IMG/VR virus record: IMGVR_UViG_3300044799_000032
Location: 1-39,874 of that record
Reading direction: 5' to 3' (one strand)
Length of the DNA: 39,874 nt
Source: a virus
How positions within the stretch are numbered: the stretch's first letter is position 1; every line of letters begins with the position of its first letter. Both the position numbers and the translations under genes were made by a program. The notes below the pieces were generated by a model, which ran no database searches, was not told the DNA's origin, and saw only the letters and a program-made list of their open reading frames with translations. Shown piece after piece: positions 1 through 39,874 of the stretch.

Positions 1-127
1 GTGTCAAGTTCCTCAAACCACAGAATGCCGATGTAGCCGAACTGAGGCTTGATGCTTTTAATTTTCATTGGGTCGTCGGCGCCGCGGAAATAAATTTTCT
101 GCTGCGTCGGCAGGTACTCGATCTCGA
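1..127. repeat. Left copy of 127-bp terminal overlap
   Basis: Identical to 39748-39874 and in frame inside terL at both ends. An exact odd-length repeat of 127 nt equals a common maximal assembly k-mer, so it most likely marks a circularly closed contig rather than a biological terminal repeat. Confidence 0.9.
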
Positions 128-749
128 GCGGCGAGGTAGTGCACTTAAACTGCTCACGCAGCCCCAACTCGTTAATGGCCCACTGCAATTGCGAGAACAC
201 GCTGTCGCGCAATGTGTTGGCCACCTGGCGTACTGCCAGCGCATGCATGGTAGGATTGTTGACTAAAAGCCAGACGGTAACGAGTGAGACAAATGAGCTT
301 TTAGTAGAACCACGGCCTCCGTGGAAAACATACTCGGTGTGTTTGCGGTCGCGGATGTCGCGGTAAGCGTTTAAGAATGAGGGGGAAATAACGTCGGCTG
401 GCAGTGTAAGTAGCGTGGAGACCACGCTATCCCCAGTATTTGCATATTTTGCGTCGGGCACTTTGCCGTACCCGTATTCTAACAACGCCTTGCGCTCCCC
501 ACGGGTTAGCGCCATCCTCTTAATGAGGTCGTCCAATTTGGTTTTGTTATTCTTACCGGCGGACGTCTCCAAAAACTCTTGTATTTTGGCCTGCAGTGAG
601 GCCAGAGTGTCCACCTTGCGTGGTCTGCCCCCGGTCCATATATTAGGATCCCGGTCCTTACCCTTGCCCGGCTTGAATGGCGTCAGTTGCGGCGGTATAG
701 GCTTCTTAACCGGCAATTGATTATTATTTACGTTGGAATTATCAGTCAC
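1..749 (-). CDS. terL: Terminase large subunit with TerS-like N-terminal extension (5' part; gene continues at the other end)
   Basis: ATPase/nuclease motor that packages DNA into the prohead. Reading the minus strand from GTG at 749-747 gives one open frame that runs off position 1 and resumes at 39874 through the 127-bp overlap, about 534 residues in all. The Walker A loop GGRGSTKSS lies near residues 144-152 and Walker B (ILWFEELD) follows near residue 242. The first 120 or so residues precede the usual TerL start. They contain FKPGKGKDRDPN and GGRPRK, like the FKPGQSGNPxGRPK opening of DUF5681 small-terminase-type proteins, then LLEYGYGKVPD. No separate small terminase is visible, so this may be a TerS-TerL fusion (inference). 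GTG is the only start codon between the stop at 755-753 and an internal ATG at 515-513. No Shine-Dalgarno precedes it, but TATAAT lies at 763-758, so the transcript may be leaderless. Confidence 0.9.
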   Translation of the reverse strand, partial: MTDNSNVNNNQLPVKKPIPPQLTPFKPGKGKDRDPNIWTGGRPRKVDTLASLQAKIQEFLETSAGKNNKTKLDDLIKRMALTRGERKALLEYGYGKVPDAKYANTGDSVVSTLLTLPADVISPSFLNAYRDIRDRKHTEYVFHGGRGSTKSSFVSLVTVWLLVNNPTMHALAVRQVANTLRDSVFSQLQWAINELGLREQFKCTTSPLEIEYLPTQQKIYFRGADDPMKIKSIKPQFGYIGILWFEELD

Positions 750-757
750 ACATCAAT

Positions 758-763
758 TATAAC
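758..763 (-). promoter_or_regulatory. -10 element for terL
   Basis: The minus strand reads TATAAT at 763-758, followed by TGATGT and the GTG start. The predicted transcription start would fall at or almost on the start codon. The -35 region is occupied by the CCACAAATGTGG palindrome and has no good TTGACA match, which suggests an activator or phage factor. Confidence 0.5.
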
Positions 764-887
764 CACAAATGTGGGTGTGTGGCACCCTTTGTCCCCGCTC
801 CCGCGCACTTTGCCGCTGTAGGCACCTTCGTCTGGGCCATCCCATCCCAGCCATGCATTTATCTTATTATCTCACTTTAGTGAATTA

Positions 888-978
888 GGGTAAACTATAA
901 AACTAAAATATAGCTATATAGGAGGTTTACCCAAAACACGCATTGTGAGGAAGAAGGATAAACCCAAAGAGGGGTTTA
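888..978. promoter_or_regulatory. Repeated GTTTACCC-type operator sites
   Basis: GGGTAAAC (888-895) faces GTTTACCC (925-932), and TAAACCC (959-965) faces GGGTTTA (972-978). The two inverted pairs lie just upstream of the early promoter and of the RHH gene. RHH proteins bind short inverted or direct repeats as dimers or tetramers, so autoregulation is likely by inference. Confidence 0.5.
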
Positions 979-1003
979 CTTTTGAACAACTATTGATTAT
1001 AAT
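975..1003 (+). promoter_or_regulatory. Early promoter
   Basis: TTTACT (975-980), a 17-nt spacer and a perfect TATAAT (998-1003) give a sigma70-like promoter with a start near 1010, about 58 nt before the GTG of the RHH gene. The -35 hexamer overlaps the last operator-like repeat. Confidence 0.55.
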
Positions 1004-1067
1004 GTAACTACTTCATATTACACGACAGCCACGCGGGCGCGCACGCAATTCAGAGTAGGAGAAAAAT

Positions 1068-1253
1068 GTGCCCCTCAATAACAAACTTCCGTTCTACACC
1101 ACCACCATACGGATTGGAAAAGTAGAAAATAACGCGCTGAATAAATTGCGTGAGCGTGAGGGAATGACCCGGTCTGCATGGATCCGCTTCATTATTCGGA
1201 GGGAGTACGAGCAAGCATTCCCGGTCGTCAAGACGGCGGCCAAACATGAATGA
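1068..1253 (+). CDS. Small RHH (CopG/Arc-like) DNA-binding protein
   Basis: 61 residues with a strand (TTTIRI), then helix ENNALNKLREREG and helix TRSAWIRFIIRREYEQ, the ribbon-helix-helix pattern. The start is GTG at 1068 with AGGAGA at 1057-1062. The ATG at 1066 is in another frame and closes after about 19 codons. It is the first gene of the early arm, downstream of repeated inverted words that could be its operators, and its end overlaps the primase ATG by 8 nt. A transcriptional regulator of the divergent region is likely. Target and partner are not shown by the sequence. Confidence 0.7.
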   Translation: MPLNNKLPFYTTTIRIGKVENNALNKLREREGMTRSAWIRFIIRREYEQAFPVVKTAAKHE

Positions 1254-3438
1254 GCAACTAACTCATTTACTTGGTCCCGAAACTTCTTTTCCCGCGCAAC
1301 TTATTCCGCTAGAGGATAGGTTCTATTTTAATAAGGAGATAGCAGGCAAGAAGCCAAAAATGAAAGAGTGGCAGACTTCTGGATCCAACAAAATTACTGC
1401 CGTTGAAAAGTGGGAGAAACAGTTTCCTGGTTGCAACTGGGGAATGATTTGTGGGCAACCTTCAAAGGTGCTTGTCATCGACATCGATACGAAACACGAC
1501 GGCGTGGCCAATTGGAAAAAGTTTTCACGCGGTAAGTCGCTTCCTGATACTACTGAAGTTTTTACCGGTAGTGGTGGAACGCATTTGTATTTTCAGTATC
1601 CCGACTTTGAGGTGCATAAGGCTCGGCTTCTTCCGGGTGTTGATATTCGTGGTGATGGGAAGCAAGTAGTAATCCCGCCCTCCATTCACGTAAGCGGAAA
1701 TGCGTACCGGTGGGTCCACCCGCCGTGGGTTATTCCGCCCGCCGAGATGCCTGATTGGTTATTGGCCGCGATCACAAAAGATGGTGATGGCGATGAATAT
1801 TCTCCACCTGGGGCCGATGTTCCTGAGGGCAAACGAAATGACTCCATATATCATACTGCTAAAGTTATGGCAGAGGCGGGGTCCAGCCATAATTTTATCT
1901 TAGACTACATGATGTTTTGGCGGGATAAGAATATGCCAGGCTTCCCAGATGAGGAAGTGGTATCAGCAGTTGCCAGCGCATGCAAACTGGCTGCTGAACA
2001 TCGCAAGAAGCAGGATAAGCGTGTGTCTGCCGTTGAAATGCGCCGGACCGATGCCGACAATGCTGAGATGTTTACCAGCACGTACAAAAATAAAATTCGA
2101 TATGTGCATGGAATGGGTTGGCATGTGTGGAACGAAAATATATGGGTGCCGGACGACGACACCGCAATGATTACCACCCTCGCTGTGGAAATGATGGTGC
2201 GCATTCGTGGTGAGGCGCTCGAGGAGGCCACCGCCCCAGGTCGGCACGATGCTGCACTCGCAAGAGCGGCGTGGGCTGACGCCTCCCTCAATTCCTCCCG
2301 GCTTAAGGCAATTATCTCCCTTGCTTCGATGAATGAAGTAATTCGCCTTGATGTTAAGGAACTAAATGCCGCCCCAACCATACATTACCTAAGCGTTGAG
2401 GGCGGGATGGTTGATCTTCGCACCGGTGAATTTCTGCAGGCTAATCCAAAACTCAATATTACCTACTCCACTAATGTTCCATATAAACCAGATGCAAAAT
2501 GTCCATTTTGGTTAAAGACACTCCGCCTCGCACTGAATAATAATGAACAACTTATCAATTATATGCAGCGCGCAATTGGTTACTCCCTTACAGGATCCAT
2601 TTCTGAGCAGTGTTTCTTTATTTGCTGGGGCGAGTCCGGCAATAATGGTAAGTCCACTATTATGGAGACGCTGCATAAATTACTTGGGACGTACGCACAA
2701 ACAATAGACATGCGGGTGTTACTCCAGGTTGGTAATGGTGATTTGAATAATCGCACTCAAAGCAGTCTCGCGCGCTTACCGGGCACACGGATGGTAGCAG
2801 TAAGTGAGGCCGAAGAAAATAACTGGCTAAGCGAGTCGTACGTAAAGGTCGCCACTGGTGGTGATGGAATAGAAGTGTGTAAGAAGTACCAGGAGCCGTT
2901 CACCTACATTCCGCAGTTTAAGCTTTGGATGCGCACCAATGAACGGCCGCGAATTAAAAGCACAACAGAACCGATTTGGCGCCGTGTGAAACTTATTCCC
3001 TTCATTCACGAAATACCATTGGAGCAGCGCATGAGGCGCGACGACGTGGACGCAAAACTACAGGCAGAATTTCCCGGTATTCTTGCATGGTGTGTGCAAG
3101 GTGCAATAGAGTGGTATAAGAATGGGCTGCAGGATCCTGAAGATGTAAAGAATGCAGTTGCTGAATACCGGGGTGACATGGACGTAGTGAAACAATTCTT
3201 TACGGACTGCACCGTCCTTGACGATAAAATGTCAGTGGGGCGGATAGAATTATTTCAAATATTCAATGCGTGGGGCAAGGAAAATGGTTATAAGCTTTAC
3301 ATGACTAACAAGGCTTTCAGTTGTAAGGTTGCGAAATATGTTGGAAACAGTGAAAAGATAATGACAGGCGGGCAGTTTAAGTGGAGTGGTCTTGGTCTAA
3401 ACGAATATGCGAAAGGTTTACTAATGGGAGCATTTTAA
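1246..3438 (+). CDS. Bifunctional primase-polymerase / SF3 helicase (P4/D5-type)
   Basis: Replication initiator of 730 residues that should prime and unwind phage DNA. The N-terminal PrimPol domain shows the metal motif VIDID (residues 77-81), GGTHLYF (110-116) and VDIRGDG (132-138) with the following PPS. The middle holds a primase C-terminal/D5_N-like region. The SF3 ATPase has Walker A GESGNNGKST (about 462-471), a Walker B-like MVAVSEAEE (about 515) and the arginine-rich MRTNERPRIKS/WRRVKLIPF segment. The length fits phage/plasmid P4-type primases (TIGR01613-like). It is the only helicase I see, so with the family A polymerase it probably forms the core replisome. It ends TAATG, coupled to the next gene. 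Confidence 0.93.
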   Translation: MNEQLTHLLGPETSFPAQLIPLEDRFYFNKEIAGKKPKMKEWQTSGSNKITAVEKWEKQFPGCNWGMICGQPSKVLVIDIDTKHDGVANWKKFSRGKSLPDTTEVFTGSGGTHLYFQYPDFEVHKARLLPGVDIRGDGKQVVIPPSIHVSGNAYRWVHPPWVIPPAEMPDWLLAAITKDGDGDEYSPPGADVPEGKRNDSIYHTAKVMAEAGSSHNFILDYMMFWRDKNMPGFPDEEVVSAVASACKLAAEHRKKQDKRVSAVEMRRTDADNAEMFTSTYKNKIRYVHGMGWHVWNENIWVPDDDTAMITTLAVEMMVRIRGEALEEATAPGRHDAALARAAWADASLNSSRLKAIISLASMNEVIRLDVKELNAAPTIHYLSVEGGMVDLRTGEFLQANPKLNITYSTNVPYKPDAKCPFWLKTLRLALNNNEQLINYMQRAIGYSLTGSISEQCFFICWGESGNNGKSTIMETLHKLLGTYAQTIDMRVLLQVGNGDLNNRTQSSLARLPGTRMVAVSEAEENNWLSESYVKVATGGDGIEVCKKYQEPFTYIPQFKLWMRTNERPRIKSTTEPIWRRVKLIPFIHEIPLEQRMRRDDVDAKLQAEFPGILAWCVQGAIEWYKNGLQDPEDVKNAVAEYRGDMDVVKQFFTDCTVLDDKMSVGRIELFQIFNAWGKENGYKLYMTNKAFSCKVAKYVGNSEKIMTGGQFKWSGLGLNEYAKGLLMGAF

Positions 3439-3842
3439 TGAGAAATTATGGCGTCCGGTCTATTCCAACACTATATCATAACTGCGTATTTCGTTCCCGT
3501 CTCTAGGCGCGGTGGGCAGTATATTTTGATGCGATGAAAATATGTTGGTGGTATGAGCCGAAATTATTCACTCTTTTAGATGGCTCGTGGTATCGACCAG
3601 ACTTTTGTCTGGGCGCAGGCATGCGCTTATGGGCAGAAGTAAAACCAACAGCTTTTACACATGTTGAATTTGATAAGGCGTACCAAATTTCAAGGCCTAT
3701 CGTTTTACTTGTTGGTCTACCGAATGATTGCAAGTATAGGTTAATCCACGGTGAAGACTCTTTTATTGAATTGAGAACGAGTAGTTCAACACAAATGGAC
3801 GTTATTGTGGCATGTGACGCGGCCGAGACCGCTCGATTTTAA
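3438..3842 (+). pseudogene. PD-(D/E)XK-like phage protein interrupted by in-frame TAG
   Basis: ATG at 3438 (overlapping the primase TAA) opens 22 codons ending FRSRL, then TAG at 3504-3506, then ARWAVYFDA and on in the same frame to TAA at 3842. Together they match a widespread small phage family with an opening FRSRLEARWAxFFD and a later YRPDF...WAEVK, a PD-(D/E)XK-type core. Here YRPDF and AEVK are intact. The amber sits exactly where the family carries Glu. The downstream part could restart at ATG 3534 (102 residues), but no good ribosome site precedes it. The choices are a broken gene, a sequencing error, a suppressor-dependent allele or programmed readthrough. TAG ends other genes here (4989, 7503, 18372), so general reassignment is unlikely. 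Confidence 0.7.
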
Positions 3843-3865
3843 CTTGATTAATAAGGAGCAAATAA

Positions 3866-4159
3866 ATGAATAAAAGACTAACCGGTGCGCAATTAGAAAG
3901 ACTTATTTATTGCTACAACATTAGTAGAAATAGTGGTGAGATTGGTTTACTCGTTTACGTGAAGGAAATTGGTAATGTTGATTATTTGCCTATCTTAATA
4001 GAATTAGTAGAATTGCGCCAACAGGTGAGAGCTTGGCGAGAAAGTGCGGCCGACCTTTCGGCTTTCATACAAACAGAGTATGAACACAGAAATATGGAGG
4101 GTATATGCGCGCTTAATGACTACCAAAGGTTGCGTAAGAAATATCCGAGGAATGAATGA
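3866..4159 (+). CDS. Hypothetical helical protein
   Basis: 97 residues, not recognised. AAGGAG lies about 8 nt before the ATG. The middle is predicted helical (ILIELVELRQQVRAWRESAADLSAF) and may pair as a coiled coil. The end overlaps the next ATG by 4 nt (ATGA), so it belongs to the early operon of small accessory genes. No catalytic motif or membrane segment is visible. Confidence 0.65.
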   Translation: MNKRLTGAQLERLIYCYNISRNSGEIGLLVYVKEIGNVDYLPILIELVELRQQVRAWRESAADLSAFIQTEYEHRNMEGICALNDYQRLRKKYPRNE

Positions 4160-4494
4160 GTAAAAGTCCTGACCGCCTAATGGCCGCCTCAAAACAAAGA
4201 AAAATGGACGACATGCTGCATATAACATTCGTTGACGAGGTGCCGCGCAGAATAACCATTGATGACTGGATGAAAATGAAACGGCCACTGTTGCCCGCAC
4301 GTAGACTATCTAAGAACGGCGGCATTCACTTCCAAAACTTATGGGCTAACGGCGTGAGTAGAATCCACTGTCTTGACCTAGTCAACATAGGGTTTACTGA
4401 GTTGGGTGGGGCGATCTCGTTTCACCTGACTGTGCTGAACTTCAAATTATTTATGTACTTAACAAAAGGAGACTGTGATGAAAAAGCTGTTTAA
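4156..4494 (+). CDS. Hypothetical protein
   Basis: 112 residues, charged and basic in the first half, with no recognised domain. It starts in the ATGA overlap with the preceding gene. Its last codons contain the AAGGAG ribosome site and the start of the following 40-residue zinc-ribbon gene (overlap 4478-4494), a sign of tight translational coupling. Function unknown. Confidence 0.6.
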   Translation: MSKSPDRLMAASKQRKMDDMLHITFVDEVPRRITIDDWMKMKRPLLPARRLSKNGGIHFQNLWANGVSRIHCLDLVNIGFTELGGAISFHLTVLNFKLFMYLTKGDCDEKAV

Positions 4495-4600
4495 GAAATT
4501 AGTGTGTGCAATCAGGGGTCATAAGTGGGCGACCTTCTGTACTACGCCCGTCAGCCACATTTGTAAACGGTGTGGTCTTGACGACCAGGAAGCAAAATGA
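4478..4600 (+). CDS. Small zinc-ribbon protein (DUF1660-like)
   Basis: 40 residues. ATG at 4478 has AAAGGAG 6 nt upstream. It holds a GHKW motif after a basic amphipathic start, then two cysteines followed by CKRCG, as in DUF1660-type prophage proteins (xxLxGHKW...CxxCG). Likely a structural zinc site; role unknown. Its TGA overlaps the ATG of the next gene. Confidence 0.6.
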   Translation: MKKLFKKLVCAIRGHKWATFCTTPVSHICKRCGLDDQEAK

Positions 4601-4818
4601 TAGAACAATATGAACATCATGGAAGTGTGGTTAGCGTACAATCACACTTAAAAGGAAAGCATCAAGAACACTGTTTATGCTGGCAGAATTGTGCACACTT
4701 TAAATTAGATGATCGTAAAAATAACTGCCAGATTGCAAACATTCTTTTTGCTATTGATGTGGCGTTTGATTTAGTCACACCTGTTTGGGAATGTTCTAAA
4801 TACAATGAAGGAGACTAA
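4597..4818 (+). CDS. Conserved Cys-rich small phage protein
   Basis: 73 residues with KGKHQEHCLCWQNC, NNCQIAN and TPVWEC. This spacing of a HxxHCxCWxxC knuckle and two later cysteines recurs in small phage proteins of unknown function and suggests a zinc-binding fold. It starts in an ATGA overlap and is followed directly (TAAATG) by another Cys-rich protein. The role is not known. Confidence 0.65.
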   Translation: MIEQYEHHGSVVSVQSHLKGKHQEHCLCWQNCAHFKLDDRKNNCQIANILFAIDVAFDLVTPVWECSKYNEGD

Positions 4819-4989
4819 ATGACCGAACACGAACACTGCTGGCACCCCGCCCCCAAGCAGAACACGAAGGTAGTGTGCTGTTACTGTGGGATGAAGGTAG
4901 CGCGCGCGGCCGACGACAATCTTGTCGTGGCGAAAATCGACGTGACCTCGAATGACCATGGCATATACTGCCCGAATAAGGGAGAATAG
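4819..4989 (+). CDS. Small zinc-ribbon protein
   Basis: 56 residues with ATG right after the preceding TAA and AAGGAG inside the previous gene. Residues EHCWHP, VVCCYCGMK and IYCPNK supply up to five Cys plus His, a probable single zinc ribbon. It ends with TAG, which shows that amber is used as a normal stop in this genome. Function unknown; it lies just before the DNA methyltransferase. Confidence 0.6.
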   Translation: MTEHEHCWHPAPKQNTKVVCCYCGMKVARAADDNLVVAKIDVTSNDHGIYCPNKGE

Positions 4990-4999
4990 AAGTAAATAA

Positions 5000-5545
5000 A
5001 TGATGAAACTCCACAATGAAAACTGCTGGTTAAATGTGTGCAAAATGGCGGATAAGAGTGTGGACTGCATTATTACAGATCCGCCGTACGATGAACCATT
5101 AGATATTGAACAACTAAAGCGAGTGTGCGCCGGAAATATTATAGTTTTCTGCAATCCACTGTATAGGTTCTTTCAGCCGGATGAAATTGCGTACTGGGTT
5201 AAAACACCATCCACTAAAAACTATTCCCGTGGCCTTGGTCATTTCGTTGAGGAAATACTTATTTTGCGCGGGCCAATATTCAATCCTTTGCACTGGTCGC
5301 AAATGACTGGGGTGTACGATGATCGATTAGTATATAAACCAACTCACCCGTACGAGAAACCGCTATCCCTCGTAGAACGATTAGTGCGAATCTATTCATT
5401 TCATCACGACATTGTGATGGATCCATTTATGGGAAGTGGAACAACTGGTGTAGCGTGCAAAAATCTTGGTAGGAATTTTATTGGTTATGAAAGTGACCAA
5501 GATTATTTTAATTTAGCTAAAAATAGAATTGAAATAGGAGACTAA
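5000..5545 (+). CDS. DNA methyltransferase, beta class (N6-adenine or N4-cytosine)
   Basis: 181 residues. It transfers methyl from SAM to an exocyclic amino group of a base in DNA. Motif IV, TDPPY (about residues 26-30), comes before motif I (DPFMGSGTTG, near 140), and the protein ends with a SAM-pocket segment (FIGYESDQDYF). This is the beta-class order of Pfam N6_N4_Mtase. DPPY favours adenine, but N4-cytosine enzymes cannot be excluded. It is short and has no obvious long target-recognition domain. No restriction partner is nearby, so it is a solitary phage methylase, probably protecting phage DNA. The adjacent ATG at 5003 is an equally possible start. Confidence 0.88.
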   Translation: MMKLHNENCWLNVCKMADKSVDCIITDPPYDEPLDIEQLKRVCAGNIIVFCNPLYRFFQPDEIAYWVKTPSTKNYSRGLGHFVEEILILRGPIFNPLHWSQMTGVYDDRLVYKPTHPYEKPLSLVERLVRIYSFHHDIVMDPFMGSGTTGVACKNLGRNFIGYESDQDYFNLAKNRIEIGD

Positions 5546-5546
5546 A

Positions 5547-5747
5547 ATGGAAGAGCAACATGTTTACACACATAACGAGAACGACCACGTGTCCGTCAAC
5601 CTCAGTGTTGAACGCAACACAAAGGGCTACAACTATTCCGCCACCGTTGTGAATGCCAAATCAGTGGAGGATGGTATGGTACTAATTAAGAACGCCATCA
5701 AATTGCTGGAATTTGAGTATGGCAAGAAGGATGAGGCCGCTGGATGA
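5547..5747 (+). CDS. Hypothetical protein
   Basis: 66 residues, with AGGAG just upstream of ATG 5547. A beta-rich first half (VSVNLSVERN...YNYSATVVNA) and a C-terminal helix (VLIKNAIKLLEFEYGKK) resemble small phage proteins found beside ssDNA-binding or methylase genes, but I cannot assign it. It sits between two DNA methyltransferases and overlaps the second by 4 nt. Confidence 0.6.
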   Translation: MEEQHVYTHNENDHVSVNLSVERNTKGYNYSATVVNAKSVEDGMVLIKNAIKLLEFEYGKKDEAAG

Positions 5748-6283
5748 TGTTGCCTTTTCCAAACAAGAAGTACCAAATAATTTATGCTGATCCGCCGTGG
5801 TCTTATGCTGACAAGGCGAGCGCTGGGAAGCGTGGTGCGATTTACAAATATCCAGTTATGAGTCAAACTGCTATTGAAAACCTCCCAGTGAATACTATTT
5901 GTGACGCGGACTGCGCGCTGTTTTTATGGGTAACCATGCCTATGCTGAGCGGGTGCTGGGACCTAATTACCAAATGGGGGTTTACATATAAAACGGTAGC
6001 ATTCACATGGGTAAAAAGAAATAGACGAATGCCTACGTGGTTTTGGGGTATGGGTAATTGGACGCGCGCCAATCCAGAACTATGTTTGCTGGCTATTAAA
6101 GGGAAGATAAGGCGCGCGGACGCTTCCGTCCACTCTATTGTTGATACTGCAATAAGAGAACATTCAAGAAAACCAGATGAAGTTCGAGAAAGGATTGTTA
6201 AACTTATGGGTGATTTACCGCGTATAGAATTATTTGCAAGAATTAAAACTCCAGGGTGGGACGTGTGGGGAGATGAGGTGTAA
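5744..6283 (+). CDS. MT-A70 family DNA N6-adenine methyltransferase
   Basis: 179 residues. Motif IV is ADPPW near residues 15-19, followed by TAIENLPVNTI and CALFLWVTMPML, the typical MT-A70 core. FTYKTVAFTWVK, GNWTRANPELCLLAIKGK and ELFARIKTPGWDVWGDEV complete the family signature. It should methylate adenine N6 in DNA. With the DPPY enzyme the phage has two unrelated amino-methylases, usually a sign of broad anti-restriction. It overlaps the previous gene (ATGATG/TGA) and is followed after one base by the nuclease gene. Confidence 0.92.
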   Translation: MMLPFPNKKYQIIYADPPWSYADKASAGKRGAIYKYPVMSQTAIENLPVNTICDADCALFLWVTMPMLSGCWDLITKWGFTYKTVAFTWVKRNRRMPTWFWGMGNWTRANPELCLLAIKGKIRRADASVHSIVDTAIREHSRKPDEVRERIVKLMGDLPRIELFARIKTPGWDVWGDEV

Positions 6284-6284
6284 T

Positions 6285-6998
6285 ATGGACCACCTCTCCT
6301 ACTCGTCAATCAACACGTTCACCAAGTGCCCGCGCCAGTGGTGGGTCGGCTATGTCCGGGGTGTGAGAACGCCATCCTCGCCCGCCCAGGTGTACGGCAC
6401 CGCCGTCCACACCGTATTGGAGGATATGTTCTCTGGTAAGGAGGTGGACGTCAAGCGTGCCGTCAACATGGCGATAATGAAGGCCGGGAAGGTGGGCACC
6501 AGAATGAGTGGGCTGCTGGACGTAGCCGCGACCGTTGACGATATTAATTCAGTACTAATGGATCCATCAGTCAGCTCGTTGCTCGCTGGGATTGTGGTCG
6601 ACCCAGGCGGAGTAGAAGTTAAGGTAGACTTTGCAGTTGAGGGCGTGCCGATCCCCGTCATTGGATTTGTGGATGTGGTCCAGGCCAACGGTGTGCCAAT
6701 GGATATTAAAACATCGGCTACCGACTGGGATGAGGACCGCGCCAGCCGGGAAACCCAACCGTTATTCTACCTGCGGGGCCTAAACGCGGCAACCGACGAG
6801 TTCGACTTTTTAATATGGGTTAAGAACGCCCTGATGCCCCACATGTACATAGTGCGCAACCACTATCCCGACTTCACCACGCGGGTGGACAAGATGGTGC
6901 TTGATGCTTGGACGGGAATGCAATTGTACATGGATCCAAAAGTGATGCCCCCAGCGTGCAACAATGCACGGTGTGGGTGTAAGAAGTTAAAAGTGTAA
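6285..6998 (+). CDS. PD-(D/E)XK exonuclease, RecB/Cas4-like
   Basis: 237 residues from ATG 6285; the longer frame upstream lies in the methylase gene. It opens with SYSSINTFTKCPRQWW, the N-terminal motif of RecB/AddB/Cas4 nucleases. GTAVHTVLE follows, then the catalytic GFVDVV...MDIKTS (D and D-x-K), then QPLFYLRGL (motif QxxxY). The C-terminus has CNNARCGC, which with the early Cys could hold an iron-sulphur cluster as in Cas4/AddB, although the spacing is unusual. A role in recombination or DNA end processing near the replication genes is likely. Confidence 0.88.
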   Translation: MDHLSYSSINTFTKCPRQWWVGYVRGVRTPSSPAQVYGTAVHTVLEDMFSGKEVDVKRAVNMAIMKAGKVGTRMSGLLDVAATVDDINSVLMDPSVSSLLAGIVVDPGGVEVKVDFAVEGVPIPVIGFVDVVQANGVPMDIKTSATDWDEDRASRETQPLFYLRGLNAATDEFDFLIWVKNALMPHMYIVRNHYPDFTTRVDKMVLDAWTGMQLYMDPKVMPPACNNARCGCKKLKV

Positions 6999-7008
6999 GG
7001 AGGAACAA

Positions 7009-7503
7009 ATGAAACTTAACGATCACGTTCAAACCCCTTATGGCCTCGGCACCGTCAACGGCAACACCGAGGACGGCCGCGTCATTGTCCGGCTGCCGGT
7101 AAACGACATAACAAGTCCGCACCTGCCAGAGTCATTTGGTACACCCCACGCTGTGGGGTCCGGACTGTGGGACTTTTCGCCGGACGAGGTCACCGTCGTC
7201 GACCATGTAAGCACTGACGGCGGGGCGCTGCATAAAAAGCGGCGCGCGCGGTACCAGCCAAGTGAGCACCCCCCGGTAGTGCAAGACGTGGTTGTGGAAA
7301 AGCACACAGCTGTTAAGGCCATGGCTCCGCCACCCGCCGGTGAGGGGTTTTCCAAAATGCTGCGGCGCCTCCATGCCGAGGGCAAGCCAGAGGATGATAT
7401 ATATGAGGCGGCGGTGCTACACGTGAAGTTTGCTGGTGACGCAAAGAAGGCGCGGGCCTACGCGTCCTCCTTCCTTAGAAAATTACGCCAGGAAAAGAAT
7501 TAG
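7009..7503 (+). CDS. Hypothetical protein with SH3-like N-terminus
   Basis: 164 residues preceded by AAGGAGGA. The first 65 residues (VQTPYGLGTVNG...GRVIVRLP...FSPDEVTVV) look like a small beta-barrel of the KOW/SH3 kind seen in nucleic-acid-binding proteins. A basic Pro-rich linker and a helical tail (GFSKMLRRLHAEGKPEDDIYE) follow. No catalytic site. A nucleic-acid role is inference. It ends with TAG and begins a 420-bp gene-poor stretch. Confidence 0.65.
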   Translation: MKLNDHVQTPYGLGTVNGNTEDGRVIVRLPVNDITSPHLPESFGTPHAVGSGLWDFSPDEVTVVDHVSTDGGALHKKRRARYQPSEHPPVVQDVVVEKHTAVKAMAPPPAGEGFSKMLRRLHAEGKPEDDIYEAAVLHVKFAGDAKKARAYASSFLRKLRQEKN

Positions 7504-7523
7504 CGTGCCAACGTGCACCAAAC

Positions 7524-7557
7524 ATGTCATGAGTATTTCACGAGTTTTTCATGACAT
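7524..7557. promoter_or_regulatory. 9-bp inverted repeat
   Basis: ATGTCATGA (7524-7532) and TCATGACAT (7549-7557) are perfect inverted copies around a 16-nt spacer. No T-run follows, so an operator or RNA hairpin is likelier than a terminator. Confidence 0.45.
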
Positions 7558-7785
7558 TCAGCCATTACATTAGCGGATCAAAAGATATACATTGAATATA
7601 GGACGGAATAAAAGTAGTAGAACATTAACAACAAGCGACCTGACCAGACTGAAGGCGAAGCCGGAAAGCCCTCGACCGAAGACGACAGAACGAAATCCGC
7701 TGGGTTTGAAAAGCATCCCGCCAGTAACCTCCAAGAAAGTGCAGGTCAAGAACAAAAATGCAGAGGCAGGAACCAAGTGTTCCCG

Positions 7786-7875
7786 CCCTCATTGGGTGCT
7801 ATCGTTCTAAAGTCCCTCACCAGTAACTATAATTCTGGTACTCGCGCGGACGTGGAGGGTAGCACCCAATGAGGG
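7786..7875 (+). ncRNA. Candidate structured RNA: 15-bp stem with nested stems
   Basis: CCCTCATTGGGTGCT (7786-7800) is perfectly complementary to AGCACCCAATGAGGG (7861-7875). Inside the 60-nt loop, CCCTC (7814-7818) can pair with GAGGG (7855-7859), and ACCAG with CTGGT closes an 11-nt loop that contains TATAAT. A GC-rich single-stranded arm (CTCGCGCGGAC) remains. The nesting suggests a folded RNA. The TATAAT could alternatively be a promoter -10. After the stem comes only TTTGT, so a simple terminator is less likely. Confidence 0.5.
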
Positions 7876-7891
7876 TTTGTCCTCGCCCGCC

Positions 7892-7911
7892 ACTCACGGT
7901 TATCAATGAGT
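7892..7911 (+). promoter_or_regulatory. ACTCA/TGAGT leader hairpin, copy 1
   Basis: ACTCA (7892-7896) and TGAGT (7907-7911), followed by AACAAGGA and the ATG of the next gene. The same terminal hairpin closes the two longer leader elements at 8108-8205 and 9091-9188. Confidence 0.45.
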
Positions 7912-7924
7912 AACAAGGAATAAA

Positions 7925-8110
7925 ATGAACAACAAAATAAATGATCCCAGAACGAACGACAAAGTTGAGGTGCACGGAAAATATCTCCTCTACCCCAATA
8001 ACTTTAATGGTTGGACGGTAGAAGACAAGAATGACCCAGATGATGGGTGTGACTTTTCAAGTGAGCAGCTTGCAAGAGAATTTGTGTACAACTTAAATTG
8101 TAAGAATTGA
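7925..8110 (+). CDS. Hypothetical small protein
   Basis: 61 residues, with AAGGA upstream. Charged, beta-rich start (DKVEVHGKYLLYPNNFNGWTVED) and a helical end (SSEQLAREFVYNLN); not recognised. It is the first of three units in which a leader hairpin precedes a very small gene. Its stop codon is also the first base triplet of the next leader element. Confidence 0.55.
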   Translation: MNNKINDPRTNDKVEVHGKYLLYPNNFNGWTVEDKNDPDDGCDFSSEQLAREFVYNLNCKN

Positions 8111-8205
8111 ACAATCGCATTTGTCCAGTAGGATAGATCCTACTGGACAATCAGGGATGGTTCAATCCCACACCCACTCAGTGCCATGAGTAAAGGAGAA
8201 TAAAA
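8108..8205 (+). ncRNA. Structured leader element, copy A
   Basis: It begins at the stop TGA of the previous gene (TGAACAATC). Three hairpins follow: a 14-bp stem at 8121-8134/8137-8150, GGGAT/ATCCC at 8154-8158/8165-8169 with loop GGTTCA, and ACTCA/TGAGT at 8176-8180/8187-8191. TGAAC can also pair with GTTCA across the big hairpin. GGAGAA and ATG 8206 come directly afterwards. Copy B has the same plan with different stem bases, which supports selection on structure. Confidence 0.6.
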
Positions 8206-8349
8206 ATGTATGTGTATATTCAGTCAGAACCCGGTTTATGGACCGTAGGATTTTATATGCCCAACGGTAAATGGAACGCTGAAAGCGACTGGTCCTCTAA
8301 AGAAGAGGCAGCCAATCGTGTGGTGTGGTTAAATGGAGGAAGCAAATGA
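8206..8349 (+). CDS. Conserved small phage/plasmid protein
   Basis: 47 residues from ATG 8206, which has GGAGAA 7 nt upstream. The pattern YIQSEPGLWTVGFY, then GKW, E/S-rich middle, EEAANRVVWLNGG, recurs in small uncharacterised phage and plasmid proteins. It probably folds as a compact beta-alpha unit. It ends in an ATGA overlap with the next gene. Function unknown. Confidence 0.65.
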   Translation: MYVYIQSEPGLWTVGFYMPNGKWNAESDWSSKEEAANRVVWLNGGSK

Positions 8350-8588
8350 TCGAAAAGGATTTAACAGTTAAGTTGCGCGACGCCCGCGAGGTCGGCGACA
8401 ACATCCTTGCCGTCGAGGTCGACGGAATGCTGGTGTTGATTATTGACCCCGCCACAACAATCGGCGAGTCCGCCTCAGGCAAGATGATGGGCATTGCGTC
8501 GACGGGCGGATTTGTGCAAATACCCGGTGGTTTGAAAATGAACCTGTATGCTGGGAAGAAAATAGTCGAAGGAGAGAGAAATGAATAA
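8346..8588 (+). CDS. Hypothetical protein
   Basis: 80 residues from ATG 8346, which has GGAGG 5 nt upstream; an earlier ATG at 8325 lies inside the previous gene without a ribosome site. Beta-rich (NILAVEVDGMLVLIID), and then glycine-rich. Not recognised. Its end overlaps the start of the following gene, so 8206-9093 reads as one three-gene translation unit. Confidence 0.6.
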   Translation: MIEKDLTVKLRDAREVGDNILAVEVDGMLVLIIDPATTIGESASGKMMGIASTGGFVQIPGGLKMNLYAGKKIVEGERNE

Positions 8589-9093
8589 GGAAAAATTTTT
8601 AGCTGAGGCAGATAAGGTGCATAAGGACCGCGTCAAAATGTTACGCGAGTGGGTCGCAGACGCACACAAAGAATTTGGGCTGATGTCCGATATTGTGGCG
8701 TGCTTTCCAGAAGACCTCCCCGAACCGGATAGCATTGTTGGTGGATCGTTAAACGGTGTCACTCTCAAGTACCCACTTGACCACACTCTAATGAAGCAGG
8801 TGATGACCTGCATGTCCAACACTGTGGTTAATGGACACAGGGCAGTGGCGTCCGAAACTTTAACAGATAGTTACAGCTCGCGCCGCCACTACACTTTTGG
8901 TGAACTCACCGTAACGGTACGATTTGAGGAAAATACGTTAGGATCCACCTGCAAACTGGTGAAAGTTAGTGAGCACCCCGTAACCCATATGGAGGCCGTC
9001 TACAAAGTAGACTGCACAGGCGACGTTGATGCCGAACTTGCTGGGTCCATGGTGGATGCACTAGGTGACGACACACTCAAAGACAGACGTTGA
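8581..9093 (+). CDS. Hypothetical protein
   Basis: 170 residues, with AAGGAGAG upstream of ATG 8581. A helical N-terminus (residues 1-35) is followed by an alpha/beta body with no motif that I recognise. It overlaps the preceding gene by 8 nt. Its TGA stop forms the beginning of leader element B. Confidence 0.65.
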   Translation: MNKEKFLAEADKVHKDRVKMLREWVADAHKEFGLMSDIVACFPEDLPEPDSIVGGSLNGVTLKYPLDHTLMKQVMTCMSNTVVNGHRAVASETLTDSYSSRRHYTFGELTVTVRFEENTLGSTCKLVKVSEHPVTHMEAVYKVDCTGDVDAELAGSMVDALGDDTLKDRR

Positions 9094-9188
9094 ACAATCA
9101 CATCCGCCTACTAAGCAATTAGCGGGCGGTTAGGGGTTATTCAATCCCACGCCACTCAGCGCCATGAGTAAAATTGAAGGAGAATATT
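9091..9188 (+). ncRNA. Structured leader element, copy B
   Basis: It starts at the stop TGA (TGAACAATC), as copy A does. Hairpin 1 is CCGCC/GGCGG (9104-9108/9125-9129) with an inner CTAA/TTAG stem capped by the tetraloop GCAA. Hairpin 2 is GGGGTT/AATCCC (9133-9138/9143-9148), and hairpin 3 ACTCA/TGAGT (9154-9158/9165-9169). GAAGGAGAA and GTG 9189 follow. Flanks and hairpin 3 are nearly identical to copy A, while hairpins 1 and 2 differ in sequence but keep pairing. Confidence 0.6.
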
Positions 9189-9359
9189 GTGAAAACTGAA
9201 GAACAGATTAAAGAAAGAATAAAAGAAGTTGATGCTGATGAGCGGTTGCATTACCCGTCAGCGAGTGTATTTGTGAATGCACCTTTAGCTCTAATCCAGA
9301 TTGAACTAGCCATTAGATTGCAAACATTAAAATGGGTTTTAGAGGGAGGGAAGGAATGA
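9189..9359 (+). CDS. Hypothetical helical protein
   Basis: 56 residues from GTG 9189, which has AAGGAGAA at the right distance. The in-frame TTG at 9174 overlaps that ribosome site and is rejected. Mostly helical: a charged first half (EEQIKERIKEVDADERL) and an amphipathic second half (LIQIELAIRLQTLKWVLEGG). It overlaps the DUF932 gene by 4 nt. Function unknown. Confidence 0.6.
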   Translation: MKTEEQIKERIKEVDADERLHYPSASVFVNAPLALIQIELAIRLQTLKWVLEGGKE

Positions 9360-10384
9360 CCGCAAATATTTTTGGTGAACGGTTTTATGGTACGCGCAAG
9401 CCAGCATGGCATGGCCTCGGCAAAGTGTTTGAAAAGGCCATCACCCCTGGTGCGGCAGTAGTTGAGGTCGGCCTTGACTACTCAGTTGAAAAGTTTCCGT
9501 TGTATGCACGCGTTGGCAAAGACAAGAACGTCAAGACCGACAAGGTCGCAATCATGCGCACCCCAACTGCGGATGACCCGCAGTATAAGGTGTTCGGCAT
9601 GGCCGGTAGCAAGTATGAGTTAATTCAAAATGTGCAGCTGGCCTCAATAATGGAGCCGCTCGCTAAGGTGTGGCCCCTGGAAACTGCGGGTGCAGTTGCT
9701 GAGGGTAAGACAGTGTTTATGAGCTTCAACACCGGCGGCGCCGACATTGAGGGCGATCCCATTAACGGGTACTTCCTATTAGTGGATGTGAAGGACGGCG
9801 GTACTGCAACAAAGCTGATTTACACCCCAGTGCGAGTGGTATGCCAAAACACCCTGGTCAGTGGGTTGCGGCAGGCAACGGTCAACATTTCCATTCAGCA
9901 CACTGTAGGATCCGGAAAGCAGTTGGAGGCGCGCATTAATTTGCTGGCCAAGGCTAAAAGTGCTATTGATGAGACCACATTGATATTCCGTCAACTGGCG
10001 ACCACAAAGGTGACGTCGGCACAGGTCAACAAAGCACTTGAGGTAGTTTACCCGCTTCCCGCACCCCGCGACGACCTATCACTACAGGGTTACTCTAAGG
10101 AGGACCTGGGTGACCTACTGTTCAAGAGTGTGGGTGATGCTGAGTACGCACTGGCATACTACACTGAGAAGGCGGAAGAGCGACGCAAGGGCGCGGCTGA
10201 ATTGTACACCAAGCTTAACGATGAGTACCCCAAACTCGGTGCGACGGCTTGGCACCTTTATAATGCCGTTGTTGAAAGTGCAGACTATCGCGATGGAAAA
10301 AATGTTGAGGTGTCCGCATTGTTTGGTGGACGTGCAAAAGAAAAGCAGGCAGCATTTGTTGCCGCCCGCGCGCTTATAAAATAA
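9356..10384 (+). CDS. DUF932 phage/plasmid-like protein (TIGR03299 family)
   Basis: 342 residues from ATG 9356 (GGGAGGGAAGGA just upstream). The opening RKPAWHGLGKVFEKAITPGAAVVEVGLDY and the later TPVRVVCQNTL are characteristic of DUF932 / TIGR03299 proteins, carried by many phages and plasmids, often beside replication or recombination genes. The biochemical role is not established. Full family length, no damage seen. Confidence 0.88.
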   Translation: MTANIFGERFYGTRKPAWHGLGKVFEKAITPGAAVVEVGLDYSVEKFPLYARVGKDKNVKTDKVAIMRTPTADDPQYKVFGMAGSKYELIQNVQLASIMEPLAKVWPLETAGAVAEGKTVFMSFNTGGADIEGDPINGYFLLVDVKDGGTATKLIYTPVRVVCQNTLVSGLRQATVNISIQHTVGSGKQLEARINLLAKAKSAIDETTLIFRQLATTKVTSAQVNKALEVVYPLPAPRDDLSLQGYSKEDLGDLLFKSVGDAEYALAYYTEKAEERRKGAAELYTKLNDEYPKLGATAWHLYNAVVESADYRDGKNVEVSALFGGRAKEKQAAFVAARALIK

Positions 10385-10437
10385 TTGTATTGGTGGGGTG
10401 CGCATACCAAATCAATAACGCATAAAAGGAGAATTAA
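10385..10437 (+). promoter_or_regulatory. Short leader with hairpin
   Basis: TTGGT and ACCAA enclose an 11-nt GC-rich loop, followed by AAAAGGAGAATTAA before ATG 10438. A small translation-leader hairpin, not a terminator (no T-run). Confidence 0.35.
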
Positions 10438-10827
10438 ATGAATGAAAGATTAGGTCTTACTGATACTGCTATGACGGCCGTATCAAAATTAAGCGAAGGC
10501 AACCCAGGAGCTCTTAGGGTATGTATGGAATTGCTTACCCGCTCAATTAATTACGACCCAGATATGCTGTTAGGGGGCATTGGGAGTTTACTGCAACTTG
10601 ACTCACATGGAATTTATGGGTCGCGCATCTGGATGTTCTACAAAGATTTTTGTGGGGAAAAACTCGATGTGATGGTGGCAATGTTACGAGCAGTTCAACT
10701 CGGCATCATGACTGATTTTGAAATGAACCATGCTATTGATAATTATGGCGGGGATGTCGATATTGATGCGGTTGTTGCAAAGGTAATGGAAAAATTGCCT
10801 AATTTTAAGGTAGAACAGAGGTACTAA
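10438..10827 (+). CDS. Conserved phage protein of unknown function
   Basis: 129 residues. The segments GNPGALRVCMELL, DPDMLLGG, LDSHGIYGSRIWMFYKDFCG and MLRAVQLG form a conserved helical family frequent in phage and plasmid early regions. No enzyme motif. It overlaps the next gene, itself a conserved partner, by one base (TAATG), so the two are probably made together. Confidence 0.7.
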   Translation: MNERLGLTDTAMTAVSKLSEGNPGALRVCMELLTRSINYDPDMLLGGIGSLLQLDSHGIYGSRIWMFYKDFCGEKLDVMVAMLRAVQLGIMTDFEMNHAIDNYGGDVDIDAVVAKVMEKLPNFKVEQRY

Positions 10828-11111
10828 TGAATGAACTAACCCTTGAAAGGCTAAAGACACTGCCGCCCACCCAGATGTTCGCGGACGGCATCATTGTTGA
10901 CTCACCCGACGGTCTCAACATGACCAACAGCGGCAACATGCTAAGGTGGGTGGCCAAGACAGGTGCCATCGGCGACTGGTGTATTTATTGCCACTGGGCG
11001 GTTTACGACGTCAATTACATAATGTCCAATGGGGACAAGGTTCTTGACCGGTTCAACATTCGCCGGCTTGTCCCATGCACCGATGAAGCGTTGGCAATGT
11101 ACCGGTACTAA
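10827..11111 (+). CDS. Conserved small phage protein
   Basis: 94 residues. The pattern LKTLPPTQMFADG, NMTNSGNMLRWVAKTGAIGDWCIY, GDKVLDRFNIRRLVPCTDEALAMYRY is known from many uncharacterised phage proteins. Likely a compact beta-rich fold. Translationally coupled to the preceding gene. Function not established. Confidence 0.7.
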   Translation: MNELTLERLKTLPPTQMFADGIIVDSPDGLNMTNSGNMLRWVAKTGAIGDWCIYCHWAVYDVNYIMSNGDKVLDRFNIRRLVPCTDEALAMYRY

Positions 11112-11217
11112 CGAGTCGAGAGTGTTTTCGAACCCCTTCGGAGCCTCTCAGAATGAAAGTAAGGCACGTAGGAGTCGTTTGGGTATAAGTTACCACTATA
11201 AATAAAGGAGATTACAC
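11112..11217 (+). promoter_or_regulatory. Structured leader before the modification block
   Basis: GAGAG (11118-11122) can pair with CTCTC (11145-11149), and AACGA with TCGTT (ending near 11179), giving a two-level fold. TATAAG and TATAAA words follow (about 11184-11203), so a promoter could lie here too. AAGGAG precedes GTG 11218. It separates the small early genes from the DNA-modification genes. Confidence 0.4.
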
Positions 11218-12255
11218 GTGAAAATTTTGATGACCGGGTTTACGCCCAACCAGTGCAATATACTGCGTAAGAAAAATCCACTCTACTCTGGGGCCAGCGC
11301 CGTCTACTACGCGCTTGTTGCCGCCGGGCATGAGGTAGTTAATACCTACCCCGCATTCGAACATTTGGACGAGTATGACGCTGTAGTGTGCGGACTGTAC
11401 GCCAGCCAGTCAATAGCGGGCGGGTACAGTGAACCATGCGCGCTTATGTTATCTAAGTTCCGTGAGACGAATACACCCGTCACCTTCTTTCTGGACGACT
11501 GGCATTTGCAGCTAATTGCCAGTGGGTTGAAAACATTCCGCGGTGACGAGCGGCAATTGCGCCGGCACATGAAACTCCTGCATAATGGAGACAAGTATTG
11601 GAACGTACTTGATGCGAATGTTTTGGACATCATGAGCGTGTATTCAGAATTGTACAAAGGAGAGTTTGCTAACGCACCTGCCAAAGTACTCATCCCATGG
11701 TTTATGTGGGTGACGAACTTCGGTCCGGAGGATATGCTCCATTGGCCAAAGGGTGTTCTTCAACGCTATGACCCCACCAACCTCTTTCCTAAAATCCAGG
11801 TTGCTGTGCCGCCACATAAGGAGCGGAATTGGATCCTGTCATCTCGTTATGATATGTCGAAGCAGGTGACGGAAATGAATGCGTCGTGGCCAGTCATTAG
11901 GTACGGGTGTAAGAAAAATGGTGACAACATTGTGCCCAATGAACTTGATTTATTGGACGCGGCCTACGCCCCTAATTGGGGAATTATTTCGCACGCGTAC
12001 CCGCCGCGCGCGCAGGGGCAATGGCGCAACCGCTTCATGTTCGCTGACTGGACTGGATCCATTCTCTACACAACTGGGTTAGAGTGTATTGACGACAACT
12101 TTAAACACACTGTCCAGGAACTGGAACAGTTCGACGATGTTGAACTTAGCATGCTGGCGCATGAGCAGGCCGCCGCGTACCGTGCTAATTGTTGGAGTAA
12201 GGAAAGCGCGGTTGCTGTAATCAACAATGTAGTTAAGAATGGAGGCAACTTATGA
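11218..12255 (+). CDS. Putative GT-B-like DNA glycosyltransferase
   Basis: 345 residues, start GTG with AAGGAG. The opening MKILMTGFTPNQ...YSGASAVYYALVAAGHEVV has the N-terminal Rossmann start of GT-B glycosyltransferases. VTFFLDDWH follows near residue 90. The C-terminus (RNRFMFADWTGSILYTTGLE, then HTVQELEQF and HEQAAAYRANCWSKESAV) looks like the sugar-nucleotide half and closing helix. In this context, next to a C5-methylase-like gene and a dCMP-hydroxymethylase-like gene, the likely acceptor is a hydroxymethylated cytosine in phage DNA (inference). No close named relative is recognised, and the sugar is unknown. An ATGA-style overlap (4 nt) couples it to the methylase. Confidence 0.6.
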   Translation: MKILMTGFTPNQCNILRKKNPLYSGASAVYYALVAAGHEVVNTYPAFEHLDEYDAVVCGLYASQSIAGGYSEPCALMLSKFRETNTPVTFFLDDWHLQLIASGLKTFRGDERQLRRHMKLLHNGDKYWNVLDANVLDIMSVYSELYKGEFANAPAKVLIPWFMWVTNFGPEDMLHWPKGVLQRYDPTNLFPKIQVAVPPHKERNWILSSRYDMSKQVTEMNASWPVIRYGCKKNGDNIVPNELDLLDAAYAPNWGIISHAYPPRAQGQWRNRFMFADWTGSILYTTGLECIDDNFKHTVQELEQFDDVELSMLAHEQAAAYRANCWSKESAVAVINNVVKNGGNL

Positions 12256-13262
12256 GAGTGTTAGGGATGTCGACGTATGGAGGCGGATTTTTGTTAGGAG
12301 TAAAGCGCGCTGGCGGCACCGTCCTTGGCGACATACCGACCTGGGACGAGTGCATGCCATTCGCCAATTTAATTGGAATCAACCATGTGAAACCAGAGGA
12401 CTTCAATCACGCGGATGTCGTAGTTGGAAATCCCCCATGCTCACGATTTTCGGCGATGTCGTATTCCGCCTTCAACGAGAATGATCGCACTAACATAAAC
12501 GCATTTTGTGATTTGACGGCAGTCCTCGACCTGGGCGTGGAAAAGAAGGCCAGAGTTATTCATTGGGAGAATGGCCCGATAGCGTGCACCAAAGGCCGCG
12601 ACATCATTGTTGAGGCGCACCGTCGTGTCCATGCCAAAACCACACTGGTCCTGAAATTCGATTTGCCGTGGACTGGCACACTGCAGCGGCGCCCACGCAC
12701 CCACGTCATACACTTTATGGATCCATGCACAATTAAAGGATTGCCAGGACCCATAAAGGAAACACGCCCCATAAAAGCGTGGGTGGACAGTCATTTTCCT
12801 AAAGGCAAGGTGCAGGTTCCGGTTACATATGAGCGGTATTATCCAATGGAGGACCCTATCGGTGTGGTTGCACACCACGAAAGCATTGGCGGCTTCCGCG
12901 CAATGAAACCCCGCGCTGTCAACGAAACACAGCGGTGGTCTCCATCACTTGTGTCCGGTCGTCAGCACGCCTGGATCCAGGAAAATCGGTGGTGGTCCAT
13001 AGCTGAGTACGCCGCCATTCAGGCCTACCCAGTGGATCTTGATTATGAAACACTGCTTGGCAAGCCGTGGCACCGCGTGACCACCTACATGAGTAAGTCA
13101 GTTTCGCCAGCCGCGTCCAAATGGCTGTTTGAGCATGTGATTACATGTGCAGTGAATTTCGGCAAGGTGATTGGGGAGACACCAGTACAGCAATTTGACA
13201 GTGACGAGAATATTTGGTTTGCCAAATTGGTGGTGCCTGGACAATCGAAGGAGATATTATGA
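12252..13262 (+). CDS. C5-cytosine methyltransferase-like protein (Dcm family)
   Basis: 336 residues. Motif I-like STYGGGFLLGVKRAGG (7-22) and GDIPTW come first. Motif IV is GNPPCSRFSAMS (59-70) with the catalytic Cys63, motif VI ENGP (106-109) and motif VIII QRRPR (145-149). These are the key residues of DNA C5-cytosine methylases, but motif VI is ENG rather than ENV. The C-terminal 180 residues do not show a standard target-recognition region plus motif X that I can place. It either makes 5-methylcytosine or acts on a modified cytosine. It sits between the glycosyltransferase and the kinase with ATGA overlaps on both sides, so all three belong to one pathway. Confidence 0.8.
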   Translation: MRVLGMSTYGGGFLLGVKRAGGTVLGDIPTWDECMPFANLIGINHVKPEDFNHADVVVGNPPCSRFSAMSYSAFNENDRTNINAFCDLTAVLDLGVEKKARVIHWENGPIACTKGRDIIVEAHRRVHAKTTLVLKFDLPWTGTLQRRPRTHVIHFMDPCTIKGLPGPIKETRPIKAWVDSHFPKGKVQVPVTYERYYPMEDPIGVVAHHESIGGFRAMKPRAVNETQRWSPSLVSGRQHAWIQENRWWSIAEYAAIQAYPVDLDYETLLGKPWHRVTTYMSKSVSPAASKWLFEHVITCAVNFGKVIGETPVQQFDSDENIWFAKLVVPGQSKEIL

Positions 13263-14170
13263 TAGTGGTATTTGAAGGACCTGAGAAAGCCGGAAAAAGT
13301 TCTATCATTAGTGAAGTATGCAGCATGTTGAATGACATACATATATCAACTAAGGTGCGCAAGTGGGGACCAGTAAAACCGGATGACCGTGTGTACACTC
13401 CATTTATTAAGAAGGATGCGCTGAGTGACACTGTAATTATTTGGGATCGGTCGTGGTGCAGTGAGGCAGTGTACGCCACCATCCTCAACCGTAAACGGCG
13501 CGCTAACGACGACCCCTGGTTGATGGAGTGGTTGCATGGCCGTGCGGCGACATTAAAGTTTATGGTGCTGCCGTCATACAAGTACGTGAATGGCGACAGG
13601 CGTGATGCAACTGACCTAGTGACGGATCCTATGATGGAGTATATGCACTTCCGCGACTACGCGCTTAGGTACGGGTGGCCAATACTGACAAATGATTTTA
13701 CCCAAGGCAGTTTGCAGATGAACGCGCACCAGGTTATTGGCGAAATCATTAACCAAATGGCACACCCGCAGTGGTACTTCTGCCCGCCACAGTACGTTGG
13801 CCCCAATAACGCGAGGGTGTTGTTTGTTGGAGAGAAGCGCAATGTGTGGGGTCACTACCCAGGTGGTTGGTTGCCATTCACGTCGCCCACAACAATGCAG
13901 TACGCGCGCAATCTTGGTGATGCGAATGCTATGAAATTTGTGTGGACTAACGTTGGAGATATTGAACGAAAGGAGGTGGTAGGATTTGACTTAGTAGTTG
14001 CCTGCGGAAATAAAGCGCAGGACTGGGTTAGGGCGTGCGGACCCAAGACAGTTATCGCACTGCCGCACCCGGCTTGGCTGTACCGGTACAACAATGAGAA
14101 AACTCGCGCGGCCAAGCTGTTAGTAAATCAAACATTAAAATCAATAGGAGAATGTTATGGCAAAGAATAA
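13259..14170 (+). CDS. dNMP kinase fused to a uracil-DNA-glycosylase-like domain
   Basis: 303 residues from ATG 13259 (AAGGAG upstream, ATGA overlap); a longer frame from 13214 lies in the methylase gene. Residues 1-160 are a thymidylate-kinase-like P-loop domain: FEGPEKAGKSS (Walker A, 5-15) and IIWDRSWCSEAVYA (DR motif). After a linker, RVLFVGEKRNVWGHYPGGWLPF, a central FDLVVACGNKAQDW and ALPHPAWLYRY resemble the beta-strand order of the UDG superfamily, with HPAW in the place of the HPS motif. No clear catalytic Asp is seen, so the domain may bind a modified base rather than excise it (inference). In this setting the kinase would phosphorylate modified dCMP. Confidence 0.75.
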   Translation: MIVVFEGPEKAGKSSIISEVCSMLNDIHISTKVRKWGPVKPDDRVYTPFIKKDALSDTVIIWDRSWCSEAVYATILNRKRRANDDPWLMEWLHGRAATLKFMVLPSYKYVNGDRRDATDLVTDPMMEYMHFRDYALRYGWPILTNDFTQGSLQMNAHQVIGEIINQMAHPQWYFCPPQYVGPNNARVLFVGEKRNVWGHYPGGWLPFTSPTTMQYARNLGDANAMKFVWTNVGDIERKEVVGFDLVVACGNKAQDWVRACGPKTVIALPHPAWLYRYNNEKTRAAKLLVNQTLKSIGECYGKE

Positions 14171-14876
14171 GCAATTAGGTCTACCCGGTGTTGAGAAAGC
14201 AGAAAAACCGGAGGCCCCAAAGGACATGTCAATGAGTGCTTTTGTTGGTGACGAAACTGCTGATGAGGAAAATGCCCCAGCGCAAACCTCCTTGTCAGTG
14301 TACAGTGACAAACCAATGTTTGACTCAAGTGACGTCACACCGACAATGATCCGCCTCGCCCAGGGACTCACCCCTGAGGTGCAGTCTGGCGACGCCAAAC
14401 CCGGCCAGTGGATAATTCCCGGCTTTGATCCGTTTGACTCCGTCACTGTTGTCCCTTGGCTGTTCGCAAAGCGCCGCGAATATCGCGATGATGAGGGCAC
14501 CATGCTCTGCATTAGCGACAATTCGATCGAGGGCGTGGGTGACCCCGGTGGACCGTGTGAGGATTGCGTTATGAACAAGTGGGCGGGCGAGCGCGGGAAG
14601 CGCAGACCACCGGCCTGCACGTTCATGTACGCGTACGTTGTGTTCGTGGTTGAGACTGGGTCCCCAGCGCTCCTGTACTTTAAGCGCACCTCCATCGGCA
14701 TTGGCCGGATGATGAATGCGATGGTAGCGCAGGGCGGGATGCGGAAGACTGTTATCCGCCTTACCTCGAAAGGTCAGAAGGGAAAGAAAGGATCCTACTA
14801 CACACCAATGATCGCACCGATCACGGGTGAAAGTGCAGCCGCCGCCATCGAGGCCGCCGCCGCGAAAGTTGGATAA
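14157..14876 (+). CDS. Putative zinc-containing ssDNA-binding (OB-fold-like) protein
   Basis: 239 residues. An acidic, low-complexity N-terminus (1-55) comes before a body with VTPTMIRLAQGLTPEVQSG, GQWIIPGFDPFDSVTVVPWLFAKRREY and a Cys cluster CEDC...PPAC. ALLYFKRTSIGIGRMMNAM and SYYTPMIAPI follow. It ends in an Ala-rich tail. The beta-rich core, the zinc-like cluster and the position next to the polymerase and nucleotide genes match phage single-strand-binding proteins, but the call is by pattern and context only. Its start overlaps the kinase by 14 nt and has AGGAG upstream. Confidence 0.5.
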   Translation: MAKNKQLGLPGVEKAEKPEAPKDMSMSAFVGDETADEENAPAQTSLSVYSDKPMFDSSDVTPTMIRLAQGLTPEVQSGDAKPGQWIIPGFDPFDSVTVVPWLFAKRREYRDDEGTMLCISDNSIEGVGDPGGPCEDCVMNKWAGERGKRRPPACTFMYAYVVFVVETGSPALLYFKRTSIGIGRMMNAMVAQGGMRKTVIRLTSKGQKGKKGSYYTPMIAPITGESAAAAIEAAAAKVG

Positions 14877-14886
14877 TTACTAATTG

Positions 14887-14918
14887 ATTTTGGCGGCATG
14901 TCGCAGTGCCGCCAAAAT
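14887..14918 (+). terminator. 12-bp hairpin between SSB-like and dCMP-modifying genes
   Basis: ATTTTGGCGGCA (14887-14898) and TGCCGCCAAAAT (14907-14918) form a perfect 12-bp stem with an 8-nt loop. Only ATTTG follows, so termination would be partial. It could instead be a processing or stability element ahead of AAGGAG and ATG 14938. Confidence 0.55.
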
Positions 14919-14936
14919 ATTTGAAGGAGACAAATA

Positions 14937-15662
14937 ATGAACTACTACGCACGATACTACCGACAACTTGCAAATGGCCAACCGGCAACCCCACGCGGTT
15001 TGAAAACTACTGGGGTGCAGGATATGGTGTTCACCCCACCGCCGTACACCTTTTGGCGCCGGCCCCACGATAATCCCATGATTGGTTTCATGGAGGGATT
15101 GCAGTTTATTGCTGGAGTTTTTGACCAAAGTGCCATCGCAAGGGTTGCACCACATGCTAAGTTGGAGTTATTCACCCCTCAGAGCTCCTACGGACCACGC
15201 TGTGGCACGCAACTGCAGGAAGTGGTAGATACCATTAGTGAGGATCCAGACACCCGGCGTGCCGTGATTGTACTGGCCAACCAGAGTGAACCGCTGAGCG
15301 AGCGACCATGCACTACAGGTTTACAGTTCCAGGTGAAGGACGGCGGACTACATGTAACGGTCACAATGAGGTCCTCAGATGCGATTTGGGGTATGCCGTA
15401 CGACGTGCTGCAGTTCGGAATGATTAGCCATGTTGTGGCGGTATGCACCGGTTATGCATTTAGGAGTATGGTCATCAACGTCGGCAACGCACACATCTAC
15501 ACCAACACAGCGGTCAACAATCCTGAGTTCACTGAGCACACGTTTGGATTGCCGCCGCTCTCACCAAATACTGTGGCCGCCTGGCAGACGTGGGCGGTGG
15601 GACTTATTGACGGCATCACATGGGAATTTGCGCAGATGGTGTTCAACATAAAGAAGGCATGA
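14937..15662 (+). CDS. Thymidylate-synthase-family dCMP hydroxymethylase/methylase
   Basis: 241 residues. The family transfers a one-carbon unit from methylene-tetrahydrofolate to C5 of a pyrimidine nucleotide. Motifs present: MEGLQFIAG (E53), DTRRAVIVLAN, the catalytic Cys in ERPCTTGLQFQV (C125), MRSSDAIWGMPYD (145-156) and GNAHIY (H186, Y188). In thymidylate synthase the residue after PF/PY is Asn177 (E. coli), which reads dUMP. Here it is Asp156, as in T4-type dCMP hydroxymethylase, where Asp selects cytosine. So the substrate is predicted to be dCMP and the product 5-hydroxymethyl- or 5-methyl-dCMP. AAGGAG precedes the ATG. Confidence 0.85.
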   Translation: MNYYARYYRQLANGQPATPRGLKTTGVQDMVFTPPPYTFWRRPHDNPMIGFMEGLQFIAGVFDQSAIARVAPHAKLELFTPQSSYGPRCGTQLQEVVDTISEDPDTRRAVIVLANQSEPLSERPCTTGLQFQVKDGGLHVTVTMRSSDAIWGMPYDVLQFGMISHVVAVCTGYAFRSMVINVGNAHIYTNTAVNNPEFTEHTFGLPPLSPNTVAAWQTWAVGLIDGITWEFAQMVFNIKKA

Positions 15663-15663
15663 A

Positions 15664-17373
15664 GTGAATTACATAGACAACATCATCACGGATCCTACTG
15701 AGGCGGTAAAGCACCTCAATAAGTACAAGGTTATAGCATTTGATTTGGAGACAACCGGTCTTTCACCATGGAAAGACAGCATTGCACTTATTCAAATGCT
15801 GGGCGAGGGTTCCGAGCACCCATGCCTTATTAAAGTGCGACAAGGTTGTGTACCTGATGTGATACACGATTTGTTTGACAACACCCACATTTTTGTTGGG
15901 CATAATATTACGGCTTTCGACTTACTCTTTTTCGGGACACATAATCTGCCATGGGAAAAAGCAGACTTTTTTGACACTTTAACGGGTGAATGTATCATTT
16001 CAACAACAGGTAGGCGGGATGTCTCCAAAAGTTTACGCGAGTCAGTTAGGCGCCGACTTGACATTGCAATTAACAAAGATATCGAGCATTCATCCTGGAA
16101 TAATGAAACGCTTACTCCAGAGCAGATTAGTTACGCGGTTGAGGACGTCACGCACCTGGTAGACCTGATGCACACCCAACAAGAGAATGCCAAAAACTCT
16201 GGCCAACTACAGGCACTTGAATTTGAAATGCGCTCTATAAAAGCATTCGTACGGATGACGCTAAACGGCCTGCCTCTAAAACCGAAGGTGTTGAACGCAT
16301 GGCTGGGCGAGCAGTTGAAAATAAGAAGTAAGAGCGAGATTGAACTAAAACGCCTGTTGGGCGACATCAACTTCAATTCACCAAAACAAAAGTTGGCGGC
16401 GTTGGCGGCGATTGGGGTGCAGTTGCCAAACACAAAAGCGGAGACATTCCAGGACATCTCAATGTATGGATCCGGTAAGGTTAAGGAGATTGCTGACCTG
16501 TTTTTGAGTTACAGTGGTCCTGCCCAACGACTGAAGATGTACTCTAAGGAATGGCAGCAGCAGCATATTATCAACGAGTGGATCCACCCGCGCTTCTGGT
16601 CCGCTGGAACTGACACACTTCGCATGTCGTCATCAGATCCCAACATTCAACAGGTGCCGGGCGACGGACGAAAAGTTTTTGGTGGCGTTGATGGACACCA
16701 AATAGTATGGGGTGACTATTCACAAATAGAAGTCAGAATTGCGGCGCATATTGCGCAGGATGTGGTGCTGAATAAGTTGCTTAGGGAGGACGACGTGCAC
16801 ACTGCTGTGGCGGCGCAAGTATTCGGGGTGGATACTAAACAGGTCACTAAGGAGCAGCGGCAAGCATCGAAAGCAATGACATTCCTACTGCTGTTCGGCG
16901 GCGGATCCACCAAATTGCACGAGTACATGCGCGGGCAGGGGTCCAGCGCGACGGAGGGGGACGTGAACAATATGTTCAACAATTTCTTTACGTCATTTAG
17001 CGGGTTGGCAACAATGCGCAGGCGCGCCTACGCACTATCATCCAGTAGGCGAGTGGTGTCGTTACGGCTGCCGAATGGAGCAAAGCGGGTGTTGGTCGGG
17101 ATGAAGAACGCACCAACCGTTATATTAAACACAATGGTTCAAGGCACTTGCGCTATTGGTCTTAAGCGCGCGCTTCAATTGTGTTATGAACGTGGACTTA
17201 TGAAGTACATTGGGGCCGCGGTGCATGACGAACTGGTTGCGACTGTGCCAAATGACGAGGTAGTTGAATTTAGTGCTGCGCTATCAAAAGCAATGATTGA
17301 CGGCATGAATGACATCACACCAAACATGCTGGTGAAAGTAGAAGTTAAGCACGCAGATTTTTGGAGTAAATAA
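15664..17373 (+). CDS. polA: Family A DNA polymerase with 3'-5' exonuclease
   Basis: 569 residues, GTG start. The N-terminal DEDD exonuclease shows AFDLETTGL (D27, E29), VGHNITAFDL and a C-terminal YAVEDVTHLVDL. The palm/fingers contain TLRMSSSDPNIQQVPG, motif A WGDYSQIEVRI (catalytic Asp near 351), motif B RQASKAMTFLLLFGGG (about 399) and motif C AVHDELV (Asp near 522). There is no 5'-3' exonuclease domain. The length fits compact phage replicases of the T7 type. It sits between the dCMP-modifying enzyme and the MazG-like gene, so it is the enzyme expected to insert the modified nucleotide. Confidence 0.96.
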   Translation: MNYIDNIITDPTEAVKHLNKYKVIAFDLETTGLSPWKDSIALIQMLGEGSEHPCLIKVRQGCVPDVIHDLFDNTHIFVGHNITAFDLLFFGTHNLPWEKADFFDTLTGECIISTTGRRDVSKSLRESVRRRLDIAINKDIEHSSWNNETLTPEQISYAVEDVTHLVDLMHTQQENAKNSGQLQALEFEMRSIKAFVRMTLNGLPLKPKVLNAWLGEQLKIRSKSEIELKRLLGDINFNSPKQKLAALAAIGVQLPNTKAETFQDISMYGSGKVKEIADLFLSYSGPAQRLKMYSKEWQQQHIINEWIHPRFWSAGTDTLRMSSSDPNIQQVPGDGRKVFGGVDGHQIVWGDYSQIEVRIAAHIAQDVVLNKLLREDDVHTAVAAQVFGVDTKQVTKEQRQASKAMTFLLLFGGGSTKLHEYMRGQGSSATEGDVNNMFNNFFTSFSGLATMRRRAYALSSSRRVVSLRLPNGAKRVLVGMKNAPTVILNTMVQGTCAIGLKRALQLCYERGLMKYIGAAVHDELVATVPNDEVVEFSAALSKAMIDGMNDITPNMLVKVEVKHADFWSK

Positions 17374-17383
17374 AAGGAGAAAA

Positions 17384-17803
17384 ATGAGCAAAACACAGTT
17401 TGAAATGGTAGGCGACTTTCATAGAAAGTTCGGGCTACCGGTGGCGATGGAGGGTGATAGTCAACCGCACATTATTGACGACAAGACGGCTGAGTTCCGG
17501 TTCAAATTCCTTATTGAGGAACTCCAGGAACTAGTGCTTGCGCACAGTACTAAGGATCTTGTTGGTGTCGCTGATGCACTCGCTGATCTCGTGTATGTGG
17601 CACTCGGAACTAGTCATTTTTACGGTTTACCATTTAATGCACTGTTCGATGCAGTGCATGAGTCCAACATGAAGAAGGCGCGCGCCGCAAGTGCAGACCA
17701 GTCGAAGCGCGGATCCACCTTCGATGTGGTGAAGCCTGAGGGGTGGGTGAAACCCGACCTGGGTATTATACTTGAGGCAGCAATAGAGAGGAACCATGAG
17801 TAA
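17384..17803 (+). CDS. MazG-like nucleoside triphosphate pyrophosphohydrolase
   Basis: 139 residues of the all-alpha NTP-PPase kind. FLIEELQEL (EExxE-type metal site) and later VADALADLVYVALGT (ExxD-like, here DxxxD) make the four-helix active site; FYGLPFNALFDAVHESNMKKA closes the fold. In T-even phages a dCTPase removes normal dCTP so that the modified nucleotide is used. This gene, directly after the polymerase, is a good candidate for the same job (inference). AAAAGGAG precedes the ATG and the end overlaps the next gene. Confidence 0.8.
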   Translation: MSKTQFEMVGDFHRKFGLPVAMEGDSQPHIIDDKTAEFRFKFLIEELQELVLAHSTKDLVGVADALADLVYVALGTSHFYGLPFNALFDAVHESNMKKARAASADQSKRGSTFDVVKPEGWVKPDLGIILEAAIERNHE

Positions 17804-18053
17804 ACCAACATTTCACCAGCTCGTAACGGCAACCAACGGTCAAACAGAGTTTGAGCAAAGCGTGTTGGAGACATTCAATGCCCTCAGTACTGAGGAGCAG
17901 AAAGTAATCAAGGGCGTGGTAAAGCACATGATGATAGCGCAACCAATGCGCAGTATGGGTTTTCAGTCCTACCTGTGTTTGGCCACACGAGTAGGCATCT
18001 ATCTAAATGATTACGATAAGGATCATAATGTTAAAAAGGCGCCCACTTACTAA
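17796..18053 (+). CDS. Hypothetical helical protein
   Basis: 85 residues, start in an 8-nt overlap with the MazG-like gene. Mostly helical (FEQSVLETFNALSTEEQKVIKGVVKHMM); not recognised. It overlaps the following membrane protein gene by 26 nt. May be a small regulator or partner, but nothing in the sequence shows it. Confidence 0.6.
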   Translation: MSKPTFHQLVTATNGQTEFEQSVLETFNALSTEEQKVIKGVVKHMMIAQPMRSMGFQSYLCLATRVGIYLNDYDKDHNVKKAPTY

Positions 18054-18372
18054 AATACTATTGGTGTTGCTGACAATGTTCGTGGTATTAAACACAAGTG
18101 ACTTTCCCTTGGGATTTTACATGCCGGCCCTCGACTGGAAATACTGCACTTCTAAAATGGTGTGTTTGCACGAGGATGCACACCAGTATGATTGGACGCA
18201 TGGGCACCCCAGTCAGGATCCGGAATTTAGAAAGGAGATGGATAAAATACCTGCAATATTCTTAATACAAACTGAGGGAGACAAATATGCGGAGGCGTAC
18301 GCCTGGTTCTGGGCTATAGAGAACGGACATGTACCATATTGGTTTGAACAATTTTATCCAAAGGAGATGTAG
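18028..18372 (+). CDS. Membrane-anchored HExxH protein (putative metalloprotease)
   Basis: 114 residues from ATG 18028 (AAGG upstream; the in-frame ATG 18007 lacks a site). Basic start, then a hydrophobic segment (residues 9-22) acting as signal or anchor. After it, CLHEDAH (HExxH at 48-52) and, 37 residues on, YAEAYAWFWAI (Glu at about 89), the layout of zinc gluzincins such as IrrE-type proteins. Two Cys near residues 40 and 46 may form a disulphide outside the membrane. It is directly coupled to the GH25-like gene, so an envelope role is inferred. Ends with TAG. Confidence 0.6.
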   Translation: MLKRRPLTKILLVLLTMFVVLNTSDFPLGFYMPALDWKYCTSKMVCLHEDAHQYDWTHGHPSQDPEFRKEMDKIPAIFLIQTEGDKYAEAYAWFWAIENGHVPYWFEQFYPKEM

Positions 18373-19170
18373 ATGACAACAGCAATAAAGGGAGTATTTG
18401 CGCACAAGTACCCAGACTTTAATCCCGCGCAACAGGGCATCGTGTACTGTAAAATAAGTGAGGGAAAAAGTTTCTTTCCGCAGTTTCAAGATTGGTGGGA
18501 TAGGTGTGGTGGAGTATGCAGACGTGGAATATACCAGTATGCCGACATAGGTGTTCCGGTTGCCGATAATGTAAGCTTCATGGTTCAGCACCTAAGCAAT
18601 CATGCGGGTGGACAGTCGGCAGTTGCGACCGAGCCCATTATTTTTTACGCCAACTATGGGTGGTCACTAAGTAATATTCAGCTTTACATACAGTACTTGT
18701 ATGATGAATGCCTGCCAAAGGGCGCACCCAAACCAATGGTTTACATCACACCCAAGATCTGGACGCAAATTTATAAGGGCGATGATGCCAATCTAGTTGC
18801 ATGGAATATTGCTGACAGGGCGGACCTGTGCATAAGCGCATGGGATGTTACGCAGCCGGCAACATTTGGATCCTTCCCATACCCCAAGGCGTGGGAATTT
18901 GCGAATGGGCAGCTGCAGGTGAAAATAGCTGCAAGTGACCTGTTCACCCCCAATGCGATTGCGCCCACAACACCACCGGCTGTAATACCACCGGTTACTA
19001 CCCCATCAATCTCGTCTGAGGCGGACCTTAGAGTACGGTGCCTGGACCTGGCACTTGATTTGTACCTTCAAAATAATCCAACCAGTGCGGAAATTGCTGA
19101 GGCACCTGTTCTTCAGACTGCGCGTAATTTTGCGAAGTACGCCAAGGAGGATCCTGATGGAACAATCTAA
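18373..19170 (+). CDS. Degenerate GH25-like protein
   Basis: 265 residues, AAGGAGATG just upstream. IKGVFAHKYPDFN, YCKISEGKSFFPQFQDWWDRC, CRRGIYQY, PIIFYANYGW and MVYITPKIW follow the strand order of GH25 muramidases (compare KxSEG, GxYHY, YxNY). The GH25 catalytic DxE strand reads IIFYANY here and the first Asp is missing, so hydrolysis is doubtful. A Pro/Thr linker (about 195-215) leads to a helical tail. It may bind wall sugars or act early. Its placement in the early arm, far from the lysis cassette with the intact GH25, is odd. Confidence 0.6.
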   Translation: MTTAIKGVFAHKYPDFNPAQQGIVYCKISEGKSFFPQFQDWWDRCGGVCRRGIYQYADIGVPVADNVSFMVQHLSNHAGGQSAVATEPIIFYANYGWSLSNIQLYIQYLYDECLPKGAPKPMVYITPKIWTQIYKGDDANLVAWNIADRADLCISAWDVTQPATFGSFPYPKAWEFANGQLQVKIAASDLFTPNAIAPTTPPAVIPPVTTPSISSEADLRVRCLDLALDLYLQNNPTSAEIAEAPVLQTARNFAKYAKEDPDGTI

Positions 19171-19288
19171 ACCAAGTGATAAGGCACCAACACCACCAAA
19201 GAAAAGAGGTCAGGTGCTCATTGTGATGAACCGCAAGGAACGGCGCCGGCAGGCGGCCCTTAGACGAAAGGAAAAGAAAGCAAAGTAA
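19157..19288 (+). CDS. Very basic small protein
   Basis: 43 residues from ATG 19157 (AAGGAGG at 19144-19150, inside the previous gene). Lys/Arg make up about a third of it, with NRKERRRQAALRRKEKK at the end. Probably binds nucleic acid or is unstructured. Last clear gene of the early arm, followed at once by the convergent terminators. Confidence 0.55.
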   Translation: MEQSKPSDKAPTPPKKRGQVLIVMNRKERRRQAALRRKEKKAK

Positions 19289-19295
19289 AATTAAT

Positions 19296-19320
19296 GTGGC
19301 CGGTCAAACTGGCCGGCCAC
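19296..19320. terminator. Convergence hairpin 1
   Basis: GTGGCCGG (19296-19303) and CCGGCCAC (19313-19320), loop 9 nt. On the plus strand TTTAAAA follows; on the minus strand ATTAATTTTA follows. It can therefore stop transcripts from both arms. Confidence 0.75.
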
Positions 19321-19335
19321 TTTAAAAGGAGGGAA

Positions 19336-19467
19336 ATGAAGAAATCCCATATTTATTATATACCATTTAGAGTTAAGAGGCCGGCAGTACACCGGCCTCT
19401 ATTTCAACAGCCGGAAGGAGCGCAGCCGTTAAAACCTACGATTTCATTAAATCACTACCAACCTTGA
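19336..19467 (+). CDS. Possible 43-residue protein between terminators
   Basis: ATG 19336 follows a strong AAAGGAGGG. The frame MKKSHIYYIPFRVKRP... runs through the second hairpin and ends at TGA 19467, overlapping the antisense holin gene. The good ribosome site is in favour. The position between terminators and the lack of any motif argue against. Confidence 0.35.
   Translation: MKKSHIYYIPFRVKRPAVHRPLFQQPEGAQPLKPTISLNHYQP
19376..19400. terminator. Convergence hairpin 2
   Basis: AGAGGCCGG (19376-19384) and CCGGCCTCT (19392-19400), 7-nt loop, 9-bp GC-rich stem. With hairpin 1 it insulates the two arms. The T-run is poor on both sides (ATTTC on plus). Confidence 0.6.
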
Positions 19468-19717
19468 ACAGTCCAGTGGCAACTCCGCCCACTGCAATGC
19501 CCTCCAGCACCCACATCCAGCTGAAAACAAACCCGCTGGCCGGAATCACAAACAGGAAGGCGAATGCGAAGGCAAGTACAGTGAACATCCAACTCTTGAT
19601 CCAAGGGAAATTCTGTACCTGCAGTTTTACCCACTGAGTGGCGGACGCAACCAATGCAATTATGATTGAGTTCGCTTGAAGGAACGCCAACAACTTTGCT
19701 AAAATTTCGAATACCAT
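19436..19717 (-). CDS. Putative holin
   Basis: 93 residues with two or three hydrophobic segments: about 14-28 (NSIIIALVASATQWV), 40-62 (SWMFTVLAFAFAFLFVIPASGFV) and 64-85. A short polar loop sits between them, with lysine near the C-terminus. Size and topology suit a class I/II phage holin that opens the membrane for the endolysin. AAGGAG precedes ATG 19717. It is the last gene of the lysis cassette and of the late arm. Not a family I can name. Confidence 0.65.
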   Translation of the reverse strand: MVFEILAKLLAFLQANSIIIALVASATQWVKLQVQNFPWIKSWMFTVLAFAFAFLFVIPASGFVFSWMWVLEGIAVGGVATGLFKVGSDLMKS

Positions 19718-19736
19718 ATTAAACTCCTTGTGAATT

Positions 19737-20075
19737 TTATTTGGTTGACGATGATTGTTCTATAGACACCTCCTTAGGTTGCCACTTAGTTGGGTCGTAG
19801 TAAGCATTCATTTTTCTGCCACTACTATTAACAATAGTCCTATGCTTCTTTAGCTGCCCATTGTCGACTTTTCTATCCAATTCATTCCTACATGATTGTT
19901 CATTTCTTCCTGAAGCAAGAACAAACATTTCTACTGTAACCTCATGTTGTTTATCCAACAAAGGAGTAGACCCTTTGACCAGTGCATTCAATAATTCGTT
20001 GTAACTGAACCCAGGATCTAAACTTTCTCTATTACTGGTTGTGGCAACTGATACAGTTTCCTTTTTATCTGCCAT
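19737..20075 (-). CDS. Winged-helix-like protein of unknown role
   Basis: 112 residues. AGGAGG just upstream of ATG 20075 supports a start 58 nt inside the phosphoesterase gene. EVTVEMFVLASGRNEQSCRNELDRKVDNGQLKKHRTIVNSSGRKMNAYY reads as helix-turn-helix plus wing. The N- and C-termini are Ser/Thr-rich and probably disordered. Its place in the lysis cassette suggests a late regulator, but no target is evident. Confidence 0.55.
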   Translation of the reverse strand: MADKKETVSVATTSNRESLDPGFSYNELLNALVKGSTPLLDKQHEVTVEMFVLASGRNEQSCRNELDRKVDNGQLKKHRTIVNSSGRKMNAYYDPTKWQPKEVSIEQSSSTK

Positions 20076-20839
20076 GTTCCGTCCTCCTGAATAAGTATTA
20101 CTAGAATGCCAATGTGCGGCATTCTGGTTCGATCAATTTTGTAGAAATAAGGGGTCTTCAATTGCCACGCCGGCGTCACAACGAGTTCAATGTCACCACG
20201 TTCTGTTGGAATTGGCACACGGGTGTACCGGTGCCGGTGACTGCGCACAACTATTTGCGGGAGCGGTCTGCCCCACTGTGCAGACTCGATAAGCACAGCA
20301 ACCAATTCCCGCATGGGTGCACTCGTTTCATACGCGGCCGAATTGGTGCTGCTAATGTGGTGCGCGAATTGCATGATAACACCATTATCCTCAAGCCACA
20401 ATTCCTGCCGGGACGAGTCGCCGGTGTCCTTGTCCACCACCGCGCCCAATGCGGCCGCCACCCGTTCGGTCGATGTTTCACCAATACCGCCGTGTGCCTC
20501 TGTGCCTCGGACCATATACAGCGAGTCAAACCGCTCAACCAGGGGCTTGAAAATAGCCACAGCATTCTTTTCCTGGTCCTTGATGTTTGCGATGGATCCA
20601 TTTGTGTCGTGGTGGTGTCCATCAACAACGTCACCATTATGGACCAGGGTGATCTTCTTAGCCTTCTTAATTTCAGATGGTACATAGTGGTCCCAACAGT
20701 CCTGCCAGAACCGCCAGGTTGCGGCCTGGAATTTGCTCTGTCCCAGCGGTTTGCCGCCGTCAAGGATGAGACCTTCAGGAGGGCACAACCCAAAATCATT
20801 ACCAATGTGGGTGTCGCTTACAATAATTATTGCATCCAT
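20018..20839 (-). CDS. Calcineurin-like metallophosphoesterase
   Basis: 273 residues from ATG 20839, which overlaps the stop of the preceding gene; a longer frame from 20923 has no ribosome site. Metal motifs in order: VSDTHIGN, VHNGDVVDGHHHD, RGTEAHGG (in place of GNHD/E), QFAHHIS and RSHRHRY. This is a two-metal phosphodiesterase fold. Such enzymes occur in phages, and substrates range from DNA to cyclic nucleotides or oligoadenylate signals. Its place between a XhlA-like and a winged-helix gene in the lysis cassette gives no clear function. Confidence 0.88.
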   Translation of the reverse strand: MDAIIIVSDTHIGNDFGLCPPEGLILDGGKPLGQSKFQAATWRFWQDCWDHYVPSEIKKAKKITLVHNGDVVDGHHHDTNGSIANIKDQEKNAVAIFKPLVERFDSLYMVRGTEAHGGIGETSTERVAAALGAVVDKDTGDSSRQELWLEDNGVIMQFAHHISSTNSAAYETSAPMRELVAVLIESAQWGRPLPQIVVRSHRHRYTRVPIPTERGDIELVVTPAWQLKTPYFYKIDRTRMPHIGILVILIQEDGTWQIKRKLYQLPQPVIEKV

Positions 20840-21156
20840 TATTGCCCCAGCCTGTTTACTACAAGTCCAACGATTGTTGAAATTGTGATTGTGCATATAA
20901 ATAAAAATATTCCCGACTTCCAACTAACCGCAATTTTTCGAGTGTCCTCCACCGCATTTTCTATTTTCTTCATTTGATGTCGTGCCCAAACAACAATACT
21001 TGGCTTACCATTTCCGTAGAGATCATCCATTATCGTTTTTATGGCACGATCCCTTGTAACTGATTGTTCACAGTGTGTTGCGAAAGAAATTCTAACTTCT
21101 CCGATGTCATCCCTAATTCTTCGGAGTTCACTAATAACTTCTTGATTTGATGTCAT
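20839..21156 (-). CDS. XhlA-like membrane protein (lysis accessory)
   Basis: 105 residues. A long charged N-terminal helix (VISELRRIRDDIGEVRISF) comes before a single C-terminal membrane segment (about 81-100, GIFLFICTITISTIVGLVV). This is the plan of haemolysin XhlA-type proteins, which sit next to endolysin and holin genes in phages of monoderm hosts. Length is slightly above the usual 70-90. It directly follows the GH25 endolysin. Confidence 0.6.
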   Translation of the reverse strand: MTSNQEVISELRRIRDDIGEVRISFATHCEQSVTRDRAIKTIMDDLYGNGKPSIVVWARHQMKKIENAVEDTRKIAVSWKSGIFLFICTITISTIVGLVVNRLGQ

Positions 21157-21174
21157 AAACTACTCCAATTCTAA

Positions 21175-22035
21175 TTAGATTATTCTCTCGATAAACGTGC
21201 CTGCTTCACCACGAATTGCCGCATACTTCCCAGGCTCTATTTCAGCCCAGCGCACGTTGTATACTTTGGAAATATCCACAATATCGCCTTTATGTAAAGC
21301 TCCAATGACCATGTTGTGCTGCCAGTCTGGGGTGTTGCGAATATTTAGCTTGCTGACAATAACCCTACCTTGTTTATAAAACGGCTCTGGCAATGGTTCG
21401 GGTGTTGGTTCTGGTTCTGGTTGTACGTTATTTTGTACGAAGTCAGCGAATTCAGTTTCAGTACCTAGCCACTTATCGCCGTCAAGATTGACCGCTATTC
21501 CAGGTATGCGTAGTTTTTCTGTGTATTGTAAAAAAGCACATGGATGTCCAGTCGGCTTACTCTTATAATCTGCCTTCCAGTAAAGGTTGGGATTTTTAAT
21601 ATAATCTTGTAAACTGAATTTTTTTATCAGTTCTTCTCTTGAGTAGATAATAGGATACTTGCCCCAAAGTTCTTTTGTCTTTTCACAAAAGGCAAGGACA
21701 TTAGCTTTTACTACCGCGTTAGATTGTCCGCCGCTTGTTTCCAGATCGATAACGGGCGGAAGGTCTGGATATACTTTGCTTGCTTGATTGAAGTAATTCC
21801 GTGCCTGTTGACTTGCTGAAAATTTGGGCTGGAAGTAATGATAACTACCAGTAATTACGCCCGCTTTTCTGGCATCGTCTACATACTTTAAGAACTTAGG
21901 GTCTTTATAATCCTTGCCAGTGGATAAAACTACATCCGAACATTTAGCGAACATAAATCTAACATTGCCAAATTTAATTAGTTTTTCCCAGTTGAGATAC
22001 GGCTGCCAATGTGAAATATCTATTCCTAAAATCAT
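21175..22035 (-). CDS. Endolysin: GH25 muramidase with SH3-like domain
   Basis: 286 residues. GIDISHWQ (D5), KCSDVV, GVITGSYHYFQ, VIDLET (the catalytic DxE), IIYSREEL and a C-terminal FLQYTE give a complete GH25 N-acetylmuramidase domain (1-205). A Pro-Glu linker (PEPEPTPEPLPEP) leads to an SH3-like wall-binding domain (about 222-286, LNIRNTPDW...VGALHKGD). It cuts the peptidoglycan glycan strand at lysis. No signal peptide, so it needs the holin. AAGGAG lies near the ATG. Confidence 0.95.
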   Translation of the reverse strand: MILGIDISHWQPYLNWEKLIKFGNVRFMFAKCSDVVLSTGKDYKDPKFLKYVDDARKAGVITGSYHYFQPKFSASQQARNYFNQASKVYPDLPPVIDLETSGGQSNAVVKANVLAFCEKTKELWGKYPIIYSREELIKKFSLQDYIKNPNLYWKADYKSKPTGHPCAFLQYTEKLRIPGIAVNLDGDKWLGTETEFADFVQNNVQPEPEPTPEPLPEPFYKQGRVIVSKLNIRNTPDWQHNMVIGALHKGDIVDISKVYNVRWAEIEPGKYAAIRGEAGTFIERII

Positions 22036-22055
22036 TTATGCTCCTTATGGCAACG

Positions 22056-22133
22056 TCACCCAAACAGCTGCCAGTGCGACCAATCGACAATCTCTTGTGC
22101 GTTACTTGCCTTTAATCCTGCTATTGTAAACAT
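22056..22133 (-). CDS. Possible 25-residue peptide
   Basis: ATG 22133 follows AAAGGAGAAAC and the frame closes at TGA 22056 after MFTIAGLKASNAQEIVDWSHWQLFG. It fills the 110-bp gap between the fibre-type gene and the endolysin. The strong ribosome site is the main evidence; it could also be the decayed start of a small tail protein. Confidence 0.35.
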   Translation of the reverse strand: MFTIAGLKASNAQEIVDWSHWQLFG

Positions 22134-22145
22134 GTTTCTCCTTTA

Positions 22146-22826
22146 TCAAATTGTTGTTAAACCCAAATTTCTTGGTTGAAATAGGCCTAATGCATTCTCT
22201 TTCCAAGCTTCTGAAAACACAAATATTTTAGGAATAAACGTAACTACTCCAGAATGATGGGTCACAACTAACTTTGGTCTATATGCTGCTGTTGGATCCC
22301 CATGTGCCGCATAAACATAAAGCGTGTTAAGTGTTACATCTGGACTCTTTATCATAAACCCATTATTAGCAAATGCCCCACTTATAATTTCCTGAATTGC
22401 GGCGGCATTTAGACTAAAGTCGTGCGGTGTTCCAGATGGTTCTGCTGCACCCATAACATGAGAACCAATAGCAGTAGAATCATAATCATTTGCCCCAGTG
22501 CCACCTGCTGTTTGCCAGTTATTACCAGTTGAATAAATATTCCATGTTGCTTGTGCCCCGACCCACGCTCTTTTGACCCTGTATACGCTGATAGTTTCAG
22601 ATGTAGTTGCATAATCATCTGTTGAAGTTAATGTTAAAACTACACTATCAACAATATTTGTTGAAGGTATTGTCCCATCTGAAAGACTATTAAATTTAAA
22701 CAATCCATGCCTACTGTCTCCAGCACCATAAAATCCAGCTTGAAGAAGGTTATTAAAGTTCTGCGTTGGGCCATCCGCATACGCGAAACAATCAGAATCA
22801 TTGGGTTGCAGGGTTGTAATCGTCAT
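22146..22826 (-). CDS. DNRLRE-type (CBM96-like) surface-binding protein
   Basis: 226 residues. LQPNDSDCFAYADGPTQNFNN, RHGLFKFNSLSDGTIPSTNIVDSVVLTLT, VYRVKRAWVGAQATWNIYSTGNNW and YAAHGDPTAAYRPKLVV match the DNRLRE / CBM96 beta-sandwich pattern (RxLLxF...I.SA.L.L...AT WN). This fold binds carbohydrate. Coupled (TGATG style) to the preceding fibre gene, so it is probably a receptor-binding part of the tail tip. Confidence 0.75.
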   Translation of the reverse strand: MTITTLQPNDSDCFAYADGPTQNFNNLLQAGFYGAGDSRHGLFKFNSLSDGTIPSTNIVDSVVLTLTSTDDYATTSETISVYRVKRAWVGAQATWNIYSTGNNWQTAGGTGANDYDSTAIGSHVMGAAEPSGTPHDFSLNAAAIQEIISGAFANNGFMIKSPDVTLNTLYVYAAHGDPTAAYRPKLVVTHHSGVVTFIPKIFVFSEAWKENALGLFQPRNLGLTTI

Positions 22827-23641
22827 TACGTCATCCTTATGCCTAAGGTCACAGTCAAGCCCTTTGACTTAGTTGTATGGTTGGTGTCAATATCTATGGA
22901 GAATAAATCACCCGCCGCGACCGCAGCCGATGAAATTGCTGCCGCTGTACCAGAGTATGTCGCAGTTGACTTCTCAGTTGAGTCCCACTTAAGTTTATTA
23001 GTTGCCATAATTGTAGTGCCATTAATATTGGCGTCCACAATTGCTGTGCCTGTGGTGCCAGCAACATCGGAGTCTGCTTTTATAGACACGATAGTCCCAG
23101 CAAATGGCAATGGTACCGCACCTCCAACCGCCGCAGAAGCATCAGCGGACCAATCGGCCGCTGCCTCAATAAAGCGCATAACGACATACCTAACATTTCG
23201 ATTTGAGGCCACAAACTGATCCACCGGCATCGCACGCGCAGTATCAGTGCCAGTATTAATTTCAGCAGTAGTTGCAAGTTCTACAATACCAGATCCTGTT
23301 AATGTTGCAGCAACAATTCCAAGAATAGTTTTTGCTTGCGCCAGTGTCTTCTTTATCCATGTGCCCGCTGTTGCACCAGTACCACCCATCTGCATATCAC
23401 TCTCAGCATCCGTTACAGGAGGATTCATCGCTGAAACAAGATCATCTAACCCATCAATCCCCTCCTCAATATTGTTCATCATATCAGCATCAACTGAAGT
23501 ACCAGCCTGAACAACAGCAGTAGCAAGAGCTATTTGCACTGTTTCATTAATTGGTGTACCGTCGTCCTCCTTGATGTCATAGCGCGCATCACCAGCTAAT
23601 ACTTCATCAACCCAAACGCCTTTTGTGTATATTTTTGCCAT
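22826..23641 (-). CDS. Tail fibre-like protein
   Basis: 271 residues. A conserved start (IYTKGVWVDEVLAGDARYDI...GTPINE...AGTSVDADMMNNIEEGIDGLDD) is the usual virion-attachment segment of phage fibres. A repetitive Ala/Thr/Gly-rich middle and a beta-rich C-terminal domain (RYVVMRFIEAAADWSADAS to GLTVTLGIRMT) follow. Likely trimeric and surface exposed. The C-terminal domain has no recognised sugar-binding motif. Confidence 0.7.
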   Translation of the reverse strand: MAKIYTKGVWVDEVLAGDARYDIKEDDGTPINETVQIALATAVVQAGTSVDADMMNNIEEGIDGLDDLVSAMNPPVTDAESDMQMGGTGATAGTWIKKTLAQAKTILGIVAATLTGSGIVELATTAEINTGTDTARAMPVDQFVASNRNVRYVVMRFIEAAADWSADASAAVGGAVPLPFAGTIVSIKADSDVAGTTGTAIVDANINGTTIMATNKLKWDSTEKSTATYSGTAAAISSAAVAAGDLFSIDIDTNHTTKSKGLTVTLGIRMT

Positions 23642-23653
23642 TGGTTATTGTCC

Positions 23654-24322
23654 TTATATTGAGCCAACTGCAAGCCAGGCTATTTCCCATGTACTCGTAC
23701 CACTACTGGCATTCTCTAAAGTTATAGAGACTTGAGTGGTTGATGCTTCTCCAACTAGTACATTTCCATCTTCCCCCATGGTGTAACTACCACTAATAGC
23801 TCTTGCTCCACCAGTAAGAACAAGAGGCTTGTATGAAAATGCCTGTGGGAAAGTAACCGTTACACTATTAAATTGCGCAGGATTCGTTATAACAATTCTT
23901 GCTGCTCCACACTGTATAATGTGTGCTGCGGGCGTGTAATTATTCGCGGCGGTGCTATTGTTCCAATCAGTTGCACTTCCGCCTTGGCGCTTTGTAACTA
24001 CTGCTAAATCCGCTATTGCTTTCCAACTCGGAACTCCCGCACTCGTATTCTTTAGTACAGAATCTACAGACGGTTTCACTAATTTTGCTAATGCCGTTGC
24101 AGTATCTGCGTAAAACACATCACCCGCGGCTTGTCCAGTTATTAATGCCTGCAATGCACTTTGTGTTGCTAATTTAACTAAATCAGCATAGGCAATCGCT
24201 TTTATTTGTTTAGCCAGCAGTGGTTCGCTAATGTCATGTATGAGAATAAAATCACCAGACGCCGGTGTCGTTATTACAGTAGTGGGGTCAGCTTCCAAAG
24301 TTGTGAATTTTTTATTTGCCAT
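23654..24322 (-). CDS. Tail fibre with H-type lectin-like C-terminus
   Basis: 222 residues. The N-terminal half is a fibre attachment and linker region (VLKNTSAGVPSWKAIADLA). The last 75 residues (VTVTFPQAFSYKPLVLTGG...VSITLENASSGTSTWEIAWLAVG) follow the H-type lectin pattern (FPxxFxxxPxVL, closing WxAxG). H-type lectins bind N-acetylgalactosamine-like sugars, so this is a good receptor-binding candidate. It lies with two other fibre-type genes behind the baseplate gene. Confidence 0.7.
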   Translation of the reverse strand: MANKKFTTLEADPTTVITTPASGDFILIHDISEPLLAKQIKAIAYADLVKLATQSALQALITGQAAGDVFYADTATALAKLVKPSVDSVLKNTSAGVPSWKAIADLAVVTKRQGGSATDWNNSTAANNYTPAAHIIQCGAARIVITNPAQFNSVTVTFPQAFSYKPLVLTGGARAISGSYTMGEDGNVLVGEASTTQVSITLENASSGTSTWEIAWLAVGSI

Positions 24323-24333
24323 AAGTGCCTCTT

Positions 24334-25695
24334 TTATATTGCATACTGATATCTCCTAAACGCATTCTGCCTTGTTAGGTCTGCGCCGCAAACAGCTATT
24401 CCAGTTCGCGGCTGCCGGTAGTCTATGGCCTGCACACCGAGTATGTCCGTTTTTGCTAAGTAACCACCGGTAAGGTTCATGTTCATTTTTTGAACTGAAG
24501 CCAAAATGTGACTTTGATTGGGTGTGCCGGTGTAAATAATGTCATCTGTTTGAATTGTTGACGGGAGCAGGGTAATATTTTGCGTGTACCGCTGCCTGTA
24601 GTAATCGCGCACCTGATCCAAAACAGTTTGCGCGTTGGCCGTGCTTACCATAGTCGCTTCTGCAATCAACTTCGTGTTCTTGTTCGTAAATTCAGACACG
24701 CCCGTCTCATTGAAAACATAAGCGCGCTTGCTATCCAGCCACGGATAGCCTGTCACTGTGATAGTGCCAGCTACGTCCATTTCTAAGTAAAGAGCATTGG
24801 GTCCGAAAACATATTCTCCACCGACTTCAAAATAATCGTCATCTTCAGCCACAAAAAAGTCACCATCTTCGGTGATTAAGAGTGAGGGACTATAACCAGG
24901 ACCATTCACAACAATATCATAGTAGGGTTTTTCAAAGATAATTTTGTGCGATCCGGCATCGAGGTATTTGTCAAAGATGGTCTCAATCACCAAACCCTGT
25001 GTGTAGTCGTGCGACACTAGTTCAATATTAGTTACCAAGGGCAGTAATTTTATGGCCTGGTTGACACTCTTTTCAGAATCGGTCACCTCAATGTTGTAGG
25101 ACCTTTCAAGCAATTTCACTGGAGTTATGTCCAGTGTTTGACTTCTTGACGTTGACGCAGTTGCGCCGGCAGCGAAGCATATGTGCTGTAAAGCCGTTCG
25201 ATAATTGCTCGGTGGAATCCACCCGCTTATTAATGTGTCCTTGATTGTGGCATCAACAGTGAATAAGACGTTGATAGGATTAAGTACCGCCGTCAACACA
25301 GCTTCCAGTGTTGTTGGTACACTCCAAAAACCGCCGTCATAATCAGTGGCATCCATAACGCCCATAATATCAACTGCCTTGAATGCAAACTCACTCGCGC
25401 TGACATTCTCCCAATTCTCAAGGTAAAACTTTCCCAGGAAAGAGTTTACACCGTCAACATTTTCATAAACTAAAACTGGAAGCCGTTCCGAAAGAAGTTG
25501 AAAATATGTACCTGAAAACATGGAAAACGATGAGTCGGTGTTTAATATTTTGAACTCAATTGTGTTAATCGGCACTTCAACGCTGATCGGGTTTATCTCC
25601 TCAATCAACGTAGCAGATATGACTTTAGTGCCTGCAAATTCAAACACTGTGCCGCCGCCAATAGTCATTCGAATAACAGGATAGGTAATGGTCAC
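24334..25695 (-). CDS. Baseplate hub / tail-associated protein
   Basis: 453 residues, beta-rich. EFKILNTDSSFSMFSGTYFQLLSERLPVLVYE and SFLGKFYLENWENVSASEFAFKAVDIMGVMD resemble the first domains of gp27/gp44-like hub proteins. The C-terminal RDYYRQRYTQNITLLPSTIQTDDII and TGGYLAKTDILGV fit the later hub domain. It follows the distal tail protein and precedes the fibres, the normal place of a siphovirus hub. No hydrolase domain is seen. Confidence 0.7.
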   Translation of the reverse strand: MTITYPVIRMTIGGGTVFEFAGTKVISATLIEEINPISVEVPINTIEFKILNTDSSFSMFSGTYFQLLSERLPVLVYENVDGVNSFLGKFYLENWENVSASEFAFKAVDIMGVMDATDYDGGFWSVPTTLEAVLTAVLNPINVLFTVDATIKDTLISGWIPPSNYRTALQHICFAAGATASTSRSQTLDITPVKLLERSYNIEVTDSEKSVNQAIKLLPLVTNIELVSHDYTQGLVIETIFDKYLDAGSHKIIFEKPYYDIVVNGPGYSPSLLITEDGDFFVAEDDDYFEVGGEYVFGPNALYLEMDVAGTITVTGYPWLDSKRAYVFNETGVSEFTNKNTKLIAEATMVSTANAQTVLDQVRDYYRQRYTQNITLLPSTIQTDDIIYTGTPNQSHILASVQKMNMNLTGGYLAKTDILGVQAIDYRQPRTGIAVCGADLTRQNAFRRYQYAI

Positions 25696-26066
25696 GCCGG
25701 TTCCTGTGCAATGAAATTAACTGTCATGGTTTTCCAGAATGTTTTAGCACCCGTCCATTTCCTAAGTGACCTTTTAGTATTAGAAAAATAGGCGGTGAAG
25801 GTAAAATCCACTCCATCAGTATCCGGAACAGTGACGGTGTGAAATTCTGTTGCTTCAGTCAATTTGGTCCAAAGTGCCGCATATGCTGCAACTTCCGTTG
25901 AATTTGTTGGAGAGCCAAATTTAATCTGTTGGTTGAAATATCGTCCGATTAGTTCTCTGTGTAAAACACCATCTACGGTGCGTTCTGCAAATTTGTCAAG
26001 GAAATCACACGACTCATCTAATTCGATAATAGGAACATCGTAAGATGTGCTGTCAATAATTATCAT
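25692..26066 (-). CDS. Small distal tail-like protein
   Basis: 124 residues, located between tape measure and hub. IIELDESCDFLDKFAERTVDGVLHRELIGRYFNQQIKFG and the WKTMTVNFIAQEPA end resemble small tail proteins found at this position in phages of Gram-positive hosts. Beta-rich, no enzyme motif. Overlaps both neighbours by 4 nt. Confidence 0.65.
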   Translation of the reverse strand: MIIIDSTSYDVPIIELDESCDFLDKFAERTVDGVLHRELIGRYFNQQIKFGSPTNSTEVAAYAALWTKLTEATEFHTVTVPDTDGVDFTFTAYFSNTKRSLRKWTGAKTFWKTMTVNFIAQEPA

Positions 26067-27706
26067 GCTGTGCTCCCAACAACCAAAGAAGATCCGCGCC
26101 GTCTCGACACCCGCTTTTGCCCTTCATATATTTTTTCACTATCAAGGTAGACGGGCATTGTTATGTTCATGTCACCGCCCTGAGAACCGCCCAATTCTTC
26201 ACGGACAATTTGACGAATTAAATCGGCGGGCGCTTCAATATTTGTGCCTGAACGTTGATCACCAAGGATTGCTGCAAACTGACTATTTGGGGGAATGACC
26301 GCGCCTGTTGCCAAACGTGGAATTTGCGGGACCGGAACATTTGGCAAATTCAAGCCCCAAACATTCCCACCAATGAAGGGTACCCAGTCTGGAATGGTCA
26401 CCCGAATAGAATTAAGTCCATTAATAACTGCATTCATTCCAGCAGCAACGGCGCGGATCATCATGTTGATAAAATCAATAACCGTGTTTACTACGCCCTT
26501 GACTATTGCACCTATGCCCTCAAATATTCCTTTGAAAATATTTTTAATTCCCTCCCACGCCCTACTCCAATCACCGGTAAACACACCGGTAATGAATTGA
26601 ATAATTCCACCTATTACAGTAATAATTCCACTAATGACACCGGAAATTATTAACAGTACGTTCCTAAACACTGACACGATAAAATCAAAACTAGATCTGA
26701 TATTGGTAACAATCAAATCTATTGCCATTTTAACAAATGGCCACAAGTATGTCATAAACCATGCAACGAATGGTTGAATAAAACCCACGTACATTTTATT
26801 TGCATTTTCAATCATTATCCCAACAAGCCAATTAAATTTTGCCGCAAGCGGGTCAATGATATTAGTTTTGAACCAGGGCGCCACAATATTCCAAATACGC
26901 ATAATTTCCGCCCACACCCCACTAAAGCCTATCATTAGTGGATCCCATATCCAGGTCTTGAACCAAGTGCTAACATTCGTCCACGCTTGTTGTATCCACG
27001 CCCACGCATCCACGAACCACTGTTTGATCTTAGTCACAGTGTCCAACACACTGGCAGTTATGGGGACCTCGGTAAACTGCATTGCACCGCCCCCGCTGGA
27101 TCCTGCACCGGACGTATCAGCGGTATCCTGCTGTAATACGTTTAACTGATCAAATGCGGCCAACGCGCCCTTTGCTGCCTTGCCCGCCTTACTGGTATTA
27201 TCGGCCAATTTTCCAGTAGCTGTTGCAGCTGAAGCAGCACTGCCAGCCACATACTGCATAACGGTCTTCTGCCCCAACAGTGCGGCAATGATCATCTGCA
27301 CAGTGTTCAACAATTTAACCAACCAGTTTACCGCCATGATAATGTAAGGTATTGCGGCAATAATAAGCGGCGAGAATGCACCGTAGATTGCACCTTTTAC
27401 ATCGGCAAACAGTTTGTTGATTTGTTCAATCTGCTGTCCAAATACAGACGTTCGATTTACTGCCTTAGCCATTTCAGTAATTATCTTGAACCCAAAGGCT
27501 ACAACAGCAAGGGCAAGTACCACAAAGGCAGCTGCCAACGCCACAACTATTGCAGCTAAAACTGCACCGACTATCACGACCTTACCGAGTGCACCCATAA
27601 CGCCAGTCATGGCCGTTTTAATCGCAGAAGACAGCTTGGCCATTCCAACATTAAAACTTTTATCGTCGATCGATGTATCTATTCGGATACTGCCATCGTA
27701 TGCCAT
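26063..27706 (-). CDS. Tail tape measure protein
   Basis: 547 residues. It opens DGSIRIDTSIDDKSFNVGMAKL, a frequent start of tape measure proteins. A long hydrophobic stretch (about 45-80, VVALAAAFVVLALAVVAFG) and further hydrophobic blocks come next. Repeated Trp-rich segments (AWIQQAWTNVSTWFKTWIWDPL) lead to a C-terminal domain (WVPFIGGNVWGLNLPNVPVPQIPRLATGA), a common ending in this family. Tape length sets tail length; 547 residues would give a fairly short siphovirus tail (inference). It follows the two chaperone genes. Confidence 0.9.
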   Translation of the reverse strand: MAYDGSIRIDTSIDDKSFNVGMAKLSSAIKTAMTGVMGALGKVVIVGAVLAAIVVALAAAFVVLALAVVAFGFKIITEMAKAVNRTSVFGQQIEQINKLFADVKGAIYGAFSPLIIAAIPYIIMAVNWLVKLLNTVQMIIAALLGQKTVMQYVAGSAASAATATGKLADNTSKAGKAAKGALAAFDQLNVLQQDTADTSGAGSSGGGAMQFTEVPITASVLDTVTKIKQWFVDAWAWIQQAWTNVSTWFKTWIWDPLMIGFSGVWAEIMRIWNIVAPWFKTNIIDPLAAKFNWLVGIMIENANKMYVGFIQPFVAWFMTYLWPFVKMAIDLIVTNIRSSFDFIVSVFRNVLLIISGVISGIITVIGGIIQFITGVFTGDWSRAWEGIKNIFKGIFEGIGAIVKGVVNTVIDFINMMIRAVAAGMNAVINGLNSIRVTIPDWVPFIGGNVWGLNLPNVPVPQIPRLATGAVIPPNSQFAAILGDQRSGTNIEAPADLIRQIVREELGGSQGGDMNITMPVYLDSEKIYEGQKRVSRRRGSSLVVGSTA

Positions 27707-28275
27707 TATTTATTTCCTACCAACTGCATAAATTTTGCTTCCTGTTCTTTTTCCTTCAATGTGCGGGTGTCCGGCTGTGGAATGTCGAAGATGTCACCCA
27801 TTTTCTCAGCTGTCTGTCTGTCCTCTTTAGTGGCTGTGCCGTCAAATACCCGTTTCCGCAAGCTCAATAAATTGCAGAAAACGGTCTCACTTCCCAGGTC
27901 CATGAACAAGGACAGAAATTCCCACCAGTGCATGTTATCGGTCTGCAGATTGACATTGTGGGTCTGCTTGAAAGCTGAAAAAATGAAATTGGAATCCTTT
28001 GCGAACGAATACAACCGTGTAGGATCCTCATCAGCAGGTTCATTGTCTTTGCCGCCATTTAGGAATTTGATGCCCTGTTCAATGGCCAACTGCACATTGC
28101 CAGGTATTTCAGGATACAGTACGTCCAACAAGATCATCTGCTTCTCATATTCAGTAAGTTCGTCGTCCTCAAATGCCATGATAACACGCAGGCAACTTCG
28201 AAAGTCCGTGTTAATCGGACATTCAATGCCATCAATTTCAACGGCAGTAGGGAGGATATCGGTGATGATGTTCAT
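27706..28275 (-). CDS. Gp15-family tail assembly chaperone
   Basis: 189 residues. AVEIDGIECPINTDFRSCLRVIMAFED, EYEKQMILLDVLYP and MHWWEFLSLFMDLGSETVFCNLLSLRKR are typical of the Bacteriophage Gp15 family (Listeria A118 gp15-like). It stands immediately before the tape measure, where the chaperone pair is found. It overlaps the previous gene by one base; I see no need for a ribosomal frameshift. Confidence 0.85.
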   Translation of the reverse strand: MNIITDILPTAVEIDGIECPINTDFRSCLRVIMAFEDDELTEYEKQMILLDVLYPEIPGNVQLAIEQGIKFLNGGKDNEPADEDPTRLYSFAKDSNFIFSAFKQTHNVNLQTDNMHWWEFLSLFMDLGSETVFCNLLSLRKRVFDGTATKEDRQTAEKMGDIFDIPQPDTRTLKEKEQEAKFMQLVGNK

Positions 28276-28706
28276 TATTTCATCGCAGTCCGTTGACCCT
28301 TTTTAGTATACGGGGCTATTTTGGCTTCCCTGGCAACTTTGATGAACGGAGTAATTCCCTGGAAAAACTGCTGAAACATATTGAGAGTTAAGGTATCACC
28401 AAACACTTTTTGAGATGTTCCATCACCGAACAGTTCGTCAATCTTACCCCGTGTAAATTCACAGAAATCACGGACAAGTGTCAGGCCATCAGATAGGTTA
28501 ACAGGAACGCCATTGGCATCAACACCTGCGTTTTCATTTATTTTGTTGTGGCGTTCCTCATATTCAACTTGCTTAGCATTGAAATCTTTGACGAGCCGAT
28601 AAAACTTTTCAGCAAAGGTTACGTCCGATGGGTTGAACTCAATAAATTCTGGGCCACTGTTTATGTGGATTTTCTTTACGCCAGTATCAATCTGAATGTT
28701 GTCCAT
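28275..28706 (-). CDS. Tail assembly chaperone, first of pair
   Basis: 143 residues. IHINSGPEFIEFNPSDVTFAEKFYRLVKDFNAKQVEYEERHNKI and a C-terminal MFQQFFQGITPFIKVAREAKIAPYTKKGQRT are known from proteins between the tail tube and Gp15 in related phages. Helical, charged, soluble. It is the likely partner of Gp15 that coats the tape measure before tube assembly. Confidence 0.75.
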   Translation of the reverse strand: MDNIQIDTGVKKIHINSGPEFIEFNPSDVTFAEKFYRLVKDFNAKQVEYEERHNKINENAGVDANGVPVNLSDGLTLVRDFCEFTRGKIDELFGDGTSQKVFGDTLTLNMFQQFFQGITPFIKVAREAKIAPYTKKGQRTAMK

Positions 28707-28737
28707 ATGTCTCCTTCAATACTTCAAACAGGATTAG

Positions 28738-29505
28738 TTATGCGGCTGGTGTGTAAGTCACAAAGACGTAGTAAATTGCAGTGTCGGCTCCTAAGGTGGA
28801 TGTCACGGTTACAATATTCAATCCCTCAACCCAACTTATTGGATCTTCGTTTACCACTGTAACGCCATCAACATCGATGGTAATGACTGAATCACCATCT
28901 ACGGCCACGGCGGTAATTACATTTGTGGCATCCGTAGTTTCTGAAGTATACCAAATTCGACTTCCGCCAAACGCAGGTGTCAAGGTCAAGGAAGCAATCA
29001 CCAAGGATGACAATTTGGCAACGTCATCAAGTGTTACAAATGCGAGATTGACGGGATCAAATGTCCCTACTTCGTGATCACCAATAAAGTTGATCGTGTA
29101 GTTCAATTTTGCGGCTTGCCCGCCAGCACCACCATATTTGTCAAATGAAATGCTGACAGCCTGTTTTTCTGCCAGGTATAAACCACCTGCAGCACCCTTG
29201 TACAACCAGACGTTCACAACTTCAGTCTCAGCATCCGCAAGGGTAGACCGTGCCTTACGCTTAGCATCGAGATATTCAAACACATCCTCACCATTTACAG
29301 CAGAGGCCTCAATGGGTATGTTTGGTGCATAGGAATCAATTGAAATGCTGCCGGTGTCCTCATGGATGTAGATTTCTTCGGTAGTCTTTGGACCATAACC
29401 GATCTTGGCAGTTGTGACGCCAGGACTGATTAACACCCAATCGGGCGCACCAACAGTTCCGGTGTTCAAAAATGTCTTTATAAGTGATCGCTTAATTTTT
29501 GCCAT
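28738..29505 (-). CDS. Major tail (tube) protein with Ig-like C-terminal domain
   Basis: 255 residues. The first 165 (MAKIKRSLIKTFLNT, GPKTTEEIYIHEDTGSISIDSYAPNIPIEASAV, EVVNVWLY, AAKLNYTINFIGDHEVGTFD) are paralogous to the next upstream gene. The remaining 85 (SLVIASLTLTPAFGGSRIWYTSE...VNEDPISWVEGLNIVTVTST) form a cadherin-like/Ig-like beta sandwich that decorates the tube surface in many phages. AAGGAG upstream. Confidence 0.85.
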   Translation of the reverse strand: MAKIKRSLIKTFLNTGTVGAPDWVLISPGVTTAKIGYGPKTTEEIYIHEDTGSISIDSYAPNIPIEASAVNGEDVFEYLDAKRKARSTLADAETEVVNVWLYKGAAGGLYLAEKQAVSISFDKYGGAGGQAAKLNYTINFIGDHEVGTFDPVNLAFVTLDDVAKLSSLVIASLTLTPAFGGSRIWYTSETTDATNVITAVAVDGDSVITIDVDGVTVVNEDPISWVEGLNIVTVTSTLGADTAIYYVFVTYTPAA

Positions 29506-29516
29506 TGTTGTCTCCT

Positions 29517-30017
29517 TTAACTCGCCGTGAATACTTTAGTAGGGACGTCGTACATGCCAGCAACTGGATTGCCAACAAAATTAATTGTATAATTGAGTTT
29601 TACCGGCGCGCCACCATCACCACCAACATCTTCAACCGATATAGCCACCTTTTGCTGTTCAGCAGGATAGGCTGTTGAGGTCGGCGTTTCGTACATCCAG
29701 ACGTTCACGATATCGGTCTCAGCATCGCCTAGGATAGCGCGGTCAAGACGCAATTGGTCCACAAAATTGAAGACAGCATCACCAACAATGGCAGTTTGTT
29801 CCACTGGAAATTTCGGACTGTAACTGTCAATTGAGATGGATGCAGTATCTTCCGCAATAAATTGTTCCTCAGTTGTTTTCGGACCCATGTCAATTTCACC
29901 TGACACTACGCCATCGCCTATTAGTGCGTAGGTTGCCAGTGCTGATGCCAGAATATGCGGTGACTCTGGGGTCGTGTTTAGAAAAGTCTGAATTTCACTA
30001 CGTTTTATTTTTGCCAT
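29517..30017 (-). CDS. Tail tube protein paralogue without Ig-like domain
   Basis: 166 residues. The same frame of motifs as its neighbour (MAKIKRSEIQTFLNT, MGPKTTEEQFIAEDTASISIDSYSP, AETDIVNVWMY, PVKLNYTINFVGNPVAGMYD) but it stops where the Ig-like domain would begin. The two arose by tandem duplication. The tube may be mixed, or one copy may form the terminal rings. Confidence 0.85.
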   Translation of the reverse strand: MAKIKRSEIQTFLNTTPESPHILASALATYALIGDGVVSGEIDMGPKTTEEQFIAEDTASISIDSYSPKFPVEQTAIVGDAVFNFVDQLRLDRAILGDAETDIVNVWMYETPTSTAYPAEQQKVAISVEDVGGDGGAPVKLNYTINFVGNPVAGMYDVPTKVFTAS

Positions 30018-30028
30018 TTGATTACTCC

Positions 30029-30448
30029 TTAATCTTGACCATATGTTAACTTACATTGAATTGAATAAATTCCACGATCCGAAACGCCTTGTTCATACAA
30101 AAATGCTTGATCGAGCGCCTCTATCTTTTCGGCTTCCTTGCCTGAACCTAATGTTGGCAACGTTCCTGCTTCCGTTTGACTTTCCAACCAGTCTGCAAAT
30201 GCTTCCAAAAATCCTAAATTTTCGAGTCTGGTTGCATCGTCAGCTGTACTGAACATCACCTGCAGGGCAAAGGGAAATTCACGCTTGCTCCCACCATTAA
30301 GGTACTGTTCAACAATCTTTGGTCCTGGTAAGGACACAACGGAATAACCAACAGGATCCGTACCAAGGAAATCGATCAACACCGGTGCGTTAGAAACCAG
30401 GCTTCCATAAGTTTTAATGTAGGTTTGAACAGCACTAAGGATGCTCAT
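30029..30448 (-). CDS. Tail terminator / minor tail-connector protein
   Basis: 139 residues. SILSAVQTYIKTYGSL, FPFALQVMFSTADDATRLENLGFLEAFADWLE and IYSIQCKLTYGQD fit the minor capsid/tail-terminator protein lying just before the tube gene in this kind of phage. It would cap the tube and join it to the head. Overlaps the NUMOD4 gene by 4 nt. Confidence 0.75.
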   Translation of the reverse strand: MSILSAVQTYIKTYGSLVSNAPVLIDFLGTDPVGYSVVSLPGPKIVEQYLNGGSKREFPFALQVMFSTADDATRLENLGFLEAFADWLESQTEAGTLPTLGSGKEAEKIEALDQAFLYEQGVSDRGIYSIQCKLTYGQD

Positions 30449-30660
30449 TTTTTCCTCTTCGGCTTCCTTTTGAACACGCCGGAATATTCAGTGTTCATAA
30501 GACTGCTAACACGTCTGTTAGTGCGTATACCATCTTTTATTAAAGTCACACACATTTCCCCAGTGATACCAATGTGCGGTATCAAGATAGTTCCATCAGA
30601 TCGTCTTACTTCACCTTGGTCATTTACTTCATACAGACCTTCATAGCCAGGAATCTGCAT
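30445..30660 (-). CDS. NUMOD4-only protein (remnant of an HNH homing endonuclease)
   Basis: 71 residues. IPGYEGLYEVNDQGEVRRSDGTIL is the NUMOD4 motif that opens many HNH homing endonucleases, and GITGEMCVTLIKDGIRTNRRVSSLM continues the usual linker. The HNH nuclease part is missing: the protein ends in a Lys/Arg tail (FKRKPKRKK). It is either a trimmed invader in the head-tail cluster or a small DNA-binding protein that was kept. Start ATG 30660 overlaps the previous stop (TAATG). Confidence 0.75.
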   Translation of the reverse strand: MQIPGYEGLYEVNDQGEVRRSDGTILIPHIGITGEMCVTLIKDGIRTNRRVSSLMNTEYSGVFKRKPKRKK

Positions 30661-31058
30661 TATACGCCTCCTCCAGCAATCTTTCGTGCACCGGTAATAA
30701 CTCCTGGTCCACCTACGACTTTCCAACGAGGAAACCAGTAGGGTCCGCGCAACGGTCCGGTTTGACTGCCAGGTGCACGTTTAGAATAATACTGATGTCT
30801 TGAATATGGGGCAATCCATTGAACAGTACCACTCCCAATGAAAGTGCCTAAAATGCCTGACATGATCATCATGCCTGTCAACAGAGGAACATACGGTTCG
30901 CATCCCCTAAGCACTTCACTATCCACGAATTTCTGTGCTGGAGTATAACGACCCTGCCACTTGTCTTTGAAATTGGGATTCCAAATCAATTCAGCCTTCA
31001 TGGTCGGTTCATTGACAAGGATCTTACCGCGAGGTGTTTCAATTATTGGATGGGTCAT
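30660..31058 (-). CDS. Minor capsid / head-tail joining protein
   Basis: 132 residues. The middle has PYVPLLTGMMIMSGI (compare VPxxTGxL of Minor_capsid_2 and gp10-like tail completion proteins), and then WIAPYSRHQYYSK. It sits third in the connector block behind the capsid. Basic C-terminus. The assignment relies on the motif and position. Confidence 0.75.
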   Translation of the reverse strand: MTHPIIETPRGKILVNEPTMKAELIWNPNFKDKWQGRYTPAQKFVDSEVLRGCEPYVPLLTGMMIMSGILGTFIGSGTVQWIAPYSRHQYYSKRAPGSQTGPLRGPYWFPRWKVVGGPGVITGARKIAGGGV

Positions 31059-31480
31059 TGTGCCGACACCTTCCAGTGCTGCATGACCAAAGATCCCATA
31101 TCAAATGTGTCCACACTCTTTATGGTCACACAATCGTCATATTTTGCTTTGAGTGATGTGATTGTGAAAGCCGCAGATGGAGGACTGACAACCGCGTCAT
31201 GAATTTCATCCGACACCAACCCTTTCACAATAACATCACCAACTGCTAATGTCCACTTGCCGGTCCTTGCGGCCAACCATGCTTTAGGATCCAAATGATT
31301 AGTGCCACGACTAAAAGGAATATAAATAACGACACTGTCTGCTGCAAGTAGGCCGGACTTGATGACATTTGACGCCTTCCTATTTTCCCATTCCACATCG
31401 ACAACCTGGGTGCGCTGATACTTTTCCAGACCGCTGGAAATATACTTATTGTAGACGGTCATGGAACAATTAGTCCTCAT
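31055..31480 (-). CDS. Head closure / connector protein
   Basis: 141 residues, beta-rich: SMTVYNKYISSGLEKYQRTQVVDVEWENRKASNVIKSGLLAADSVVIYIPFSR and LAVGDVIVKGLVSDEI. This pattern is known from proteins of the connector region in phages with the same capsid order. Likely the stopper that closes the portal. No enzyme motif. Overlaps both neighbours slightly. Confidence 0.65.
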   Translation of the reverse strand: MRTNCSMTVYNKYISSGLEKYQRTQVVDVEWENRKASNVIKSGLLAADSVVIYIPFSRGTNHLDPKAWLAARTGKWTLAVGDVIVKGLVSDEIHDAVVSPPSAAFTITSLKAKYDDCVTIKSVDTFDMGSLVMQHWKVSAQ

Positions 31481-31889
31481 CGAGTATTACTCCGCCTAAT
31501 TCATCATCAGCAAACCCCTTGAACATCAGTCCGGAATTGCCTAAGTAGAGCTTGGCAGCATTTGATAATTTCCTGTCATTTGATAACGTCATCTGCGACC
31601 CATCCACGTAGGTTACACTATTGGATCCAATACTCTCGGATTTTATTCCACCGTTGGACCCGCTTGCGTCATTTGTTTGAAGCTGTTCGGCAACTGCACA
31701 AACTGCCATCTTGATGAGGTCGATGTTGTCTGTCTCTGTGTTTGCCAAAATGATTGCAGCTACGCGACTGAATGTAATTTGATCAATGACCGCGCTTGCC
31801 CGCAATGCCAACTGTGCAAATGCGGTAGAAGCAATGGCCGTTCCCAGGTATGTGGTCGTATAATACGTGTAGTCTGTGTATGCGGCCAT
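31470..31889 (-). CDS. Head-tail adaptor (gp6-like)
   Basis: 139 residues. AYTDYTYYTTTYLGTAIASTAFAQLALRASAVIDQIT and LIKMAVCAVAEQLQ are typical of small helical adaptor proteins that bind the portal underside. First gene of the connector block after the beta-helix gene. The glycine/serine-rich middle (SGSNGGIKSESIGS) is normal in the family. Confidence 0.75.
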   Translation of the reverse strand: MAAYTDYTYYTTTYLGTAIASTAFAQLALRASAVIDQITFSRVAAIILANTETDNIDLIKMAVCAVAEQLQTNDASGSNGGIKSESIGSNSVTYVDGSQMTLSNDRKLSNAAKLYLGNSGLMFKGFADDELGGVILDED

Positions 31890-31905
31890 TGCTTCAGTTC
31901 CTTAT

Positions 31906-32799
31906 CTAAGCGGTCAGTTCGGTCAACCCAGTAGAATAACTACCTGAGAAGACCATGTTGGTTAAAGTCCCCTTTGACGCGCCCATGTTTCGGCAGTCAA
32001 CCATCATAGATTGCGCTGCCGCGGCTCCGTAAATGTCCATTCCTGTAACGCAGGTAGCCGCAACGATGATCCGTTGGAACAGTCCGCCGTAGGTGTCAAG
32101 ATTGATCCCTACTGTGGCATTTGAGACTACAATATCGCGGAATACACAAGAGTATTCTCCGCCTTGAATCCCATAAGCCATCTTGAGTGCGTCATTTGAC
32201 GAACCGGTGATCTTGATGTTTGAAAATTCTCCGCGGGTCGGAACAGTTGTAAACTTAATCCCGTATCCAGCAACATTATCACCGCCATTCTTCACTATCT
32301 CAACATTCCGAACCACGGCCTGAGAAGGTGCAGAACTGGCAAACTCGATGCCTTTTGTGTCTCCCGTGCCATTGAAATACAGCACAAGGTTTTCGATGTG
32401 GCATTTTGCTTTCGTAACAGTCAGGGTAGCGATTCCAGCACCTGTGCAGGTGATATTTGCATTGCCACCACCAGTAATACTGTTCCAGTCTGTTGCCCCT
32501 CGAAGTGTGGTCCCCCACTTATTCAGGGTGATAGTAACCGCGCTTGTCCATTCACCAATCACGTTTACAACGTCACCGCGATTTGCCAGGCAGGCATCAA
32601 TGGCACCCTGAATGGTGTTGTGCACTGCCTTGGTCCCATCCAAATAGTCCACCTGGTGGGCTGACAGGAATGCATCATAGAACGCCTCTGTCGTTTGAAT
32701 GGCATAGTAAACATTCCCAGGTCCACCAAACAATTCCTTGAAATTGTCGTTGATGTCCTGCAGCCAGTCACTGCCACCAACTTGTTCTAAATTACCCAT
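31906..32799 (-). CDS. Right-handed beta-helix virion protein
   Basis: 297 residues from ATG 32799, which overlaps the previous gene; an earlier ATG (32856) is in that gene. After an N-terminal segment (DWLQDINDNFKELFGGPGNVYYAIQTTEAFYDAFL) it shows TIQGAIDACLANRGDVVNVIGEWTSAVTITLNKWGTTLRG. Short repeats such as CHIENLVLYFNG, VRNVEIVKNGG and FSNIKITGSSNDAL follow, the rungs of a pectate-lyase-like beta-helix. It sits right behind the capsid, not with the tail fibres. A head decoration or head fibre is therefore likely. Confidence 0.75.
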   Translation of the reverse strand: MGNLEQVGGSDWLQDINDNFKELFGGPGNVYYAIQTTEAFYDAFLSAHQVDYLDGTKAVHNTIQGAIDACLANRGDVVNVIGEWTSAVTITLNKWGTTLRGATDWNSITGGGNANITCTGAGIATLTVTKAKCHIENLVLYFNGTGDTKGIEFASSAPSQAVVRNVEIVKNGGDNVAGYGIKFTTVPTRGEFSNIKITGSSNDALKMAYGIQGGEYSCVFRDIVVSNATVGINLDTYGGLFQRIIVAATCVTGMDIYGAAAAQSMMVDCRNMGASKGTLTNMVFSGSYSTGLTELTA

Positions 32800-32989
32800 T
32801 GCCGCCTCCTCTGTTAAATATTCCGCCAGAGTGTTTCGGCGGCTGCCCGTCTTCAACGGGTGCTTCCACCGGCACCTCTGGTTTTACGGACGATGGTTTC
32901 CCATCTACCCGTTTGTACCCACCGCGCAAAAACTGTTCAGCTTCCTTCTCAGGAATGTCAACCACAATTCCACCATTTTGAAGTTTCAT
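32792..32989 (-). CDS. Small capsid-proximal protein
   Basis: 65 residues from ATG 32989 (TAGGAGG upstream; a longer frame from 33118 lies in the capsid gene). MKLQNGGIVVDIPEKEAEQFLRGGYKRV resembles short proteins following the capsid gene in other phages, where a QNG...VDVPExxAxxFLxxGYxxV motif recurs. A Pro-rich acidic tail follows. Possibly a head accessory protein. Confidence 0.7.
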   Translation of the reverse strand: MKLQNGGIVVDIPEKEAEQFLRGGYKRVDGKPSSVKPEVPVEAPVEDGQPPKHSGGIFNRGGGNG

Positions 32990-32999
32990 CTTATGCCTC

Positions 33000-33890
33000 C
33001 TAAGTGGCTTTCTTGTGCAGGTAGATGCCGTCCACCATGTTCGTGTACACGAACGCATCATGGTACAGGCGGTATTGAACTTTGGTTGCATCCATGTCCT
33101 GGTTTTCATCAGGACCAAAGATCTTCAGTGCGGCATGCTTGGTAGCCTGCAGCACCGCTGGCGGGTGAATCAACAGGAAGTTGATGTCCACGCCGGACGC
33201 ATTCTTTGAGTAACCACCAGTAGCTGAGGCGGTTGCACCAGCTTCGAGGTCGATGATGGTGTAGAAGCGAGCTTGCGGAACACGGATGATGGTCATGTCA
33301 TCCAACATCTTCAAAACGCGATTGGCAGAACTCTCATTCGCCAAGGTGCGGGTGATGACGGCGTCAATGAACTTCCCAACGGTTGAGGACACGTACAGTA
33401 AACGTCCTTCTGAGGGGACTTCATCCTCGTCCATCTGCAAACTTGCGGCGTCAATTGCGGCCAGCACGGTTCCAGAGGTGAGGGTTGCGGCAGTTGTGGT
33501 TGAAATCTGCGACCAGCTTGCGTACTTCGCAAAGCGGTAGGCGTCGACTTCGGGAACAACCTTGGTGCGCATGAACTGACCGACGAGGGTGCCGAAGGCC
33601 ATGCCCAGGGTTTCCTCATCGTCCATGCGATCAATGCTAAACTCACGACCGCGGGACTGTAGTAAGGTCAATGCTTCCCATGAACCAATAACCTCACCTT
33701 CAGGGTAGCCGGTCAAGCGTGAGTAAGTACCCAAGCCACCCATTGTGGTCTTGAACACCTTCACAACGTTTGCGCCGGCGAAATCAACGGGCTTCGTGAG
33801 CGCGTCCATGCGGGCGGTCAACGAAGCTACCTTGTAAACTTCATCCAGGATCGGTTGAAATTTAGTTACTAATTCAAAACTCTGAGTCAT
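33000..33890 (-). CDS. Major capsid protein
   Basis: 296 residues. VTKFQPILDEVYKVASLTARMDALTKPVDFAGANVVKVFKTTMGGLGTYSR is the start of the Gram-positive-phage major capsid group. LLQSRGREFSIDRMDDEETLGMAFGTLVGQFMRTKVVPEVDAYRFAKYAS and MLDDMTIIRVPQARFY continue the HK97-like fold. It sits right after the scaffold with AGGAG before the ATG, and it is the expected main late product. No protease gene is visible, so the scaffold probably leaves without cleavage. Confidence 0.93.
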   Translation of the reverse strand: MTQSFELVTKFQPILDEVYKVASLTARMDALTKPVDFAGANVVKVFKTTMGGLGTYSRLTGYPEGEVIGSWEALTLLQSRGREFSIDRMDDEETLGMAFGTLVGQFMRTKVVPEVDAYRFAKYASWSQISTTTAATLTSGTVLAAIDAASLQMDEDEVPSEGRLLYVSSTVGKFIDAVITRTLANESSANRVLKMLDDMTIIRVPQARFYTIIDLEAGATASATGGYSKNASGVDINFLLIHPPAVLQATKHAALKIFGPDENQDMDATKVQYRLYHDAFVYTNMVDGIYLHKKAT

Positions 33891-34502
33891 TTAATCCTCT
33901 CCTGCGACCGGTAGTCCCGCGGCCTTGCGGGCCACGTCCACTATCGCGTCGCCAATAACTGATTTGTTGTTGCCCCCAGTAATTATCTCTGGGGTGTCGT
34001 CATCGTCCTTGAACAGGTAACTTTTGTGCTCCTTAAGTGGGGTGAGCTGTTCGGTAAGGCCCACAAACTTTCCGTCCTCACCCAGCTTCAACATGTCCAT
34101 CTTGAGGTGGGGAATAACGTCTGCTGGATCCTGCACCTTCTCAGCCTTGAGGGCGTCACCAAGCACCTGGTCGAACTTCATCTTGACCATAGCTGCATCA
34201 TTGTCTTCCTTAATTTTCTTGGCGTCTGCCTCAGCGGTCTCAGCCTTAATCTTCCAATCATCGGCTGCCTTCTGGATATCCTCAACCTTCATTGCCTTGA
34301 ACCCATCAATGGTCTTATTTGCTTCAATCAACTGAGTCTTCAAGGCGGTTGCCTCCGTGCCGGCGGTCTCAATAAGACCCTTATGCTTTTCGATGTCCTT
34401 GCCGTGCAGCACAATAATGCTTTCCACAACATCCGCAGTCAGGCCAGCTTTCTCAAGCGCCTCTGCCGTCAGTCCTAATTTTTCGAGATCCTTTTTATTC
34501 AT
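33891..34502 (-). CDS. Scaffold protein
   Basis: 203 residues, almost all helix: KKDLEKLGLTAEALEKAGLTADVVESIIVLHGKDIEKHKG, then a Lys/Ala/Glu coiled coil (about 55-130) and a C-terminal part ending in DVARKAAGLPV. It matches the DUF4355/minor-structural gp20 scaffold group and stands directly before the capsid gene (TAAATG). It should shape the prohead and exit. AAGGA is 14 nt upstream, a weak ribosome site. Confidence 0.85.
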   Translation of the reverse strand: MNKKDLEKLGLTAEALEKAGLTADVVESIIVLHGKDIEKHKGLIETAGTEATALKTQLIEANKTIDGFKAMKVEDIQKAADDWKIKAETAEADAKKIKEDNDAAMVKMKFDQVLGDALKAEKVQDPADVIPHLKMDMLKLGEDGKFVGLTEQLTPLKEHKSYLFKDDDDTPEIITGGNNKSVIGDAIVDVARKAAGLPVAGED

Positions 34503-34591
34503 CTTGTTTTACCTGTTTTTCCTTTTGTCTAAGTTGTTTCTTTTAAGTGGCCTCTACGCCACTTGGACTTCCGCCTCTTTTAGTTTCGGCG

Positions 34592-34643
34592 GATTAAAAC
34601 AAAAACCACGCGCCGTCAGGATCCTATCCTAAGGGAACGTGGT
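34592..34643 (-). terminator. Rho-independent terminator-like stem upstream of scaffold
   Basis: Minus strand: ACCACG (34643-34638), a 27-nt interior that can fold again around AGGAT/ATCCT, CGTGGT (34610-34605) and then TTTTGTTTT. It may end the GIY-YIG transcript, attenuate the promoter at 34710, or both. Confidence 0.6.
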
Positions 34644-34704
34644 GTACTACCATCCCGTCCATTTGTTGCACCCCACCCAAGGGCGTGATGCTGTCTATAG
34701 GAAC

Positions 34705-34713
34705 ATTATACCA
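34705..34713 (-). promoter_or_regulatory. Extended -10 promoter for scaffold/capsid
   Basis: TGGTATAAT on the minus strand is a perfect TGnTATAAT. No strong -35 is needed in this class. Predicted start near 34698. Confidence 0.6.
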
Positions 34714-34821
34714 CTTTTAGCTCCCTACAACTCACTTCTTAACTTCCTGCTCGTACCATGAAATAAACTGCTTACACAGTGAGTACATTAAGGAGAGGAA
34801 AGATTTAAAGAGAGGATCCAT

Positions 34822-35505
34822 TTAATGTTTCCACGTCCTTCCCTTTAGCGCTGCTGATATATGTGCTCTATGTTCAGCAGATTTTGGTTTTCTCATTTTT
34901 AGTTTTGTTTCCTCCGACTTCGGTTTTCCTTTTGTAGCCAGAGATATCTTATGTTTTAATTCTTCAGATAGACCGCTTGTGCCATTTTCTCTCCGTAATG
35001 CCCACCATTTTCGTAAGCCCTTAGAAACATTTGCTCTTATTTCTTCAGACATGAATGCCTCTTTTAATATTTTAGAAAACTCTTCTCTAGCCCCCTCAAC
35101 TTGATATCTTTTTATTGAGGAAAGCGACATTTTTCTTTTGGTTTCTTCAGACCACACCCGCCCTTTCCTGGCCTCACACATTTTCCGTCTAGCACTCTCG
35201 CTAAGTTTTATCCCGAGAGTACTTCCTGCAATAGTACAAATATTATATTCAGGTTTGAATGCGTCTAAACACATCTGTTCATAAATTAACAGCATTCCTC
35301 GATCACAATATAATAGAACTCTTAAAATGAAATTTTGTTCTCCATGTTTATTCCACGCATTCTGAAAATAAGGATTATGATGTTGATGCAAATTTAGTGC
35401 GTGTTTATGTCCCCATAATCTCCATACTACGTTTACACTACTACCGATATATTTATGTCCATTAACCACGTTTTTAATCTCATAAACACCTGGTATTGGT
35501 AGCAT
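34822..35505 (-). CDS. GIY-YIG homing endonuclease with NUMOD3 repeats
   Basis: 227 residues. GVYEIKNVVNGHKYIGSSVNVVWRLWGHKHAL holds the GIY (here GVY) and YIG motifs with the conserved Arg; YNICTIAG closes the domain. From about 95 on, four NUMOD3-like repeats follow (SESARRKMCEARKG, SEETKRKMSLSS, SEELKHKISLATKG, SEETKLKMRK). These bind DNA in free-standing homing enzymes. It is more AT-rich than its neighbours and splits the minor head gene from the scaffold gene, so it is an invader. TATAAT just before its ATG could serve as its own promoter. Confidence 0.93.
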   Translation of the reverse strand: MLPIPGVYEIKNVVNGHKYIGSSVNVVWRLWGHKHALNLHQHHNPYFQNAWNKHGEQNFILRVLLYCDRGMLLIYEQMCLDAFKPEYNICTIAGSTLGIKLSESARRKMCEARKGRVWSEETKRKMSLSSIKRYQVEGAREEFSKILKEAFMSEEIRANVSKGLRKWWALRRENGTSGLSEELKHKISLATKGKPKSEETKLKMRKPKSAEHRAHISAALKGRTWKH

Positions 35506-35512
35506 AAAATAA

Positions 35513-36640
35513 TTATACCTCTGTTTTTATTATTCTGCCGCCTTCGCGGCTAGATTGTCTGTCTAAACCTGTCTGACTCACGAAATCTCTAAGTTGCATT
35601 TGTAGTTTTCTTATTTTAATTGTTTCTCCAACATTATCAAATCCAGCCGCACTTAAAGCACTACTCTCCCGTTTTATCTTACGTATTTCACGTTCAACTC
35701 CTCGCTGTTTCTGAATGGCATCATACACTGACATCCCCTCGCCATTATATTCCACAACGGCATCCGCATACTCATCTAATGTCGCTTGCTTATACGCATT
35801 CTCTGATATTCCTTCAAAGAATGGATACCATGAATGTCTACAATTCACGCCCGATAAACCAGTAACGGTGCCATACCCAGTTTCAGTAATGAAATCCGGG
35901 TACTTCGGATCCACTCCCGATAAACTGAAAATGTGCCCCTGCCACGGTTGGTGCGTGGGCCGTGCCCCGATATGCGCCGACGTCTGCACCAAATCAGTTC
36001 CCATCTCCTTCGCGCGCGTTAGCTGCAAATTGCCGGTGGTTTGTGCAACACCGGTAAGTACTGTGCGTCGCATGGCGACATCCAACTGGTCCTGCCGCCC
36101 ACCGCGGTACTCAATTACTTTTAATCCGTCATCAGCAACCTGCTTAACCGCCGCACGAATGGCTTGATCATAGGACATTGTGCCGCTGACTACTTGCATG
36201 TAGGCAAGGTCGGCCGCATCTACAAACGCCTCCTGCCCTCGCAGTGCGGTGGTCATTACCACGTTATGCAGCGTGGCACCAGTCTTATTGAGGCCAGCCA
36301 TCAGCACGTCCAGCATTGCGGGCAACAAGTTTAGGGGAATGGGGTTGAGGCCGGCGGCAATGTAGATTGCGTCGTCAAATGCCATCGCCTTAACACCCGC
36401 CTGCTCAAATGCAGCACGTAACACGGGAACACTCTTGCCCGTAAGCGCGGCAATCTCATCAAGTGCTGTATCGTACACCTTGCCACTCTCTATTAACCGC
36501 TGTAGTTGCCACGCTGCCGAGGCGCTCATGTCCAACTTTGACAGTCGGCGGGCAATGTCGTTAATCACAGATTGCATGTACAGTTCGTACAGGTCGGTGA
36601 TGGGAACGGATATCTGGTCAAACTGAGAAGCAGTTAACAC
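35513..36640 (-). CDS. Minor head protein (Phage_min_cap2, MuF-like)
   Basis: 375 residues, GTG start at 36640 with a weak ribosome site. ITDLYELYMQSVINDIARRL begins the family. The C-terminal part has AMRRTVLTGVAQTTGNLQLTRAKEMGTDLVQTSAHIGARPTHQPWQGHIF, then CRHSWYPFFEGISE, the signature of phage minor capsid protein 2. It attaches to the portal inside the head, where it may be ejected. No toxin domain is fused to it. Confidence 0.9.
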   Translation of the reverse strand: MLTASQFDQISVPITDLYELYMQSVINDIARRLSKLDMSASAAWQLQRLIESGKVYDTALDEIAALTGKSVPVLRAAFEQAGVKAMAFDDAIYIAAGLNPIPLNLLPAMLDVLMAGLNKTGATLHNVVMTTALRGQEAFVDAADLAYMQVVSGTMSYDQAIRAAVKQVADDGLKVIEYRGGRQDQLDVAMRRTVLTGVAQTTGNLQLTRAKEMGTDLVQTSAHIGARPTHQPWQGHIFSLSGVDPKYPDFITETGYGTVTGLSGVNCRHSWYPFFEGISENAYKQATLDEYADAVVEYNGEGMSVYDAIQKQRGVEREIRKIKRESSALSAAGFDNVGETIKIRKLQMQLRDFVSQTGLDRQSSREGGRIIKTEV

Positions 36641-36645
36641 TGATA

Positions 36646-36804
36646 TTATGCCGTTGTCTTTTGAACTACATAAGTTCCGGTAGAATCATTTGCTGTGTTT
36701 GCACCCCAGATATAAATTTCCCTGCCACAAACAGGGCAAATCCATACTACTTTTCCATCGTCTGTTACACCTTGTCGTATCATCGCCACAGAACAACAAT
36801 ACAT
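36646..36804 (-). CDS. Small zinc-ribbon protein
   Basis: 52 residues from ATG 36804 behind AGGAGG. MYCCS near the start and VVWICPVCGREIYIWG make a likely zinc ribbon with two Cys pairs. It lies between the portal-side genes and the minor head protein. Too short for most gene callers; the strong ribosome site and the Cys spacing support it. Confidence 0.6.
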   Translation of the reverse strand: MYCCSVAMIRQGVTDDGKVVWICPVCGREIYIWGANTANDSTGTYVVQKTTA

Positions 36805-36819
36805 TTCTGCCTCCTATAT

Positions 36820-36900
36820 TTATTGCCCAAAGAATCCGTCATTAGCACTTGTAAACTGTCCGCCGTTTTCACCGTGTTGGACGTGGTAGGGGTTTGGCAT
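36820..36900 (-). CDS. 26-residue peptide
   Basis: ATG 36900 follows AGGAGATAAC. The sequence MPNPYHVQHGENGGQFTSAND... recalls short segments GENGQFTS seen in phage head-region proteins. It is coupled between two head genes; role unknown. Confidence 0.45.
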   Translation of the reverse strand: MPNPYHVQHGENGGQFTSANDGFFGQ

Positions 36901-36909
36901 TGTTATCTC

Positions 36910-37368
36910 CTATGAAACGAATTTATTTGCTTGATGTAACCATGCCTCAAAATGCGCATTCGCACTTAATTCTTTGGAATTAAATTTCATAAAGTCTTTC
37001 CACGCAGCATCGCGCTTATTAGACTTAACAAATCCACCTACTGCTTCATCAAACCCTGGTCTAGAAAACTTCCATTTCTTACCCTGTGCCCCCGTACCGC
37101 TCATTTCATGTTTTGGCGCTAATCCAGCGGCCTTACGTGCAGCTGCCACAGTTTTGTCTTCTTCACTTCCTACATTTCTTCTTTGCAAATCCGGTCTACT
37201 TTTGTAGAACGCATCATTTTTAGCGGCGGTGTTCTTCTCTGCATCAAACTTTTTCTTACGCGCAGCATTATCCTTCGCATTCTTATCAAAACCTTCTACA
37301 AATGCGGCGTCGCCCTCAGCAAGAAATATATGCCGCCCATTATGTGTTATCCATCTTCCCTTAGCCAT
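36910..37368 (-). CDS. Head-region protein of unknown function
   Basis: 152 residues, very basic. It opens RWITHNGRHIFLAEGD, a motif often found at the end of MuF-type proteins or on separate proteins beside them. A Lys/Asn-rich helix and a C-terminal helical domain (GFDEAVGGFVKSNKRDAAWKDFMKF) come next. It sits between portal and minor head protein. It could be an internal head protein. No enzyme residues. Confidence 0.65.
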   Translation of the reverse strand: MAKGRWITHNGRHIFLAEGDAAFVEGFDKNAKDNAARKKKFDAEKNTAAKNDAFYKSRPDLQRRNVGSEEDKTVAAARKAAGLAPKHEMSGTGAQGKKWKFSRPGFDEAVGGFVKSNKRDAAWKDFMKFNSKELSANAHFEAWLHQANKFVS

Positions 37369-38794
37369 TTATTTTCTCCTTTACTGGAATATTCTTATTC
37401 GGTTTCGCCAGCCCAAACTCATCGACAGCTGGTTGCTCAGCCTCGGCCTCAGCAATTTTCTTTTTGGCCGTCTCCTCATCCTCACCCAAATTGCGCATTC
37501 TGAATTCTACCTTACCCATAATTACACTGGTGACCATGCGTAGGTCCTGGGTGAACTGCGCCTCACTGTCAACGACGACGCTGTCGTCAAAGTCGTAGGT
37601 CGCGGTGTAGGTGCCCTTGGGCGCGAGCTTATTGAGTGTCGCCCAGGTGTCCATCGCCCACAATAGCTGGTCAAGTGCGCGCTGCAGTGACTTCTGGGTG
37701 TCCGCAACCGTTGCATAACTGCGCTGTTGCGATATTTTTATTTCAGTGGCAGTTTTGTCAACGGTCTGGGGATTGCTGAGGGTGCCGTACGCCAAACCGC
37801 AAGTGAATTCCACCTTGCGTAGTATGGCCTCAAGTCCGTTGAGGATGTTGGTCTCACGTAAGTCGGGTGACCACGCCTCAAACATTTCGCCCTCCGCGCT
37901 ACCGGTCTCCAACGTGCGGTACAGGCGCTTGTTGGGCAGTATGGGTTTGCCGTCAGCGTCCTTGCCGAACGCCAGGACATCCACGTATAACGCCCGTTTG
38001 CCGGACTCAAACTCCCACAGCAGGTCGGACCACTGTTGGTCAGCATCTTTAATAAGGTCAATGGCGCGCGAGTAACACGAGACACCCAGTGGCGATTGCG
38101 AGTCGATGTTGTTGGCGGATGGAAATTTGAAGTACGCAAACAGTGGCTTACCGATGACGGTAATGGTTGCCTCAGGTTTTAGGTCCTTCCATGCGTCAAT
38201 AACATTCAACGGTACTTCCTCACCAAGCGAGTCCTTTGCTGTAGACCGGTATGCCTTATTAACAATCTTGCACCCTTTGCCGGTCATGGCGTGGTACTCC
38301 AACCGCGTGTAGTACTTGTCACCCACCGTCCGTTGATCACTGAAGACACAGGACGTAATATCGCCATTCGCATCAAAAGCTATGGGGTAGAACTGGTCGG
38401 CCTGCACGTAGTCAACCATTATGGTTTTACCCTTCACGTACGGCTTGAACATGAGGCCGCCCTTGGCAACCCCATACTCGACCATCTGGCGGATCTTGTT
38501 CAGCACCGGCGTAAATTGTTCTGTCAAGTACGCAGCACGTGCGGACCCGTCAATCTTGACCTCCATCTCAATCGTCACGGCGCGGGCGATCTCGCCTGCT
38601 ATTGCCGCCGGAAGGTTGAGACTATGGACATTATCTTTTATCCAATCCGCCTTATTCTCGTACATCTTGACCCACTTCTGCAGCGCCGCCACCATCAGGT
38701 CGCTCATGGCGACGTCGACACGAAGTGCCTGCTTGACGTTTGTCTTATTAATCATAAAGAATCTCCTAATCCACTCAAGGATTTTTTGAAACAT
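37361..38794 (-). CDS. Portal protein (SPP1 gp6-like)
   Basis: 477 residues forming the dodecameric DNA gate of the capsid. NLPAAIAGEIARAVTIEMEVKIDGSARAAYL, EYGVAKGGLMFKPYVKGKTIMVDYVQADQFYPIAFDANG and FAYFKFPSANNIDSQSPLGVSCYSRAIDLIKDADQQWSDLLWEFESGK are diagnostic of the Phage_prot_Gp6 portal group. The long C-terminal helix region with PQTVDKTATEIKISQQRSYATV follows. It starts in a TAATG overlap with the 32-residue membrane peptide. Length is normal for the family. Confidence 0.93.
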   Translation of the reverse strand: MFQKILEWIRRFFMINKTNVKQALRVDVAMSDLMVAALQKWVKMYENKADWIKDNVHSLNLPAAIAGEIARAVTIEMEVKIDGSARAAYLTEQFTPVLNKIRQMVEYGVAKGGLMFKPYVKGKTIMVDYVQADQFYPIAFDANGDITSCVFSDQRTVGDKYYTRLEYHAMTGKGCKIVNKAYRSTAKDSLGEEVPLNVIDAWKDLKPEATITVIGKPLFAYFKFPSANNIDSQSPLGVSCYSRAIDLIKDADQQWSDLLWEFESGKRALYVDVLAFGKDADGKPILPNKRLYRTLETGSAEGEMFEAWSPDLRETNILNGLEAILRKVEFTCGLAYGTLSNPQTVDKTATEIKISQQRSYATVADTQKSLQRALDQLLWAMDTWATLNKLAPKGTYTATYDFDDSVVVDSEAQFTQDLRMVTSVIMGKVEFRMRNLGEDEETAKKKIAEAEAEQPAVDEFGLAKPNKNIPVKEKING

Positions 38795-38892
38795 TAAACA
38801 CCTCTAAATATTCCAACAATAATACAAATAATTGCGGACCATATTAGCAGGCCTAAGCACCCACCGATTAGACACCCACGTTCAACTTCCAT
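38794..38892 (-). CDS. 32-residue membrane peptide between terL and portal
   Basis: MEVERGCLIGGCLGLLIWSAIICIIVGIFRGV: short acidic start, one hydrophobic helix of about 20 residues with three Cys, basic end. Both ends overlap in TAATG with terL and portal, so translation is strictly coupled. Role unknown; it may be a small lysis or membrane factor. Confidence 0.6.
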   Translation of the reverse strand: MEVERGCLIGGCLGLLIWSAIICIIVGIFRGV

Positions 38893-39874
38893 TATTCACC
38901 TCTCCGTCGCCATATAAGATTAGTTGCGTACCGCGTACTATCTATTGAGTGGTTATTTTTATCAGGGTATTCTGCAATTAAGTCACCATCTATTGTGCGT
39001 TCAAATTCGTACGATATAAATTCGTCAGCAGCGTAAGGTGCGCGTGCTGGATCAATCACAATCTCTTTTAATGAGGCCAGCCACTTCATGCTGTACTTGA
39101 CGGACTCAGGTCCCTTCTCTGCGCCCCTCGCCGCGGCACCATACTCCCTAAAGTCGGCAATAGATTTGGGTTCCGCGCTATCGCATATTAACGTATGCTC
39201 GGGTGTGAGACCATACGCCACAAGGTCCTCGTACAACTGGCGGTTGGATGTTTTGTTGCGGCGCAACTCGCCGAAAATATACAGTGTCAGACGGGCGGCG
39301 TCGTAGTGGACGCGGGTGTAGTCGGCAGGATCCGGATAGAAGCCCCAGTCGAGGCCATGCATCACGCGGTCAAATCCGCCAACCATACCATTCATCCCAT
39401 CGCTCTTACCATAAATTTCCCAGTCCTCAATAGCACGCAATATAACATTTTCAAATACCATACCGCCGGTGCCGTTCACAACACCCAGGTACTCATGTTC
39501 ATACGCAGCGGGGTTAACTTCCTTTAAGTGTTGAGCCTCCTCCAAGAACGTCTTACCCAACCACTCGGGCGGCACGCTTAGGTAATCACTTCTATGTTGA
39601 TACTGTGTGTCCTTTGGAATCTTTACGTATTTATTGGCCCAGTTCTGTGAGGTGCGCGGCGGATTGAAGTTCTTGAATATGAACGCCTCGTCGCCGCCAC
39701 GAATGGCACTTTGTTCTATGGACCGAATTTGTTCCGGACCATGGAAGGTGTCAAGTTCCTCAAACCACAGAATGCCGATGTAGCCGAACTGAGGCTTGAT
39801 GCTTTTAATTTTCATTGGGTCGTCGGCGCCGCGGAAATAAATTTTCTGCTGCGTCGGCAGGTACTCGATCTCGA
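38892..39874 (-). CDS. terL: Terminase large subunit (3' part; continuation from positions 749-1)
   Basis: C-terminal part of the packaging motor, continuous with the 1-749 piece once the genome is circularised. Residues ILWFEELDTF form Walker B and the catalytic Glu. The RNase H-fold nuclease follows, with acidic motifs GLDWGF, CDSAEPKS and HSIDSTRYA, each carrying the Asp expected of a metal-binding headful nuclease. The ATG at 39815 is internal, not a start. The stop TAA overlaps the ATG of the next 32-residue gene (TAATG). Length and motif order fit the PBSX/Terminase_3-type family. Confidence 0.93.
   Translation of the reverse strand, partial: EIEYLPTQQKIYFRGADDPMKIKSIKPQFGYIGILWFEELDTFHGPEQIRSIEQSAIRGGDEAFIFKNFNPPRTSQNWANKYVKIPKDTQYQHRSDYLSVPPEWLGKTFLEEAQHLKEVNPAAYEHEYLGVVNGTGGMVFENVILRAIEDWEIYGKSDGMNGMVGGFDRVMHGLDWGFYPDPADYTRVHYDAARLTLYIFGELRRNKTSNRQLYEDLVAYGLTPEHTLICDSAEPKSIADFREYGAAARGAEKGPESVKYSMKWLASLKEIVIDPARAPYAADEFISYEFERTIDGDLIAEYPDKNNHSIDSTRYATNLIWRRRGE
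39748..39874. repeat. Right copy of 127-bp terminal overlap
   Basis: Identical to 1-127. Removing one copy leaves a circle of about 39,747 bp with an intact terL. Confidence 0.9.

Follow-up and report, generated by a model that had tools for sequence, protein, structure and literature searches.

A seven-gene bacteriophage operon predicted to encode a T-even-like cytosine-replacement pathway with glycosylation

Gene content and organization of the operon

The analysed DNA (the window) is a stretch of 39,874 nucleotides from the IMG/VR virus record IMGVR_UViG_3300044799_000032, and the source virus infects bacteria. No near-identical DNA could be found in the phage collection searched. The genome of approximately 40 kb contained an operon of approximately 6.6 kb, which consisted of seven co-directional and mostly overlapping genes (Table 1). 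All seven ORFs were intact and free of internal stops at the coordinates given there, were preceded by ribosome-binding sites, and were separated by intergenic gaps of -14 to +60 bp. The glycosyltransferase (GT) gene and the C5-methyltransferase gene were joined by an ATGA overlap. MT-A70 and N6/N4 methylases were also encoded in the window.

Table 1. Genes of the operon with their predicted products (positions in the window)
Predicted product	Coordinates	Strand	Basis
GT-B glycosyltransferase with T4-BGT-like fold, phrog_14998 family; candidate DNA (hydroxymethylcytosine) glycosyltransferase	11218..12255	+	AlphaFold2 fold match
Divergent C5-cytosine methyltransferase homologue	12252..13262	+	Catalytic motifs, profile match
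P-loop nucleotide kinase fused to UDG-superfamily domain	13259..14170	+	Pfam UDG, TIGR00041
Gene 4, conserved protein with Cys cluster	14157..14876	+	Homologues in relatives
TS-family enzyme, predicted dCMP hydroxymethylase	14937..15662	+	Pfam, diagnostic residues
Family A DNA polymerase (PolA) with 3'-5' exonuclease domain, replicative	15664..17373	+	Membership by synteny only
MazG/PRA-PH-type nucleotide pyrophosphohydrolase, candidate dCTPase, T4 gp56 analogue	17384..17803	+	Pfam, PHROG

Prediction of the base-modifying enzyme

Pfam analysis assigned the fifth gene product to the TS family (E 4e-20). Alignment placed the nucleophile at C125 and the phosphate-binding residues at R145 and S146, all three of which were invariant. 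The base-selecting position, compared with T4 gp42, SPO1-type, M6, and ThyA enzymes, was occupied by D156; this residue is Asp in T4 gp42 and Asn in ThyA and the dUMP-type enzymes. The cytosine-selecting Asp was present in 67 of the 72 aligned TS sequences. The remaining five have Asn: three come from phages of the dUMP-hydroxymethylase type and two are ThyA-like proteins. The alignment thereby confirmed the dCMP-type Asp that had been claimed by an earlier, sequence-only reading of the locus. The C-terminal tail APVAI of thymidylate synthase was absent from the enzyme. These features make dCMP hydroxymethylase the most likely identity of the protein. As a discriminator between methylases and hydroxymethylases, the active-site Trp (E. 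coli W80) was discarded, since T4 gp42 also aligns a Trp.

A pathway of the dUMP hydroxymethylase type, modifying thymine or uracil instead of cytosine, would agree with the dCMP deaminase that adjoins the TS gene in phage DSL-LC01, the Gordonia phages, and Kurnik, and with the thymidylate kinase annotation of the kinases. However, this route was rejected because the base-selecting residue is Asp and not Asn, and it is considered extremely improbable; moreover, no deaminase match was found beside the module in the window, and GMA2 carries a second TS-annotated protein, non-ThyA by sequence and probably ThyX, which can make dTMP.

RB69 and other Mosigvirus phages carry out arabinosylation of 5-hydroxycytosine, for which a 5-hydroxy-dCMP synthase has been assigned, and they resemble the window in combining a TS-superfamily dCMP enzyme with phage GTs (PMC13390438). 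If the TS-family enzyme likewise yielded 5-hydroxy-dCMP, the sugar added by the GT would be linked directly to the oxygen at C5. RB69-type enzymes are indeed TS homologues that have the same cytosine-selecting Asp and GTs as partners (PMC13390438 and our alignment). The folate site differs, however: the motif is RSSD in the window enzyme, RSND in T4, and RSQN in RB69 ORF048, where the Asp equivalent to the folate-binding residue D169 of E. coli TS has been lost along with the next Gly. In the window enzyme this Asp (D148) and the pattern RSSD...G are retained, as in T4 gp42 and ThyA, pointing to one-carbon transfer rather than 5-hydroxylation. A 5-hydroxy-dCMP product is thus regarded as very unlikely. 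Genes for arabinose synthesis were not found in the window.

Structural prediction of the glycosyltransferase

Comparisons of the GT protein with Pfam and PHROG, and phmmer and hmmsearch comparisons with the PDB, gave no sequence match that named its function, and its family, phrog_14998, is annotated as of unknown function. An AlphaFold2 model built from 17 sequences reached a pLDDT of 84 and a pTM of 0.85 (two sequences gave a pLDDT of 41) and revealed a GT-B fold. The top match of the model in the whole PDB was T4 DNA beta-glucosyltransferase (BGT; Foldseek E 1.7e-7; VIA Z 18.2, 298 residues aligned, rmsd 3.7), followed by AGT and other GT-B enzymes. Sequence homology to BGT could not be detected (approximately 10% identity), and the GT was left outside the BGT sequence family because the hhalign probability was 2.5%. 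The glycosyltransferase-like call was retained by predicted fold, with T4 BGT on top, and not by sequence, where no named family was matched and hhalign gave no match to BGT. D94 of the GT, invariant in six homologues, comes after strand 88-92, as does D100, the catalytic Asp, in BGT; this mapping is inferred from topology. Based on the model, we propose that the protein may be a DNA glycosyltransferase working like BGT. A GT-B fold by itself does not establish DNA as the acceptor.

Co-occurrence in related and unrelated bacteriophages

GT-family homologues were confined to phages that also carry a dCMP-type TS, and scans of bacterial genomes did not find any. All phage records with the GT family (16/16) also held the TS and the C5-methyltransferase, and all IMG/VR GT loci with sufficient flank, that is at least 2.9 kb downstream (10/10), encoded the C5-methyltransferase. 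MazG or dCMP deaminase, together with the kinase, was located near these loci in relatives. DSL-LC01 (an Actinomycetia phage), the Gordonia phages GMA2, Forza, Mareelih, GodonK, and Phendrix, and the Micrococcus phage Kurnik share the TS with Asp, kinase, PolA, GT, C5-methyltransferase, and a MazG or dUTPase-type enzyme. Unlike in the compact operon of the window, these genes are generically annotated and spread over 10-25 kb; most of these records contain two GT paralogues, DSL-LC01 additionally has a UDP-galactopyranose mutase, and Kurnik has other GTs.

The gene order was conserved in relative G001. The co-occurrence of the gene set far exceeds chance, because the order is kept in relatives and the same combination recurs in unrelated phages. 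The close relative L020 retains DUF932, kinase-UDG, gene 4, TS, and PolA, and another cassette replaces the GT and C5-methyltransferase; the DNA decoration therefore looks exchangeable. The seven genes that had been read as one route are a real set, ordered in relatives, but a single indivisible route is not supported.

The GT could instead glycosylate a component of the host envelope or virion, its linkage to the TS being incidental, so that the genome would contain plain hydroxymethylcytosine and perhaps some 5-methylcytosine. GT-B folds are common, a UDP-galactopyranose mutase adjoins the GT in several relatives, and that of DSL-LC01 has been interpreted as a cell-wall gene (PMC10611076). 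However, the tie of the GT to the dCMP-type TS and C5-methyltransferase in every record and in independent lineages, its position among replication genes, and a DNA glycosyltransferase as top structural match make an envelope role quite unlikely.

The C5-methyltransferase homologue

The Pfam match of the C5-methyltransferase homologue was weak; the profile of its group matched solved C5-methyltransferases at E 1.4e-15. The catalytic motifs were intact, namely C63 (PPC), E106 (ENV-type), and R147-x-R149 (QxRxR), and together with the group profile they upheld the initial C5-methylase-like call. AdoMet motif I was atypical (TYGGG for FxGxGG), with GG kept and F and the first G changed. The motif II residue was P in the window protein and E, D, or N in its homologues; loss of this acid across the whole group was dropped as a candidate feature, as the DNMT1 profile alignment shows an acidic residue both in L018 and L003 (E) and in many homologues (D). 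Past motif VI, the group has a common (T/S)xG(R) motif, which was absent from the two canonical controls. Homologues were not found in scans of bacterial genomes.

The protein most likely acts on cytosine or modified cytosine of the same DNA, and its simplest role would be the protection of residual unmodified sites. Full cytosine replacement would, on the other hand, leave it little substrate. We see an even chance that it serves restriction avoidance as an ordinary orphan methylase, independent of the hydroxymethyl and glycosyl route, with the other genes acting as proposed. The intact catalytic motifs, the profile matches to HhaI, HaeIII, and DNMT1, and the other methylases of the window argue for such a role, while the companionship with the GT is far more faithful than expected of an orphan methylase, and the motif past motif VI sets the group apart from the canonical controls.

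Kinase-UDG fusion, gene 4, PolA, and MazG

The kinase P-loop was GPEKAGKS and the UDG-domain motifs were VGE...TNVG...PHPAW. The fused domain scored 26.7 bits against the Pfam UDG cut-off of 24.3; UDG profile scores reached 26.7-28.9 bits, and 6/10 homologous domains matched at E up to 1. Thymidylate-kinase matches were weak (TIGR00041 E 4e-4). The kinase with a UDG-like domain, as first described, is borne out by these matches. In motif I (G-x-x-P) VGE was kept and the proline lost, and the HP motif was kept as PHPAW; in G001 the domain was degenerate and HP was lost. This fusion was also found in L020, DSL-LC01, and IMG/VR loci. The most probable task of the UDG-like domain is recognition of the modified base or excision of incorrect bases, e.g., (hydroxymethyl)uracil.

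The gene 4 products of the relatives L020 and L014 were 43-48% identical to that of the window. An ssDNA-binding identity had been suggested for it and was rejected for want of Pfam or PDB support; a sub-threshold match to Pam3 gp34 (Pam3_Gp34) was obtained, and the PDB search gave no match. The PolA and MazG calls stood, with Pfam and PHROG matches. PolA had 45-51% identity in relatives, and the MazG-type protein matched Pfam PRA-PH (E 9.6e-16) and phrog_671 (E 7.7e-29); MazG-type genes adjoin the GT and C5-methyltransferase in relatives.

Proposed pathway and its significance

The operon probably encodes a T-even-like cytosine-replacement pathway ending in glycosylated hydroxymethylcytosine. 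The analysis shows which genes are present and recurrently linked, which catalytic residues they keep, and which fold is predicted; all reaction steps, the donor sugar, and what the C5-methyltransferase and the UDG domain do are inferred. The MazG-type enzyme would lower dCTP and supply dCMP, onto which the TS-family enzyme would transfer a hydroxymethyl group from methylene-folate. The P-loop kinase would phosphorylate hm-dCMP to its diphosphate, from which enzymes of the host would form the triphosphate. Phage PolA would then incorporate hydroxymethylcytosine into DNA, and the GT-B enzyme would glycosylate it after replication, which may shield the genome against restriction and CRISPR nucleases. 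An unlikely variant is hydroxymethylcytosine bearing a sugar new to DNA (galactofuranose where UDP-galactopyranose mutase adjoins the GT), with the C5-methyltransferase fold trimming or exchanging the group on 5-substituted cytosine as an obligate step, and not methylating plain cytosine.

The unnamed phage family phrog_14998 would hereby receive a function as predicted DNA glycosyltransferases and is tied to dCMP hydroxymethylase, the kinase-UDG fusion, and C5-methyltransferase. Glycosylated cytosine is also predicted in the cultured Gordonia phages GMA2, Forza, and GodonK; the prediction is directly testable because Gordonia phages with the same toolkit exist as cultures. New DNA sugars bear on phage resistance to restriction and CRISPR, sequencing artefacts, and enzymes for hydroxymethylcytosine labelling.

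Comparison with known modification systems

The T4 pathway of hydroxymethylcytosine synthesis and glucosylation is encoded by gp42, gp1, gp56, and alpha-gt/beta-gt. T4 and the window have in common a dCMP-type TS-family enzyme, a nucleotide kinase, a MazG-superfamily pyrophosphatase, and a GT-B enzyme nearest the BGT fold, and the idea of a T-even-like cytosine route built differently is supported by these four components. Unlike T4, the window has a GT without BGT sequence homology, a UDG-like domain on the kinase, a C5-methyltransferase companion, PolA where T4 has a family B polymerase, and an operon of only about 6.6 kb in a genome of some 40 kb. The C5-methylase-like protein and kinase-UDG fusion, proposed earlier as non-T4 additions, are recurrent companions in relatives. 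By its predicted gene functions, the operon is a compact T4-type sugar-cytosine toolkit, differently assembled.

TET-dependent 5-methylcytosine hypermodification combines a C5-methyltransferase, TET/JBP, and a GT. Both that system and the window pair a C5-methyltransferase with a GT, but the window has a TS-family enzyme instead, with no match to a TET/JBP dioxygenase among the genes scanned with Pfam, a subset of its ORFs. Brig1 and Brig3 are UDG-superfamily glycosylases that act as host defence enzymes (PMC13160076). They share with the window a UDG-superfamily domain linked to 5-hydroxymethylcytosine biology; unlike theirs, the window domain is part of a fusion with a phage nucleotide kinase and has an altered motif I, and its G001 counterpart is degenerate.

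Organization of the module

A T-even-like route of cytosine hydroxymethylation and glycosylation, in line with the cytosine hypermodification proposed by the sequence-only reading, was well supported as the predicted function of the module by its catalytic residues, the predicted fold of the glycosyltransferase (GT) and gene linkage. All seven genes were transcribed in one direction, with ribosome-binding sites and ATGA-type overlaps.

Coordinates of the module genes in the window and of UDP-galactopyranose mutase genes in compared loci (L)
Feature	Position	Strand	Remark
GT	11218-12255	+	GTG start
C5-methyltransferase	12252-13262	+	
Kinase-UDG fusion	13259-14170	+	
Gene 4 (conserved protein)	14157-14876	+	
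TS-family enzyme	14937-15662	+	
PolA	15664-17373	+	
MazG-type pyrophosphohydrolase	17384-17803	+	
UDP-galactopyranose mutase	L002:13031-14128		DSL-LC01
UDP-galactopyranose mutase	L077:11043-12122		
UDP-galactopyranose mutase	L078:3480-4559		
UDP-galactopyranose mutase	L079:4177-5256		
UDP-galactopyranose mutase	L080:11043-12122		
UDP-galactopyranose mutase	L081:6221-7300		
UDP-galactopyranose mutase	L086:5862-6935		

The window, an IMG/VR virus record of 39,874 bases, is probably a complete circular assembly, since an identical 127-base direct repeat occupies its ends (1-127 and 39748-39874). The ends of the relative G001 (40,325 bp) were likewise identical, which suggests complete circular assemblies in both cases. 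A search of the phage collection with the first 25 kb of the window revealed no near-identical DNA. Upstream of the module lie N6/N4 DNA methylase-type and MT-A70-type methyltransferase genes (5000-6283) and a DUF932 protein (9332-10384), the latter keeping its position in L018 and L020 and being matched by weaker homologues that precede MazG-kinase-TS in L058 and L059.

The TS-family enzyme

The TS-family protein matched Pfam Thymidylat_synt (E 4.1e-20). In TS and T4 gp42, an Asp or Asn residue sets the choice between cytosine and uracil. Alignments including T4 gp42, SPO1-type, M6, Montesquieu and Gordonia phages and E. coli ThyA placed Asp156 of the window opposite the Asp of T4 gp42, confirming the proposed dCMP-type residue; ThyA and the dUMP hydroxymethylases carry Asn. 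Among all fetched TS-family ORFs, near-duplicates included, Asp occupied this position in 67 of 72 aligned rows, and the five Asn rows were three dUMP-hydroxymethylase-type phages and two ThyA-like proteins. The APVAI tail, required in the reductive step of ThyA, was absent from the aligned window protein. A four-residue motif reads RSSD in the window, RSND in T4, RSCD in ThyA and RSQN in RB69, and its Asp contacts folate in TS. RB69-type homologues are reported to make 5-hydroxy-dCMP instead (PMC13390438). Because the window enzyme keeps this Asp where RB69 has RSQN, one-carbon transfer is the better prediction from the residues than RB69-type 5-hydroxylation.

The homologue of Rhizobium phage RHph_I46 (L012:2258-3034) combines MRSQN with Asp, as in the RB69 5-hydroxy-dCMP synthase, and this phage may possibly contain 5-hydroxycytosine. 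A second protein annotated as thymidylate synthase in Gordonia phage GMA2 (L004:32378-33076) could not be aligned to ThyA-family sequences and resembles ThyX.

The glycosyltransferase

Sequence searches gave no named-family match for the GT. Using tblastn, homologues with 22-26% identity, annotated as glycosyltransferase or hypothetical, were found in 16 phage records (13 Gordonia, DSL-LC01 and two of one Manatee Spring phage), and five of six aligned members matched phrog_14998, which has no assigned function. With 15 further loci fetched from IMG/VR, a 17-sequence alignment was used for AF2 modelling (pLDDT 84.2, pTM 0.85). The best structural match among 350,542 PDB chains was T4 beta-glucosyltransferase (BGT; Foldseek E 1.7e-7; VIA Z 18.2 over 298 residues, 3.7 A); PimA, SenB, T4 alpha-glucosyltransferase and further enzymes of the GT-B type ranked next. 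Sequence homology to BGT was not detectable; the proposed glycosyltransferase likeness was backed by the predicted fold. D94, invariant in the six-sequence alignment, follows strand 88-92, and by topology we infer it to be the counterpart of the BGT catalytic D100, each following the corresponding strand.

The C5-methyltransferase and gene linkage

The proposed C5-methylase likeness held: PPC63, E106, R147-x-R149 and motif X were present, and the group profile matched solved C5-methyltransferases (1.4e-15). Use of AdoMet is likely, not certain, because motif I departs from the usual form and the acid of motif II varies (the window has P; other members have E, D or N). Beyond motif VI the GT-linked enzymes share the motif (T/S)xG, in most cases with R as the next residue; the comparison sequences Dcm and phiD12 lack this motif. 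The role of this enzyme is the weakest point of the pathway reading; if cytosine is fully replaced, little work would be left for an ordinary C5-methylase.

The C5-methyltransferase was the gene that accompanied the GT most faithfully, occurring in 10/10 IMG/VR GT loci that extend 2.9 kb or more past the downstream end of the GT; the remaining 5 of 15 stop too soon and lie outside this count. The match lists of GT, TS and C5-methyltransferase were all headed by DSL-LC01 and one shared group of 13 Gordonia records, and the Manatee phage had all three genes. The predicted route is testable in cultured Gordonia phages. DSL-LC01 carried a complete set (kinase-UDG, TS, dCMP deaminase, PolA, GT, UDP-galactopyranose mutase, second GT, MazG and C5-methyltransferase), and Micrococcus phage Kurnik combined C5-methyltransferase, Asp-type TS and MazG with two GTs of other kinds. 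In a large-genome phage (L069:4283-10579), C5-methyltransferase-like, kinase-like, GDP-mannose dehydratase-like and Asp-type TS genes occur together.

In DSL-LC01 and six IMG/VR loci, two GT paralogues flank the mutase gene, one on each side, and this placement points to galactofuranose as the donor sugar in those seven loci. The DSL-LC01 mutase was taken as a cell-wall gene in the paper describing that phage (PMC10611076).

A separable cassette

G001 keeps GT, C5-methyltransferase, kinase, gene 4, TS and PolA in window order (34-51% identity). The relative L020/G002 (39,086 bp) keeps DUF932, kinase-UDG, gene 4, TS and PolA; neither GT nor C5-methyltransferase was found anywhere in its record, their place being taken by an HNH-like gene (judged by eye) and a class I SAM methyltransferase (L020:7562-8338). 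The core that would make the base is thus separable from the cassette that would decorate it, since this relative keeps the core without those two genes. Homologues of its methyltransferase lie upstream of TS and close to MazG in L041, L049, L055, L056, L058, L059 and L062, and could possibly provide an alternative decoration of hydroxymethylcytosine.

The kinase-UDG fusion

The C-terminal domain of the kinase exceeded the Pfam UDG cut-off, in agreement with the UDG-like domain first read there. UDG-superfamily proteins recognising 5hmC or glucosyl-5hmC are known (Brig3, Brig1; PMC13160076), and a role in base recognition or in clean-up, for example of hmU arising by deamination of hm-dCMP, can reasonably be guessed for this domain. 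The fusion also occurred in L020, DSL-LC01, L049, L050, L058, L059, L077, L080 and L087, with VG(E/D)-type and PHP motifs conserved; G001 has a degenerate version of the domain, and in L084 and the Gordonia kinases it is cut short or missing.
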